Below the pieces are notes generated by a model. The model made no database searches. It was not told the DNA's origin and saw only the letters and a list, made by a program, of their open reading frames with translations. DNA of 64,000 nucleotides from Candidatus Tectimicrobiota bacterium (GTDB lineage Bacteria; JACPUC01), in the NCBI GenBank assembly GCA_016192455.1, contig JACPUC010000009.1:66886-130885 (forward strand), in the 5' to 3' direction. Shown here piece by piece: positions 1-64,000 of this stretch. Numbering within the stretch: position 1 is the first letter of the stretch; the number at the start of each line of letters is the position of its first letter. A program made the translations under genes and the position numbers.

Positions 1-1
1 C

Positions 2-847
<846 letters not shown>

Positions 848-1273
848 CGCTGCCGGCGACGAGGCGGCGCGGACCTCGCCGCGGAGCCGGTGCCGGGCTG
901 TCGGGGATGCCGGTCTCGGCGCCCGCCGATACCATCACCACTCAGCACGGGAGAGACGTTGTCCCTGCTTGTGGGCATGAGCAGGGGAGAGGGGTTCTGT
1001 GCGCTGCGGCCGCGGACCACCGCCCAGGTTGGCGGTTCCCAGGTTCTTGGGTCACCCAGGTGCTGTTTCACAAATTCTATCGCAAGAATTTGCGAGGGAG
1101 CCTCGCCCCCTCGCGCACCCCGACTACGCGAGCTGCTGCGCAGCTCGCGGGGATTCGGGGGGTGGGGAAGCAAAGGTCTTGCGCAAAAACTCCCCGACCA
1201 CATGGCCCGAAGAAGGCGTCCGATTAAGGATGGAATTTGTGTGACGTAACACTAGTCAGGAGCGAGGTGCGGC
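848..1273. other. Intergenic region with one interspersed repeat copy
   Basis: No convincing gene lies between the sigma-54 activator and the first ubiD homologue. The only recognisable structure is the minus-oriented repeat at about 1085-1189, listed separately. The short stretch 1200-1273 before ubiD has a lower GC content and carries GAGCGAGG about 5 nt before the start. Confidence 0.6.
1085..1189 (-). repeat. Interspersed modular repeat, copy A
   Basis: Read on the minus strand, this copy runs from a T-rich end (1189) through CTTTGCTTCCCC, a perfect hairpin and GGGGTGCGCGAGGGGGCG to CTCCCTCGCA. The hairpin at 1127-1149 has arms CGCGAGCTG and CAGCTCGCG around a 5-nt loop. The same modules recur near 8.1, 12.6, 13.8 and 19.0 kb. 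The element is intergenic with no ORF of its own, like a REP element or small MITE. Confidence 0.8.
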
Positions 1274-2749
1274 ATGGCATTTCAGGATGGCTTGCGAGGC
1301 TGGATGAAGGCGCTCGAAAGCGAGGGGGAGCTGAAGGAGATCACCGCCGAGGTGGACTGGAACCTCGAGATGTCCGGCATCATGTGGCGCGCCTGCGAGG
1401 AGCACGGGCCGGCGCTCCTCTTCACCAACATCAAGGACCACCGCCACACCCTCTGCACGAAGTTCATCTCCGGCGCGCTGCACACCTATCGCCACGTCGC
1501 CCTCATGATGGGCCTGCCCAAGGAGACGCCGCCCAAGGAGCTCATCCTCGAGTACCGTCGGCGCACCGAGAAGCTTCTGCCCCCCGAGATCGTCGAGTAC
1601 GGGCCGGTGAAAGAGAACATCATCCGCCGCGAGGCCGTGGACCTCTGGCAATTCCCGGCGCCCTTCTGGCACGCGCTGGACGGCGGACGCTACCTGAACA
1701 CCTACTGCGGCACCGTCACCCAGGACCCCGACAACGGCTGGATCAACGTCGGCCTCTACCGCGGCATGGTGCATGACGACGGCAAGAGCATCGGCGTGCT
1801 CCTGTCGATGGGCTCGCACTGGGGACAGATGTGCCAGAAGTACCACGAGCGCGGCCAGGCCATGCCGGTGGCCGTCGTCTACGGCTGGGAGCCGGTGATG
1901 CCGCTCGTCGCCGCCGCTCTCTTCCCGCGCAACGTCGGCGAGTACGACGTCATGGGGGCGGTGCGCCAGAAGCCGGTGGAGCTGGTGAAGTGCGAGACGA
2001 ACGACCTCCTCGTGCCGGCGACCGCCGAGATCGTCATCGAGGGCACGGTCTCCCTCGATCCCGCCACCTTCCGCATGGAAGGCCCCTTCGGCGAGTACCC
2101 CTGCTACTACGGCGGCACCCCAGCGCCGAAGCCGGTGCTGCAGGTCGACTGTATCACCCACCGCACCGATCCCATCCTGCAGGGCTCGCTGGAAGGCGCG
2201 CCCTACGACGACGGCGCCGTGGCGCAGTCGATCACCAAGTCGGCCTACATGTGGAACAACCTCGACCGCAATATCCCCGGCGTCGTCGATGTCTGGTGCC
2301 CCGCCATTACCCACGGCACCGACTGCTACGTCGCCATCAAGAAGACCTACCAGGGCCAGGCCAAGCAGGTGGCCGCCTGCATCTGGGGCAGCACCGGCGC
2401 CATCTACTCGGCGAAGATCGTCATGGTCGTCGATGACGATATCGACATCCGCAACCTCGAGGACATCCAGTGGGCCCTCAACTACCGCGTCTGGGACCCC
2501 GACGAAGACTTCTCTTTCTTCCGCGGCTGTCCCGGCTCCATGCTCGACCCCAGCGTGCCCCCGGAGCTGAAAGATGCGACCAAATTCGGCGCCGTGGGCC
2601 GCTGGCACCGCCTCTGCATCGACGCCACGAAGGACTGGCGCCTCACCCGCATCGAGCACTGGGGCGACCGCTTCCCGCCGCGCACCCTGCCCACGCGGCA
2701 GATTACGGAGCTGGTCAACCGCCGCTGGAAGGAGTATGGGCTGGGGTAG
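1274..2749 (+). CDS. UbiD-family prenylated-FMN decarboxylase (copy 1)
   Basis: This 491-aa protein has the UbiD fold throughout. UbiD-family enzymes reversibly (de)carboxylate aromatic or alpha,beta-unsaturated acids using prenylated FMN supplied by UbiX. Visible landmarks are the N-terminal pattern ELKEITAEVDW, the conserved Arg in GLYRGMVHDDG, and the E-x4-E active-site pair in MEGPFGEYPCYYG (about E269 and E274). Length is normal for the family. No UbiX gene is in the window. A second, clearly diverged UbiD paralogue lies downstream beyond recQ, so this is probably a catabolic enzyme on an aromatic or terpenoid-like substrate rather than the ubiquinone-pathway decarboxylase. The substrate cannot be told from sequence alone. 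The start is supported by GAGCGAGG upstream. Confidence 0.92.
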   Translation: MAFQDGLRGWMKALESEGELKEITAEVDWNLEMSGIMWRACEEHGPALLFTNIKDHRHTLCTKFISGALHTYRHVALMMGLPKETPPKELILEYRRRTEKLLPPEIVEYGPVKENIIRREAVDLWQFPAPFWHALDGGRYLNTYCGTVTQDPDNGWINVGLYRGMVHDDGKSIGVLLSMGSHWGQMCQKYHERGQAMPVAVVYGWEPVMPLVAAALFPRNVGEYDVMGAVRQKPVELVKCETNDLLVPATAEIVIEGTVSLDPATFRMEGPFGEYPCYYGGTPAPKPVLQVDCITHRTDPILQGSLEGAPYDDGAVAQSITKSAYMWNNLDRNIPGVVDVWCPAITHGTDCYVAIKKTYQGQAKQVAACIWGSTGAIYSAKIVMVVDDDIDIRNLEDIQWALNYRVWDPDEDFSFFRGCPGSMLDPSVPPELKDATKFGAVGRWHRLCIDATKDWRLTRIEHWGDRFPPRTLPTRQITELVNRRWKEYGLG

Positions 2750-2839
2750 TCCCTATGGTCTCGCGGCGTCGAGGGCGGGCAAGACAGGGAGCCATGATTG
2801 CCGCGCGCCGCGGCGACCCGCACGCAGGGCAGGAACGGT

Positions 2840-4663
<1,824 letters not shown>

Positions 4664-4814
4664 GAGGAGGGGCTGCTACCGAGTGCTGCGTGTCACCAGA
4701 TCACTGACAACGTTGATGCGCTACAAACAGTATGTTCAATGCCTTGGGGGCTGACCGACGGCCTCTCGGGAACTGTCTGGAACTCTCATGTCACGGAAAG
4801 GAGCGGTGAACAAC

Positions 4815-6353
4815 ATGAAAGACGTGCGTGATTTCATCGACGAAGTAGCGGCACTGAAGCAACTCAAGACCATCGGCGCCGACGTTGATTGGGACGAGGA
4901 ACTGGGCGCCATTACCTACCTGGTGGCGAAACGCAAGCCCAGCCCGTCGCTGCTCTTCGAGCGTATCAAGGATGCGCCGTCCGGCTACCGCGTGCTGACG
5001 AACATCATGGGATCGAGCCACGATCGCATCGCCCTGGCGCTGCGCCTGAAGTTGGGCCTGCCATTGATGCAGATGGTCGAACAGGTCAAGGACGCCTTCC
5101 ACCGGCGCATTCCGCCGGTCGAGGTGCCTGCCGCCACCGCGCCGGTCAATGAAAACGTGTTCACCGGTGATGCCGTCGACGTGACCAAGTTCCCGGCGTG
5201 GAAAGCCTGGCCGCTGGACGGCGGGCGCTACATCGGCACCGCCTGCGTCACGGTCACGCGCGATCCGGACACGGGGCGCGTCAACCTCGGGACCTACCGG
5301 CAGATGGTGCAGGGAAAGCGGGAAATCAACGTCTACATGTCACCGGGCAAAGATGCCCTTCAGTTCATGGACCGTTACTGGAAACGTGGCGAGCCGATGC
5401 CGATTGCCGTGGCCTATGGCATTGATCCGGCCCTGCTGATCGGCGGCGCGATCACGTTTCCCAACAACGCACCGGAATACGAGTGCACTGGCGGGATGAT
5501 CGGCGCCCCCATCGAGGTGTTCACCGGCGACGTCACCGGCTTGCCAATACCGGCACGCGCCGAAATCGTCGTCGAGGGGTTCTTCCAGCCGAACACCTTT
5601 CGTCGCGAAGGCCCGATGGGGGAGTTTCAAGCCTACTACGGGCGCCCCGGTGGCGCCACGCCCTTCATCGACGTGAAATGCCTGCGCCACCGCAACAATC
5701 CCATTCTGACCTGCGCGCTGATGGCCGATTACCCGGCATGCGAATCACACGATTTTCTGGCGATCGTGCGCTCGGCGAAGATTTGGAATGATCTCGACAC
5801 GCTTGGGATTCCAGGCATCAAAGGAGTCTACTCGGTGCCGGCGGCGGGTGCCGGTATGGGCATGGTGATCGTGTCGCTGGAACAGCGGTATGCGGGGCAC
5901 GTGGCGCAAACGCTGGCCCTGGCGGCGCAGTGCCCTGCCGCCGCCTACTTCACCAAATGGTTCATCGCCGTCGATGAAGACGTCGATCCCACCAATTTGG
6001 ATGAGGTGACCTGGGCCATGGTGACGCGCTGCATCCCCACCGACGGGATCGACATCTTGCGGCAGACGTGGTCCACCTACCTCGATCCGTCGCGCAATCC
6101 GCCGGCCCTGCGCCCTTACGGTTCAAAGGTGTTGGTGAACGCCTGCAAGGAGCACCGCTTCCTGAAGACGTACTCGAAGCGCTTACTGCTGCGCGAGGAA
6201 ACCTACGAGCAGGTGAGTGAACGATGGAGCGCTCTGGGTCTCGAGGGGAAGCCGCCGGTGATCAATCACTTCGAAACATTCGAGGGTGGGGAACCGGGAC
6301 CTGATGGGGCGCGACGCGATGACATGCCGGACCCCTCCTCGTTTCAAATGTGA
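4815..6353 (+). CDS. UbiD-family prenylated-FMN decarboxylase (copy 2)
   Basis: This is a second UbiD homologue of about 512 aa, clearly diverged from the copy at 1274. It keeps the Arg in LGTYRQMVQGKR and the E-x4-E pair in REGPMGEFQAYYG (about E265 and E270). These residues bind and work with prenylated FMN in characterised family members, so activity is plausible. I chose ATG 4815 because GGAAAGGAGCGG lies at good spacing upstream and the conserved KDVRDFIDEVAALKQL begins there; an ATG at 4788 is possible. The gene faces the minus-strand binding-protein gene, and a strong hairpin lies between their ends. An anabolic UbiD role is less likely given two copies and no quinone genes nearby. Confidence 0.92.
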   Translation: MKDVRDFIDEVAALKQLKTIGADVDWDEELGAITYLVAKRKPSPSLLFERIKDAPSGYRVLTNIMGSSHDRIALALRLKLGLPLMQMVEQVKDAFHRRIPPVEVPAATAPVNENVFTGDAVDVTKFPAWKAWPLDGGRYIGTACVTVTRDPDTGRVNLGTYRQMVQGKREINVYMSPGKDALQFMDRYWKRGEPMPIAVAYGIDPALLIGGAITFPNNAPEYECTGGMIGAPIEVFTGDVTGLPIPARAEIVVEGFFQPNTFRREGPMGEFQAYYGRPGGATPFIDVKCLRHRNNPILTCALMADYPACESHDFLAIVRSAKIWNDLDTLGIPGIKGVYSVPAAGAGMGMVIVSLEQRYAGHVAQTLALAAQCPAAAYFTKWFIAVDEDVDPTNLDEVTWAMVTRCIPTDGIDILRQTWSTYLDPSRNPPALRPYGSKVLVNACKEHRFLKTYSKRLLLREETYEQVSERWSALGLEGKPPVINHFETFEGGEPGPDGARRDDMPDPSSFQM

Positions 6354-6365
6354 GCGCGACCGGAA

Positions 6366-6419
6366 GCGCAAAAGAAGCGCGCCCCGGGGATGGCCGATTG
6401 GGCTGCTCCCGGGGCGCGC
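6366..6419 (-). terminator. Intrinsic terminator between convergent genes
   Basis: The arms GCGCGCCCCGGG (6377-6388) and CCCGGGGCGCGC (6408-6419) are a perfect 12-bp inverted repeat. On the minus strand the hairpin is followed directly by TTCTTTTGCG, which fits termination of the minus-strand binding-protein gene ending at 6443. It may also stop transcripts from the plus-strand ubiD homologue ending at 6353, although no T-run follows on that side. Confidence 0.75.
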
Positions 6420-6442
6420 GTCTGGCTGCGTCGCAGCAAGGG

Positions 6443-7465
6443 TTACATCCCCGCCGCCTTCTTGACGAAACTCACATCCGCAAATTTCTCGATTGGCGTT
6501 TTCTTCTTCACCGCACCCACTTCGAAGAAGTAGTCCTGCATGGCACTGATGCTCTGCAGATTGGGCATGCCGTATGGGTGCAGATAAAAGGGTACGGCGG
6601 ACTGGATGATGTCCTTGGGAACCTTCGTCCACTTATGGAGAATGTCGACCACCTCCGCATCCTTCATCCCACGCTCGTTATAGTAGCGCACCGCCTTGAC
6701 GTAGGCGTTCATGTATTTCTGGGCAGCGGAGCGGCGCTCGCGCGCGAAGGCGCCGTTGTACATGATCGTGGCAACCTGAAGGTCTTTCGAGGTGTCGAAA
6801 TCAGCAGGGGAAAGGAAGCGTACCCCCACTCCCGTCTTCTCTATTTGGGCACCCCATGGCTCAGCATTTCCCACAGCGTCAACGGCCTTGTTCTTCAAGG
6901 CCGTCAGTTGGTTCGGAAAGCTGATGAATTTCCAATTCACATCTTCCAGAGAGAGTCCTGCCGACTGCAGAGCACGCCCCACCCAGAATATCGTAACGTT
7001 CATCGGTGCATTGGTGGCGAGGGTCAATCCCTTGAAATCCTTGATTGATTTAACCCGCCCACTGTCGATGAGATCCTTTCTGACGACAAGCTGCGTAAAG
7101 CCGTAGCCTTTCCGCGTTTGCCCCTTATCGGCGACCACGAGGACGTCACTCCCCTGCGCCAGGGCGTTAAAGAATCCCGCGCCCATGCTGCCGGTGGCAA
7201 CCTCGATCTGTCCCGTAGCCAGCGGCGCCGCCATCTTTGCTCCGGATACAAATCGAACGTATTCAACTTTCATCCCTTGTTCAGCAAAGAACCCTTTCTC
7301 TTCGGCCAGGTAAATCGGAGCGAAGGAGATGACGGCCAGGTCGCCCTGCTTGATGGATTCTTGAGCCACGGCGCGCGCAGCGCTGAGGCTTACCTGGCCA
7401 AGCGCGGCAACTGCGGAGAATGTTGCGAGCAAACCGAGCGCGTGGAATACGCGTCTCACCTTCAT
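6443..7465 (-). CDS. ABC transporter substrate-binding protein, NitT/TauT (SsuA/THI5-like) type
   Basis: This 340-aa secreted protein starts with a signal peptide (MKVRRVFHALGLLATFSAVA, then a small-residue stretch ending near ARAVAQ). It continues as an NMT1/SsuA-type periplasmic binding fold: SFAPIYLAEEKGFFAEQGM, then GQIEVATGSMGAGF and AVDAVGNAEPWGAQI. Such proteins capture sulfonates, nitrate, taurine, pyrimidine precursors or aromatic acids for ABC importers. No permease or ATPase gene is adjacent, so it is an orphan. I chose ATG 7465 because GGGGGGCAGGCG precedes it and the signal peptide starts there. The neighbouring ubiD homologue and flavin monooxygenase make an aromatic or small organic acid ligand possible, but that is inference. 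Confidence 0.9.
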   Translation of the reverse strand: MKVRRVFHALGLLATFSAVAALGQVSLSAARAVAQESIKQGDLAVISFAPIYLAEEKGFFAEQGMKVEYVRFVSGAKMAAPLATGQIEVATGSMGAGFFNALAQGSDVLVVADKGQTRKGYGFTQLVVRKDLIDSGRVKSIKDFKGLTLATNAPMNVTIFWVGRALQSAGLSLEDVNWKFISFPNQLTALKNKAVDAVGNAEPWGAQIEKTGVGVRFLSPADFDTSKDLQVATIMYNGAFARERRSAAQKYMNAYVKAVRYYNERGMKDAEVVDILHKWTKVPKDIIQSAVPFYLHPYGMPNLQSISAMQDYFFEVGAVKKKTPIEKFADVSFVKKAAGM

Positions 7466-8070
7466 CGCCTGCCCCCCCTGAGTTAAGGCGAACGTTGGAT
7501 ACCACCCGTGCAGTCCGCGATCATGCCGCGCCACGTGGAGCGTCACAAGCGGGCGTCGCAAAAGATGATCTTTTCGGAACTCACACGGCTGGCCTGCAAG
7601 GCGAACGTGCTGCCGGGGTCACCCATGCAATGGTGAAGTTCCAGTACCCCTCGCGCGGTCTGGACGCCTGCCCATTGTCCTCGAAGTCCTGCCCATATCT
7701 GAATATACTAACCTCCTCTGCACCCCAAACTCAACCGCAAATTACGCGATTCTCCGCTGAGACCTGGCAAGGAGAGGTGGCGAGGTCCCCACGTCCGGTC
7801 AAGGTGGCCCTGGTGATCTGCACCTCGTCGATATGCGGCGATTCAGCCTTGTTGCGGGAGGTGATCCGTGCCATGCTCAAGCTCCACCCTTGGCTTCTGC
7901 GTGGCCGGCCCCGCGCGATGTTGTAACTTCTGCAATTGCAACGTCTTCTCCCAAAGGGTGGTTCTTTTTCAAGGCGGAATCGCTGAGGGGAGGTCTCGGA
8001 TTGGCAACGACGGCGCCAAGGTAGGTAACGAACCCAGTATCGTATCCCGTAAGTTCCATCAACCAATTCT

Positions 8071-8180
8071 AAGAGGGAACCTTCTCCCCTGGCGCACCCC
8101 GTTTACGCGAGCTGCTGCGCAGCCTGCGGGGAGGAGGGGTGTGGGGGAGCATGGGCCCTCACAGGCCCCTTGCCAAAGCA
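8071..8180 (-). repeat. Interspersed modular repeat, copy B
   Basis: Same family as copy A and in the same orientation. It has the GGGAACCTTCTCCCC end, GGCGCACCCCGTTTACGCGAGCTG, and the partner arm. The hairpin at 8106-8128 is imperfect because the second arm reads CAGCCTGCG instead of CAGCTCGCG. The distal end contains CTTGCCAAAGCA in place of the T-rich tail. It appears older or more decayed than copy A. Confidence 0.7.
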
Positions 8181-8216
8181 GCGAGCAACCCCGCACATAT
8201 GTGAGCGAATTTGTGA

Positions 8217-8408
8217 GCACTACGTCGCCGACCAGGAGCATGGCCGCCAGGCGTTGGATCTCCTCGACGGTTCACCCCCAATGAAGCGGAGATTGAGGAG
8301 GCGCTCATCCAGGCCGCCATCGTCTGCGGGTTGCGCCGGCGTCACGCTGCCGACGCCTGCCGCCATGCCGTGCTCGGTGAGGAGTTAGCCCTACCGTCAC
8401 CTTCATAA
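8217..8408 (+). pseudogene. Possible remnant of a small coding region
   Basis: Two neighbouring frames look more protein-like than the surroundings. One contains EHGRQALDLLDGSPP, and the frame that takes over reads NEAEIEEALIQAAIVCG and runs to a TAA at 8406-8408. Neither has a plausible start with a ribosome-binding site. Joining them needs a single frameshift near 8279. I do not recognise the family. It may be a decayed gene or a chance pattern in GC-rich DNA. Confidence 0.22.
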
Positions 8409-8562
8409 TTGGACACCGCGCTGATCTCGTTCGCAATGTAACGGCCGCGGGGCGCGGGTGATGCATCAGATGGGTCGCGAGCTCTGCCGCGACGCGCAGT
8501 GTTGCCCGGCGGCCTGGCGGTCGAGCTAAAGGAAACTCACACGAGAGGGGGGATAGAGGACG

Positions 8563-9699
8563 ATGAAAATCTATGGATTCCATTTGATGCCGTGGCCGTA
8601 TCTGAAAGAGCGCTCGGAATACCCCGATGCGAACTCACTCTACGATCCCCGGATGGGACACCGGGTCTACAACGAGTATCTCGATCAGCTCGAAGCCTTC
8701 GAGGACTACGGCTTCGACGGCATATGCTTCAACGAACATCATTCCGTCCCTTATGGCGGCATGCCCTCTCCCAACATCATCGCCGCCGCCATCGCCCGGC
8801 GCACCAAGAAGCTGAGGATCGCCATCGTCGGCAATCTGCCGGCGCTGCACGGGCATCCCCTCCGCCTTGCTGAAGAGCTGGCCATGCTCGACGTCATCAC
8901 CGGCGGCCGCATGGTGTCGGGATTCGTGCGCGGCATCCCCACCGAGTACTACGCCTACTCTCAAAGAGCCACGGAAGCCCGCGAGCGCATCGAAGAAGCC
9001 GTGGACCTGATCGTCAAGGCGTGGACCGAGCGCCAGCCGTTCGCCTGGCATGGGAAGTTCTTCACCTACGACCACGTCAGCATCTGGCCGCGCCCCCTGC
9101 AGCAGCCCCATCCGCCCATCATCTATCCGGCGCAGACCCCGGACTCGCAGGAGATCGCGGCGAAACGCCGCTGGCCCAGCGGCATCGCCTATCGCTCGAC
9201 CGCGGCCTCGAAACCCCTGGCCGACAACTTCCGCGCCCTGGCCCGCACCTACGGCTGGGAGCCGACGCTCGAAGACCTCTCCATCCTGCGCTTCGTCTAC
9301 GTCAGCGAATCGAACGCGCAGGCGCGCGAAGAGGCCAAGGAGCACATGGATTACTTCTGGCAGAAACTCTTCAGCATGAACCTCGGCATCTTGCGCCTGG
9401 AAGGGGGAAGCGCCCCGCGCGGCTACGAAAGCAATACGAGCAGCCAGGACCGGCAATTCTGGGAGATCGACTACGACTTCGCCAACGCCAGCGGCATCAG
9501 CATCTGCGGCGACCCCGATTTCGTCACCGAGCAAATCCTGCGCCAGCAAGATGAGATCGGCGTCGGCACCTTCATGTTGCTCTTCCAGTTCGGCAGTCTG
9601 CCGCACAACCTGGCGATGAAGAACCTCGACCTGTTCGCCAGGCACGTCCTGCCCGAACTGCGCAAGCAGGCTCCGGTGCAGGCCCCCAGCTCAAGCTGA
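8563..9699 (+). CDS. Luciferase-like (LLM class) flavin-dependent oxidoreductase
   Basis: This 378-aa protein has the bacterial luciferase-like TIM barrel. Members use reduced FMN or F420 to oxygenate or oxidise substrates such as alkanesulfonates, nitrilotriacetate, long-chain alkanes or ketones. Features seen are FEDYGFDGICFNEHH early on, LRIAIVGNLPALHGHPLRLAEE, the LDVITGGRMVSGFVRG block, and QPHPPIIYPAQTPDSQEIAAKR in the C-terminal half. The start is supported by GAGAGGGGGGATAGAGGACG. The gene stands alone; its nearest neighbours are an orphan binding protein and a membrane cytochrome. The partner flavin reductase is not in the window, and the substrate and cofactor (FMN or F420) are unknown. 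Confidence 0.92.
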   Translation: MKIYGFHLMPWPYLKERSEYPDANSLYDPRMGHRVYNEYLDQLEAFEDYGFDGICFNEHHSVPYGGMPSPNIIAAAIARRTKKLRIAIVGNLPALHGHPLRLAEELAMLDVITGGRMVSGFVRGIPTEYYAYSQRATEARERIEEAVDLIVKAWTERQPFAWHGKFFTYDHVSIWPRPLQQPHPPIIYPAQTPDSQEIAAKRRWPSGIAYRSTAASKPLADNFRALARTYGWEPTLEDLSILRFVYVSESNAQAREEAKEHMDYFWQKLFSMNLGILRLEGGSAPRGYESNTSSQDRQFWEIDYDFANASGISICGDPDFVTEQILRQQDEIGVGTFMLLFQFGSLPHNLAMKNLDLFARHVLPELRKQAPVQAPSSS

Positions 9700-9801
9700 G
9701 CCGGGTGGATGCAGGCGGCGCGCTGCGGTGCTCGGGGCAACATTCCTCGAAGGGCGACGTCGGGGCCCGAACCTAGCCTCTCCTTGGCCGGGCGTCGAGC
9801 C

Positions 9802-10770
9802 TTACAAGGTTTGCAGGTAGGCGAGGATGGTCCCCAGCCTCTCATCCCCCAGGTGCGCGAAGGAGGGCATCTTGTCGATGGGGTTGCGGAGCTGGCTGAG
9901 CACGTTCTCCACCGTGGCGGGCCGCCCGCTGAAGGGGAGGCGCGGCTTCTTGAACAGACCCTTGAGGCCGGGCCCCACCTTGTCCTCATCCCGATCGGGG
10001 TAGTGGCAGTAGACGCAGATCGAGGTGAAGAGGTCGTGCCCCGCGTCCCGCGTGGTGCTGTCCACGCTGTTCAACGCCGTGAGGGCGCTGGCGACGAACC
10101 GCGGCTTCCCCTCGCTCGCCCGCGCGCCGCGAATCTCCGCCAGGTAGGCGGCGACGAGGCCCCCCTCGCGCGCCGCAATCCAGCCCGGCAGCAGCTCCCG
10201 CATCCGATCCACCGTCTGCACCCAGCCCTCGGCGGTCTTGGTGCGATCAAAGACGCGCGACAGGTCGTGGCAGCGCGTGCACTTCTCGTCGAGCAAGGCG
10301 GCGCCGCTGACGGGACCGATCCGCGCCTGGCCGCTCAGCTTGGAGATCTGGTACTGGTTTCCCGTGGCCCGCATGAGGTAGTAGTACCCCGTTGAACTCG
10401 CCCCCACGCCGAGAGCGAGCACGAAGACCACCAGGCCATACTGCCGCACGCCGCCCTTGAGCTGCTTGTAGACCCGGATGATGAGAATCTTCAGCGCCAG
10501 GACCACGAACAGGGCGAAGGCGACAAAGGCGTGCAGGGTGCCGCGCGGCGACACCTCCCCCTTGGCGGCGGCGAAATCACGCAGGCAGTAGTAACTGATG
10601 AGCAGGTAGAGGGCGACGAACGTGTAGCCGGAGACCTGGTGGAGACGCCGCAGCAGCCGTGGGTTGAGGCGGTGCTCCTTGCGCCCCAGCAGCTCGAACA
10701 TCGACCAGAACTGGAACAGCGCCAAGAGCACGAAGAAGATGCTGAGGAAAGACTTCAACTCAACAGTCAT
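9802..10770 (-). CDS. Membrane-anchored dihaem cytochrome c with N-terminal four-helix (b561-like) domain
   Basis: This 322-aa protein has about four hydrophobic helices in residues 5-135, with His44 (RRLHQVSGYTF) and His80 (RGTLHAFVAF) at positions that could ligate b-type haem. Two c-type haem domains follow: CTRCH at 164-168 with candidate Met190, and CVYCH at 252-256 with KMPSF giving Met301. The arrangement suggests electrons pass from the membrane quinol pool to periplasmic haems within one polypeptide. The b-haem role is inference; the two CxxCH motifs are directly seen. I chose ATG 10770 because GGGAGAGGACC lies just upstream and the first helix follows at once; a TTG at 10794 is the alternative. 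A small SH3-like protein gene lies upstream on the same strand. Confidence 0.85.
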   Translation of the reverse strand: MTVELKSFLSIFFVLLALFQFWSMFELLGRKEHRLNPRLLRRLHQVSGYTFVALYLLISYYCLRDFAAAKGEVSPRGTLHAFVAFALFVVLALKILIIRVYKQLKGGVRQYGLVVFVLALGVGASSTGYYYLMRATGNQYQISKLSGQARIGPVSGAALLDEKCTRCHDLSRVFDRTKTAEGWVQTVDRMRELLPGWIAAREGGLVAAYLAEIRGARASEGKPRFVASALTALNSVDSTTRDAGHDLFTSICVYCHYPDRDEDKVGPGLKGLFKKPRLPFSGRPATVENVLSQLRNPIDKMPSFAHLGDERLGTILAYLQTL

Positions 10771-11015
10771 GGCAGCGGTCCTCTCCCGGCCCAAAGGCGC
10801 GGCGCTGACGGCGCGCGGTCTCGCGCGACCGCAAGGGATTCATGACAGTCCAAACCGCTGGACACCACGCTCATATTTCCCGCCCGCGACATTTTCCGCT
10901 CACGCCCTCGGATGCCGCCCACGCTGGCGCCGCGCGGCGTGGGGCAGACCACCCCGCACGCGAGCGCACAGCCGATGCGCCGCTCGGGGAGCAATCCACG
11001 ATGCCGCGCGGCGCT

Positions 11016-11279
11016 CTACGGCGGGCTGAAACCCGGCAGCTCATCGAGGCTCAACTGCAGGTGCAGCGGCTCGAGCTGGCGCGCCAGGAATTTCCCCTTC
11101 ACGCCGTTGTCCAGCAGCACGTACACTTCCAGCCGCCCGGCCCCGGAGGCGTCGGCTGCTTCCGCGACCGGATGGACGCCGGTGACCGTCCCCCTTTCTC
11201 CGACGTACGCCGCCCGCCGACACTCGCGCACCCGCACCCGATCACCGGCCCGGTAGCAAGGCTCCCCGCGCGCCCTCAT
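11016..11279 (-). CDS. Small hypothetical protein with an SH3/KOW-like beta barrel
   Basis: This 87-aa protein has no confident family assignment. The pattern CYRAGDRVRVRE, then GERGTVTGVHP and LEVYVLLDNGVKGKFLARQLEPL resembles small SH3-like barrels that keep a GxxGxV turn. There are no membrane segments and no catalytic motif. The start at 11279 is well supported by AGAGGGGAGCTCCA. The gene precedes the membrane dihaem cytochrome gene on the same strand with a 245-bp gap, and is divergent from lexA. Co-transcription with the cytochrome is possible but unproven. Confidence 0.6.
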   Translation of the reverse strand: MRARGEPCYRAGDRVRVRECRRAAYVGERGTVTGVHPVAEAADASGAGRLEVYVLLDNGVKGKFLARQLEPLHLQLSLDELPGFSPP

Positions 11280-11669
11280 TGGAGCTCCCCTCTGGGAAGG
11301 ATTCACCTACCCTCCTTCACCTCCAGGGAATCGGTACCACGCCTTCCGCCTTCACTCAACGGTGAAGCGGCATGGCTTCACTCCCCCCGCGGCTCCGTCT
11401 CCCCGCCGAAGGGGGACGCCGCGATCGCCGTTCGATCCCGCGGCAGGCCATTCTCAATCGCTTTTTCTTTGTCTTTTTTTTGCAACGAACGACTTTTTCC
11501 TTGATCTTCGTGTTTTCTTCATACATCTTAGAAGCAACGGCAGAGGTCGGCAAGCGCTCGGTGGGCGTTCGGGCGCCGTACGCCGCGCTCGGGCGCCCCG
11601 GGAGGCGAGGGGGCAAACGGCGCGGCAACGGCTCATGCTGACAGGCCCCCCTGCACGAGGAGCACCACG
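11280..11669. promoter_or_regulatory. Divergent control region upstream of lexA, with an AT-rich tract
   Basis: This is the only region upstream of lexA. It contains a strikingly T-rich, low-GC tract at about 11459-11530, including a run of eight T and a second run at CGACTTTTTCC, in otherwise GC-rich DNA. A sequence TTGATC followed 15 nt later by TACATC could be a weak sigma-70 promoter. No clean LexA operator palindrome could be recognised; GAACG occurs inside the tract. The position suggests a promoter with an upstream element for lexA and possibly for the divergent small gene. Confidence 0.4.
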
Positions 11670-12314
11670 ATGTACGTCACGAAGCGGCAGCGGCAAATCT
11701 ACGAGTTCATCAAGGCCAGCATCGAGACCAACGGCTACGCTCCCAGCCTGCAGGAAATCGGTGCTCAGTTCAACCTCTCCTCCCTCGCCACCATCCACAA
11801 GCACCTCACCAACCTGGAGGAGAAGGGCCTCATCGTGCGCCACTGGAACCGCAGCCGCGCCATCGAGCTGACCACCCCGCCAAGCCCCACCACCACGCAG
11901 CGCGGCGGCCGCCCCGTGTCCTCCGCCGTGGAGCTGCCGCTGCTCGGGCGCATCGCCGCCGGCCAGCCGCTGGAGGCCGTGCAGGACAGCGAGAGCATCC
12001 TCGTGCCGCCGGACATGGTCGGCCGCCAGAAGACCTACGTCCTGCGCGTCACCGGCGACTCGATGATCGAGGAGCACATCCGCGAAGGGGACTACGTCAT
12101 CGTCGAGGAGCGCCAAACCGCCTCGAACGGCGACACCGTCGTCGCCCTCATCGACGGCGACAGCGCCACGCTGAAGAAGTTCTTCCGCGAGGGCGACCGC
12201 ATCCGCCTGCAGCCGGCCAACGCCACCATGCAGCCGATCTACGTCACCGGCGACCGCCTCGCCATCCAGGGCATCGTCATCGGCATCCTGCGGAAGTACC
12301 GGGCCGGGAGGTAG
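11670..12314 (+). CDS. lexA: LexA repressor, SOS regulator and self-cleaving S24 peptidase
   Basis: LexA represses DNA-damage genes and cleaves itself when RecA is activated. The 214-aa protein has an N-terminal winged helix (YVTKRQRQIYEFIKASIETN, with APSLQEIGAQFNLSS as recognition region). A linker follows with the scissile Ala97-Gly98 in GRIAAGQPLEA. The S24 domain has nucleophile Ser131 (VTGDSM) and general base Lys169 in SATLKKFF. All functional residues are present. GGAGCACCACG precedes the ATG. Downstream on the same strand lie a small basic ORF, a DNA adenine methylase and dinB. dinB is a typical LexA target, so this is probably a local SOS block. Confidence 0.97.
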   Translation: MYVTKRQRQIYEFIKASIETNGYAPSLQEIGAQFNLSSLATIHKHLTNLEEKGLIVRHWNRSRAIELTTPPSPTTTQRGGRPVSSAVELPLLGRIAAGQPLEAVQDSESILVPPDMVGRQKTYVLRVTGDSMIEEHIREGDYVIVEERQTASNGDTVVALIDGDSATLKKFFREGDRIRLQPANATMQPIYVTGDRLAIQGIVIGILRKYRAGR

Positions 12315-12326
12315 GGAGGCGACGTG

Positions 12327-12575
12327 ATGCTTTGGAAGGAACGCAATCAGGTGAAGCGCCGGATGTGGGGGCTGACGCTTAGGCGGCAGATGCGGCGGCT
12401 GCCGCTGCCGAGCGTGCTGGAGGCGGCCGAGCTGCGGCGCCGGCGGCAGGCGCAGCTCATCGCCCTGGCGCTGGCGGCCGAAAGCGGCGCGCGACAATTC
12501 CACAATGGAAGCAAGCCGCCATCATCCATGAACGTGGCCAATGCCCGCTCGTGTTGCTTCGCAAACGTCCGCTAA
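12327..12575 (+). CDS. Small basic hypothetical protein downstream of lexA, possibly truncated
   Basis: This 82-aa ORF begins 12 nt after lexA, with GGGAGGCGACGTG before the ATG (a GTG directly in front, at 12324, is the alternative start). It could be translated from the lexA transcript. The N-terminal 55 residues are Arg- and Leu-rich (RMWGLTLRRQMRRLPLP, ELRRRRQAQLIALALAAE) and probably helical. The last 25 residues lose this character and end only 11 bp before repeat copy C, so the original 3' end may have been replaced when the repeat arrived. No family is recognised. The position resembles damage-inducible accessory genes near lexA, but that is only context. Confidence 0.4.
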   Translation: MLWKERNQVKRRMWGLTLRRQMRRLPLPSVLEAAELRRRRQAQLIALALAAESGARQFHNGSKPPSSMNVANARSCCFANVR

Positions 12576-12586
12576 TAAATTGGATG

Positions 12587-12728
12587 CGTTGCAGGCGACA
12601 TTTTTGTGGGGGACCCTTGCTCCCCTGCCGCCCCAGCGGGGAAGGCTCCACGCCCATTCCCCGCGAGCTGCGCAGCAGCTCGCGGAGAAGGGGTGCGCGA
12701 GGGGGCGCGGCTCCCTCGCACGAAAACT
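12587..12728 (+). repeat. Interspersed modular repeat, copy C, left flank of the methylase gene
   Basis: This copy begins with CGTTGCAGG and a TTTTTGTGGGGGACCCTTGC module. It contains a perfect hairpin at 12661-12685 (arms CCGCGAGCTG and CAGCTCGCGG, loop CGCAG) and ends with GGGGTGCGCGAGGGGGCG, CTCCCTCGCA and a short A-run. The same outer modules occur in the same order and orientation at 13723-13869 on the other side of the methylase gene. Confidence 0.85.
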
Positions 12729-12773
12729 CCCTTCGCCAGAACCAGTATTCGCTCTTCGCTCGCGGGATAACCT

Positions 12774-13649
12774 ATGAAGCAAAAACTCCCGTCACAAATT
12801 TACCTCGATGAAAAGTCGCTACACCATGACAATGGCAGCATTGCACGCCGCCGCTCGAAACTCATCGCCTTCGGTTGGTATGGTGGTAAGTTCAATCACC
12901 TCAATTGGCTGCTTCCTTTATTGCCGAGGTGCCATCATTATTGCGAGCCGTTTGCCGGCTCAGCCGCGGTCCTGTTCAATCGTGATCCCTCTCCTGTTGA
13001 AACGTACAACGATCTTGATGGCGAGGTCGTCAACTTTTTCCGTGTCTTGCGCGAGCAGAAAGAGAAGCTGCTCGAGTCCATAGGGCTTACGCCATTTTCC
13101 AGGGAAGAATTCTACTTTGCCGTAACGGATAGCGAAGAACCGTTATCCGATTTGGAACACGCGCGCCGTTTCTTTGTGCGGGCGCGACAGGCGCGCACGG
13201 GTCTGGCGCAAACCGCCTCGCTCGGGCGCTGGGCGAACTGCAAGAACACCAGCCGCGCCGGCATGTCCGGGGTGGTATCGCGCTGGCTCGGCAGCGTGGA
13301 GATGCTGCCGGAAATCGCCGCGCGCCTCCTGCGTGTGCAGATCGAAAACCGCCCGGCGGTGGATGCCATTCGCTTGTATGACAGCCCTTCGACCCTGTTT
13401 TACTGCGATCCGCCGTATGTTCACGACAGCCGCGGCGACAGCAAAGCTTACGGTTTCGAGATGAATGACCTCGCGCACCAGGAGCTGGCGCGGCTCCTTC
13501 AGCAGTGCAAGGGGATGGTCGCTCTTTCGGGGTATCGTTGCGATCTGCTGGATTCCGTCTATAAAGACTGGCGCCGCCATGACGCCCCTGCGAAATACTG
13601 CCACTCCATCAAGAAACCGCGTCAGGAGGCGCTCTGGGTGAACTATTAA
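12774..13649 (+). CDS. DNA adenine N6-methyltransferase, D12 (Dam-like) class, solitary
   Basis: This 291-aa enzyme transfers a methyl group from S-adenosylmethionine to adenine N6. Motifs in order are FGWYGGK (33-39), SAM-binding motif I EPFAGSAAVLFN (58-69), and catalytic motif IV DPPY (212-215) in STLFYCDPPYVHDS. This is the alpha/D12 arrangement of Dam and phage-type enzymes. No restriction endonuclease is adjacent, so it is probably an orphan methylase; the target sequence cannot be read from this. Base composition is visibly less GC-rich than in lexA or dinB. Direct copies of an interspersed repeat flank it on both sides, which suggests acquisition as a cassette between lexA and dinB. 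The start is uncertain within the first 30 residues, which are poorly conserved. Confidence 0.92.
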   Translation: MKQKLPSQIYLDEKSLHHDNGSIARRRSKLIAFGWYGGKFNHLNWLLPLLPRCHHYCEPFAGSAAVLFNRDPSPVETYNDLDGEVVNFFRVLREQKEKLLESIGLTPFSREEFYFAVTDSEEPLSDLEHARRFFVRARQARTGLAQTASLGRWANCKNTSRAGMSGVVSRWLGSVEMLPEIAARLLRVQIENRPAVDAIRLYDSPSTLFYCDPPYVHDSRGDSKAYGFEMNDLAHQELARLLQQCKGMVALSGYRCDLLDSVYKDWRRHDAPAKYCHSIKKPRQEALWVNY

Positions 13650-13722
13650 CGCTTGCTGAGTCGCGACATGCTTGTTGATTATGCTAGTAGTGCGTCTCAC
13701 GAGTTCGTTGATACATTTAATT

Positions 13723-13869
13723 CGTTGCAGGTGGCATTGGCAGGAAGATTTCTTGTGGGGAACCCTTGCTCCCGCACATTCCCAATCCGCGCGAGCGGTA
13801 GGGGCGGTTCACGAACCGCCCCTACGAGTAGGGGTGCGCGAGGGGGCGCGGCTCCCTCGCAGAAAAACT
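13723..13869 (+). repeat. Interspersed modular repeat, copy D, right flank of the methylase gene, with exchanged hairpin
   Basis: Same outer modules as copy C: CGTTGCAGG, TTTCTTGTGGGGAACCCTTG and CTCCC on the left, and GGGGTGCGCGAGGGGGCG, CTCCCTCGCA and an A-run on the right. The family hairpin in the middle is replaced by another palindrome at 13798-13825, with arms GTAGGGGCGGTTC and GAACCGCCCCTAC. That second palindrome also occurs on its own at 21150-21177. The element therefore looks modular. Confidence 0.82.
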
Positions 13870-13873
13870 GTCT

Positions 13874-13906
13874 AAGATTGGCAACAATCTTGCTAATTTC
13901 GTTAAT
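13874..13906 (+). promoter_or_regulatory. Candidate dinB promoter with overlapping inverted repeat
   Basis: The -35 TTGGCA (13878-13883) and -10 GTTAAT (13901-13906) are separated by 17 bp, a reasonable sigma-70 match. A perfect inverted repeat, AAGATTG then loop GCAA then CAATCTT (13874-13891), overlaps the -35, as an operator would. It does not match a LexA operator that I can name, and lexA itself has no obvious copy. It lies about 110 bp before the dinB start. Confidence 0.4.
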
Positions 13907-14014
13907 GAACGTATGAGGCAGGAAATTAGGAAATCAACGCCCCCCTTCTCGCTGCCGCGCAGGCGTGGCGGCGCCGGAAGGAGTGGGGGGGCCTGCCTCG
14001 CCAGAAGATCACCC

Positions 14015-15295
14015 ATGCGGCAGATTCTCCATGTTGACATGGATACGTTCTTCGTGGCGGTGGAGCAGCGCCTCGATCCGTCGCTGCTCGGCAAGCCGGT
14101 CATCGTCGGCGGGCATCCCGAGGGGCGCGGCGTGGTGGCGGCGTGCTCCTACGAGGCCCGCGCCTTCGGCGTGCACTCCGCCATGCCGCTGGCGCAGGCT
14201 TTGCGCCTCTGCCCGCGCGCCGTCTTCCTGCGCGGCGCCTATGACAACTACCTGCGCGCCAGCCTGGAAGTCTTCCGCATCCTGAAGCAGTTCACCCCCC
14301 TCGTCGAGCCGACCTCCCTCGACGAGGCGTACCTCGACGTCAGCGCCTGCCTGCGCCTGCACGGCCATGCCATGGCGATCGCGGAGACGATCCACGAGCG
14401 CATCGCCGGGCGGCTGGCGCTGCCCGCCTCGGTGGGTCTCGCCACCAGCAAGATCGTGGCCAAGGTGGCCTCGCGGCGCGCCAAGCCGAACGGCATCCTG
14501 CGCGTCCTTCCCGGCGCGGAGGCGGCGTTCCTGGCGCCGCTCTCCCTGCGCGAGCTGCCGGGCATCGGGCCGAGCACGGCGGAGCGCCTCCAGAGCCTCG
14601 GCCTGCGCGCCATCGGCGAGCTGGCGCACCTGCCGCCCGCCATGCTCGAGACCGTCTTCGGCAAGACAGGTCGCCTGCTGACGCAGCGCGCCCGCGGCAT
14701 CGACGCCTCCCCCGTGGTCACCGGCTCCGTGGTCAAGTCGGTCGGCCACGAAACCACCTTTGAAACGGATACCGCCGACCGCGGGGAGCTCGAAGCGGTC
14801 CTCGCCCACCTCACCGAGAAGGCCACGCGCCGCCTGCGCCGCCTCCCCATGCAGGCCCGGACCGTCACCCTGAAGCTGCGCTACGCCGATTTCACGACCG
14901 TCAGCCGCTCCCGCACCCTGCGCGCCGCCACCGACCTCGACACCGAGGTCTATCGCACCGCCGGCCGCCTCCTGCGCAGCCTGTTGACGCGCCGCGTGCG
15001 CGTCCGCCTCCTCGGCGTCAGCCTCTCGAACCTCTGCGAGGGCGAGCGCCAGCTCGACCTCTTCGGCGAGGGGCGCTGCGCCAAGTACCGCGGCTTCTAC
15101 CGCGCCGTCGATACCCTGCGGGACCGGTTTGGCTTCGATGTGGTGACCGTGGGGCGCGCCGCCCTCTTGCAGCCGGCCGCGCGGCGGGGCGAGCGCCACC
15201 TCAACCCGTTTCGACCCGCGCTTGACCAGGAAGAGAGGAAGAAGGGAGAGGGCACGCCGGAGGAGGGCGGGCCGTCGTTCCAGGACGCGGCCTGA
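14015..15295 (+). CDS. dinB: DNA polymerase IV (Y-family translesion polymerase)
   Basis: Pol IV copies past damaged bases without proofreading. The 426-aa protein has catalytic Asp8 in HVDMDTFFVAVEQR, the SYEARAFGVHSAMP block, the acidic pair at 103-104 in PTSLDEAYLDVS, and the helix-hairpin-helix region LRELPGIGPSTAERLQSLG. The little-finger domain follows, with a canonical beta-clamp-binding motif QLDLF at about 346-350. A poorly conserved tail of about 75 residues follows the clamp motif. I chose ATG 14015 because the conserved protein starts there; an ATG at 13913 would add 34 unconserved residues. It lies downstream of lexA and a methylase, consistent with SOS control. It faces the minus-strand hydantoinase B gene, 44 bp away. 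Confidence 0.96.
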   Translation: MRQILHVDMDTFFVAVEQRLDPSLLGKPVIVGGHPEGRGVVAACSYEARAFGVHSAMPLAQALRLCPRAVFLRGAYDNYLRASLEVFRILKQFTPLVEPTSLDEAYLDVSACLRLHGHAMAIAETIHERIAGRLALPASVGLATSKIVAKVASRRAKPNGILRVLPGAEAAFLAPLSLRELPGIGPSTAERLQSLGLRAIGELAHLPPAMLETVFGKTGRLLTQRARGIDASPVVTGSVVKSVGHETTFETDTADRGELEAVLAHLTEKATRRLRRLPMQARTVTLKLRYADFTTVSRSRTLRAATDLDTEVYRTAGRLLRSLLTRRVRVRLLGVSLSNLCEGERQLDLFGEGRCAKYRGFYRAVDTLRDRFGFDVVTVGRAALLQPAARRGERHLNPFRPALDQEERKKGEGTPEEGGPSFQDAA

Positions 15296-15339
15296 GAGAG
15301 CCGCCGGCGCCGGCCGCCAGCGGCAACTTAACGACAGCC

Positions 15340-17394
15340 TCAAATCCGGTGGATGAGTCGGTTCGGCGCGCCATCCGGCCAGGAGCCGAAGTAGCGCAGC
15401 ACCCCCTCGGGCGGGCGCCGCCGCGACCACGCCGCGACGAACTCTGCGTAGGGGAGGGCTTGTTCCTTGCGCCGGGCGCGCGCCGCCTGCCGCCGGCGCT
15501 GCGTCTCGCCGTCGTCGACTTTCAGGGTGGCGGGATTGTAGGCCACGCGGTAGACCTGCTCGATCGCCCAGGGTGACACGGCGCCTTTGCGCAGGTCCTC
15601 CATGAGCGCCTGGGGATCGCGTTCCAGCACGTCGCCGTAGCCTCCGCCGCCGGCCACGTTGACGATGAAAAGATCGCCCCGTTCCAGGATGCGCGGCCGC
15701 CGCGTCTTACTCTCCACGGTGTAGGCGCCGCTGATCGTACGCTCCCGCATGAGCTGCTTCGAGCTGGTCGGCAGGTCGAGGGCGCTCTGCGCCAGCTTCT
15801 CGAAAAGGTTGCTGTGGCGCACCTGCAGGCCGGGATGGATGGCGTGCGGGTAGCCCCCGAAGAGGCCGCTGTGCGACGGGAACTTGCTCTCCTTGGCCGC
15901 CTGCTGGTAGCTCGAGCGCGGCACGAGGTGCGGGGCGTAGGCGGCGGAGAGACCGGCGCCGCCCCGGTACTTGCCATGCCCGCAGCTATCGGCGAGCATG
16001 CGCATGAAGAGGTGCAGGTGGGGCTGATCGTTCTCCAGGTCCTCCACGTCCGCCCCCTTGCCGTGCGGGCCGTGGCTGAAGCCGAAGCAGTCGATGCCGT
16101 CCGCGTCGAACCGGGCTGGTCCCCCCTGGGCGTTGAGGGCGTAGGACATCGAATCGGTGACTCGCACGCCGTACTGGTTCTCGCCGGCCACCACCGCCCC
16201 GAAGGCGGCGGAATTGATGCTGGCGCAGACGAGCTCGCGCGTCGGGCTGTCGAACATCATCTTGCCGAAGGTCACCGCCAGCGGCTGCCAGAGGTTCATC
16301 ATCACGAAGACCGAGTTGGCCACGGCGGCATCGTGGCTGGCGTTGAACACGCACCCTTGCGGGGCCACGAAGTGCAGGGGCGCGAAGGCCCCGGAGGAGA
16401 GGGGGAAGTCGTGGAAGGGGTAAAGGTAGAGGTAGACGGCCGCGGCGGCCCGCACGATGTGCAGGTAGCAGTGGTACGAGCCTTCGTTCTCCGGTGAGCT
16501 GCCCGTCAGGTCGATGGTAATCTCGTCCCCATGCTTGATGAGAGCGAAGGAGACGCGCAGCAGGGCGTCATCGAGGCCGATGGTGTCGCTGAAGACGGTG
16601 TGGCGGTAAGTGCCGTCGTTCCATTGCCCGATGCGCTCGCGCACGGCCGCCTCGGTGTGGCTCAGCATGCGCCGGAAGAGGCCGTGCAGGAACGGTACGC
16701 CGCGCTTTGCGGCAAGCTCCTGGAGGCGCACCCGGATGCGGTCGCAGGCGGCGACGCGGGCGCGCACGTCAAGCATCTGCATGCGCGGCGCCCGCCCGAC
16801 CATGTTTGACATCATCTCCAGCAGGTCATCGCGCAGGCGGTAGTTCTCACCGATGCGGATAGGCGTCAGGCGCATGCCTTCGTCGTAGCGGCTGCGGGCG
16901 CTCACCGGCATGCCCCCCGGCTCGATGGCGCCGGTCTCCGGCTGGTGCGCCGCCGAGAGCGCCCAGGCGATGATCTCTCCCTCGTGGAACACCGGCATGA
17001 TGGCGATCTGGTCGGGGTTGTGGATGCCGCCGTAGAGGGCGTCGTTGCAGTAGAAGATGTCCCCCTCCCGCACCCCGACGGTGGGGTTGTCCTTCCAGTA
17101 GCGCAGGATGAACTTGATGGGGATGATGCCGGTGATGCAGTGCAGGTAGGTGCCGAGCACCGCCACCACCTGGTCACCCACCGGGCTGTAAATCGCCGTG
17201 ACGATGTCGCCGGCATGGATGAAGGCCGAGACCCCCAGGCGCGTCAGCACCTCCTTGGACTCCTGGCAGATCATCTGCAGCTTCTCGCTGTAAATCTCGT
17301 AGTCGCCGAGCTGCAGCTTCTCCATGCAGGCGTACTCGTACTGCGTGATCGGTTCCGGTTTCACCTGATCGAGAAGCGAGAAATCCATCAACAT
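15340..17394 (-). CDS. Hydantoinase B/oxoprolinase family protein (acetone carboxylase alpha-like), orphan
   Basis: This 684-aa HyuB-type protein has EGDIFYCNDALYGGIHNPDQ, the AAHQPETGAIEPGGMP region and the C-terminal NVAGGGGYGDVLERDPQAL block typical of HyuB and of acetone or acetophenone carboxylase subunits. These act in ATP-dependent hydantoin or oxoproline cleavage, or in ketone carboxylation, always with a HyuA-type partner. No HyuA gene is present on either side (dinB and purD are the neighbours), which is unusual. I chose ATG 17394 because GAAGGGGCGG precedes it; an ATG 6 nt downstream is equally possible. An Arg-rich C-terminal extension (about 60 residues) follows the usual domain end. 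The substrate is unknown. Confidence 0.88.
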   Translation of the reverse strand: MLMDFSLLDQVKPEPITQYEYACMEKLQLGDYEIYSEKLQMICQESKEVLTRLGVSAFIHAGDIVTAIYSPVGDQVVAVLGTYLHCITGIIPIKFILRYWKDNPTVGVREGDIFYCNDALYGGIHNPDQIAIMPVFHEGEIIAWALSAAHQPETGAIEPGGMPVSARSRYDEGMRLTPIRIGENYRLRDDLLEMMSNMVGRAPRMQMLDVRARVAACDRIRVRLQELAAKRGVPFLHGLFRRMLSHTEAAVRERIGQWNDGTYRHTVFSDTIGLDDALLRVSFALIKHGDEITIDLTGSSPENEGSYHCYLHIVRAAAAVYLYLYPFHDFPLSSGAFAPLHFVAPQGCVFNASHDAAVANSVFVMMNLWQPLAVTFGKMMFDSPTRELVCASINSAAFGAVVAGENQYGVRVTDSMSYALNAQGGPARFDADGIDCFGFSHGPHGKGADVEDLENDQPHLHLFMRMLADSCGHGKYRGGAGLSAAYAPHLVPRSSYQQAAKESKFPSHSGLFGGYPHAIHPGLQVRHSNLFEKLAQSALDLPTSSKQLMRERTISGAYTVESKTRRPRILERGDLFIVNVAGGGGYGDVLERDPQALMEDLRKGAVSPWAIEQVYRVAYNPATLKVDDGETQRRRQAARARRKEQALPYAEFVAAWSRRRPPEGVLRYFGSWPDGAPNRLIHRI

Positions 17395-17614
17395 CGCTTC
17401 CGCCCCTTCTATGCCGCAGCCCCTCGGCCCCCATCGCCGGCCCAGAGGATGAACCGGGTGGGGGGCGAGGCGGCAAACGTCAATGCATCTGTTCTTCGTC
17501 AACTATGGTACGACGAGAGCGAAAAGTACAGGGGGAATATGCCCCGCGACGGAGGGGACCACCGCCCCGCAAGGCGCCGGGGGCGCGGCCGGAGGCAGAC
17601 GGGAGCGCCGCGCG

Positions 17615-18889
17615 CTAGCCGGCGCGCTCGGCTTTGGCGCCGATATCGGTGCGGTACTGCGCGCCCTCCCAGGAGATGCAGTGCGCGGCGGCGTAAGCGC
17701 GCCGGCGGGCTTCGGCGAAGGTGGGCGCCACGGCGGTCACTCCCAGCACCCGGCCGCCGTTGGTCAGCCACGCCGCGCCCTGGCGCCGGGTGCCGGCATG
17801 GTAGATGGTAACACCCTCCACCTTGCCTGCCTCGTCGAGACCGGAGATTGCCCTGCCCTTCTCGTACGCCCCCGGGTAGCCGCCCGAGGCCATGACGACG
17901 CAGACCGCCGACGCCGCGCGCTGCTTCAGGGGCAGCGTGTGGAGTCGTCCCTCGGCCGTGGCCATCAGGACCTCCAGCAGGTCGCCGTCGAGGAGCGGCA
18001 GGATGACCTGGGCCTCGGGGTCTCCGAAACGAACATTGAACTCCAGGACGCGCAGGGCGCCCTCCTTGATCATCAAGCCAGCGTAAAGGATGCCGCGGAA
18101 CGGCGAGCCTGCGGCGGCCATGCCGCGCACCACCGGCTGCATCACCTGCCGCATGGCGGCCTCGGCCAGCGCCCGCGTGACGATGGGCGCCGGGGCGTAC
18201 GCCCCCATGCCGCCGGTGTTGGGGCCGCGGTCGCCGTCGCCGATCGGCTTGTGGTCCTGCGAGGGGGCCAGGGGCGCAATGGTCTCCCCATCCACCAAGG
18301 CGATGAAGGAGGCTTCCTCACCCTCGAGGAACTCCTCGACCAGGAGGCGCTCGCCCGCGGCGCCGAACTCGCGCTCCTCCATCATGCGGCGGATGGCCTC
18401 CTCGGCCTGCCGCCGATCCTGGCAGATGATGGCTCCCTTGCCCGCCGCCAGGCCGTCCGCCTTCACCACCAGGGGCGCCCGCATGCGCGCCGCGGCCTGG
18501 CGCGCCTCGCCGGGTGTGGCGCAGAGGTGCGCCTCGGCGGTGGGGACGCCGCAGCGGCGCATGACCTGCTTGGCGAAGACCTTGCTCCCTTCGAGCGCGG
18601 CGGCGGCGCGGCTCGGCCCAACGATGCGCAAGCCGGCGCTCTGAAAGGCGTCGACAATCCCCAGCGTCAGCGGCGCCTCCGGCCCCACCACCGTGAGGTC
18701 GATCGACTCGCGCCGGGCAAAATCGTAGAGCGTGGCCACATCTTCGGCGGCAATCGGCAGCAGCCGCGCCTGCAGGCCGATGCCGTCGTTCCCCGGCGCG
18801 CAATAGAGTTCCGGCGCGGCGGCGCTCTGGGCGAGCTGGGCGACGAGCGCATGCTCCCGCCCACCCGCGCCGACGACGAGGACCTTCAT
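17615..18889 (-). CDS. purD: Phosphoribosylamine-glycine ligase (GAR synthetase)
   Basis: PurD catalyses ATP-dependent ligation of phosphoribosylamine and glycine, the second step of de novo purine synthesis. This 424-aa ATP-grasp enzyme begins MKVLVVGAGGREHALV. It contains PSRAAAALEGSKVFAKQVM, VVKADGLAAGKG (ATP-binding loop), the FLEGEEAS segment, SQDHKPIGDGDRGPNTGGMG and LEFNVRFGDPEAQ, all diagnostic. The start at 18889 follows GGGAGCAGGGT. It lies downstream of purH on the same strand. The 210-bp gap between them is largely filled by repeat copy E, so the two may be one operon interrupted by a later insertion. Confidence 0.98.
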   Translation of the reverse strand: MKVLVVGAGGREHALVAQLAQSAAAPELYCAPGNDGIGLQARLLPIAAEDVATLYDFARRESIDLTVVGPEAPLTLGIVDAFQSAGLRIVGPSRAAAALEGSKVFAKQVMRRCGVPTAEAHLCATPGEARQAAARMRAPLVVKADGLAAGKGAIICQDRRQAEEAIRRMMEEREFGAAGERLLVEEFLEGEEASFIALVDGETIAPLAPSQDHKPIGDGDRGPNTGGMGAYAPAPIVTRALAEAAMRQVMQPVVRGMAAAGSPFRGILYAGLMIKEGALRVLEFNVRFGDPEAQVILPLLDGDLLEVLMATAEGRLHTLPLKQRAASAVCVVMASGGYPGAYEKGRAISGLDEAGKVEGVTIYHAGTRRQGAAWLTNGGRVLGVTAVAPTFAEARRRAYAAAHCISWEGAQYRTDIGAKAERAG

Positions 18890-18943
18890 ACCCTGCTCCC
18901 GCGACCTCGCTGCCCTCTTACTTCTGCTATCGCCGGGCCTCAA

Positions 18944-19043
18944 ACCTGGGGGATCATTGATCCCCCAGACCCCCTCTCCTCGCGAGCTGCGCCGCAGCTC
19001 GCGTAAGCGGGGTGCGCGAGGGGAGATTGTCCCCTCGCATCAT
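18944..19043 (+). repeat. Interspersed modular repeat, copy E, between purH and purD
   Basis: Two palindromes sit side by side. A perfect one at 18946-18968 has arms CTGGGGGATCA and TGATCCCCCAG around a single T. The family hairpin at 18981-19003 has arms CGCGAGCTG and CAGCTCGCG. They are followed by GCGGGGTGCGCGAGGGGA and CCCCTCGCA. Inside a purH-purD transcript these hairpins could affect RNA stability or partial termination. Confidence 0.75.
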
Positions 19044-19099
19044 TTCTTCGCTGCATCGAAGTGTGGAACCTTGGTCCGCGAGTTTCTAAGGCGCGACGA

Positions 19100-20719
<1,620 letters not shown>

Positions 20720-20964
20720 CGCCGACTCCCCACCGAACGTTCCAGCAGCACCGGTCTGGCGGCAGCTCCAGCGGCAACGGGGCGCGCCGGCCGCGGCCCG
20801 CCCCCGACGACCCGACAGGGGCATGGTAGCCGAGACCCCCCGGAGGTTCAAGGTGACCGGTGCAAGGCAGGTCCCCATGGGCCTGCGGCCCGCCCGCGAA
20901 GGGATGACCATGGGGTTTCCAGGGAGCGACCGTCTCTCCTGTCGAAGGGTTCGGCACCCGGGCT

Positions 20965-21043
20965 GTAGGGGCGCCGCTTGCTGCGCCCCAGCGTGGCGGC
21001 TCAAAGAGGGCGACGAAGCGGGCGGGGCAAGCCCCGCCCCTAC
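20965..21043. repeat. Composite palindromic repeat with GTAGGGGCG ends
   Basis: The left end reads GTAGGGGCGCC and the right end is its counterpart CGCCCCTAC, so the 79-bp unit has inverted termini. The left half can fold as GGGGCG/CGCCCC. The right half (21020-21039) is a perfect hairpin with arms GGGCGGGGC and GCCCCGCCC around AA. Its ends match those of the palindromes at 13798 and 21150. Similar GTAGGGGCG elements are common intergenic repeats in many uncultured bacteria. Confidence 0.65.
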
Positions 21044-21149
21044 GCTCTGCACATCCCGCCGCTGTACCACGCACGGCGGCAAACCTGCAAGCTCGTGAAA
21101 TCAACCACTTAGACGGCTAGTTCCGAGGCAGGGTTCCATCCCATCGACC

Positions 21150-21177
21150 GTAGGGGCGGTTCGCGAACCGCCCCTAC
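21150..21177. repeat. Palindrome of the GTAGGGGCGGTTC family
   Basis: Two perfect 13-nt arms, GTAGGGGCGGTTC and GAACCGCCCCTAC, surround GC. It is identical to the palindrome in the centre of repeat copy D (13798-13825) except for the two central bases (GC here, AC there). Confidence 0.8.
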
Positions 21178-21256
21178 CATCGGCATGCAAGGACCCGTGG
21201 AGGGAGGCTGAGATCGGTGTGCGTCCGTGTCGAGCGGTGGTTCCTTCCGCTCCCTT

Positions 21257-21320
21257 CTCCGTGTCGTCTGTGTCTCGGCGGTGCACTCCATTGAACCGCA
21301 GAGGCGCAGAGAACGCAGAG
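21257..21320. repeat. Inverted repeat of the cgcagag type
   Basis: CTCCGTGTCGTCTGTGTCTC and GGCGGTG on the left (21257-21283) are roughly complementary to AACCGCAGAGGCGCAGAG plus AACGCAGAG on the right (21294-21320). This could form a long imperfect hairpin. The motif belongs to a widespread class of intergenic inverted repeats; no protein is encoded. Confidence 0.5.
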
Positions 21321-21658
21321 GTGAAGGACACCGGCCGCACGGCCGTCAGCCTCACCATCACAAGAAATCAATTACTTAGGGGTTCTTCTTTCTAGCGGGA
21401 CGCTGAAGGGAAACGGCAAGCCTGGCGAGGCAGGGTTGATCCTCCTCCCCCAGCCGCCCTCCGCCGATGAGAGGGGTCGTGGGGGGGAGCGCCGGTCTGC
21501 CTGCAACGCCCCGGCGGGCGAGCAAAGAGCCGTCCTCCCTGGAGCAGTTCAAGCGTGTCGGCGCCCACAGCCGCCCAGACGATGAAAGAACAACCAAGGC
21601 GAGCCGACCGGCGGGCACAAGGGCAAGCTCTTCAAGAAGTTTTCTTCACTCCTCGCTC

Positions 21659-21686
21659 TTGCAATTCAGCTTCCGCCGCCTATATC
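21659..21686 (+). promoter_or_regulatory. Candidate sigma-70 promoter upstream of rlmN
   Basis: TTGCAA (21659-21664) and TATATC (21681-21686) are spaced 16 bp apart, in a local AT-rich patch about 200 bp before rlmN. Each hexamer matches the consensus at four of six positions. Confidence 0.35.
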
Positions 21687-21890
21687 TAAACGCGGCTGGA
21701 GAGAGAGGGTTCGACTCGGTTGCGCGTCTTCAAGCAGAGACCACCTTGGCGTCCCGCCTGGGGGGATCGCTTGACCCGCGCTTGCGGCGCATGCTAGAAG
21801 TGCCTGAGGGGTGCGCGCCTGCCCCAACGAGGGGTGTCTCGCCGGCACGTCTCGCCTCCCCCACGGGCGCACGATTCATGTTGAGTGGCG

Positions 21891-22967
21891 ATGCACCTTC
21901 CCCTTGATCTCAAGGGCGCCACCTTCGAGCAGGTGGCCGCGTTCGTAGCGGAGCTCGGCGAGCGGCCGTACCGCGCCCGGCAGCTCTATCGCTGGGTCTT
22001 CGCGCGGGACGCCGCCAGTATTGCCGCCATGACCGACCTCGCCGGCAGCTTCCGAACCAGGCTGGTGGGGCTGTGCGCCATCAGCCGCCTGCGGCTCGCC
22101 CATCAGCACCTGGCTCGGGATGGAACCCGCAAGTTTCTCTTTCGCTTGCAGGACGGCGAGGCGATTGAGACGGTCCTCATCCCCACCGAAGGGCGGCTCA
22201 CCCTCTGCCTGTCGACGCAGGTGGGGTGCAAGCTGGCCTGTGATTTCTGCCGCACGGGGGAGGGCGGGTTCGCCCGCAACCTGACGCCGGCGGAGATCGT
22301 CGACCAGTACCTCGCCGTGCAGCGCGAAGTCCTGGCGCCTGGCGGGGAGAAGATCACCAACCTTGTCTTCATGGGCATGGGCGAGCCGCTGGATAACTAT
22401 GCGGACTTCGTCCAGGCCCTGCGCATCCTGACGGCTCCCGCGGGCCTGCACGTGGCGCCGCGCCGCATCACCCTCTCCACGGCCGGTCTCGTTCCCCGCA
22501 TGGAGCAGTTCGGGCGCGAAGGGATTCCGGTCAAGCTGGCCGTCTCGCTCAACGCCACCACCGACGAGCAGCGCAACCGCCTCATGCCGATCAACCGCAG
22601 CTATGATCTGGCCCGCCTGCTGCAGGCCTGCCGGGCCTATCCCCTGGCGCGCCGGGACCGGATCACGTTCGAGTACGTGCTGCTGGGAGAGGTGAACGAC
22701 ACCCCCGAGGATGCGCAGCGGCTCTGTCGCCTGGTGCAAGGCATCCGCTGCAAGATCAACCTCATCCCCTTCAACCCCTTTGCCACGAGCCTCTACCGCG
22801 GGCCGCAGCCGGAGCGGGTGCAACGGTTCCTGGACATCCTCGTCGCCGGGCATTGCACGGCAACGCTGCGCGAGAGCCGTGGCGTGGACATCGAGGCCGC
22901 CTGCGGGCAGCTCCGCACGAGCGCGCCGGGCCTCGCCGAAGCGGCGCCCTTGGCGCTGCACGGTTGA
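21891..22967 (+). CDS. rlmN: 23S rRNA/tRNA adenine-C2 methyltransferase RlmN (radical SAM)
   Basis: RlmN methylates A2503 of 23S rRNA, and A37 of some tRNAs, by a radical SAM mechanism. The roughly 358-aa protein has GERPYRARQLYRWVF at the N terminus, the CxxxCxxC cluster CKLACDFC in TQVGCKLACDFCRTGEGG, the SAM-binding NLVFMGMGEPLDNY, and LAVSLNATTDEQRNRLMPIN. A C-terminal Cys follows in DIEAACGQL, the likely methyl-carrying residue. ATG 21891 is chosen; a GTG two codons earlier (21885) is equally possible. It is the first of a plus-strand run with coaD and an aminotransferase, but the gaps (over 130 bp) argue for separate promoters. Confidence 0.96.
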   Translation: MHLPLDLKGATFEQVAAFVAELGERPYRARQLYRWVFARDAASIAAMTDLAGSFRTRLVGLCAISRLRLAHQHLARDGTRKFLFRLQDGEAIETVLIPTEGRLTLCLSTQVGCKLACDFCRTGEGGFARNLTPAEIVDQYLAVQREVLAPGGEKITNLVFMGMGEPLDNYADFVQALRILTAPAGLHVAPRRITLSTAGLVPRMEQFGREGIPVKLAVSLNATTDEQRNRLMPINRSYDLARLLQACRAYPLARRDRITFEYVLLGEVNDTPEDAQRLCRLVQGIRCKINLIPFNPFATSLYRGPQPERVQRFLDILVAGHCTATLRESRGVDIEAACGQLRTSAPGLAEAAPLALHG

Positions 22968-23140
22968 AGCGGCGGCCACGGATGAGGAGAGATGCGGCGC
23001 GCCGTCGCCTCGTTGCGTCTCGACCGCCACGCCAGCGCAGGAATCGACATCTCTCGCAGCGAGAATAACCAAGAGGTTTGGTATCCGGTTTGTCTTGATA
23101 TGTTGGAATGTAGATAGGGGGGCCGGATACCCGCGCACCC

Positions 23141-23713
23141 ATGAAGAGATTTGGTTTGAAGGGGAAAAGGAAAGTGGAAAAAGTTGACATTTCTGAGTTA
23201 CAGGAAATACCTGCTAAGGTGTTGAGGAATAAGAGAATCGCCGTCTACCCCGGGGCCTTCGATCCGGTCACCAACGGCCACCTGGACCTGATCAAGCGCG
23301 GCCTGCGCCTCTTCGACCACCTGATCGTGGCCGCCACGAATAATCCGAACAAGCACCCGTTCTTCTCGATTGACGAGCGCCTGCACTTCATTCACACGGC
23401 GGTGAACGGCCTGCCGGGAAGTCTCGAGGTCTCCACCTTCGACTGCCTCCTCGTCGACTACCTGAAGCAGACGAAGGCCTGTGTCGTCCTGCGCGGGCTG
23501 CGCGCCATCTCTGACTTTGAGTACGAGTTCCAGATGGCGCTGATGAACCGGAATCTTTTTGAGGACTTCGAGACCGTTTTCATGATGCCGAGCGTCGAGT
23601 ATGCCTACCTGAGCTCGCAACTGGTGCGCGAGGTAGCGTCGTACGGGGGGGATATCACAGGTCTGGTGCCCGAGGTCGTGCGCCTCGCCTTTCAGAAGCG
23701 CCGCAGCGCGTGA
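23141..23713 (+). CDS. coaD: Phosphopantetheine adenylyltransferase with N-terminal extension
   Basis: CoaD transfers AMP to 4'-phosphopantetheine, the penultimate step of coenzyme A synthesis. The core has the nucleotidyltransferase signature GAFDPVTNGHLDL, ATNNPNKHPFFS, VVLRGLRAISDFEYEFQMA and the SSQLVREVASYGGDI region. The enzyme normally starts just before KRIAVYPGAFDP; here the frame extends about 30 residues further (MKRFGLKGKRKVEKVDISEL) in visibly AT-richer DNA. A GTG at 23174 preceded by AAGGGGAAAAGGAAA, or a GTG at 23219 next to the core, are alternatives. The core is certain; the true N terminus is not. Confidence 0.93.
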   Translation: MKRFGLKGKRKVEKVDISELQEIPAKVLRNKRIAVYPGAFDPVTNGHLDLIKRGLRLFDHLIVAATNNPNKHPFFSIDERLHFIHTAVNGLPGSLEVSTFDCLLVDYLKQTKACVVLRGLRAISDFEYEFQMALMNRNLFEDFETVFMMPSVEYAYLSSQLVREVASYGGDITGLVPEVVRLAFQKRRSA

Positions 23714-23849
23714 CGGCACCCCGAACTCGCAGAGGCAGCGAAGTCACGTCGAAACGCCCGCCGCGGCGGGCAGAGGCCCGTGCCGCCTGATCCTCACTCC
23801 CAGGGCCGGGCAGGTCCCCCACGTAGTTCCTTGGTTCGAGGACGTCACC

Positions 23850-25049
<1,200 letters not shown>

Positions 25050-25058
<9 letters not shown>

Positions 25059-26834
25059 GGCGTCGTGTTCGCCGCGGCGCCGCAACAGTTCCCGGGCATA
25101 GGTGCGGGTGGCGTCGGTCAGGGACGCGCCACCCGCAAGCCGGGCGATCTCCTCAACGCGTTCCTCCCCCGTCAGCTCACGGATAGTGATGCGCGTGCGG
25201 TTGCGGCGCACCTCCTTGGTGATGCAGTAGTGCGCGTCGGCCAGGGCGGCGATCTGCGGCAGGTGCGTGATGCAGAGCACCTGATGCCGCGCCGTCACCT
25301 CCTTGAGCTTCTCCCCCACCACCACGGCGGTCTCGCCGCCGATCCCCGCATCGACCTCGTCGAAGATCAGGCAGGGGATCTCATCCACCGCCGCGATCAG
25401 CCGCTTCACCGCCAGCATGAGGCGCGCCAGCTCGCCCCCCGAGGCGATGCGGGCCAGGGGTTTCGCCTCTTCGCCGGGGTTCGGCGCGAAGTAGAACTCC
25501 ACGTCGTCAATGCCGTGCTCCGTCAGGCGGTAGGGGACCTCGTTGAGGCGCACCCACGTCGCCCCTTCGGGCGCCTGCGCATCCCCCGCCGCCGCCGCGC
25601 TCTCCGGCGCCGGGTGGAAGCAGATGAGGAACCGCGCCCCCTGCATGCGCAGGTCGCGCAGCTCGGCCTCCATCGCCGCGCCAAGCCGCGCCGCTCCCTG
25701 GCGGCGGGCCCGCGCCAGGTCCAGCGCCTCCTCCACCAGCTCCGCCCGCCGGCGCTCCGCCTCGCCGGCGAGCTCGGCGAGGCGCTCCTCCGCATGGTGG
25801 AGCTGGTCCAGCTCCGCCTTGCTCGCCGCAAGATAGGCCAGGACCTCGCCGAGGCTGCCGCCGTACTTCCGCTGCAAGCCGCGCAGAAGCTCGATGCGCT
25901 CCTCCACCTCCGCGAGGCGGGCCGGGTCTTGTTCGAGATGGGCGGCGTAGCCCTGCAGCTCGCGCGCCACCTCCTCGAGCTGCAGGCGCGCGGCTTCCAG
26001 CTCGTCTCGTCGCGCGGCCAGCCGTCCGTCAAGCTCAACCAAACGGCCCAGCCGGCGCGCCACGCTTCCCAGACGGGGCAGGATCGAGTCCTCCGCCTCG
26101 AAGAGATCTACCACCAAACCGTAGCTCTCCGCCGTGAGCTGCGCAGCGTGTTGCAGCACCCGCCGCTCCTGGGTGAGCGTCTCGATCTCGGCGACATCAA
26201 TGGCGGCGGCTTCAATCTCGGCGATCTGAAATCCGAGCAGGTCCCGCCGCTGCAGCCGCTGCCGCTCGGCGTCGCGCAGGCGGCGCCACTCACGCAGCAG
26301 CTCCTCGTACGCCGCGTAGCGCGCGGCGAAGTCCCGGGCCCGCGTGGTGAGGCCACAGGAGGCATCGAGGACGCAGCGGTGCTGGCGCACCTCGAGCAGC
26401 CTCTGATGCTGGTGCTGGCCGTGAAAGTTGACGAGTCTCTCGCCGATCTCCTTCAGCATCCCCACGGTGGCAAGCATGCCGTTGACGGACGCCCGGCCTT
26501 TCCCCGCCGCCAGGGTGCGCGTCAGGAGAATCTCCTCCGGAATCTCCTCCCCAACCCACGCCGCGCTTCCACCCCCTTCCAGGAGCCCCACCGCAAGGCT
26601 GCGCCGCACCTGCGGCAGGCCAGAGAGGTCGAAGAGAGCCTCCACGGTGCACTGCTCCGCGCCGCTGCGCAGCATCTCCGAGCTGAAGCGTCCCCCCAGG
26701 AGCACCGACAGGGCCGCGAAGATGATCGACTTGCCGGCGCCGGTCTCACCCGTGATGACGTTCAGGCCGGGCCGGAAGTCAATGGTGAGCTCGTCGATGA
26801 TGGCGAAGTTGCGAACCTGCAGGGTCTTCAGCAT
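25050..26834 (-). CDS. recN: DNA repair protein RecN (SMC-like ATPase)
   Basis: RecN is an SMC-related ATPase that helps RecA-dependent repair of double-strand breaks. The 594-aa protein has Walker A GETGAGKS (29-36) after LQVRNFAIIDELTIDF. A long central coiled coil follows (many ARLAEVEERIELLRGL-type heptads, about 170-370), then the signature IASGGELARLMLA, Walker B CLIFDEVDAGIGGETA and the HQVLCITHLPQIAALAD region. Length is normal. nadK lies just upstream on the same strand with an 83-bp gap, a linkage common in bacteria. Overlap with the convergent aminotransferase is 9 bp. Confidence 0.98.
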
Positions 26835-26917
26835 GGCGGTGGACGTGAAGGAAGCTCCACGGGAGGCCGCGCGACCCGAGGCGGCGGGAGGCGACAGGGC
26901 GACGGGCCGGCGCGTCC

Positions 26918-27856
26918 TCAGAGCCGCGTCGTGCGGTGCGGCGCGGCAACGCCACGCCGCAACGGCTGCGTCTTGAAATTCTCACCCCAGCGCAACTTCT
27001 CGCGCAGCACTTGGTAGTAGCTCTTGCCGGTGGCATTGAGGAGGAGCATGTGGCAGGCCGCTTTCACCACCCGCACCGTATCATCCGGCTGCAGCGGCAC
27101 CGCATGCTGGCCATCCAGGGTGATCAGGGCGTCTTCTTCATGCGTGCGCAAGGTGACCTCGATGATGCCGCTGTCCGGCAGCACGATCGGTCGGTTCGTC
27201 AGGGTGTGCGGGCAAATGGGAGCCAGGATCATCGCCGGCATGGTGGGGTAAACCACCGGACCGCCCGCCGACAGCGCGTAGGCGGTGGAGCCGGTCGGCG
27301 TGGCGACGATCAGCCCATCGGCGCGGTACGTGGTCACGTACTGGGAATCGACGTAGGTCTCCAGCTCGATGATGCGCGCCAGGGTGCCTTTGTTGATGAC
27401 GACATCGTTGATGACCGGCACCTGGGGGAGAACCTCGCTGCCGCGCAGAATCGAGCACTCCAGCATGGTGCGCTCCTCGAGAGCGTACTTGCCGTCGAGC
27501 ACATGCTCGAGCGCCCCATAGAGCTCATCGAGCCGAACTTCCGTCAGGAACCCCAGGCTGCCGAGGTTGACGCCGAGGACGGGGACTCCCGCCGCGCTGG
27601 CGTGGCGCGCCACGCTCAGGAACGTGCCGTCGCCGCCAAGCACCACGATCAGCTCCACGTAAGCGGGAAGGACGGAGCGGTTCACCACCCGGGGGCTGCC
27701 CGGCGCCGCTTCGCCCGCCACGTGGTTCAGGTAGACCGTGATCCCTCGCGCCTCCAGCCAGGCGCAGAGCTCAGCCAGCACCCGGCGCAGCACGTCGGTC
27801 TTCTGGGCCTTCGCGACAATCCCGACGCGGTTGAACCGTTGCGTCTCGTGTTCCAC
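26918..27856 (-). CDS. nadK: NAD kinase
   Basis: NadK phosphorylates NAD to NADP. The 312-aa protein has the catalytic GGDGT motif (VLGGDGTFLSVA), NLGSLGFLTE, the conserved NDVVINKG stretch, and TPTGSTAYALSAGGPVV, with a C-terminal TLDGQ. The start is a GTG at 27856 preceded closely by CAGGATC; there is no better ATG. About 30 residues extend beyond the usual C-terminal end, ending in a basic tail. It lies upstream of recN on the same strand, the common nadK-recN pairing. Confidence 0.97.
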   Translation of the reverse strand: MEHETQRFNRVGIVAKAQKTDVLRRVLAELCAWLEARGITVYLNHVAGEAAPGSPRVVNRSVLPAYVELIVVLGGDGTFLSVARHASAAGVPVLGVNLGSLGFLTEVRLDELYGALEHVLDGKYALEERTMLECSILRGSEVLPQVPVINDVVINKGTLARIIELETYVDSQYVTTYRADGLIVATPTGSTAYALSAGGPVVYPTMPAMILAPICPHTLTNRPIVLPDSGIIEVTLRTHEEDALITLDGQHAVPLQPDDTVRVVKAACHMLLLNATGKSYYQVLREKLRWGENFKTQPLRRGVAAPHRTTRL

Positions 27857-27999
27857 GATCCTGCCACTCCGCTGAGGTCGAGCCGATTGTAGGGCAAGGC
27901 GCGCGCCGGTTCAAGCGTTTGCCGCACCCACCGTTCGAGGTCATCCCAGCCGCTGAGCGGGACCAACGCCCGCGGCCAGGCGAGGTCCCCATGCCTCTC

Positions 28000-28029
28000 T
28001 TGACAGTTCACAAGGCCGTTGCTTACACT
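28000..28029 (+). promoter_or_regulatory. Sigma-70 promoter of the branched-chain-type binding-protein gene
   Basis: A consensus -35 TTGACA (28000-28005) and a -10 TACACT (28024-28029) are separated by 18 bp. Transcription would start near 28037, leaving a leader of about 220 nt before the start codon at 28258. A small hairpin in the leader (28124-28147) has arms TTTGAGG and CCTCAAA. The intergenic region 27857-28257 shows nothing else. Confidence 0.55.
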
Positions 28030-28257
28030 GGGCGCCATGCCACTGAATGAGTCGGCGTGGCGGGTCGGGATGCGCCAGAGCAGCCTTGTCGGGCGGCAGC
28101 CGGCGAGGGTCTCGGCGCCGACCTTTGAGGAGACGGGGCGCCTCAAACCGCGGACGCGCCTGTGGCGCGGCAAACTTCTTGGGCGAAGAAGGAGGCTGCG
28201 CGCGTCACGCCGCCCCAAGAAAGCGGCACTCATCACACGCAGTGGAGGAGGAGGATC

Positions 28258-29436
28258 ATGAGTCGACAGTACCGCGTATATCTCATCACCTTGCTGGTTC
28301 TGGCCGTGGGAGTGCTGGGAAGCGCGCCCGCGCCGGCGGCGCTCGAGGGCAAGACGGTGAAGTTCGGGGCCATCGTGCCGCTCACCGGGCGCGGCGCGCC
28401 CACCGGGCAGGGGAACAAGCTGGGCATGGACATCGCCGTGGAGGAGATCAATGCGGCCGGCGGCATCGGCGGCAAGCCGATCGAGATCATCCTCTACGAT
28501 TCGGCCGGCAAGAACGAGGAGGGGGCCGCGGCGACGCGGCGCCTCATCGTCAGCGATAATGTGCTGGCGATCATCGGTCCCTGCCTGAGCGGCGTCGCCG
28601 AGGTGAGCTTTCCGGTGACGAACCGCCTGAAGACGCCGAGTATTGCGGTCTGCTCGGCGAAGCCCGGCGTGGCAGAGAAGAACCGGCCCTGGGCCTTCCG
28701 CAACACCACCATTTCCACCGCGCTCTACGAGCACGGCATCCGCCTCTGGGCCGAGAAGTACAAGATCAAGAAGGCCGCCGTCATCTACGACGCCCGCGAC
28801 GCCTTCTCAAAGGCTGACGGCGCCATCGTCTTCCCCATCATGGCCAAGAAGGCCGGCGTGGAGATCGTGGACTCGGTGAGCTTCCAGACCGGCGACCTTG
28901 ACTACAGCGGCCAGGTCACCAAGATCAAGGGGCTGAACGTCCAGGGCATGCTCATCGCTGGGCTCGTCAACGAGGCCGCCGCTATCGTCCGCGAAGCGAA
29001 GCGCCAGAACCTCTCTATCCGCATCTTCGGCGGCGGCGACCTCTCCTCGGGGAAGTTCATCGAGCTGGCCGGCAAGGACGCGGTGGAGGGGCTCTACTCG
29101 GTGACCGCCTTCTGGGTGAATAACCCGGATCCGCGCGCCCAGTCATTCCTGAAGAAGTTCCGCCCGCGCTACAACAACGTCGACCCGCACTTCACGGCGG
29201 CGCAAGCGTACGACGTCGTCTATATGCTGAAGCAGGTCATCGAGTCGGAAGGGGTGACGAACAAGGCGGAAGACCTCGAGAAGGATCGAGACCGGATTCG
29301 CATTGGCCTGGAGAAGATCAAGAACTTCCCCGGCCTCACCGGCATCACCACGATGACCAAAACCGGCGACGTGCAGAAAAAGATCCTCGTCCTCGTTGCC
29401 CGCAAGGGGGAGTACCAGCTTGTCGAAGGCCAGTAG
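28258..29436 (+). CDS. ABC transporter substrate-binding protein, branched-chain amino acid (LivK/HAAT) type
   Basis: This 392-aa periplasmic binding protein of the Peripla_BP_6 family has a signal peptide (SRQYRVYLITLLVLAVGVLG ending near APAPAALEG). KFGAIVPLTGRGAPTGQG, GMDIAVEEINAAGGIGGKP and IIGPCLSGVAEVSFPVTN follow. The family binds leucine-type amino acids, amides, urea or aromatic acids for ABC import. GGAGGAGGAGGATC gives an excellent ribosome-binding site at 28258. No LivH, LivM, LivG or LivF genes are adjacent, so like the protein at 6443 it is an orphan that must use a transporter encoded elsewhere. A hairpin follows at 29480. Confidence 0.93.
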   Translation: MSRQYRVYLITLLVLAVGVLGSAPAPAALEGKTVKFGAIVPLTGRGAPTGQGNKLGMDIAVEEINAAGGIGGKPIEIILYDSAGKNEEGAAATRRLIVSDNVLAIIGPCLSGVAEVSFPVTNRLKTPSIAVCSAKPGVAEKNRPWAFRNTTISTALYEHGIRLWAEKYKIKKAAVIYDARDAFSKADGAIVFPIMAKKAGVEIVDSVSFQTGDLDYSGQVTKIKGLNVQGMLIAGLVNEAAAIVREAKRQNLSIRIFGGGDLSSGKFIELAGKDAVEGLYSVTAFWVNNPDPRAQSFLKKFRPRYNNVDPHFTAAQAYDVVYMLKQVIESEGVTNKAEDLEKDRDRIRIGLEKIKNFPGLTGITTMTKTGDVQKKILVLVARKGEYQLVEGQ

Positions 29437-29479
29437 TTCTGGCAGGTCAACCCAGCGCACGTAGCAGCCGACGCGAGAA

Positions 29480-29508
29480 GAGCGCCCGCCAAGGCGCTCC
29501 TCTTGGTT
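29480..29508 (+). terminator. Probable intrinsic terminator after the binding-protein gene
   Basis: Perfect 7-bp arms GAGCGCC (29480-29486) and GGCGCTC (29493-29499) surround CGCCAA and are followed by CTCTTGGTT. It lies 44 bp after the stop at 29436. The rest of the 29437-29804 gap has no other visible feature except the fbp ribosome-binding site. Confidence 0.5.
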
Positions 29509-29804
29509 GCGCAGGGGGGCTGCGAAGGCGGGCGCCGAGGCACATCGAGGGGCGCGACGGCACACCTGCCGCCGCGCCTTTCAGTCTGCCGGCCCCAGGG
29601 TATCTAGCCAGGGTCGCGCGGCGTGTGGTATCGTGGAGCAGAGGAATTAAGCCCCACTCCATCGCAAGGCTTGCCGCGTCGGCACGGCGCAACGTGAACC
29701 GAGCGGCGACGGGGTGCGGCGCGAGCCGTTTCCAGTGCGGGGGGACCATGGTGAAGCGCGCCGCGCTTCTTGCCCGGCGCGATCATAGCGAAGGAGGCGG
29801 CACC

Positions 29805-30821
29805 ATGCAGGACAAGCTCGTCACCGTGCAGCGCTACCTCGCGGAGAGTCAGTCCCTGCATCCGGAAGCGACCGGAGCTTTCACCGAGCTGCTTTGGAAC
29901 CTCATCCTCGCCTTCAAGATCATCTCCCGCGAAGTCAACAAGGCGGGTCTTGCCAGCATCCTCGGGCTTACCGGCGAGCGCAACATCCACGGCGAAGAGG
30001 TGAAGAAGCTCGACGTCTATGCCCACGAGACCATCGTCGGCATCATGCAGCGCAGCAGCCCGCTCTGCGGCATGGCCTCCGAGGAGGCCGAGGAGGTCAT
30101 CCCCATCCCGCCGGGCCGGCCGCTGGGGAAGTACGTCCTGGCCTTCGACCCACTCGACGGCTCCTCCAACATCGATGCGAACGCCAGCATCGGCACCATC
30201 TTCTCGATCCACCAGCGCCTCTCGAAGGAAGGCCCGGCGGTGCGCGCCGACTTCCTCCAACCCGGCGGCCGCCAAGTGGCCGCGGGCTACGTCATCTACG
30301 GCTCCAGCACCATCCTCGTCTACTCCAGCGGCAGCGGGGTGGTGGCCTTCACCCTCGATCAGAGCGTCGGCGAGTTCCTGCTCTCGCACGCCGGCATCAT
30401 CACCCCTGCCCAGGGGAAGATTTACAGCGTCAATGAAGGCAACGCCCTCACCTGGGACGCCGGCACGCAGCGCTACATCGCCCACCTGAAGGAGAAGGAC
30501 GCGGCAAGCGGCCGTCCCTATTCGCTGCGCTACATCGGCAGCCTCGTCTCCGACTTTCACCGCAACCTCCTCTATGGCGGCATCTTCCTCTACCCCGCCA
30601 GCCAGGCCGATCCCGCCAAGCCGAAGCCCAAGCTGCGCCTCCTCTACGAAGTCGCCCCGCTGGCCTTGATCGCCGAGCAGGCGGGCGGCCGCGCCTCCAC
30701 CGGCGCGGCGCGCATCCTCGATCTGCAGCCCACCGAGCTGCACCAGAAAGTCCCCTTCATCGTCGGCAGCAAGGTGGACGTGGAGCGCTACGAAGCCTTC
30801 TTCCAGGGCAGGGAACGGTAG
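29805..30821 (+). CDS. fbp: Fructose-1,6-bisphosphatase class I
   Basis: This enzyme hydrolyses fructose 1,6-bisphosphate to fructose 6-phosphate, the committed step of gluconeogenesis. The 338-aa protein has the metal-binding signature FDPLDGSSNIDAN, the upstream GMASEEAEEVI acidic loop, SVNEGNALTWD, GRPYSLRYIGSLVSDFHRNL, and YEVAPLALIAEQAGGRAS near the end. All active-site acidic residues are present. ATG 29805 is chosen because AAGGAGGCGGCACC precedes it and the conserved protein starts there. A strong hairpin ends the transcription unit at 30884. Confidence 0.97.
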   Translation: MQDKLVTVQRYLAESQSLHPEATGAFTELLWNLILAFKIISREVNKAGLASILGLTGERNIHGEEVKKLDVYAHETIVGIMQRSSPLCGMASEEAEEVIPIPPGRPLGKYVLAFDPLDGSSNIDANASIGTIFSIHQRLSKEGPAVRADFLQPGGRQVAAGYVIYGSSTILVYSSGSGVVAFTLDQSVGEFLLSHAGIITPAQGKIYSVNEGNALTWDAGTQRYIAHLKEKDAASGRPYSLRYIGSLVSDFHRNLLYGGIFLYPASQADPAKPKPKLRLLYEVAPLALIAEQAGGRASTGAARILDLQPTELHQKVPFIVGSKVDVERYEAFFQGRER

Positions 30822-30883
30822 CGCCGGGGGCAGGCGCGGGCAAAGAGGACCGACCGGGGCGCCCCGGCTGTCGCCCGACGACG

Positions 30884-30920
30884 AACGGGGCCGCACCTGC
30901 TGTGGCCCCGTTCAGCCTTT
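30884..30920. terminator. Intrinsic terminator between convergent fbp and carboxyltransferase genes
   Basis: The arms AACGGGGCC and GGCCCCGTT form a perfect 9-bp stem, extended by near-matching inner bases (30884-30912), and are followed on the plus strand by CAGCCTTTCC. It most likely terminates fbp. Confidence 0.6.
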
Positions 30921-30992
30921 CCCCCGCTCGACGCGACCTCCCCGCGCCGCCGCCCCGCAGGCAAACCCATGCCGCGCCCGCCCCGGGGGGCA

Positions 30993-32543
30993 TCAGAGCG
31001 GCATGTTGCCGTGCTTCTTCGGCGGGTTCTGGTCGCGCTTGTTCTGCGTCACCTCCAGCGCCTGAATGAGGCGGTGGCGCGTCTCCTTCGGCTCGATGAT
31101 CTCGTCGATGTAGCCGAGCTCGGCGGCCACGAAGGGGTTGGCGAAGGCGGTGCGGAACTCCTCGACCTTGCGGTTCTTGAAGGCCACGCGGTCAGCCGCC
31201 TTGGCGAGCTCGCCGCGGAAGATGATGTCCACCGCCCCGTCCGGCCCCATGACCGCGATCTCGGCCGTGGGGTAGGCGAAGTTCACGTCGCCGCGAATGT
31301 GCTTGCTGCTCATCACGCAGTAGGCGCCGCCATACGCCTTGCGGGTAATCACCGTGATCTTCGGCACGGTGGCTTCGCAGAAGGCGTAGAGAAGCTTCGC
31401 CCCGTGCGTGATGATGCCGCCATGCTCCTGCGCCACGCCCGGCAGGAAGCCGGGCACATCCTCGAAGGTGATGAGCGGGATATTGAAACAGTCGCAGAAG
31501 CGCACGAAGCGCGCGCCCTTGATGGAGCAGTTGATGTCGAGACAGCCGGCGAGCGCCGCGGGTTGGTTCGCCACCACCCCAACCGTGCGGCCGTTGAGGC
31601 GACCGAACCCCACTACGAGGTTTTGGGCGAAGTGCGGGTGCACCTCGAAGAAGAAGTGCTCGTCCAGCACCGTCTCGATGAGACCCTTGATGTCGTACGG
31701 CTTGTTCGGGTTCTCGGGCACCAGCGTCTGCAGCGCCTCGTCAACGCGCTGGGGGTCATCCCGCGTGGCGACGAACGGCGGGTCCTCCATGTTGTTCTGC
31801 GGCAGGAAGCTCAGCAGGGTGCGCATCATCAGGAGGCAATCCTCGTCATCCTCGCAGGCGAAGTGCGCCACGCCGCTCTTCATGTTGTGGGCCATGGCGC
31901 CGCCGAGCTCTTCCTTCGTCACCTCTTCGTGCGTCACGGTGCGAATGACGTCCGGCCCGGTCACGAACATGTTGCTCGTCCCCTTCACCATGAAGGTGAA
32001 GTCGGTCAGCGCCGGCGAGTAGACCGCTCCCCCCGCGCACGGCCCCATGATGGCGCTGAGCTGCGGCACCACCCCCGAGGCCAGGGTGTTCAAGAGGAAG
32101 ATGTCGGCATAGCCGCCCAGGCTCACTACGCCTTCCTGGATGCGGGCGCCGCCGGAGTCGTTCAGGCCCACCATTGGACAGCCCATCTTCAGCGCCAGCT
32201 TCATCACCTTGCAGATTTTCTCCGCATAGGCGCCGCTGAGCGATCCCCCGAACACCGTGAAGTCCTGGGCGAAGACGAAGACCTGGCGGCCGTTCACCTT
32301 GCCGTAGCCCGTCACCACGCCGTCGCCCGGGATCTTCGTCTTCTCCATGCCGAAGGAGATGCAGCGGTGCGTCACGAACTTGTCCATCTCGACGAAGGTG
32401 CCTCGGTCGAGGAACTTGTCCAGCCGCTCCCGGGCGGTGAGCTTGCCGGCTTCGTGCTGGCGCAGAATGCGCTCCGCGCCACCCCCGAGCTCCGCTGCCT
32501 GCGAAACTTCCCGCAACTTCCGCAGTCGTTCTTCAATGGTCAT
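30993..32543 (-). CDS. Acyl-CoA carboxylase, carboxyltransferase (beta) subunit
   Basis: This 516-aa carboxyltransferase resembles propionyl-CoA/methylmalonyl-CoA enzymes, which transfer CO2 between carboxybiotin and an acyl-CoA. Seen are [19 protein letters not shown], the [16 protein letters not shown] oxyanion region, [61 protein letters not shown] and a C-terminal [16 protein letters not shown]. Both crotonase-like halves are complete. Biotin carboxylase and biotin carrier genes are not in the window. An enoyl-CoA hydratase gene lies 191 bp upstream on the same strand, which fits acyl-CoA metabolism. Whether it works on propionyl-CoA, another acyl-CoA, or as a decarboxylase subunit is open. 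Confidence 0.93.
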
Positions 32544-32734
32544 GACCCACCGTTCCCACGCAGCGATCCCAAGCGCGCACCAATCACGCCGGGCGCGAAG
32601 GCGAGCGCGAGCTCTCCCCTGCCCGCCTCGACCGCGCACCGCAGCCGGCAACGTTCCCCGCGGGACGCAACGCCCGAGGACGGCGAGCGCCCGCTGCCCA
32701 GGCCGCGCGCCCCTCCCCGGCGCTGTCGCGGTCT

Positions 32735-33517
32735 CTACTTGCCGGTGAACTTCGGCGTGCGCTTCTCCAGGAAGGCCCGCGTCCCTTCCGTCTTGTCCTC
32801 CGAGGCCAAGATGACGCCCATCATCGTCGCCTCGTAGCTGATGCCTTCCTGCAGCGGCATGTTCATGCCGCGGTTGATGGCCTCGATGCAGTAGCGCACG
32901 GCAAGCGGCCCCCGGCTGATGATCGTCCGCGCCATCTTTTGGGCGGCCGGCAGCAGCTCCTGCGGCTCGTAGACGTGGTTGATGACCCCCAAGGCCATCC
33001 CCTCCTCGGCGCTGATCATGTCGCCCACCAGGATGAGCTCCATGGCCCATCCCTTGCCGGCCAGGCGTGGCAAGCGTTGCGTGCCGCCGAATCCCGGCAT
33101 GAGCCCCAGCTTCACCTCCGGTTGGCCCAGTTTCGCGGTCTTCGACGCCAGCCGGATGTGGCAGGCCATGGCCATCTCCATGCCGCCACCCAGGCAGAAG
33201 CCGCTGATCGCCGCGATCACGGGCTTGCGCATCGACTCCATGTAGTTGAGGACCGATTGCCCGAAAACGATGGCGTCGCGGCCCGAGACGGGGGTCTTCA
33301 GGGTCAGCTCGCTGATGTCGGCCCCGGAGATGAAGGAGCGGTCGCCCGCGCCGGTGAAGATGACCGCGCCGATGGCGTCGTCCTCGTTCGCGTCGCGGAA
33401 GGCGTGGTCGAGCTCGCGCATCGTGAGGTCATTGAGGGCGTTGAGCACCTTCGGACGATTGACCGTGATAGTGGCGATGCCCTCCTTCTTCTCCAGGATG
33501 ATGTTCTCATAAGCCAT
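32735..33517 (-). CDS. Enoyl-CoA hydratase/isomerase (crotonase family)
   Basis: This 260-aa crotonase hydrates 2-enoyl-CoA in beta-oxidation or related acyl-CoA pathways. It begins [20 protein letters not shown]. It has the oxyanion-hole segment [11 protein letters not shown], the [18 protein letters not shown] block with the second NH donor, and the two catalytic glutamates in [33 protein letters not shown] precedes ATG 33517. It is likely co-transcribed with the carboxyltransferase gene downstream. Substrate chain length cannot be judged. Confidence 0.95.
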
Positions 33518-33981
33518 GAGTTTCTCCTCTTCGTCGCTGACCCTTCCCACGCGAGGCATCCAAGCGCCGCGGCTGCGGTGAATGGTTGTTCCATCTCAGG
33601 AGATGACGCATCCTCGCGGCGCGTGCCGGCTCGCTCCCCGCCCGCGGCCGGGCAGCCTTCCAACGTCGGCGCGTCGCGGGCGTGCCGGCGGACCCACCCC
33701 CGGACGGCATGGAGTTCTACCATATCCAGGCGGCCTGGTCGAGGCACCCCTGCGGCGGCGCGGCTGGAGATTGGTGCGGGTCTCGCCGCGCAGCACCCCT
33801 CAGCGGCTCGGCGAGATTATAGGACAGACTGTTCCTTTCCCGCCAGGGATCAGCCCCCAGTGGCAGGCTGACGGCTTGCTTCGAAGTTTCGGCGGGGTAT
33901 AATTGATCCTCTGTCTCATTCTCATCACGCCTGCTGCGGCGCCGTTTCCCAGGAAAGGAACAGGAAAGGAAGAGGAAGACC
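33518..33981. other. Divergent intergenic region between hydratase and cytochrome c genes
   Basis: No gene is supported in this 464-bp region. It contains two oppositely oriented TATAAT -10 elements, at 33821-33816 on the minus strand and 33898-33903 on the plus strand. The sequence AGGACAG-A-CTGTTCCT next to the minus-strand element is an imperfect dyad of the kind a repressor could bind. Confidence 0.45.
33876..33903 (+). promoter_or_regulatory. Promoter of the small cytochrome c gene
   Basis: A perfect -10 TATAAT (33898-33903) has TTGCTT (33876-33881) 16 bp upstream. It lies about 80 bp before the start codon at 33982, on the correct strand and in a suitable place. Confidence 0.55.
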
Positions 33982-34407
33982 ATGACGAGCCCAGGCAGAC
34001 AGGGGAAAAGGCGCCTACGGCTGCTCCTTGCCCTGCTGCTGGGAAGCTCCGTCGCGGCAGCCTTCCTCCGGATGGCGGCGCCCGGCATGGCGCAGGCGCG
34101 GAAGGGCGATCCCGCCAAGGGAAAGGCGCACTACCAGGCGCTCTGCGCGGCCTGCCACGGAACCACCGGCAGGGGCGATGGCCCGGCGGCGGCGGCTCTC
34201 GACCCGAAGCCGCGCAACCATGCCGACGGCGCGACCATGAACAAGCTGAGCGACGAGCACCTCGTCACGGTCATCAAGAACGGCGGGGCGGCCGTCGGCA
34301 AGTCCCCCCTCATGCCTCCTTGGCGCGACAGCCTGAGTGACACGCAGGTCCGCGATGTCATCGCCTACCTGCGCGCCCTGGCGGTCCCTCATTTCAAGGA
34401 AAAGTGA
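33982..34407 (+). CDS. Small periplasmic cytochrome c (class I)
   Basis: This 141-aa protein has an N-terminal signal peptide or anchor (RRLRLLLALLLGSSVAAAF) and a single haem motif CAACH in YQALCAACHGTTGRGDGPAA. A candidate Met ligand lies in SPLMPPWRDSLSD and the C-terminal helix in DTQVRDVIAYLRAL. It is a mobile or tethered periplasmic electron carrier. AAAGGAAGAGGAAGACC precedes the ATG, and a perfect TATAAT lies 80 bp upstream. No oxidase or reductase genes are adjacent. The membrane dihaem cytochrome at 9.8-10.8 kb is the only other c-type cytochrome in view. Confidence 0.93.
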   Translation: MTSPGRQGKRRLRLLLALLLGSSVAAAFLRMAAPGMAQARKGDPAKGKAHYQALCAACHGTTGRGDGPAAAALDPKPRNHADGATMNKLSDEHLVTVIKNGGAAVGKSPLMPPWRDSLSDTQVRDVIAYLRALAVPHFKEK

Positions 34408-34497
34408 TCGCTCCCCTCACATCTTCGCTGTACCGGCGGCCTGTCCAGGCGGGCCACCCCGGTCCCAGGCTCGCCGCCCTCCCGCTTCTTCAGGCCA

Positions 34498-34521
34498 GGG
34501 CGCACCTCGTTTGCGCGAGCT
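34498..34521 (-). repeat. Possible truncated copy of the interspersed modular repeat
   Basis: GGGCGCACCTCGTTTGCGCG followed by AGCT closely matches the middle of copy B. The second hairpin arm and both outer modules are missing, so this is at best a remnant. Confidence 0.3.
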
Positions 34522-34545
34522 CCGAACACCCCCCGCGGAGTCGCT

Positions 34546-35658
34546 TCAACCTGCCTCCGGCAGGCGGCTCAGAAGCCACTCCTCAAAGGTCGGCTGGCCC
34601 GGCTCGAAGCGCATCTCCATGCGCAGGACCAGGATCGGCGCGCCGGGCGACCGCAGCCCCTCGATCTTCACCGCGTCCTTCTCGGTGGTGAGGAGGAACT
34701 CCCCCCGCCGCTGCCGCAGGTGGCGCGTCAGCAAAGCGAGGTCGGCGGCGCCATAGGCGTGATGGTCGGGGTAGGCCCGCAAGCCGAGACAGCTTCCCGG
34801 CAAGCGCGCCAGGCTGGCGCGGAACCGCGCGGGACGAGCCAGGCCGCAAAAGGCGACGTAGGACGCGCCCGTGAGGTGGGCGAGGGGATGTCGTGCGCCG
34901 CTCGCCAGCTCGAGGAGATCACGCGCCTCGTAGCGCGCCACGAAGAGCGGCAGGTCCGGGCGCTCGGCCCCCAGAAGGCGACGCGCCGCCTCGCTCGATT
35001 CATCGGCAAGGGCGGTGATGAGCACGCCGTCAGCCCGCCGCAGGGCGGCGAGCGGCTCGCGCAGGGGACCGCGCGGCAGCAGGCAGCCGTTGCCGAGGGG
35101 GGCGTCGGCGCTGACGAGGAGGAGGTTGACGTCCCGATGGAGCTGCTGGTGCTGGTAGCCATCGTCAAGCACCAACACGTCCGGCTGGTAGCGGCGGAGC
35201 GCGTACCTGCCGACGACCGCGCGCCGCGCCCCAACCAGGACGGGCACGCCGGCGAGCTGCCGCGCCAGCATGAAGGCCTCATCCCCCGCCAGTTCGGGGG
35301 TTGAGAGGAGGGCGGCGCCATTCGACACCTCGTGCACCGCCTGGCGCGCCCGGCCGCGATAACCGCGGCTGATGACGACGACGCGGCGGCCGCGCGCCTG
35401 CAGCAGGGCGGCGATGGCGCCCGTCATGGGCGTCTTGCCGGTTCCCCCCACGGTGAGGTTGCCGACGCTGACGACCCGGCAGGGAAGCCGCGCCACCGGA
35501 CGCAGCCCGCTGCGGAAGCCCGCCTGCCGCAGCCGCCAGCCGAGGCGGTACAGCCCCGCGGCGCAGCGCAGCGCCTTGGCAACCACCCAGCGCCGGCCGC
35601 GGAAGGCTCCATCGCCGGCGCTTGCCCAGTAGTCTTCCAACCAGTTCGATCCTACCAC
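34546..35658 (-). CDS. lpxK: Tetraacyldisaccharide 4'-kinase (lipid A biosynthesis)
   Basis: LpxK phosphorylates the 4' position of the lipid A disaccharide at the inner membrane. The 370-aa protein has an N-terminal hydrophobic or amphipathic region and the P-loop VGNLTVGGTGKTP. ISRGYRGRA, the conserved GDEAFMLAR, the VLDDGYQHQQLHRDVNLLLV block, and FCGLARPARFRASL follow. It is the last gene of the minus-strand envelope cluster, 58 bp after waaA. The end faces the small cytochrome c gene. Confidence 0.95.
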   Translation of the reverse strand: MVGSNWLEDYWASAGDGAFRGRRWVVAKALRCAAGLYRLGWRLRQAGFRSGLRPVARLPCRVVSVGNLTVGGTGKTPMTGAIAALLQARGRRVVVISRGYRGRARQAVHEVSNGAALLSTPELAGDEAFMLARQLAGVPVLVGARRAVVGRYALRRYQPDVLVLDDGYQHQQLHRDVNLLLVSADAPLGNGCLLPRGPLREPLAALRRADGVLITALADESSEAARRLLGAERPDLPLFVARYEARDLLELASGARHPLAHLTGASYVAFCGLARPARFRASLARLPGSCLGLRAYPDHHAYGAADLALLTRHLRQRRGEFLLTTEKDAVKIEGLRSPGAPILVLRMEMRFEPGQPTFEEWLLSRLPEAG

Positions 35659-35716
35659 GGCGTTGCGTCACCCGAGCAGACTGGAACAGCTCCGCCGGCG
35701 GGGAGTGGCGGCGGCG

Positions 35717-37009
35717 TCAGGCGCTGGCCGCGCGCCCTCCCGGCCCCTCGAGGAGGGCGGCGATGATCTCGAGGTGGCGCTCCACCGCGCCCTGATTCTC
35801 CGCGATGATCTGCCGCGCGCGGGAACCCATGGCGCTGCGCCGCGGCGGATCGTCCAGGAGGAGGGTCCAGGCGGCCGCTAGTTCCGCCGCGTCAGCCACG
35901 CGCCAAGCGGCCTCGCCGCGCCGCAAGCGCTCGCAGATGGCGGCGAAGTTGAAGGTGTGCGGCCCGCACAGGATGCCCACCCCGCAGGCCGCCGCCTCGA
36001 GGGGGTTCTGCCCGCCGTGCGGCACGAGGCTGCCGCCGATGTACGCGAGATCGGCCATAGCGTAGAGCTCCTTCAGCTCCCCCATCGTCTCGAGGAGGAG
36101 CACCGGCGCCTCGCCGAGCTCGCCGCGCCGGCGCACGGCGAACCCTCGCGCGCGCGCCAGCTCCGCCACCTCGGCGGCGCGCTCCACATGGCGCGGCGCC
36201 AGGAGGAGGCACGCCGCGGGGTGGGCCCGGCGGACGCGGGCGAAGGCCTCGAGGAGCTGCTCCTCCTCGCCCGGGTGCGTGCTTCCCGCAAGGAGGAGCG
36301 GCGTCGCCTCCGCCAGGCCCCAGGCGGCCCGCAGCGCCTGCCGGCGCGCCGGCGCGGCGTCGGCGGAGGCCTCGAACTTCATGTTCCCCGCCATGCGGCA
36401 GCGCTCCGCCGGCGCGCCCAGGGCGACGATGCGCGCCAGGTCCTCGGGGCTCTGCATGGCGCAGGCGCTGAGGCGCCGCACCATGCGGCGCACGAACCAG
36501 CCGCAGCGCCGGTAGCGTGCGAAGGAGCGGGGCGACAGCCGGCCGTTCGCCAGCATCACCGGAACCCCCTCGGCGCGGCAGACGCGCAGGAAGTTCGGCC
36601 ACAGCTCGGTTTCGGTCAGGACCACGAGCTGCGGCCGCAGGGCGGCGAGGTGCCGGCGGATACAGCGCACGAAATCGAAAGGGAAGTAGATGAGCGCATC
36701 GAGGTCCGTGGCTTCCCGCGCCGCCACCTGCTGCCCCGCCTCGGTCACCGTCGAGAGCACGAGGCGCGCCTCGGCGTAGCGCGCCCGCGCGGCGCGCAGC
36801 AGCGGCAGCACGGCGCGCACCTCCCCCACCGACACGGCATGGAACCAGATGCAGCGAGCCCGGCGCCGCGGCGGCGCGCCCGGCAGGCCAAAACCAGGGC
36901 GCTGCCGCCAGCCGGCGCGGTAGCGGCTCGTCGTGGCGCTGCGCACCGCGAAGTAGGGGAGGGCGACCGCCGCGCAGCCCCACAGCACCGCCGAGTAGAG
37001 TCGATCCAT
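35717..37009 (-). CDS. waaA: 3-deoxy-D-manno-octulosonic acid (Kdo) transferase
   Basis: WaaA (KdtA) adds Kdo to lipid IVA. The 430-aa GT-B glycosyltransferase starts at an N-terminal membrane anchor (MDRLYSAVLWGCAAVALPYF). It has WFHAVSVGEVRAVLPLLRA, LVVLTETELWPNFLR, VMLANGRLSPRSFARYR, GNMKFEA, LLLAGSTHPGEEEQL, and YIGGSLVPHGGQNPLEAAACG in the donor-binding half. ATG 37009 is chosen since GAGCGGATGCCT precedes it; ATG 37015 is possible. It starts 10 bp after the upstream acyltransferase-like gene. msbA, often next to waaA, is absent. Confidence 0.95.
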   Translation of the reverse strand: MDRLYSAVLWGCAAVALPYFAVRSATTSRYRAGWRQRPGFGLPGAPPRRRARCIWFHAVSVGEVRAVLPLLRAARARYAEARLVLSTVTEAGQQVAAREATDLDALIYFPFDFVRCIRRHLAALRPQLVVLTETELWPNFLRVCRAEGVPVMLANGRLSPRSFARYRRCGWFVRRMVRRLSACAMQSPEDLARIVALGAPAERCRMAGNMKFEASADAAPARRQALRAAWGLAEATPLLLAGSTHPGEEEQLLEAFARVRRAHPAACLLLAPRHVERAAEVAELARARGFAVRRRGELGEAPVLLLETMGELKELYAMADLAYIGGSLVPHGGQNPLEAAACGVGILCGPHTFNFAAICERLRRGEAAWRVADAAELAAAWTLLLDDPPRRSAMGSRARQIIAENQGAVERHLEIIAALLEGPGGRAASA

Positions 37010-37019
37010 AGGCATCCGC

Positions 37020-37700
37020 TCAGCGAGGGAACCAGCTCTCGGCCTGCCGGGTGATGGCATTGAGCGCCTGCTCAACGTCGCGGCATGCCTTTTCGAGGTC
37101 CGCGGCGTCGAGGTCGGGCGGAACGCTGATAGGATCGCCGTACACCACGACGATCCTGCTGAACGGCAGGGGCAAGAGGAAGCGGTCCCAGCTCGGCAGG
37201 CGCAGGGCCCGCGACGCCGCGTAGGTCATCGGCAGGAGCGGCTTGGCGGCGCGGGCGGCAAGGTAGATGCACCCCGGCTGCACCCGGCAGGCAGGGCCGC
37301 GCGGACCGTCCGGCGACACCGAGACGGGCCGTCCGCGCGCCAGGATTTCCAGGCTGGCCCGCAGCGCCGAGGCCGCGCCGTGCGACGTCGAGCCCCGCAC
37401 CGTGACGATGCCCAAGTGCCGCAAGGTGCGGCTGATCAGTTCGCCGTCGCGGCTGCGGCTGACGATGACCGTCTGGCCCCGCCAGCGATAGAGGTAGGCG
37501 AGGTAGAGGATGCGGCTGTGCCAGAAGATCTGCACCATGCCCCGCTCACGGCGCGGGCGCCGGTCGGCGCGACCGTGGTTCACAAGGGTGAGCCGCAGGG
37601 TCTTGCAGAGCAGCCAGATCGTCAAGGCGCCAAGCCCGGTAAGGAGGCGGGAACTCAGGAGCCGATCCTGGAAGCCGCGCCTCTTGAACCTCGCCCTCAT
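37020..37700 (-). CDS. DUF374 lysophospholipid acyltransferase-like protein
   Basis: This 226-aa protein resembles the DUF374/LPLAT family often found in LPS clusters. Seen are an N-terminal hydrophobic segment (LLTGLGALTIWLLC), the acceptor block QIFWHSRILYLAYLY, SRSRDGELISRTLRHLG, RGSTSHGAASAL, and SVSPDGPRGPACRVQPG (the PDGPRGP motif). The classic HX4D motif appears as HSRILY, without the Asp, as is usual in this subfamily. Its exact reaction is not established; acylation of lipid A or a related lipid is the usual suggestion. It lies 21 bp after lpxB and 10 bp before waaA, so it is part of the operon. Confidence 0.88.
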   Translation of the reverse strand: MRARFKRRGFQDRLLSSRLLTGLGALTIWLLCKTLRLTLVNHGRADRRPRRERGMVQIFWHSRILYLAYLYRWRGQTVIVSRSRDGELISRTLRHLGIVTVRGSTSHGAASALRASLEILARGRPVSVSPDGPRGPACRVQPGCIYLAARAAKPLLPMTYAASRALRLPSWDRFLLPLPFSRIVVVYGDPISVPPDLDAADLEKACRDVEQALNAITRQAESWFPR

Positions 37701-37721
37701 GGCTCCTCCCCGGCGACGCGC

Positions 37722-38942
37722 TCAGCGGGCGGCGGTGGGCCGAGTGGCGGCGCCTTCCAGGAAGGCCAGGAATGCCTGCGCGGCGCGCCCCGCGGCCCCG
37801 GGCCCGCCCAGCCTCGCGGCCATGGCGGCGAGCCGGCGCCGCTGCTCCAGCGCCGCCGGGCTCCCCGGCAGCAAGGCGCCGACGGCTGCGGCGAGTCGCG
37901 GCGCCGTGCAGGCGTGCTGGACCAATTCGGGAACGATCCCTTCCCCCGCAATAAGATTGACGAGGCCGATCCACCTCACCCGCACGAGGCGGCGCGCCAG
38001 CCAGTAGGTGCTGGGACGCACCCTGTAGGCAATGACCATCGGCGTCCCCAGGATGCCGGCCTCCAGGGTGGCGGTTCCCGACGCCACGAGGAGGACATCG
38101 CAGGCGCGGAAGACTTCCGGCGTGCGGCCAAGCTCGAGCTGCACCGGCAGGCGATGCCGACTGATCAACCTCTGCGCCAGCGGGCGCAGCTCTCCGCCCG
38201 CCAGCGGCAGCAGGAAGCGCAGCTCGGGATGGCGGGCCGCGAGGAGGGCGGCGGCCTCGAGGAAGCGAGGCAGCAGGGTCGTCACCTCCTGGGCTCTGCT
38301 GCCGGGGGCCAGCCCGATTACCGTCGCGGCCGCCGGCACCCCGAGTTGCCGCCGCGCCACTTCGCGGGGCGGGGTGTGGCGCAAGGCATCAAGGGTCGGA
38401 TGGCCAACGAACGTGGCGTGCATGCCGGCGGCCTCGAAGGACGGCGGCTCGAAGGGGAGGATGACGAGCACCTCATCCACGCAGCGGGTCATGCGCCGTA
38501 GTCGCTGCGGACGCCAGGCCCAGACCTGCGGCGCGATGTAGTAGACCACCGGCACGCCACAGCCGCGCAAGCGCTCGGCGAGCCGGAGATTGAAGCCGGG
38601 GTAGTCGATGAGGACGGCCGCCTCGACGGAGCCCCGGCGCGCGGCGCGCAGCACGGCGCGGAACGTGCGCCAGAGGAGCGGCAGCTTGCCAAGCCCCTCG
38701 CGCAGGCCGATGACGGCGAGGGCGGTAGCGTCCCAGCGCGTCTCGACCCCTGCGGCGCGCATGTTGGGACCGCCGACCCCGAAGAACCGCACCTGCGGCG
38801 CGCGCGCCAGCACGGCGCGGACGAAGTCGGCGCCATGCTGATCGCCGGAGCGCTCGCCGGCCACGATGAGAATGCGCGGCGCGACGCGTCCCCCCTCGCG
38901 CCGCCTGCCGGTGCGGTCCGCCGCGGCGCCGCGCGGGGCCAT
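37722..38942 (-). CDS. lpxB: Lipid A disaccharide synthase
   Basis: LpxB condenses UDP-2,3-diacylglucosamine with lipid X. The 406-aa GT19 enzyme has ILIVAGERSGDQHGADFV, FFGVGGPNMRAAG, VLIDYPGFNLRLAERLR, PVVYYIAPQVWAWRPQRL, ILPFEPPSFEAAGMHATFVGHP, GLAPGSRAQEV, and VLLVASGTATLEAGILGTPMV. ATG 38942 lies one nucleotide after the lpxI stop codon, which supports the start; it gives a 20-residue unconserved lead before the core. Length is otherwise as expected. Confidence 0.97.
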   Translation of the reverse strand: MAPRGAAADRTGRRREGGRVAPRILIVAGERSGDQHGADFVRAVLARAPQVRFFGVGGPNMRAAGVETRWDATALAVIGLREGLGKLPLLWRTFRAVLRAARRGSVEAAVLIDYPGFNLRLAERLRGCGVPVVYYIAPQVWAWRPQRLRRMTRCVDEVLVILPFEPPSFEAAGMHATFVGHPTLDALRHTPPREVARRQLGVPAAATVIGLAPGSRAQEVTTLLPRFLEAAALLAARHPELRFLLPLAGGELRPLAQRLISRHRLPVQLELGRTPEVFRACDVLLVASGTATLEAGILGTPMVIAYRVRPSTYWLARRLVRVRWIGLVNLIAGEGIVPELVQHACTAPRLAAAVGALLPGSPAALEQRRRLAAMAARLGGPGAAGRAAQAFLAFLEGAATRPTAAR

Positions 38943-38943
38943 G

Positions 38944-39801
38944 CTAGGCAACCCCCACGACGCTGATGCCGGCACGATCGGCTGCTCCCAGCATCTCCCG
39001 GCGCTGCAGGAGGAGCGTGCGCTGCGCCTCCACGGCGAGGACGCGGCCGCCCGCCTCCTTGAGGTTCTCGACGGTCTGCAGGCCGACGGCCGGGACATCG
39101 AAGCGATAGTCCTGGGCGCTGCGGCTCACCTTGACGACGACGCCTCCCCGGCGGGCCAGGGCGCAGCCGCGCCGCACCGCCTCGTCGGTGCCCTCCACCG
39201 CCTCCAGAGAAAGGATCGTGGTATTCTTCACGACGACGGTCTGCCCCACCTCGAGGTCCGCCAGTCGCCGGGCGATGGCGAGGCCGGCTTCGATATCCTG
39301 CCACTCGCGCGGCGTGGGCCGACGCCGGCCGAGGCAGCCGGCCGGCGCCAGATACGGCCCCAGGAAGGGGAGCTGGGAGAGGACCTCGAACCCCTCCTGC
39401 TGCAGCTCGTCGATGATGAGCCGCAACAGCGCGCCGTCGTCATGCTGCCGGGCTCGCCGCAACAGCCGCAGGGCGCGGCGATCAAAACGGGGATTCTCGA
39501 AGAGGAGGCGTTTGCGCACCTTGCCGGCCAGGACGAGCTGGCGCACCTGGCTGTGCTGGAGGCTGGCGATGATCTTCTGCGCCTGGCCGACGCCGCAGGT
39601 AACGAGGCTGTCGCTGAGGGGGTCGAGGAGGCGCGCGGCGGTTTTCGAGAGGCTCACCGTCACCACGCGGCGGCCCTGCCTCCTGGCCTCGCCGGCGATG
39701 AGGCCGGGCGCCTCGCCGTCGCCGGCGATCAAGCCGAGCGCCTCGGGAGCGGCGGCGGCAGCCGACGGCGTGGCGGTGGAGGAAGGGGCGGATGATGGCA
39801 T
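38944..39801 (-). CDS. lpxI: UDP-2,3-diacylglucosamine pyrophosphatase LpxI
   Basis: LpxI cleaves UDP-2,3-diacyl-GlcN to lipid X and UMP and replaces LpxH in many non-enteric lineages. The 285-aa protein has the DUF1009-type N-terminal domain and C-terminal VGQTVVVKNTTILSLEAVEGTDEAV, LARRGGVVVKVSRSAQDYRFDVPAVGLQTV. The family's GLIAGxG start appears twice in a row (EALGLIAGDGEAPGLIAGEA). About 20 Ala/Ser-rich residues precede it. ATG 39801 is chosen as the nearest to the domain; there is no strong ribosome-binding site. It is followed one base later by lpxB. Confidence 0.95.
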   Translation of the reverse strand: MPSSAPSSTATPSAAAAAPEALGLIAGDGEAPGLIAGEARRQGRRVVTVSLSKTAARLLDPLSDSLVTCGVGQAQKIIASLQHSQVRQLVLAGKVRKRLLFENPRFDRRALRLLRRARQHDDGALLRLIIDELQQEGFEVLSQLPFLGPYLAPAGCLGRRRPTPREWQDIEAGLAIARRLADLEVGQTVVVKNTTILSLEAVEGTDEAVRRGCALARRGGVVVKVSRSAQDYRFDVPAVGLQTVENLKEAGGRVLAVEAQRTLLLQRREMLGAADRAGISVVGVA

Positions 39802-39906
39802 GGCGAGTGTGAGAGGGGATCGGGCAGCCCAGACGGCGCGGCGCCTCGGGAGCGCACGACGGGGGAAAGACGCCCCCACCACTGAGGCTGGCGTCGTCGC
39901 CCTCCC

Positions 39907-40884
39907 TTACCGGGCGCTGGCTGGAATCCTTTGCTCCTTGCAAATCTCCATGACCTGCAGCGCCACTTCGAGGGAGGCGAGGTCGTCCTCCATCGACACG
40001 GCATCCGCGCCGCCGTTCCGTGCCGCAAGGAGGAGGTACTGAATCTCCAGCTTCAGGGGGTTGTCCTTGTGGACGAAGACACGCTCGATGAGTGATTCCT
40101 GCCGGTACGTGAGCTCCTGCCGCGTCAGGATGTGCTGCGACGTTGCCTGGCGGTGAATGGTGATGTCCTGGTCGGTGTAGTTGAGGAAGACATAGGCGTC
40201 GCGCTCGGTGACGGCGAGGGTGCGGATCTTGTTCTGGGTGGCGCGGCTGGCCGTGACGTTGGCAACGCAGCCGTTGGCGAAGTGAAGCTGGGCGCTGGCG
40301 ATATCGAGCTGCGAGGAGAAGACCGAGCTGCCGAAGGCGTTAATGGACAGGAGAGGAGCATCAACGAGCTGCAGGATGATATCGAGGTCATGGATCATGA
40401 CATCGAGGATGACCCCATCATCCTGCACGCGGGAGACGAACGGTCCCAGGCGGCGCGACTCGATGAGCAGGGGTTCATGGACGATCTTCTTCAGCTCCTG
40501 CACGGCGCCGTTGAAGCGCTCCACGTGGCCGACGTGCATGACGACGCCGCGCTCCGCGGCGAGCTGGTAGAGCTCGCGCGCCTCCTCGAGCCTGGGGGTG
40601 ATCGGCTTCTCCACCAGCACGTGCACCCCATGCTGGAGGAAGGTTCGGGCCACGCTGTAGTGATGCTGGGTGGGAACCGCGACGCTCACCACATCCACCC
40701 GGTCGAGGAGGTCGTGGTAGTCGGCGTACGCCTTCGTCCCATACTTCGCAGCCACCTCGGCGGCCCGCGGCAGATTCGTGTCGGCAATCCCCACCAGGTC
40801 GACATCAAGGAGCTGGCTGTACACGCCGACGTGGTACTCTCCCATGTAGCCCACGCCAACGACTCCCGCGCGCAGTCGATCCAT
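39907..40884 (-). CDS. Gfo/Idh/MocA-family oxidoreductase in the lipid A cluster
   Basis: This 325-aa NAD(P)-dependent sugar oxidoreductase has the Rossmann motif AGVVGVGYMGEYH, the NAD-binding ADTNLPRAAEVA, VSVAVPTQHHYSVA, the EKP motif (HVLVEKPITPRLEEA), and MHVGHVERFNG. Relatives at this position between lpxA and lpxI/lpxB include GnnA, which oxidises UDP-GlcNAc at C3 for amide-linked lipid A. GnnA works with a DegT-type aminotransferase (GnnB), which is not in this window. Whether this protein is a GnnA is inference from position. It is 95 bp after lpxA and 105 bp before lpxI. Confidence 0.9.
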   Translation of the reverse strand: MDRLRAGVVGVGYMGEYHVGVYSQLLDVDLVGIADTNLPRAAEVAAKYGTKAYADYHDLLDRVDVVSVAVPTQHHYSVARTFLQHGVHVLVEKPITPRLEEARELYQLAAERGVVMHVGHVERFNGAVQELKKIVHEPLLIESRRLGPFVSRVQDDGVILDVMIHDLDIILQLVDAPLLSINAFGSSVFSSQLDIASAQLHFANGCVANVTASRATQNKIRTLAVTERDAYVFLNYTDQDITIHRQATSQHILTRQELTYRQESLIERVFVHKDNPLKLEIQYLLLAARNGGADAVSMEDDLASLEVALQVMEICKEQRIPASAR

Positions 40885-40979
40885 GCACTCCGTCTCCCCG
40901 CACTCCCAGGGGTGGTTCCGCGCTGCTCTCCCCGCTGCTCGGCAAAGCGCCGCCGCTGCCGAGGGGGGACGAGGCGCGC

Positions 40980-41750
40980 CTAGCGGCAGATGCCTCGCTC
41001 TGAAGCTGCGATGAAGTCAACGAGGTGGCAGACCTCGGCAGTGGGTTCACAGGAGGCCCGCACTGCGGCAAGCGCATCGCGGACGTTCTGCTTGGACCGG
41101 AAGAGGAGGCGAAACGCTTGCTTCAGCACGCGGCGCCGGTCCTCTCCGAGACCCCGCCGGAGCAGCCCAACCGTGTTCAGCCCCCGCACCACCGCCGGAC
41201 GCCCCTCGACGATGACGAAGGGCGGCACATCCTTGGTCACCCCTGATTGCCCGCTGACGAGCGCCAGGCGGCCGATGCGCACGAACTGGTGCACCCCGAC
41301 GAAGCCGGAGATGATTACTTCGGGCTCCACGACGACATGTCCCGACAGCCCGGCAAAGCTGGTGATCGTCACCTCGTCCCCAAGCTGGCAGTTGTGTCCC
41401 ACATGACAGCTTGCCATGAGGTAGGCGCCGGCGCCGATGCGGGTAGGCTCCGCCGCCGAGGTGGAGCGGTGCACCGTGACGTACTCGCGGATGACGCTTC
41501 CGCTGCCGATGACGAGTTGGGTCGGTTCCCCTTGGTACTTGCGATCCTGAGGCGGCCCCCCCAGCGCCGCGGCAGGACCTATTGTACATCCCGGCTCGAT
41601 GACTGTCCAGCCGTCGATGACGCTGTGGGCGAGGATCTGGCAGGCCGCGCCGAGACGCACATGGGGGCCGATGACGGCGTACGGCCCAACTTCGACCGTC
41701 GCCTCCAGCTCGGCGCCGGGCGCCACGATGGCTGTCGGATGAATGCCCAT
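40980..41750 (-). CDS. lpxA: UDP-N-acetylglucosamine acyltransferase
   Basis: LpxA adds the first hydroxyacyl chain to UDP-GlcNAc in lipid A synthesis. The 256-aa left-handed beta-helix protein starts IHPTAIVAPGAELEATVEVG. It has hexapeptide repeats, the catalytic His in ASCHVGHNCQLGDEV, and the C-terminal GLNTVGLLRRGLGEDRRRVLKQAFRLLF helical region. The ATG overlaps the fabZ stop by one base (TGATG), showing tight translational coupling. The neighbouring Gfo/Idh gene raises the question whether its substrate could be the 3-amino sugar nucleotide. Confidence 0.97.
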   Translation of the reverse strand: MGIHPTAIVAPGAELEATVEVGPYAVIGPHVRLGAACQILAHSVIDGWTVIEPGCTIGPAAALGGPPQDRKYQGEPTQLVIGSGSVIREYVTVHRSTSAAEPTRIGAGAYLMASCHVGHNCQLGDEVTITSFAGLSGHVVVEPEVIISGFVGVHQFVRIGRLALVSGQSGVTKDVPPFVIVEGRPAVVRGLNTVGLLRRGLGEDRRRVLKQAFRLLFRSKQNVRDALAAVRASCEPTAEVCHLVDFIAASERGICR

Positions 41751-42226
41751 CAGGAGCGCTCTGCTCTGAAGGAGGGAAGCGTGTCCTTCGTGACCATGGC
41801 GCTGAGGCCGGCCTCGGCGCAGAGCTGGCCGCCCACGCGCGCCTCGCCGTCGAACCACCAGAAATCGCGCCGCTGCTTGCGCATGGTGACGATGAGCTCG
41901 AGCCGGTCGCCGGGCAGCACGGGGGCGCGGAAGCGGGCGTGGTCGATGCCGGTGAAGTAGCAGAGCTTGCCCCGTTTCTCCTCCTCGCCATAGAGAGCCA
42001 GGATGCCGCCAGTCTGCGCCATGGCCTCGACGATGAGCACGCCGGGCATGACGGGATGACCGGGGAAATGCCCCTGGAAGTACGGCTCATTGAGACTGAC
42101 GTTCTTCACCCCGACGATGCGCGAGCCGGGCTCGAGCTCGATGACCTGGTCGACGAACAGAAAGGGGTAGCGGTGTGGCAGGAAGGTGTGGATGGCGCTG
42201 GCATCCAGGACCGCGGCTGGTTTCAC
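41750..42226 (-). CDS. fabZ: 3-hydroxyacyl-ACP dehydratase FabZ
   Basis: FabZ dehydrates 3-hydroxyacyl-ACP in fatty acid synthesis and competes with LpxA and LpxD for 3-hydroxyacyl chains. The 158-aa hot-dog-fold protein has [17 protein letters not shown], the catalytic His in [15 protein letters not shown], the Glu in [12 protein letters not shown], and [15 protein letters not shown]. The GTG start at 42226 overlaps the lpxD stop by 4 bases, and its own stop overlaps lpxA by 1 base. Confidence 0.97.
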
Positions 42227-43335
42227 GAGCTCCTCCCGGGCGCTCCCCGCTGCTGCTCGAGGTCTCGGAGGCGGTGTTCAAGGCTTTGGATGCGTCGGCG
42301 CAGCTCGGGCAGCCTGGGGATGATCTGGACTGCCTGCAGCCACTCCTTGTGGGGGAACGCCGGCACGCCGGCCACGCGCGCCCCCGGGGGCACGTCACGC
42401 ACGATCCCCGCTCCGCCCGCGGCCATTGCCCCATCGCCGATGGTGACGTGATCGCGCACCCCCACCTGTCCCGCCAGCACAACGTGGTGGCCGAGCCGGC
42501 AGCTTCCGGAAATGCCGACTTGGGCCACGAGCAGGGAGTGTGGACCAACCGTCACGTTATGCCCGATATGGACGTGGTTGTCGATCTTCGTGCCGCGGCC
42601 GATGCGCGTCGCCCCCTGGGTGGCCCGGTCGATGCAGACATTGGCGCCGATCTCCACGTCGTCTTCGATGATCACGGTCCCCAGTTGGGGGATCTTGACG
42701 TGCCTCCCCTCCTCATCCAGGACGTAGCCGAAGCCGTCGCTGCCGATGACGCTGCCGGCATGGATGGCGCAGTTCTGCCCGATCCGCACGCCATCGTAGA
42801 GGGTGACGTTGGCGTGCACGATGGTGCCGCCGCCGAGCTCCACGCCGGCGCCGACGTAGACGCCGGGGGCAACCAGACAGCGCGGTCCGATCCGGGCCTG
42901 GGGACCGACAAAGGCCAGGGGCATGACGGTGGCGCCGGCATCCACCTGGGCCTGCGCGTCCACCCAAGCGGCCGGCCACACCTCTGGCTCTTCGCGGCGC
43001 TCCCCGCCAGCCGCCGCCGATCCAGGAGGAGCAGCGAGCGCCCCCGAGCCCGGTTGCGGAAGAGGAGCCGGGTAGAGCCACGCCAGCAAGCGCGCATAAG
43101 CGAGGAGAGGGTTCGACACCGCCACGGCGGGCTTCCTCACCGCCAGGCCGGGAGGCACCAGGAGCGCCGCCGCGGGGCTCTTCTCGGCCTCTTCCAAATA
43201 GCGTTTGGCGGTGACGTAGGTGAGCTGGCCCGGCTCGACGAGGTCGAGCCGCGCCACGCCGGTGATGCAGACGTCGCCTCCGGAGAGGACTTCACCACCG
43301 AGTCGCTCGGCAATGTCGCGCAAACGATGCTGCAT
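42223..43335 (-). CDS. lpxD: UDP-3-O-acylglucosamine N-acyltransferase
   Basis: LpxD adds the N-linked hydroxyacyl chain in lipid A synthesis. The 370-aa protein has the N-terminal UDP-binding domain ([38 protein letters not shown]). A left-handed beta-helix follows with GSDGFGYV, and the catalytic His lies in [15 protein letters not shown]. Between them is an inserted Ala/Gly/Pro-rich linker of about 25 residues (around [20 protein letters not shown]) that most family members lack. A C-terminal coiled helix ends in [11 protein letters not shown] 43335 is chosen because the conserved protein starts there; it lies 154 bp after skp and overlaps fabZ. Confidence 0.96.
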
Positions 43336-43489
43336 GACGGGGATGGCGCCCACGGCAGGGCGCGATGTCACTCCATGACGATGAGGCTGAGAGGAGAGAG
43401 GCGCGCCGACAGGTTGGGCTGGGCGCGGCACGCCGTCGCGCAGGGTCGCATCTCCTCCCTTCCGTGCACCGCGGCGTCATGGGCAGGCG

Positions 43490-44149
43490 CTACTTCTGGC
43501 CCGGCTTGCTCTTCGTCGGGGGGGCGGCTGGTTTCTGCGGCGGTTTGTTGGCAGCCTCCTCCTTCATCCGGTCATAGGCGACGGTTACCTGCTCGGTGAG
43601 ATCGATCGCTTTGGTGAAATAGACGATGCTCTCCTTCGCTTCCAGGATGATGGTAAACCCCAGCCGTTCTCCCAGCCCTCTCGAAATCTGCATGATCTCG
43701 CGCGCCAGGCGCAGGTTCGTGTCGTTCTCTTCACGCCGCATGTCGTCGCGCGAATCAGCCACGAGCCGCCGCAGCTCGCGTCCTTCCTTCTGGAAGGTCT
43801 CCTCCCGCTCGCGCCGCACCGCGGCCGCCATGAGTGGGCCGCGCCGCTCCAACTCATCGCGGAGTTTCTGCAGCGCCTCCTGGCGCGTCTGGATGATCTG
43901 CTGCTTGTCGTTGAAGATGGCTTTCAATTGTTCGTAAGCCTGCTTGCCAGCAATGGAGCGCTCGATCACGCGCTGGAAATCCACCACCCCGATCTTCGGA
44001 GCGCTGCTCTGTCCCTGTGCGTAGGCGGGCAGGGAGAGTCTCCCCATACCAGCCAGCAGCAGGCAGGCGCCAAGTCCGAGCGTCACCCCCTGCGCCACCC
44101 GCGCGCGCACCCCAGCCACCAGCCTGGCTGTCACGTGGCATCCTCGCAT
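43490..44149 (-). CDS. skp: Skp/OmpH-family periplasmic chaperone
   Basis: Skp holds unfolded outer-membrane proteins in the periplasm before the Bam complex. The 219-aa protein has a long signal peptide ending near RLSLPAYAQ. IGVVDFQRVIERSIAGKQA follows, then a long charged coiled coil (about 75-150; QTRQEALQKLRDELERRG, REREETFQKEGRELRRL) and the C-terminal beta part FTIILEAKESIVYFT. The C-terminal tail is Lys/Pro-rich (PPQKPAAPPTKSKPGQK). It lies 88 bp after bamA, in the usual bamA-skp-lpxD order. The start at 44149 is the best-placed ATG before the signal peptide. Confidence 0.92.
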   Translation of the reverse strand: MRGCHVTARLVAGVRARVAQGVTLGLGACLLLAGMGRLSLPAYAQGQSSAPKIGVVDFQRVIERSIAGKQAYEQLKAIFNDKQQIIQTRQEALQKLRDELERRGPLMAAAVRREREETFQKEGRELRRLVADSRDDMRREENDTNLRLAREIMQISRGLGERLGFTIILEAKESIVYFTKAIDLTEQVTVAYDRMKEEAANKPPQKPAAPPTKSKPGQK

Positions 44150-44237
44150 TCGTGCTGCACTCCTTCGCGCCGCCTGGGAAGCTCCGGCGACGCACCTATT
44201 CTCCCACACCGGCGTTTGGCCGCTGCCGGCCAGCCGC

Positions 44238-46622
44238 TCAGAAGCCTCGCCCGAATTTGAAGTGAATCTCCGACGCGTCCTCGCCGTCGCGCTTATCAAG
44301 CTTCCAGCCCATCTCGAGCTGCACGGTACCCAACGGCGAGTCGAAGCGAACCCCCCCTCCCGCCGAGTACCGCAGGTCGCCGAAGTCCAAGGCTTTGCCG
44401 CCGCAAATGCGCTCACCTGAGCGCTTCAGATCGTCATCGTCGCAAAAGACATTGCCGGCGTCAACAAAAAGCAGCCCGCCGATCACCGGGATTCTCGGGA
44501 TGGGGAAGCGCACCTCACTGCTGAAGAGGAGCTCGGAGGTGCCGCCGAACGGTTCATCGTTGTCATCCTTGGGGCCGGCCTCGCGGAACTTGAACCCACG
44601 GAGGTTGTCGTTGCCGCCAAGGAAGTAGCGCTCGAAGACGGGCAGTTCGTCGCCATTGGTGGGTCTGGCGTAGCTCCCCCTGCCGCGCAGCATGAGGACC
44701 ACGGCTTTTTTCGGTTCCCCCGCATTCAGGATGGGGAAGAACCAGCGCGATTCGCCGCTGAGCTTGTAGAAGTGCGTGCCGCCGAGGGGGCCGGAGGTCT
44801 CGGCGGAGATGCGGTCGTAGGTGCCGCGCGTGGGGGCGAGCCGATTGTCGCGCGAATCCCAGGAGAGCGCGGGCGAAATGGCGCTGATGGTGAAATCCTT
44901 CTCAGCCTGGCGCCGCGCGAGGGCGGGGGCGTCGCTATCGACCTCGCTGATGGAGGTGTCCTCATAGCGGTAGCCCATCGAGGCGCGCAGGTTCTTCCAT
45001 ACCCGCCGCCCGAGCCGCACGTTGCCGCCGGTGGTATCCACGGTGAAGGTGTTGAACTCGTCCTCGCGCGCGAAGAGATCGAAGTTGAAGCTCACGTCGC
45101 GCCCCCACAGGTACGGTTCGGCGAAAGAGAAGACGAGGCTCTGGCGAATGGATGAGCGCGAGCCGCGCAGCGAGACGCTCTGGCCTTTACCGAGGAAGTT
45201 GCGCTCGGAGATGGCGGCCGAGAAGAGGACATTCTCCGTCGAACTGAAACCGACACCCCCGGAGATGCTGCCGGTTGACTGCTCCTGGACGCGCGTGACG
45301 ATATCCAGGACCTCCCGCTTCTCCGTGGGTTGGTTGTTGATCTCCACCTGGTCGAAGTAGCCCAAGCCGCGAATGCGTTGCTGGGCGGTCTGCAGGAGCT
45401 TGCCGTTGTAGAGATCCCCTTCCGCGAACGGAATCTCGCGCCGAATCACGTGGTCGCGGGTGCGATGATTGCCGCGCAAGAGGATGCGCCCGATATTGAC
45501 CACGATGCCGCGCTCAATGGTGTAGGTGAGGTTGACGAGGCGCTCCTGGTGATCCTGCTTCACGAGGGGTTGGACATCGGTGTAGGCGTAACCGACAACC
45601 GCATAGAGGTTGGTGAGGGTGATGATGTCCTTGCGAAGCTGGGAGCGGCTGAATACCCTGCCGGGTTTGAGCGTCAGCGGCGCCAGGAGCTGCTCGGTGC
45701 TGTACGGCTCCTGCCCCTGCACCTCAACAGTGCCGACGCGGTACTCTGGACCTTCCACAACATCGTAGTGGATGTGGATTTCGCGCTTCTCGCGGTTGTA
45801 GTCAACCTTGGCGTCACCCACCTGCGCCTGGATGTAACCGTAATCCTCGTAGGCCGCTTTCAGGCGCAGGCGGTCGACGTTCAGGGCGTCGCGACGGAAC
45901 TTGCCACTGCCGGTGATCACCGAGAGGAGGGATTTCTCCTTCAGGATCATACGCTTGCGCAGCAAGCGGCTGGAGAGATGCTCGTTGCCGCTGAAGGTGA
46001 TGGAGGTGACCTTGAGCTTCATCCCCTCGTCGATGGTGAAGCTGACGTCCACATCGCTGTCGTTGACCTTCTCCACGGCCGACGAAATCTCCGCAAAGAT
46101 GTACCCTTCCTCCTCATAGAGCTTCTTCATGTCGGTGATGGACTCTTGGAGGAGCTGCCGATTCATGACGGCTCGTTTGCTGACCTTGAGCCGTTCGCGC
46201 AGCTTCTCCTCGTCAATGTTCTTGTTCCCTTTGAAGTGGATGCCGCGGATAGTCGGCTGTTCCTCCACCACGAAGATGATCTTCAAGCCCCCCTCGAAAT
46301 CCTCCGTCTCGACGCGGACATCCTTGAAGAAGCGCAGACCGTAGATTTTGCGCAGGTCGTTGCGGATGGTGGTAACCGAGAAGCGTTCGCCAACTTTGCT
46401 GGAGACGTGGAACAGGATCGTGTCGCGCTCGACGCGGCGATTGCCGCGAACTTCGATGCTCTTCACGATGGGCAGCGGCGGGGAAGAGGCAAGCTGCGCC
46501 TCGGCATGGCCCGGCCCCCACCACCAGGTGAGAGCCATGGCACTGAGGAGAAGAAGACCTGCCTGCCCCCACGCGCACCACGTCGCTGCCGCTCCACTTC
46601 TCCATCGCGGCTTGTGGATCAT
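44238..46622 (-). CDS. bamA: Outer membrane protein assembly factor BamA
   Basis: BamA inserts beta-barrel proteins into the outer membrane. The 794-aa protein has an N-terminal hydrophobic export segment (about 15-42). Five POTRA domains follow (beginning VKSIEVRGNRRVERDTILFH; later YRVGTVEVQGQEPYSTEQLL and ERGIVVNIGRILLRGNHRTR), then a C-terminal Omp85 barrel with the conserved YFLGGNDNLRGF lid and a final strand ending in GRGF, whose terminal Phe is the usual barrel signal. ATG 46622 is the likely start; an ATG at 46712 would add 30 residues. It follows clpC after an intrinsic terminator, so it probably has its own promoter, and leads into skp, lpxD, fabZ and lpxA. Confidence 0.97.
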   Translation of the reverse strand: MIHKPRWRSGAAATWCAWGQAGLLLLSAMALTWWWGPGHAEAQLASSPPLPIVKSIEVRGNRRVERDTILFHVSSKVGERFSVTTIRNDLRKIYGLRFFKDVRVETEDFEGGLKIIFVVEEQPTIRGIHFKGNKNIDEEKLRERLKVSKRAVMNRQLLQESITDMKKLYEEEGYIFAEISSAVEKVNDSDVDVSFTIDEGMKLKVTSITFSGNEHLSSRLLRKRMILKEKSLLSVITGSGKFRRDALNVDRLRLKAAYEDYGYIQAQVGDAKVDYNREKREIHIHYDVVEGPEYRVGTVEVQGQEPYSTEQLLAPLTLKPGRVFSRSQLRKDIITLTNLYAVVGYAYTDVQPLVKQDHQERLVNLTYTIERGIVVNIGRILLRGNHRTRDHVIRREIPFAEGDLYNGKLLQTAQQRIRGLGYFDQVEINNQPTEKREVLDIVTRVQEQSTGSISGGVGFSSTENVLFSAAISERNFLGKGQSVSLRGSRSSIRQSLVFSFAEPYLWGRDVSFNFDLFAREDEFNTFTVDTTGGNVRLGRRVWKNLRASMGYRYEDTSISEVDSDAPALARRQAEKDFTISAISPALSWDSRDNRLAPTRGTYDRISAETSGPLGGTHFYKLSGESRWFFPILNAGEPKKAVVLMLRGRGSYARPTNGDELPVFERYFLGGNDNLRGFKFREAGPKDDNDEPFGGTSELLFSSEVRFPIPRIPVIGGLLFVDAGNVFCDDDDLKRSGERICGGKALDFGDLRYSAGGGVRFDSPLGTVQLEMGWKLDKRDGEDASEIHFKFGRGF

Positions 46623-46733
46623 GCCTGGCTTCTCAATTCCCTGGAATGATGTCAAGAATAACGCCGCTGCTGTAATGCCTTTCCTTGCGGAGGCTTCACA
46701 GGAGAGAGGCAACGCCTCCAGCGCTGGCAGTTC

Positions 46734-46771
46734 AAAAAAAAGCGCGAGTTGTTTACCACAAACCTCGCGCT
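46734..46771 (-). terminator. Intrinsic terminator of the lolD-clpC transcription unit
   Basis: On the minus strand AGCGCGAG and CTCGCGCT form a perfect 8-bp stem (46771-46741), with inner pairing TTGT/ACAA, followed by a run of eight T. It lies 80 bp after the clpC stop at 46852 and is a textbook rho-independent terminator. Confidence 0.88.
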
Positions 46772-46851
46772 AGTTCAAGGGAAATCAGCGCACCCCCTGA
46801 GGCCGCGCCGCGACTCCTTGGTCGTCGCCGGCCGCCTGGGGGGGGTGGCAC

Positions 46852-49291
<2,440 letters not shown>

Positions 49292-49299
<8 letters not shown>

Positions 49300-49993
49300 G
49301 TTTGCAATCCTCTCCGTCCGTCACGAGCCTTCCGTCCTTCAGCTCCACCACGCGATCCAGACTGGCGGCAAGCTGGTGATTATGCGTCACGACGATGAAG
49401 GTCTGGCCAAACTGTCGATTAAAACGCCGCAACAACTCACAAATTGCCCCGCCGGTGGTGCTGTCGAGATCCCCCGTCGGTTCATCAGCCAGCACGAGCT
49501 CTGGACGGTTCATGAGGGCCCGCGCAATGGCGACGCGCTGCTGCTCTCCCCCCGACAGCTCGCCGGCACGGTGGCGCAGCCGCTGCGAGAGACCCACGTA
49601 CTCCGCCACCTCCGCTGCCGTCCGGCGCGCCTGCGTCGCAACCGCGCGGCCAATCAGCGCCGGCATCATGATGTTCTCCAGAACAGTAAATTCCGGCAGC
49701 AGATAATGCAATTGAAAAATGAAGCCGAGATGCCGGTTGCGCAGCTCCGTCAGCTCGCCGTTGCTGCGATCCAGGAGAGAGGCGCCGTGAAACGTGAGGT
49801 TCCCCCCCGATGGCCGCTCGAGGGTGCCCAGGATGTGCAGGAGCGTGCTCTTGCCGGCGCCGCTGCTGCCCGTGATGCCGAGCATCTCCCCCGCCTGCAC
49901 CACCAGGTTGATGTCCCGTAGCACCGGCAGCATGGCCGTCCCCTGCTGGAACGACTTGTGCAAATTCTCTGCCACCAGCAGCGGCTTGCGAAC
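49292..49993 (-). CDS. lolD: Lipoprotein-releasing ABC transporter ATPase LolD (start codon unusual)
   Basis: LolD powers release of lipoproteins from the inner membrane to LolA. Conserved parts are KPLLVAENLHKSFQQGT, Walker A GSSGAGKST, the Q-loop in LGFIFQLHYLLPEFT, ABC signature LSGGEQQRVAIARAL, Walker B LVLADEPTGDLD and the switch His in VVTHNHQL. An ideal AGGAGG (50006-50001) sits 7 nt before a GTT codon at 49993, which would give a 233-residue protein, the usual LolD length. No ATG, GTG or TTG is at that place; the alternatives are GTG 49975 (clips the first strand) and GTG 50101 (overlaps the permease by 49 bp). The function is certain; the start is open. It overlaps clpC by 8 bp. Confidence 0.87.
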
Positions 49994-50052
49994 GGCTCCG
50001 CCTCCTCGGACGGCCGCGCGGCCGTTTCGCCGCGCCAGCCTTCCTCCGCCCC

Positions 50053-51375
50053 CTACTCGTAGCGCAGCACCTCCACCGGTTGCACGCGCGCCGCGCTCCA
50101 CGCCGGGTAGAGGGTGGCGATGAAGGTCAACCCGAGTGCTGCCACTGAGACTGTTATTAACATAAGAGGTTGCAGATCGAATGGCAAGGTATCGAGGAGA
50201 TACACCTCCGCCGGGAGGCGGATGTAGTGGTACGTCTGCAGGCTCCAGCCGATGAGCGAGCCGCCGAGCACGCCGAGGAGGGTTCCCAGCACGCCGATGA
50301 GCAGCCCCTGGAAGATGAAGATTTTCATGATGCTGCGGTGCGTTGCTCCCATCGACTTCAGGATGGCGATCTCCTTGCGCTTCTCCATCACCACCATGGT
50401 GAGCGTACTGATAATGTTGAACGCCGCCACCAGGACGATCATCACCAGGATGATGAACATGACGGTGCGCTCAAGCTGCAGCGCCGCGAAGAGGTTGCGG
50501 TTCATCTGCATCCAGTCGCGCGCCAGGTAGGGGGGAGCGAGCCGGGCGTTGATGCGCCGGGCGACGCGATCGGCGTGGTAGACGTCGGCGACGCGCACCT
50601 CGACCCCGCTCACGAGGTCATCCAGATCGAAAAAGCGCTGGGCATTCCGCAGATTGATGAAGGCCAGGCTGTTGTCGTACTCGAAGAGGCCCGTCTGGAA
50701 GATGCCGGCGACGCGGAAGGCGCGCAGCTTCGGCACGCTCCCCATGGGGGTCGCCTCGCCCAGCGGCGAGACCACGTTGACCTTCTGCCCGAGGCCGACG
50801 GCCAGGGTGCGCGCCAGCTCCTTGCCGAGGATGATCGCCTCCGGGGTTGGCGCGGCGCCGCGTCCACTTGGCGGGGGGACGCCCTCCGCCGACGCGCTTT
50901 GCGACGCGCCAGCGTCGGTTCCCCGCCCCGCCTCCGGCGCTGGGGCGTTCAGCTCCTGCAAGCTCCCTTCCCGCATCATCCGTTCGAAGCTCGTCAAGCG
51001 GCCGAAGCGCTGCGGGTCAATGCCGCGCAGGATCACGCCGGTGACGCTCCGCTCGCTCGTCAGCAGCACCTGGCTGACGACGAACGGCTCGGCCTCCACC
51101 ACCCCCGGCACCTGGCGCAGTTGCTCGAGAAGCCGCTCCTTCTCCTCCACGGGGCGTTGATCGTGGCGCAGCACGATGATGTGGGGGTTGGCCCCCAGAA
51201 TCTTGCCGCGCAGGTCGCTCTCGAAGCCCCCCATCACCCCGAGGACGACGATGAGCGCCATCACCCCCAGGGTCACGCCGCCGATGGAGATCCAGGTGCT
51301 GAGCGAGATGAAGGCCTCGTGCCGCTTGGCCCGCAGGTAGCGCCAACTGATCCGTACTTCATACGGGAAGGGCAT
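50053..51375 (-). CDS. Lipoprotein-releasing ABC transporter permease (LolC/LolE family)
   Basis: This 440-aa FtsX-fold permease extracts lipoproteins from the inner membrane with LolD. It has an N-terminal helix (FISLSTWISIGGVTLGVMAL with VVLGVMGGFE), a large periplasmic domain, and three C-terminal helices (TVMFIILVMIVLVAAFNIIS; FIFQGLLIGVLGTLLGVLGG; MLITVSVAALGLTFIATLYP), ending YPAWSAARVQPVEVLRYE. It is the only such permease here, so it may work as a homodimer (LolF-like) rather than a LolC/LolE pair. The periplasmic domain holds an Ala/Ser/Gly/Pro-rich insert of about 45 residues (PEAGRGTDAGASQSASAEGV), missing in most relatives. It lies directly upstream of lolD. Confidence 0.94.
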   Translation of the reverse strand: MPFPYEVRISWRYLRAKRHEAFISLSTWISIGGVTLGVMALIVVLGVMGGFESDLRGKILGANPHIIVLRHDQRPVEEKERLLEQLRQVPGVVEAEPFVVSQVLLTSERSVTGVILRGIDPQRFGRLTSFERMMREGSLQELNAPAPEAGRGTDAGASQSASAEGVPPPSGRGAAPTPEAIILGKELARTLAVGLGQKVNVVSPLGEATPMGSVPKLRAFRVAGIFQTGLFEYDNSLAFINLRNAQRFFDLDDLVSGVEVRVADVYHADRVARRINARLAPPYLARDWMQMNRNLFAALQLERTVMFIILVMIVLVAAFNIISTLTMVVMEKRKEIAILKSMGATHRSIMKIFIFQGLLIGVLGTLLGVLGGSLIGWSLQTYHYIRLPAEVYLLDTLPFDLQPLMLITVSVAALGLTFIATLYPAWSAARVQPVEVLRYE

Positions 51376-51632
51376 GCGTGCGTCTCAATCGGCGCGCCGG
51401 AGGGATCGTGCCGGAGCGCCGCGGCTGGAGTCGTAGGCGGGGCGCCGGGGCCAGGGGCTGCCCCCTCTGGGTTCTGGTCGAGGTTTGGCGCACGCTGATG
51501 CGGAGACGAATGGTTGTGCCGGGGAGGGGAGGGTCGTCGCAGACGGCTGGCGCATGATCCTGCCCACCGGAGCACGCCTGCCGATCCTCGCCTGCGCAGG
51601 CGGAGGGTACAACCCGAAGTCGGCAGGATGCA

Positions 51633-53201
51633 TCAGACGTGAGGGTGCTCGTCACTGTTCGACCAGGCTGCCTCGGCCGACTCTCCGCGCAGCTCTGCTC
51701 CAAGGCGCGGCTCTTCCTTGAGCTGCGGGAAGAAGATGACGTCGCGGATGGAGGCCGAGTCGGTGAGGAGCATGACGAGCCGGTCGATGCCGATGCCCAG
51801 GCCGCCGGCCGGCGGCAGGCCATACTCCAGGGCGCGCACGAAATCGTGGTCCATGGCGTGCGCCTCCTCGTCGCCGGCGCTGCGCTGCCGCGCCTGCTCG
51901 ACGAAGCGCCGCCGCTGCTCGAGGGGGTCGTTCAGCTCGGAGTAAGCATTCGCCAGCTCCCGCCCGTTGATGAAGAGCTCGAAGCGCTCGGCCACCTCTG
52001 GGTTGGCGGCGCTCGCCTTGGCCAGAGGGCAGAGGGCGATGGGGTAGTCGATGACGAACGTCGGCTGAATAAGGCGCGGCTCCACGCACGCCTCGAAGAC
52101 CTTGGCGAGAAGCTTCGCGTGGGCCGTCGCCGCTTCGAAGGCGCCCCTCTCTTTGACGATGGCGTGCGCGGCCGCGGCGGCTTCGAGGCGCGCCGGGTCG
52201 CGCAGCACATCCCGCGCGAAGCCGCCGATCTCCACGAGGGCGTCCTCGAAGGTGATCCGGCGCCATGGGGGGGTGAGGTCCAGGTTGCTCCCCTGGCTGC
52301 CGAACTGCAGGGCGCCGAGCACCTGCTCCGCCACGTGGCAGAGGAGCTCCTCGGTGAGCTGCATGACGTCGGCATAGTCCGCGTAGGCCATGTAGCTCTC
52401 CAGGGTGGTGAACTCCGGGTTATGTTCCGTGGAGAGACCCTCGTTGCGGAAGCAGCGGTTGATTTCAAAGACGCGCTCCAGCCCGCCGACGACCAGCCGC
52501 TTCAGGTCGAGCTCCGGGGCGATGCGCAGGAAGAGCCGGCGGTTGAGCGCGTTGTGGTGGGTGACGAAGGGCTTCGCCGCGGCGCCGCCGGCGATCGGCT
52601 GCAGCATCGGCGTCTCCACCTCGAGGAAGTCCCGCGCCAGCATGAACTCGCGCATGGCGCGGATGATCGCGGCGCGCTTCACGAACACCTCGCGCACCTC
52701 GGGGTTCATGAGGAGATCGAGGTAGCGCTGGCGGTAGCGGGTTTCCACGTCGCGCAGCCCATGCCACTTCTCCGGCAGCGGACGGAGGGTTTTGCTGAGG
52801 AGCTCGATCCGTTCCACCGCCAGGGTGAGTTCGCCCGTGCGGGTCTTGAAGAGCGTGCCGGCACAGCCAAGGAAATCACCCACATCGAAGCGCCTGACGC
52901 GCTGGAAGAGGTCGCCGCCGAGGGTGTCGTGGCGCGCGTAGACCTGCAGGCTGCCGGTGCGGTCCCGCAGGTGGCCGAAGAGCGTCTTTCCCATCAGCCG
53001 CTTCGCCATCAGGCGGCCGGCGATGGTGAACGGCTCGCGCAGGTGCTGCAGCTCCTCCCCCGGCAGGTTCGCATACTTCGTGGTGAGGGCGCCGATGGTG
53101 TGGCTCACCTCGTAGCGGCTTGGGTAGGGGTTGATGCCGGCGGCGCGCAACTCCTCGAGCTTGGCCTTGCGTTGCTCATGGAGGTCAGACGTTTCGGACA
53201 C
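51633..53201 (-). CDS. lysS: Lysyl-tRNA synthetase, class II
   Basis: LysRS charges tRNA-Lys. The 522-aa class II enzyme has the OB-fold anticodon domain ([20 protein letters not shown]), motif 1 around [36 protein letters not shown], motif 2 [20 protein letters not shown], and motif 3 [17 protein letters not shown]. All active-site parts are intact. It follows prfB after 179 bp; prfB-lysS is an old and common pairing. The permease gene of the Lol system starts 257 bp further on; that gap shows no distinctive feature. Confidence 0.97.
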
Positions 53202-53380
53202 TGGAACCCTCGCTTCAGGGAGGAGTAAGCCTCAAGGTTGATGGAGACGTAAGGGACCGGGTTCCCCGTCCACCGCCCTAGCGCCAGGTGCGGGGTGGCC
53301 GACCGCTGCGCCCCTGGCAGGAGCGTCACGCTTTGATGGCGCCGCGCCGCGGCGCGGCGGTCCTCCCGCCGCAGGACCGT

Positions 53381-54509
53381 TTAGGCGCGCTTGCTCGCCT
53401 TCTGCTGCAGGGCGCGCGCCTGCTGCACCAGCCAAGCCTCGATGAACTCGTCGATCCCGCCGTCCAGGACGGCCGTCACGTTGCCGATCTCGATGCCGGT
53501 ACGATGGTCCTTGACGAGCTGGTAGGGCTGCAGGGTGTAGGAGCGAATCTGGCTTCCCCAGGCGATCTCGCGCTTGCTGCTGTGCAGCTCGTCGAGGCGC
53601 TCCTGCTGCTTGCTCTTTTCGAGCTCGTAGAGGCGCGCCCGCAGCACCTTCAGGGCCCAGGCCTTGTTCTTGTGCTGGGAGCGCTGGTTCTGGCACTGCA
53701 CCACGATGCCCGTCGGCAGGTGCGTGATGCGCACCGCGGAGTCCGTCACATTCACGTGCTGGCCGCCCGCCCCGCTGGAGCGGAACGTCTCGATGCGCAG
53801 CTCCGCGTCGTCGATCTCGATGGTGATGTCCTCATCCACCTCGGGGTAGACGAAGACGGAGGCAAAGGACGTGTGGCGGCGCTTGTTGGCGTCGTAGGGA
53901 GAGATGCGCACCAGGCGATGGACGCCGATCTCGGCCTGCAGGTAGCCGTAGGCGTATTCGCCATTGACGGCGAAGGTGGCGCTCTTGATCCCCGCCTGCT
54001 CTCCCGGCTGCAAGTCGAGGATGTCGGTTTTGAAATCGTGGCGCTCGGCCCAGCGCAGGTAGAGGCGCACGAGCATCTCCGCCCAGTCCTGCGACTCCGT
54101 GCCGCCCGCGCCGGGATGCACCGCCACGATGGCGTTCTTCCGGTCGTTCTCCTGCGTGAACAGGAGTTGCAGCTCCAGCGCCCGCACCTCGTCGGAGATC
54201 AGCCGCAGCTCCGCGGCCACCTCCTTGAGCTGGGCCTCATCCTCTTCTTCCGCGGCCAGGTCGTGCAGGATGATGAGATCATCCAGCCGGGCGACGCGTT
54301 GCGCCTGCGCCTCCACCACGCGCTGCAGCTCGCTGCGTTTCTTCAGCACCTCCTGCTGGCGCTCGGGATCGTCCCAGAAGCCTTCCTCTTGCATGAGCTT
54401 GTCGAGACGGCGCAGTTCAGCCTCCTTGCCCTCGAGGTCAAAGGTGACCTCGCAACTCCAGCAACTGGCCCATCAACTCCTGCAACTCTCGCCCAAGCTC
54501 GTCCGTCAT
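53381..54509 (-). CDS. prfB: Peptide chain release factor 2, made by programmed +1 frameshift
   Basis: RF2 terminates translation at UGA and UAA. The start is ATG 54509 with AAGGAG upstream. After 23 codons ([20 protein letters not shown], then GHL) an in-frame TGA (54440-54438) interrupts the gene. A +1 shift at CTT-TGA continues with [15 protein letters not shown] and the body to 53381, giving about 375 aa. The body has [37 protein letters not shown] with the catalytic GGQ, and [19 protein letters not shown]. The usual Lys after GGQHVN is Val here. The anticodon-like segment reads SPYDAN. A single continuous frame would miss the first 38 residues. The gene lies between lnt and lysS. Confidence 0.96.
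54437..54451 (-). promoter_or_regulatory. RF2 autoregulatory +1 frameshift site
   Basis: Read on the minus strand the site is CGAGGTCAC-CTT-TGA-C. The GAGG works as an internal Shine-Dalgarno, CTT is the slippery Leu codon (54443-54441), and TGA (54440-54438) is the poorly read stop followed by C. When RF2 is scarce the ribosome slips to the +1 frame and makes full-length RF2. All elements match the well-known prfB site. Confidence 0.95.
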
Positions 54510-54718
54510 CCCGGTTCTCCTTAGGGGATACAGAACGGCTTCTCTCCCGCCTGCCTGTGGAGAGAAGAAGGGAAGCGGCGGAAGCGGCTCGGCTGGTCAG
54601 CTTGACCGCGTTTTCCACAGCGCCTCTGCCCGGCACCCAATATAGGCCCTGGCCGGCTCACTCTGCTAGTGGTGGCTGCCTTTCCCTGACGGCGAAGTGC
54701 GGCGCCGCGAGGTGACGT

Positions 54719-56506
54719 TCATCGCCGCCCGGAGACCCCACGGGGACGCCACAGCGCCGCCAGCACGAAACCAAGAGCCACGGCGGCGCAGAGCCAGCCG
54801 AAGAGGTAGCCGAGGCGCACGTAGAAGGTGAGAGGGGTGTGCCGGGGGGGGATGGTCACCCGAACCACGGCGCGTTCGAAGAGCCCGGCCCCGGCGTGCA
54901 AGCCGCCGCGCCGATCGATCCAGCCGGAGATGCCGGTGTTGGCCGCGCGGGCGATTGGCCGCCGCGTCTCCACCGCTCGCAGGCTTGCCATGGCCCAATG
55001 CTGGTAAGGCGCGGAGGTGCGTCCAAACCAGGCATCGTTCGTGAGGTTAAGGAAGAACTCGGCCCCCTGGCGCGCCGCCGCGCGCGCCAGCTCCGGGAAG
55101 ATGATCTCGAAGCAGATGAGCACGGCGAAGGGATGCCCGCGCAGCTCCATCATGGCGACCCCGGCGCCCGGCGTGAACGCTCCGATTTCGCCCGTCAGGT
55201 TGCTGGCGAACTTGAAGAGCCAAGAGAACGGCACGTACTCGCCGAACGGGACGAGATGCTGCTTGTCGTAGCGCCCCAGCACCTCCGCTCGCGGTGAAAG
55301 GAGGTAGGCGCTGTTGAAGACACGGCTGCTCTCTCCCGACGCCGCGCCGGCGACGGCCTCGACCGTCGGGGCGCCTACGACCGTCGGCGTGGCGCTCTCG
55401 CGCACCCCCTCGAGGAAGCGTCGGCGCAGTGCCGATTCGGCGGCAAAATCGAAGGGGAGTGCCGTCTCGGGCCACACCACGAGGTCCACGCCCGCTGCTC
55501 GGGCCTGGCGGCTGAGGGTTTCATAGATGTCCAGCGTCGCTTCACGGTAGCTCCGCTCCCACTTGATGCCTTGCGGCACACTCCCTTGCAGGATGCCGAG
55601 ACGTAGGGCGCCGGCGGCGGCGCGGCGCGCCGTCGCGGGCGGGGTGTCGCCACTCCCTGATTGCCCCAGTCCGCCGGCAATCCCGCCGGCAGCCGTCGCC
55701 GCGGCCGCCGTCTGGCCCGTTCCGCGCGCCTCCGCGGCCTGCCGCTCAGGAGCGTAGGCCGACCATTGCACGACCCCGTAGGCCGCGTTGCCAAGGAAGA
55801 GCAGCACCGCCGCCAGGGTGACCGGCTGACGGAGAACCCGCCACCAGCGGCTGCCCGCCTCGCCCCATGCCGGGAAGAACCAGGCCTCGAGCGACGCGGC
55901 GACGGCGCCGTTCACCGTCACCAGCAGGAGGTTCAGGCCGGCCGTACCGAAGAGATCGGCGCTCTGGATCAGCAGGGGCCAGGGAACCTGGCTGTAGGCC
56001 AGCTCACCCCAGGGGAAACCGCCGAAGACGGCATGCGCCCGCCCCACCTCCACCCCCACCCAGAGGAACGGCGTCGCGCCCCAATACCAGGCCTCGCGGC
56101 GCCTCGCCACCAGGGAGGCGAAGAAGGCGAACAGCGCCGGGTAGCAGGCGAGGTAGGCGGTCAGCAGCAGCGTCACGAGGAGGCTGGCAAGGCGCGGCAG
56201 CCCCCCATACTGCTCCATGACCAGCACCACCCAGTAGAGGAGCGGCAGGTAGAACCCCATGCCGCAGGCCCAGCCAAGCCAGAGGCTTCGCAAGCCCGTC
56301 GCCCGCCGGCAGAAGAGGAGGAGCGGCGCCAGCCCCACGTAAGCCAGCCAGGGAATGGCCAGCTTGGGGAGGCTGAAGCTGAGGAGGACGCCCCCTGCCA
56401 CGACGACCACGGTGCAGGCGGTCAGGCTGCCGGCACGCACCTCGCTCCAGCCCATGACCCGCCGGATGGCGACCGTTCTGGATGTCCCCGCATCTCCGCT
56501 CGGCAT
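54719..56506 (-). CDS. lnt: Apolipoprotein N-acyltransferase
   Basis: Lnt adds the third acyl chain to lipoproteins in the inner membrane. The 595-aa protein has about eight membrane segments: six in the N-terminal 230 residues, and one at each end of the nitrilase domain, with the last in YLFGWLCAAVALGFVLAALW. The catalytic triad is visible: Glu in WPETALPFDF, Lys in YDKQHLVPFGEYVPF, Cys in FAVLICFEIIFPELAR. An Ala/Gly-rich insert of about 40 residues (around GQTAAAATAAGGIAGGLGQS) lies before the nitrilase domain and makes the protein longer than usual. It fits upstream of prfB and the lol genes in an envelope cluster. The start is one of several possible near 56506. Confidence 0.95.
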   Translation of the reverse strand: MPSGDAGTSRTVAIRRVMGWSEVRAGSLTACTVVVVAGGVLLSFSLPKLAIPWLAYVGLAPLLLFCRRATGLRSLWLGWACGMGFYLPLLYWVVLVMEQYGGLPRLASLLVTLLLTAYLACYPALFAFFASLVARRREAWYWGATPFLWVGVEVGRAHAVFGGFPWGELAYSQVPWPLLIQSADLFGTAGLNLLLVTVNGAVAASLEAWFFPAWGEAGSRWWRVLRQPVTLAAVLLFLGNAAYGVVQWSAYAPERQAAEARGTGQTAAAATAAGGIAGGLGQSGSGDTPPATARRAAAGALRLGILQGSVPQGIKWERSYREATLDIYETLSRQARAAGVDLVVWPETALPFDFAAESALRRRFLEGVRESATPTVVGAPTVEAVAGAASGESSRVFNSAYLLSPRAEVLGRYDKQHLVPFGEYVPFSWLFKFASNLTGEIGAFTPGAGVAMMELRGHPFAVLICFEIIFPELARAAARQGAEFFLNLTNDAWFGRTSAPYQHWAMASLRAVETRRPIARAANTGISGWIDRRGGLHAGAGLFERAVVRVTIPPRHTPLTFYVRLGYLFGWLCAAVALGFVLAALWRPRGVSGRR

Positions 56507-56826
56507 GTCGTGTCTCGTTGATTCGTGGCGGAATCGTGGGCTGCGGTCCGGTCGGAGAACTTTTGCGATACGACCTTCCCGCTTCGCGCACCCCCGACCC
56601 TGCGACCATTTCCCAGCGGCAGAGGGTTGGGATGGGGGTGGGACGCGAGAACCCAGCGTTGCGCCAGCCGTTCGCCAGCCGGCGTAGGCAGGGTGAATTC
56701 CAGCCTTGTGCGCCTGCTGAGGCGCGCGGGAAGAGGGCGGCCCCCCACTCTAGCCTGCTTCGCCATGGAGATTCCGGGTCGCCTATGACAACGGCAGGCC
56801 GGCGAGCTCGCGCCGGCGGACGGGCA
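56507..56826. other. Intergenic region between lnt and the HNH gene
   Basis: No gene, clear hairpin or promoter is recognised in this 320-bp stretch. It must contain the lnt promoter and the end of the HNH nuclease transcript. Confidence 0.4.
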
Positions 56827-57366
56827 TCACGCAGATTGCGGCAAGGGAACCCAGCGCGATGGCAGGTATTTACTCCAGCGTTGGAGCTGCGAGGGCGTGG
56901 GGGCGTGCGCCATGAGTTGGTACCAGAAGTAATGCGGACGGAAAGGACGGCGACGCAACCTGAGGTTGCTGGCGGCCAAGGGGCGATCACCCTTGCGCAG
57001 GTTGCAGGGGTGACAGGCGACGACGACATTCTCCCAGCTCGTCGCCCCGCCCTGGGAGCGAGGCACGACGTGGTCGAGCGTCAGGTCCGCGCCGCGCGCG
57101 CCGCAATACTGGCAGGTAAAGTCATCACGGCGGAAGACGTTCCGTTTGCTGAAGCTCACGGCCAGCCGGGAGGGCCTGTGGATGTAGCGATTGAGGCGGA
57201 CCACCGACGGCTCGAGCATGCTGAGGCGCTCGCTGCGCAGACGGCCCTCTCCCCTCTCGACATACTCCGCTTTACCGACCAGGAGGAGGATGATTGCTCG
57301 GCGTGTAGAGGTAAAGTGGAGAGGCTCATAGGACTGATTCAGCACCAGTACCCGTACATACGGCAT
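56827..57366 (-). CDS. HNH endonuclease-family protein
   Basis: This 179-aa protein begins PYVRVLVLNQSYEPLHFTST and RRAIILLLVGKAEYVE, the typical N-terminal half of a widespread small HNH family. The nuclease core is CQYCG (85-89), LTLDHVVPRSQGG with His99, WENVVVACHPCNLRKGDR with Asn113, and the zinc pair Cys118/Cys121. The C-terminal tail is Arg/Trp-rich. It would cut DNA with a metal ion; the biological role of this family is unknown. AGGAGGGCCGTGT gives an excellent ribosome-binding site for ATG 57366. It stands alone between lnt and PBP1A. Confidence 0.92.
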   Translation of the reverse strand: MPYVRVLVLNQSYEPLHFTSTRRAIILLLVGKAEYVERGEGRLRSERLSMLEPSVVRLNRYIHRPSRLAVSFSKRNVFRRDDFTCQYCGARGADLTLDHVVPRSQGGATSWENVVVACHPCNLRKGDRPLAASNLRLRRRPFRPHYFWYQLMAHAPTPSQLQRWSKYLPSRWVPLPQSA

Positions 57367-58113
57367 ACACGGCCCTCCTGGGACATCGACCTCCACAGCC
57401 ACAGCCAGGGAACCGCACAGCCCGCGCCATACTCCAGTCGGTTCATGCCAGCGTGGGTCTCCCGTGATGTCCCACCTCATCATCAACCTAGACAAAGCAC
57501 TCCTTGTGCTTCGGGCGCTGGGGCGTACTCTACAAACTTGGCCGTTCCCTGTCAACGCCGCCCGGCGCCGCCTCCCGGTGCAGGAGGCTCGTGCTCGCGC
57601 GCGCAGGTGAACTCCGGAGATGGAGATTGGGGGCGGAGACTGAGGCAGGGGAGGGAGAAGTCTGGTCGCCGCAGCGGGAGAGTCTCTCGCCCCACGCCGG
57701 GCGCTCCTCTTCGGCTGCATTCCGGCGCTGTCCGCAGGATGAACCGTGAGGCTGTTCCCTTGTCTAACCTGGCGCCTCGGCCCGCGGCGCGACAGAGCAC
57801 CGCGAGGCCGGGCCGGCCGCAACCCAGGGGCAACATCCGGGCAGCACCCCGATCAATGCTTTGGGCGCGGTCCAGAACGGGTGAGCGAGGCGGGAGCACA
57901 CCTGTGGAAAGTTCTCCCCCTCCTCAACTTTCCAATTGAACCTCACGGACCGACCGTGCAGACTTGCAGGTGCGTCGCTTCATCCACGGCCACGGCCGGG
58001 GCCCGACCGGTGGCGCCCGCGCACCACCGCCGAGCCGCCGCATGCCGTGGCGCAAGCCGTCAGCGCCAGGCGGCGTCTCCCCGGGACGCCACTTCGGCGC
58101 CTCAGGAACGCTG
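57367..58113. other. Divergent intergenic region between HNH and PBP1A genes
   Basis: This 750-bp region has no supported gene. A modestly AT-rich stretch at 57470-57545 could hold the HNH promoter, and TTTCCAATTGAACC near 57930 could belong to the PBP1A promoter. No palindrome of the repeat family is present. Confidence 0.4.
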
Positions 58114-60477
58114 ATGTCCGCCACGCGGAGCGCAAGAAAGACGATGCGTCCCCTCCGCTACCTCCTTCTCGGTATGGTGGCTCTCGTGGCGGTGGCTATG
58201 GGCATCGCGGCAGCCCTGGGGATTGCCTCGGTGTCGCAGCTCCCGCAGGTTTCCGAGCTCGCCACCTTCCGGCCGAGCTCGACCACCCGCATCTATGACC
58301 GCAACGGCGAGCTGCTGGCGGAGTTTTTCCAGGAACGCCGGCACATCATCCCCCTCGGTGGCATGCCGCGCCACCTCATCAACGCCGTGCTGGCCGCGGA
58401 GGATCCGCGCTTCTACACGCATGAGGGACTGGATTTCCGCGGCATCGCCAGGGCGCTGGTGGCCGACATCCGGCACGGCTCGATGAAGCAGGGGGGCTCG
58501 ACGATCACCCAGCAGCTCGCGCGCGTGCTCTTCCTCTCCACCGAGAGGACCCTCATGCGCAAGCTGCGCGAGGCGCTCCTGGCGATGCTCATTGAGCGCC
58601 GCTACACGAAGGATGAGATTCTCTGGCTGTACCTGAACCAGATCTACCTCGGCAGCGGCGCCTACGGCGTGGAAGCCGCCGCGCAGACCTACTTCAGCAA
58701 GAACGCCAGCGCGCTCACCCTCCCCGAGGCGGCGCTCATTGCCGGGCTGCCGCAGGCACCCAGCGCCTATACCCCGTTCCGCAACCCCGCGCGCGCCGTG
58801 CAGCGTCGCAACCATGTGCTGCGCCGCATGTGGGCCGAGGGATTCCTTCCTGAGGTCACGTACAAGAGGGCGATCCAGGCCCCCATGCAGCTCGCGCCGC
58901 GACAGGCGGCGGGACAAAGCTCCACCTCGGCCCCGTTCTGGGTGGAGATGATCCGCCAATACCTCGAATCATCGTATGGCGCCGAGGCGATCTACCACAC
59001 CGGCCTCGAAGTCCACACCACCCTCGATCTCACTTTCCAGCGCGATGCCCAAAAGGCCCTGCGGCAAGGTCTGCGGGAACTGGACCGGCGGGGGCGCTAT
59101 CGCGGCGTCCCGACCAGCGAGGAGGTCTGGCTGGTCAACCTGCGGGGACGGCCGGGCCCGCCGCAGCCGGGCGACCGTCTGCTGGCCCGCGTGCGCGAGG
59201 TGCGTGCGCAGGAGCTCGACATTGAAGTCGAGGGGCAGCCGGGAATCGTTGCCGCGGCTGAGCTGAAGTGGACCGGGGTGAAGGACTTTCGCCTCGTGGT
59301 GAAGCCCAATGATGCGGTCATCGTGCGGCTGCTCGCCGACGGCGACGCCGCATCCCCGTCCGCGGACGGTTCCCACGCTCCCCGCCTCTACGCGCTGGAG
59401 CAGGAACCAAAGGCCGAGGGAGCGGTGGTGGCCATGGAGACGGAGAGCGGCGCGGTGCGCGCCATGGTCGGCGGCTATGATTTCGCCCGCAACCAGTTCA
59501 ACCGCGCCATGCAAGCGCGCCGCCAGCCCGGCTCCGCCTTCAAGCCGATCATCTACGCCGCCGCCATCGAGCGCGGCGCCACCGTGGTCGAGCGCATCCT
59601 TGACACGCCCGTCGTCTACGAGGATCCCCGCACCCACAAGGTCTGGAAGCCGCGCAACTTCTCCAACAAGTTCTACGGACCGATCAGCCTGCGCGAGGCG
59701 CTGGAGCATTCCCGCAACGTGGCCACGGTGAAGCTGCTGCGAAAAGTCGGCATCGGGCCGGTCCTTCAGCTTGCCAAGAACCTGGGGATCACCTCCTTGC
59801 TGCCGCCGTTTCTTTCTCTTGCTTTGGGAGCCGGAGAGGTCTCCCTCCTCGAGCTGACCTCTGCCTACCTCACCTTTGCCAATGAGGGCATCCGGCCCGA
59901 GCCTTACTTTCTGACGCGGGTGGTGGATCACGAGGGGCGGGTACTGGAGGAGCACGTGCCCAGGGTGGAGCCCGTCATGTCGAAGGAGACCGCCTACCTC
60001 ATGGCGCAGCTCTTGCGGGGGGTGGTGCTTCATGGGACGGGCCGCAACGTCCGCGACCTCGACCTCTTCCTTGCCGGCAAGACGGGCACGACGAATGACT
60101 TCACCGACGCCTGGTTCATCGGCTTCACGCCGGGGCTCGCGCTCGGAGTTTGGGTGGGGAATGACGACAACACCCCGCTGGGAAAAGGTGAGACGGGAGC
60201 CCAGGCGGCGCTGCCGGTGTGGCGGGCGTTCTTCGTCGAGTACCTGAAGCGGGGGGGGCCTCGGCGTGAGCTGAAGAAGCCGGAAACCATCCTGGAAGTG
60301 GAAATTGATCAGCAGACCGGCTTGCTGCCTGATCCCGCCTGCGGACCCACGTTCGTCGAGGTGTTCAGGCGCGGCACGGCTCCAGAACGCTCCTGCCGCG
60401 AAGCTCATCCCCTGTCGGCGGGGACGTACGAGACCGAGGTGCTGCGCGAGGAGCGCGTCGTGCCGGATCGCAACTGA
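58114..60477 (+). CDS. Penicillin-binding protein 1A (class A glycosyltransferase/transpeptidase)
   Basis: A bifunctional enzyme that polymerises and crosslinks peptidoglycan at the inner membrane. The 787-aa protein has one N-terminal membrane anchor (YLLLGMVALVAVAMGIAAAL). The GT51 domain follows with EDPRFYTHEGLDFRGIARAL, GGSTITQQLARVLFL and LYLNQIYLGSGAYGVEAA. An inserted OB-like segment lies around residues 360-430 (PQPGDRLLARVREVRAQELD). The transpeptidase domain has SxxK as SAFK (RQPGSAFKPIIYAAA), SxN as SRN (LEHSRNVATVKLL) and KTG in LAGKTGTTNDFTDAWFIGF. ATG 58114 follows AGGAACGCTG; ATG 58144 is possible. No pbp operon partners are adjacent. Family members are usually called mrcA or ponA. 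Confidence 0.96.
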   Translation: MSATRSARKTMRPLRYLLLGMVALVAVAMGIAAALGIASVSQLPQVSELATFRPSSTTRIYDRNGELLAEFFQERRHIIPLGGMPRHLINAVLAAEDPRFYTHEGLDFRGIARALVADIRHGSMKQGGSTITQQLARVLFLSTERTLMRKLREALLAMLIERRYTKDEILWLYLNQIYLGSGAYGVEAAAQTYFSKNASALTLPEAALIAGLPQAPSAYTPFRNPARAVQRRNHVLRRMWAEGFLPEVTYKRAIQAPMQLAPRQAAGQSSTSAPFWVEMIRQYLESSYGAEAIYHTGLEVHTTLDLTFQRDAQKALRQGLRELDRRGRYRGVPTSEEVWLVNLRGRPGPPQPGDRLLARVREVRAQELDIEVEGQPGIVAAAELKWTGVKDFRLVVKPNDAVIVRLLADGDAASPSADGSHAPRLYALEQEPKAEGAVVAMETESGAVRAMVGGYDFARNQFNRAMQARRQPGSAFKPIIYAAAIERGATVVERILDTPVVYEDPRTHKVWKPRNFSNKFYGPISLREALEHSRNVATVKLLRKVGIGPVLQLAKNLGITSLLPPFLSLALGAGEVSLLELTSAYLTFANEGIRPEPYFLTRVVDHEGRVLEEHVPRVEPVMSKETAYLMAQLLRGVVLHGTGRNVRDLDLFLAGKTGTTNDFTDAWFIGFTPGLALGVWVGNDDNTPLGKGETGAQAALPVWRAFFVEYLKRGGPRRELKKPETILEVEIDQQTGLLPDPACGPTFVEVFRRGTAPERSCREAHPLSAGTYETEVLREERVVPDRN

Positions 60478-60680
60478 GCAGCCTGCCGATGCCGCGGCGC
60501 CAACCCGGCGGCCTCGCCAGACGGTGGCGGCAGGCTGTCCCGCCGGGAGGCGCGGGCGCGGGGAGCAGCGATCTCCACCGCCCTGCCTACCTCACCAGCC
60601 GGCGGGAGAGGGGGGCGGCTGCCACGGCCCGCTAGCTCGCCGGCGCGAGCAGCCGCACCTGACCAGCAGAGAGGCATGGT

Positions 60681-61025
60681 TCACAGGAGGCGAGTTGGGT
60701 CCTCCTTCGGCATGAGGCGTTGCACCGGCTGGTTCCGCAGGATGTGGGACTCCAGGATTTCCAGCACGTCCGCCTCCTTCACGCCGGCATACCACACATT
60801 ATCGGGAAAGACCGCCACGGTGGCGCCGGTTTCGCAGGGACCCAGGCAGGTCGCCCCCACCGCGCGCACCACCTCGCCGAGCTCCCGCTCGCTGATCGCA
60901 TCGCGCAGCTTCGTCAGCAGGTCGACGCCGCCGCGCTGCTTGCAACAGCCCTTCGGATGATCGGGTGGCCGCTCCTGGGTACAGATGAGGACGTACTTCT
61001 TGTTCTTTGGGGATGCTCCGTTCAC
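60681..61025 (-). CDS. [2Fe-2S] thioredoxin-like ferredoxin
   Basis: This 114-aa protein has the pattern of (2Fe-2S) thioredoxin-like ferredoxins (NuoE C-terminal/Shethna type): YVLICTQERPPDHPKGCCKQ, then ATCLGPCETGATVAVFPDNV and WYAGVKEADVLEILESH. The likely cluster ligands are Cys15, Cys27 or Cys28, Cys60 and Cys64. The start is GTG 61025 with GGAGGAGAGCGGA upstream, better than any ATG in this frame. Electron-transfer partners cannot be told; PBP1A (convergent) and ribF (divergent) are unrelated. Confidence 0.88.
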   Translation of the reverse strand: MNGASPKNKKYVLICTQERPPDHPKGCCKQRGGVDLLTKLRDAISERELGEVVRAVGATCLGPCETGATVAVFPDNVWYAGVKEADVLEILESHILRNQPVQRLMPKEDPTRLL

Positions 61026-61748
61026 TCCGCTCTCCTCCGTGTTTCCAGGGATGAAGCCCCGGGGTGGCGCCCTCCTTCCCGCTGCCCGGCATTCCAAGTC
61101 GCAGGCGGGGCGCACCCTCCTCGCCCTTGGAGCAGCCCTCCTCCGGCCCTGCCTTCGGCTGGCGCTCCAGAGCTTCCTCGCATTCGGCACTGAAACTGGT
61201 GAACGAAGGATTCGTCCCAGCGTCTCCGGCGCGGGGCCTTCGCAGCTCCGCGCGCAACGGCGGCCATTGTAGCCAGCCCCGCCTTGCCAATCAAGTCGAG
61301 AGCACGGGGGGGCGCGCCTCGCCTCCCCACAGCCCATGAGGGCGCGCGGCTGCGCAGGGTACCTTCGATCCTCCACACCCATCAGCGCCGGCGCAAGGCA
61401 GCCGGGGCTGGGGCCCTGGGGCGCAAATCTTGCCGGGAGAGAGTTGTTCCCGAATCCTATCGCTGGCGGGATGCCGGTGCGAGATCAGAGATGACTGCCT
61501 TGGAATTTTGTGGCACGACCAGGGAGAGGAACTAACCTTGCCATGACGGGTTCCGCGACCCACCATGGTTGCGCAACCGCGGCGCAGGCGGAGCTGCCGC
61601 GCCGGCGCCGCCTCCGCGCGCCTGACCGTCGCCGGCTCGGCGTTGCAATGGGGGCGCAGCCATGGTAGAGGGAGGGGAACAGAACGTTCCCGCCCGTGTC
61701 CTGGTGACGCCCTGGAAGGCGCACCGCCGTAACTCGACGCGAGGAACC
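61026..61748. other. Divergent intergenic region between ferredoxin and ribF
   Basis: This 720-bp region has no supported gene. It must hold both promoters. A sequence GTGGCACGACC near 61510 recalls a sigma-54 -24 element, but the -12 half is missing. No FMN-riboswitch-like structure was recognised before ribF. Confidence 0.4.
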
Positions 61749-62678
61749 ATGAAGCTCTTTCGCAAACTGTCTGAAATCTCCCCGCCGCCGCCCTATGCTG
61801 TGGCGACGATCGGCAATTTTGACGGCGTGCATCTGGGCCACCAGGCCATCATCCGGCAAATCCTGCAGCGAGCGAAGACTAACAGCGGCACGAGCGTCGT
61901 GATCAGCTTTGATCCGCATCCCCTCAAGGTGTTGCGCGGCCAGAGTTGCCCTCCCTTGCTGACGACCACGGAACAGAAAACCGCCATCTTCTCCCGCATG
62001 GGGGTGGACTGGTTTGTCTGCCTGGAGTTTACCGAGGCGTTCTCGCGCCTGCGCCCGGAAGAGTTCATCCACCAGGCGATCATCGACAGCCTGCAGGTGC
62101 GCGAGCTCTATGTCGGCTACGATTTCCATTTCGGGCGCGACCGCGTCGGGACCATCTCAATGCTCGTGGGGTTGGCGGTCTCCGAAGGCGTGCAGGTCAC
62201 GGTGGTGCCGCCCGTGAAGTACGAAGACCACCGTGTCAGCAGCTCCCTCATCCGCACCCTCATCACCACCGGCAAGGTGGCCGAGGCGGCGCGCTTCCTG
62301 GGGCGCCATTTCAGCATGGATGGGGTGGTGGTGCACGGGGAGCACCGCGGCAAATCCATCGGCTTCCCCACGGCGAACGTCGCCCACCGCCAGGAGGCCG
62401 TACCGGCCGAGGGCGTGTACGCGGGCTACGCCCTGCTCGAAAACCGCCGTCACCAGGCCGTCATCAACCTTGGCCGCAAGCCCACCTTCAAAGGCACGGC
62501 GCTTACCCTCGAGGCCCACATCTTCGACCTCGTCGACGACATCTACGGGCGGACCATTGAAATTCAGTTTGTGGAACGCCTGCGCGGCGAGATTACCTTC
62601 GACTCCGTGGAGAAGCTGGTGGCTCAGATCGCCCAGGACGCCCAGCACGCGCGCGAGCTGCTGGCGCACCGCGGCTGA
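61749..62678 (+). CDS. ribF: Bifunctional riboflavin kinase/FAD synthetase
   Basis: RibF makes FMN from riboflavin, then FAD. The 309-aa protein has the adenylyltransferase signature GNFDGVHLGHQAIIRQ, FDPHPLKVLR, the DWFVCLEFTEAFSRLRPEEF region, YDFHFGRDRVGT and SSSLIRTLITTGKV. The C-terminal kinase domain has GKSIGFPTANVAHRQEAVPA, GVYAGYALLENRRHQAVINLG and LEAHIFDLVDDIYGRTI. ATG 61749 follows GAGGAACC; an upstream ATG at 61662 gives an unconserved 29-residue addition. Flavin supply fits the flavin monooxygenase and UbiD enzymes elsewhere in the window, although they are not linked. Confidence 0.97.
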   Translation: MKLFRKLSEISPPPPYAVATIGNFDGVHLGHQAIIRQILQRAKTNSGTSVVISFDPHPLKVLRGQSCPPLLTTTEQKTAIFSRMGVDWFVCLEFTEAFSRLRPEEFIHQAIIDSLQVRELYVGYDFHFGRDRVGTISMLVGLAVSEGVQVTVVPPVKYEDHRVSSSLIRTLITTGKVAEAARFLGRHFSMDGVVVHGEHRGKSIGFPTANVAHRQEAVPAEGVYAGYALLENRRHQAVINLGRKPTFKGTALTLEAHIFDLVDDIYGRTIEIQFVERLRGEITFDSVEKLVAQIAQDAQHARELLAHRG

Positions 62679-62725
62679 GCCGCGACGGCTCCGGCGGCGG
62701 CGCCAGCACCTGCTGCACCCGAGCA

Positions 62726-63847
62726 ATGAGACTGAACCTCTGGATCGGCATAGCGCTGAGCGCGGTGATCATGTGGCTGCTGCTGCGCTCGATCGACCTG
62801 GCGAGCGCCATGCAGGCGCTGGCGCAGGCCGACTATCGCTGGCTGCTGCCGGCGTTCCTTATCGCCCTTCTCAGCTTCGTGCTGCGAGCCCTGCGCTGGC
62901 AAGCCGTGTTCGCCGCCGTGCAGCCGGTGCGTTTCCGCGGCATCTTGGCGGCGACGATGATCGGCTTCATGGGCAACATGCTCCTGCCGGCCCGTCTTGG
63001 TGAGTTCATCCGCGCCTACCTCATCGGCCGCAAGGAGGCGGTCGGCAGCAGCACCGCCCTCGCCACCGTCGTGGTCGAGCGCATGTTCGACGGCTTCGTC
63101 ATCATCCTCATCTGGCTGCTGGTGGTCCTCTTCTTCGAGATCCCCCCAGGCTTCCAGCAGTGGGAGCGCCCCGCTCGTCTCTTCGCCATCGGCTCCGGCG
63201 CGTTCTATGTCGTGCTGCTGGCGGGCTGCCTCGTCCTCAAGCACCATACCGAAACGGTCCTGGCCGTCGTCCGCCGCCTCTGCCGTCCCCTGCCGCAGCG
63301 CTTTCGCTCGCGGCTCGTCGCCGGCCTGGGGCGCTTCGCGGCGGGCCTCGCCGCCATCCGGGCCAACCGGCAGCTCGTCGCGGTCTCCTGCTGGTCCCTG
63401 CTTCTCTGGGTCGTCATCTCCCTCGCCAACTACCCCGTCATCCGCTCCTTCCACGTGGACGTGCCGCCGCAGGCGCTCTTCCTCCTCATGGTCTTCCAGG
63501 CGTTCGCCGTCATGCTCCCCTCCTCCCCCGGCTACGTCGGCACCTTCCACCTCGCCAGCATCACCGCCTTGCAGGTCTTCGGCGTGGGCAGGGATGTCGC
63601 CCTGAGCATCGCCATTGTCCTCCACCTCTCCGCCTTCCTCGTCACCGTCGTGCCCGGCCTCTGCTTCCTCTGGTCGGAGAACCTCTCGCTGCGCTCGCTC
63701 AACCGCCTGCGTGACGCGCCGCCGCCCATCCTCCCGGCCGCGCCGCCGCTTGCCGAGGCAACCCTGCCGCCGCCGGCGCCAGGCTTCCCCTTCCCGGCCC
63801 CGGCCCATCCTCTGCCGCGGCGCTCCTCCGACGCGCCCCCCGCCTAG
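62726..63847 (+). CDS. Flippase-like/lysylphosphatidylglycerol synthase transmembrane-domain protein
   Basis: This 373-aa integral membrane protein belongs to the UPF0104 (LPG synthase TM/AglD-like) family, thought to move lipid-linked compounds. It has an N-terminal helix (LWIGIALSAVIMWLLLRSID), YRWLLPAFLIALLSFVLRALRW, and MIGFMGNMLLPARLGEFIRAYLIG, the conserved NxxLPARxGE-type motif. TVVVERMFDGFVIILIWLLV, about five more helices, SSPGYVGTFHLASI and a Pro-rich cytoplasmic tail follow. The MprF synthetase domain is absent. It starts 48 bp after ribF and may be co-transcribed. The substrate is unknown; a role in envelope lipids is only a guess. Confidence 0.9.
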   Translation: MRLNLWIGIALSAVIMWLLLRSIDLASAMQALAQADYRWLLPAFLIALLSFVLRALRWQAVFAAVQPVRFRGILAATMIGFMGNMLLPARLGEFIRAYLIGRKEAVGSSTALATVVVERMFDGFVIILIWLLVVLFFEIPPGFQQWERPARLFAIGSGAFYVVLLAGCLVLKHHTETVLAVVRRLCRPLPQRFRSRLVAGLGRFAAGLAAIRANRQLVAVSCWSLLLWVVISLANYPVIRSFHVDVPPQALFLLMVFQAFAVMLPSSPGYVGTFHLASITALQVFGVGRDVALSIAIVLHLSAFLVTVVPGLCFLWSENLSLRSLNRLRDAPPPILPAAPPLAEATLPPPAPGFPFPAPAHPLPRRSSDAPPA

Positions 63848-64000
63848 GAGCCTGTCGGGGTAATGGTTCCCGGCAGGGGTGATAGGTCAGGGTGCGGGGT
63901 CGTCGTCCTGGTGCGTCGGGTTCAGGAAGCTGGACGACGCCTGCCTGCCCGCAGGCGCCTGTCTGCGTCAACGGAGAGGGAGATCGGTCCCTCGCCCCTG
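63848..64000. other. Right edge, no feature recognised
   Basis: The last 153 bp contain no recognisable gene. CCTGCCTGCCCGCAGGCGCC and nearby bases could form a small hairpin, without a T-run. Confidence 0.4.

What the first reader, a model, noticed from the sequence alone, without database searches (positions are those of the whole stretch)
12587..13869. Solitary adenine methylase bracketed by direct repeats between lexA and dinB
The dam-like gene (12774-13649) is flanked by two repeat copies in the same orientation (12587-12728 and 13723-13869). Both begin with CGTTGCAGG and end with CTCCCTCGCA plus an A-run. The gene is less GC-rich than its neighbours, has no restriction partner, and splits an otherwise classic lexA...dinB neighbourhood. 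This looks like a cassette brought in by the repeats, or by recombination between them. It would place DNA adenine methylation under, or near, SOS control.
Basis: partly seen in the sequence, partly recalled or inferred. Interest (0 to 1): 0.6.

Follow-up and report, generated by a model that had tools for sequence, protein, structure and literature searches.

The report
Orphan methylase from lost restriction system
Between two DNA-damage genes sits an intact DNA-methylating enzyme whose relatives nearly always come paired with a DNA-cutting partner that is missing here; the repeats on either side are two of well over a hundred copies scattered through the genome and probably had nothing to do with bringing it in.

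Summary
In detail: an intact D12-class adenine methylase (12774-13649) lies between lexA and dinB, with same-orientation repeats on both sides and no restriction gene. The repeats are not a cassette boundary. They belong to a dispersed, MITE-like family (terminal inverted repeats, about 200 bp when complete; 111 strict core matches genome-wide, five copies in this window). They also bracket ordinary genes elsewhere. The methylase is the modification half of a Type II restriction-modification system annotated as SacI family. Of 24 relatives (56-73% identity), 21 carry the endonuclease immediately downstream, including all 14 on plasmids and chromosomes. Here it is gone, and a repeat begins about 34 bp after the methylase stop codon. 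The gene is GC-poorer than lexA and dinB, but its codon usage is ordinary for the genome. No LexA-box-like site was found and lexA-dinB adjacency was absent around 20 distant dinB genes, so SOS control is unsupported. Unexpected: the genome nearly lacks CAGCTG (12 seen, 426 expected in 861 kb), and most genomes carrying relatives of this methylase are poor in CAGCTG too. CAGCTG may be the target, with the depletion a footprint of the lost enzyme (suggestive only). Ordinary in kind: a decayed restriction-modification system.

The parts
11670..12314 (+). lexA, complete SOS repressor gene
   Evidence: TIGR00498 lexA E 6e-60; LexA_DNA_bind and Peptidase_S24 domains
12587..12728 (+). repeat copy 1, a degenerate member of the dispersed MITE-like family; left terminal inverted repeat not convincingly recognisable (14 of 24 positions at 12551)
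12774..13649 (+). solitary D12-class N6-adenine DNA methyltransferase, the modification half of a SacI-family-type Type II system; conserved EPFAGS and DPPY motifs intact, C-terminus not truncated
   Evidence: Pfam PF02086 E 2e-22; PADLOC MTase_II E 3e-56; 65-72% identity to bacterial plasmid RM methylases; alignment
13684..13869 (+). repeat copy 2 with a recognisable left terminal inverted repeat at about 13684-13707, right end decayed; occupies the place where the endonuclease gene begins in relatives
   Evidence: endonuclease position in relatives
13870..14014 (.). spacer before dinB, no recognisable endonuclease remnant
   Evidence: tblastn with five SacI-family endonucleases gave only chance-level pieces
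14015..15295 (+). dinB, DNA polymerase IV
   Evidence: IMS domains, E 6e-48 and 3e-31; NCBIfam DNA polymerase IV
1091..1165 (-). another copy of the same repeat family
   Evidence: 89% identity over 75 nt; TIRs on both sides, 196 bp
8073..8144 (-). another copy of the same repeat family
   Evidence: 79% identity over 72 nt
18969..19039 (+). another copy of the same repeat family
   Evidence: 77% identity over 71 nt; nhmmer E 1.5e-18

Best explanation
The gene is the surviving methylase of a horizontally acquired Type II restriction-modification system of the SacI-annotated family. The system entered the lexA-dinB interval; its endonuclease gene, normally directly downstream, was then lost, leaving an intact orphan adenine methylase. 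The flanking repeats are independent insertions of a resident MITE-like family found mostly in gaps between genes. One of them now sits where the endonuclease was and may have taken part in its deletion (inferred, not shown). The enzyme probably still methylates adenine at its site, perhaps CAGCTG; its location gives no evidence of SOS control.
For: 21 of 24 relatives have the endonuclease immediately downstream: 7 of 7 plasmid records, 7 of 7 other genomes, 7 of 10 viral contigs. No endonuclease in the own genome with a profile that detects every branch of the family (sensitivity check) or with PF09566 (a weaker test). All catalytic motifs kept and C-terminus like that of its nearest relatives. 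Repeat family: at least 111 copies genome-wide, TIR pairs 196-212 bp apart, other ordinary genes bracketed the same way. Patchy distribution: 8 of 386 genomes searched (the own one included) carry the gene or a close relative, in unrelated lineages.
Against: No close relative is available, so neither the empty site nor the intact two-gene ancestor has been seen in this lineage. The genome is 88% complete, so an endonuclease could lie in the missing part. Three viral relatives also lack the endonuclease, so it may have arrived as an orphan. Codon usage is not that of a recent import (45th percentile).
Confidence: 0.72

Rival explanations
1. A cassette brought in, or still mobilisable, by its two flanking direct repeats: a composite MITE-bounded unit or an insertion by recombination between repeats.
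For: Two same-orientation copies tightly flank the gene, and the gene is GC-poorer than its neighbours.
Against: The same family has 111 or more copies; pairs at the same spacing bracket high-GC ordinary genes. Middle hairpins of the two copies differ and neither copy keeps both TIRs, so they are not a matched pair. No transposase nearby. Chromosomal relatives of the gene sit in arbitrary neighbourhoods.
Confidence: 0.08
2. A captured phage orphan methylase (anti-restriction gene) that never had an endonuclease partner here.
For: Strong phage-family match phrog_56 E 3e-64; three viral-contig relatives without endonuclease (L080, L084, L086), one of them (L084) near the window gene in the tree.
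Against: No phage gene next to it; the nearest row by path (L079) and most neighbours in the tree carry the endonuclease; phage genomes in GenBank reach only about 40% identity.
Confidence: 0.17
3. A domesticated regulatory methylase placed under SOS control by its position after lexA.
For: Position between lexA and dinB on the same strand. In one unrelated genome the intact two-gene system lies directly after recA (L187/L226).
Against: No recognisable LexA box or sigma-70-like promoter; a repeat and 459 bp separate it from lexA; six other chromosomal relatives have neighbourhoods not obviously related to SOS.
Confidence: 0.03

Closest known systems
Type II restriction-modification systems annotated 'SacI family' (D12 adenine methylase plus RE_SacI-like endonuclease), e.g. 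Agrobacterium plasmid pAtCFBP6626a, Nostoc pTCL26-01_B, Aeromonas pKAM339_3
   Same: The methylase, 65-72% identical with all motifs and the same C-terminal end as the Agrobacterium-type branch.
   Different: No endonuclease here; chromosomal contig, between lexA and dinB.
Orphan (solitary) DNA methyltransferases alongside RM systems, as surveyed in Halobacteria (PMC6471742) and reviewed in PMC12707154
   Same: Methylase without its partner; patchy distribution of the family by transfer and loss.
   Different: No evidence of conservation within a lineage, because no close relative is held.
Bacterial MITEs (e.g. MITEAba12, PMC6382973)
   Same: Flanking repeats are short, numerous, non-coding and have terminal inverted repeats when complete.
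   Different: Target-site duplication not settled; no autonomous parent element identified; variable inner hairpins.
Dam / DpnIIA methylases (solved structure 2dpm)
   Same: D12-class by sequence (E 9e-11).
   Different: Below the NCBIfam Dam cut-off (72.5 against 114.85 bits); not a Dam orthologue.

Membership tests
D12-class N6-adenine DNA methyltransferase | PF02086 match above cut-off with intact AdoMet-binding and DPPY catalytic motifs | tested here: met
   80.5 bits against a cut-off of 22; motifs conserved in the alignment
D12-class N6-adenine DNA methyltransferase | adenine methylation activity | not testable with these tools
   needs long-read modification data or an assay
SacI-annotated Type II RM system | methylase of the matching subfamily | tested here: met
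   56-73% identity to 24 methylases, 21 of them next to the endonuclease
SacI-annotated Type II RM system | cognate endonuclease present | tested here: not met
   none adjacent, none in the 88% complete genome with a profile that detects all branches
Dam orthologue | passes the NCBIfam Dam cut-off | tested here: not met
   72.5 bits against 114.85
Orphan methyltransferase derived from RM | no endonuclease nearby while relatives have one | tested here: met
MITE (flanking repeats) | short, many copies, terminal inverted repeats | tested here: met
   met by the family: facing TIR pairs 196-212 bp apart, 111 strict core matches; the two window copies are decayed
MITE (flanking repeats) | target-site duplication and an autonomous parent transposon | tested here: inconclusive
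   TA precedes most left ends but not all right ends; parent not sought exhaustively
SOS regulon member | LexA box upstream or SOS-dependent promoter | tested here: inconclusive
   known motifs gave no convincing shared site upstream of lexA, the methylase, dinB or recA; the LexA box of this phylum is unknown

The most novel reading that the evidence does not exclude
The methylase subfamily, although annotated SacI (GAGCTC), targets CAGCTG. The near-total loss of CAGCTG from this genome is the lasting imprint of an endonuclease that has since disappeared, leaving a methylase whose few remaining sites could act as rare regulatory marks.
Probability: 0.25. Interest if true: 0.5.

Novelty: new member of a known kind. 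Interest (0 to 1): 0.3.

Why it matters
It shows how a striking 'gene between direct repeats' can be an accident of an abundant dispersed repeat. It also gives a clear case of a restriction-modification system reduced to its methylase in a barely sampled phylum. If the CAGCTG inference is right, it would correct the expected target of a methylase family annotated by homology to SacI and give an example of site avoidance outliving the endonuclease that caused it.

Tried and rejected
Repeat-borne cassette: rejected as the main reading because the repeat family is genome-wide and brackets ordinary genes too. SOS control: no LexA motif or sigma-70-like promoter. Truncated methylase: the apparent shorter C-terminus is the normal end in the Agrobacterium-type branch. 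Endonuclease relic between methylase and dinB: only chance-level tblastn pieces. Recurrent placement of this system at SOS loci: one of seven other chromosomal copies lies next to recA, the rest are elsewhere. GAGCTC as avoided site in this genome: ratio 0.59, rank 8 of 64 palindromes, not special. PvuII-type endonuclease as cause of CAGCTG depletion: PF09225 gave no hit, but the control genomes did not ring either, so this is uninformative. Repeat core in viral contigs: no exact match. Rfam: nothing over threshold in 11300-14100. A dinB scan of genome contigs returned only distant homologues, no close relative. RAYT transposase: a single partial Y1_Tnp match in the genome, not tied to the repeats. 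Paper searches for the modification target of SacI-family systems with adenine methylases gave nothing usable.

Full report
WHAT IS THERE. The window reads lexA (11670-12314), repeat copy 1 (12587-12728), a methylase gene (12774-13649), repeat copy 2 (about 13684-13869) and dinB (14015-15295), all on the + strand. The methylase is a complete D12-class enzyme (PF02086, E 2e-22), best described by PADLOC as a Type II methyltransferase (E 3e-56). It is not a Dam orthologue (72.5 bits against a cut-off of 114.85). The nearest solved structure is DpnIIA, 2dpm (E 9e-11).

THE REPEATS. The two copies share a 44-nt end at 93% and a 24-nt start at 92% identity, but their inner hairpins differ. They belong to a dispersed family: 54 BLAST places with only 40 of 264 candidates scored; 111 matches to a strict core pattern (55 + 56 by strand) against 0 for the reversed-pattern control; five copies in this 64-kb window. 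A profile found 70 hits in 861 kb of sampled genome, some being the two strands of one palindromic copy, or about one copy per 14 kb (part of the sample was chosen near known copies). Complete copies carry terminal inverted repeats (GTGTTACGTCACACAAATTCCATC and GTGTGCTGTTTCACAAATTCTATC) facing each other 196-212 bp apart, so the family is MITE-like. Copy 2 in the window keeps a left terminal repeat at about 13684; copy 1 keeps none convincingly.

IS THE BRACKETING MEANINGFUL? The same family brackets single genes elsewhere in the same orientation at similar spacing: an NAD-dependent epimerase (contig C6, 1.16 kb), an ABC-2 permease and a second epimerase (C6, 1.09 and 1.16 kb), and a gene for a 268-aa protein (C18, 1.05 kb). 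These genes are 65-68% GC, i.e. not foreign-looking. Close neighbours are somewhat commoner than a Poisson guess from the listed core places (about 8 pairs within 1.5 kb, against roughly 4 expected; my count), partly because some copies are tandem. Bracketing by this family is therefore common enough not to need a special explanation.

WHERE THE METHYLASE COMES FROM. Its closest relatives are 56-73% identical and lie on plasmids of Agrobacterium, Nostoc, Calothrix, Aeromonas, Comamonas and Halorussus, on viral contigs, and in seven unrelated genomes. In all 7 plasmid records, all 7 other genomes and 7 of 10 viral contigs a SacI-family-type endonuclease gene follows directly. The window gene has the same C-terminus as the Agrobacterium-type branch, so it is not truncated. 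No endonuclease relic lies between it and dinB. A profile of five endonucleases that detects every branch of the family (E 1e-18 or better on thirteen test loci) found none in the own genome. The genome is 88% complete, so absence is likely, not certain. In a tree of 24 methylases the orphan forms are scattered and the window gene joins no well-supported group; its nearest row by path (L079) carries the endonuclease.

COMPOSITION. The gene has 57.4% GC (8th percentile of 417 long ORFs), GC3 69% (30th percentile) and codon-usage likelihood at the 45th percentile; lexA and dinB are at the 99th and 87th. The ORF set is a crude, mechanical one. The gene differs from its neighbours but is not an outlier in the genome, which points to an import that is not very recent, or to a donor of similar usage.

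SOS CONTROL. None of ten LexA-type motifs gave a convincing shared site upstream of lexA, the methylase, dinB or recA, and no sigma-70-like promoter was seen. The LexA box of this phylum is unknown, so this is weak negative evidence. Twenty distant dinB loci showed no lexA within reach. The intact system lies right after recA in one unrelated genome, but six others are in other neighbourhoods.

AN UNEXPECTED TRACE. Among 64 palindromic 6-mers, CAGCTG is almost absent from the own genome: 12 observed, 426 expected in 861 kb (ratio 0.028), the next lowest being 0.30; GAGCTC, the SacI site, is unremarkable at 0.59. G277, which has the two-gene system, shows the same (3 against 43). Whole-genome CAGCTG densities are lowest in four methylase-bearing genomes of 58 (8.3, 9.7, 11.3, 11.8 per Mb; lowest non-bearer 27.5). 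The bearers are lower overall (one-sided rank test p = 0.0007; 0.002 without the own genome). Cautions: the test was chosen after seeing the own genome and G277; densities are not corrected for base composition or phylogeny; G016 has the system and no depletion; G047 avoids GAGCTC more strongly; low-density non-bearers also show some CAGCTG avoidance; and this genome has nine matches to other N6/N4 methylase domains, one of which could belong to a CAGCTG system. It is a lead, not a result.

WHAT IS SHOWN AND WHAT IS INFERRED. Shown: intact methylase, absent adjacent endonuclease, near-universal endonuclease partner in relatives, genome-wide repeat family. Inferred: that the endonuclease was once here and was lost; that the repeats came independently; that the enzyme is active. 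Not testable here: an empty site in close relatives, because the phylum has no other genome in the collection and a dinB scan of genome contigs found only distant homologues.

Noticed in passing
whole genome (sampled in 861 kb; 37 sites in 4.46 Mb): CAGCTG is almost absent (12 observed against 426 expected in the sample); several other genomes with relatives of this methylase are also very poor in CAGCTG.
   Followed up: partly
L187 and L226 (genome G150): In an unrelated genome the intact methylase-endonuclease pair starts about 30 bp after the stop codon of recA, on the same strand.
   Followed up: partly
own genome, e.g. L175-L181: Nine matches to the N6_N4_Mtase domain: the genome appears rich in other DNA methylases or restriction systems, one with an internal TAG stop (L178).
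   Followed up: no
window 13798-13825 and 21149-21178: A second palindrome, GTAGGGGCGGTTC(N)GAACCGCCCCTAC, is embedded in repeat copy 2 and occurs on its own elsewhere in the window, suggesting nested repeat families.
   Followed up: no
window 13874-13891: Palindrome AAGATTGGCAACAATCTT in an AT-rich stretch just after repeat copy 2, upstream of dinB; could be an operator or a leftover of imported DNA.
   Followed up: no
window 12324-12575: Small ORF (83 aa) directly after lexA with no Pfam match; its 3' end runs to the edge of repeat copy 1, so it may be a gene clipped by the repeat or not a gene.
   Followed up: no
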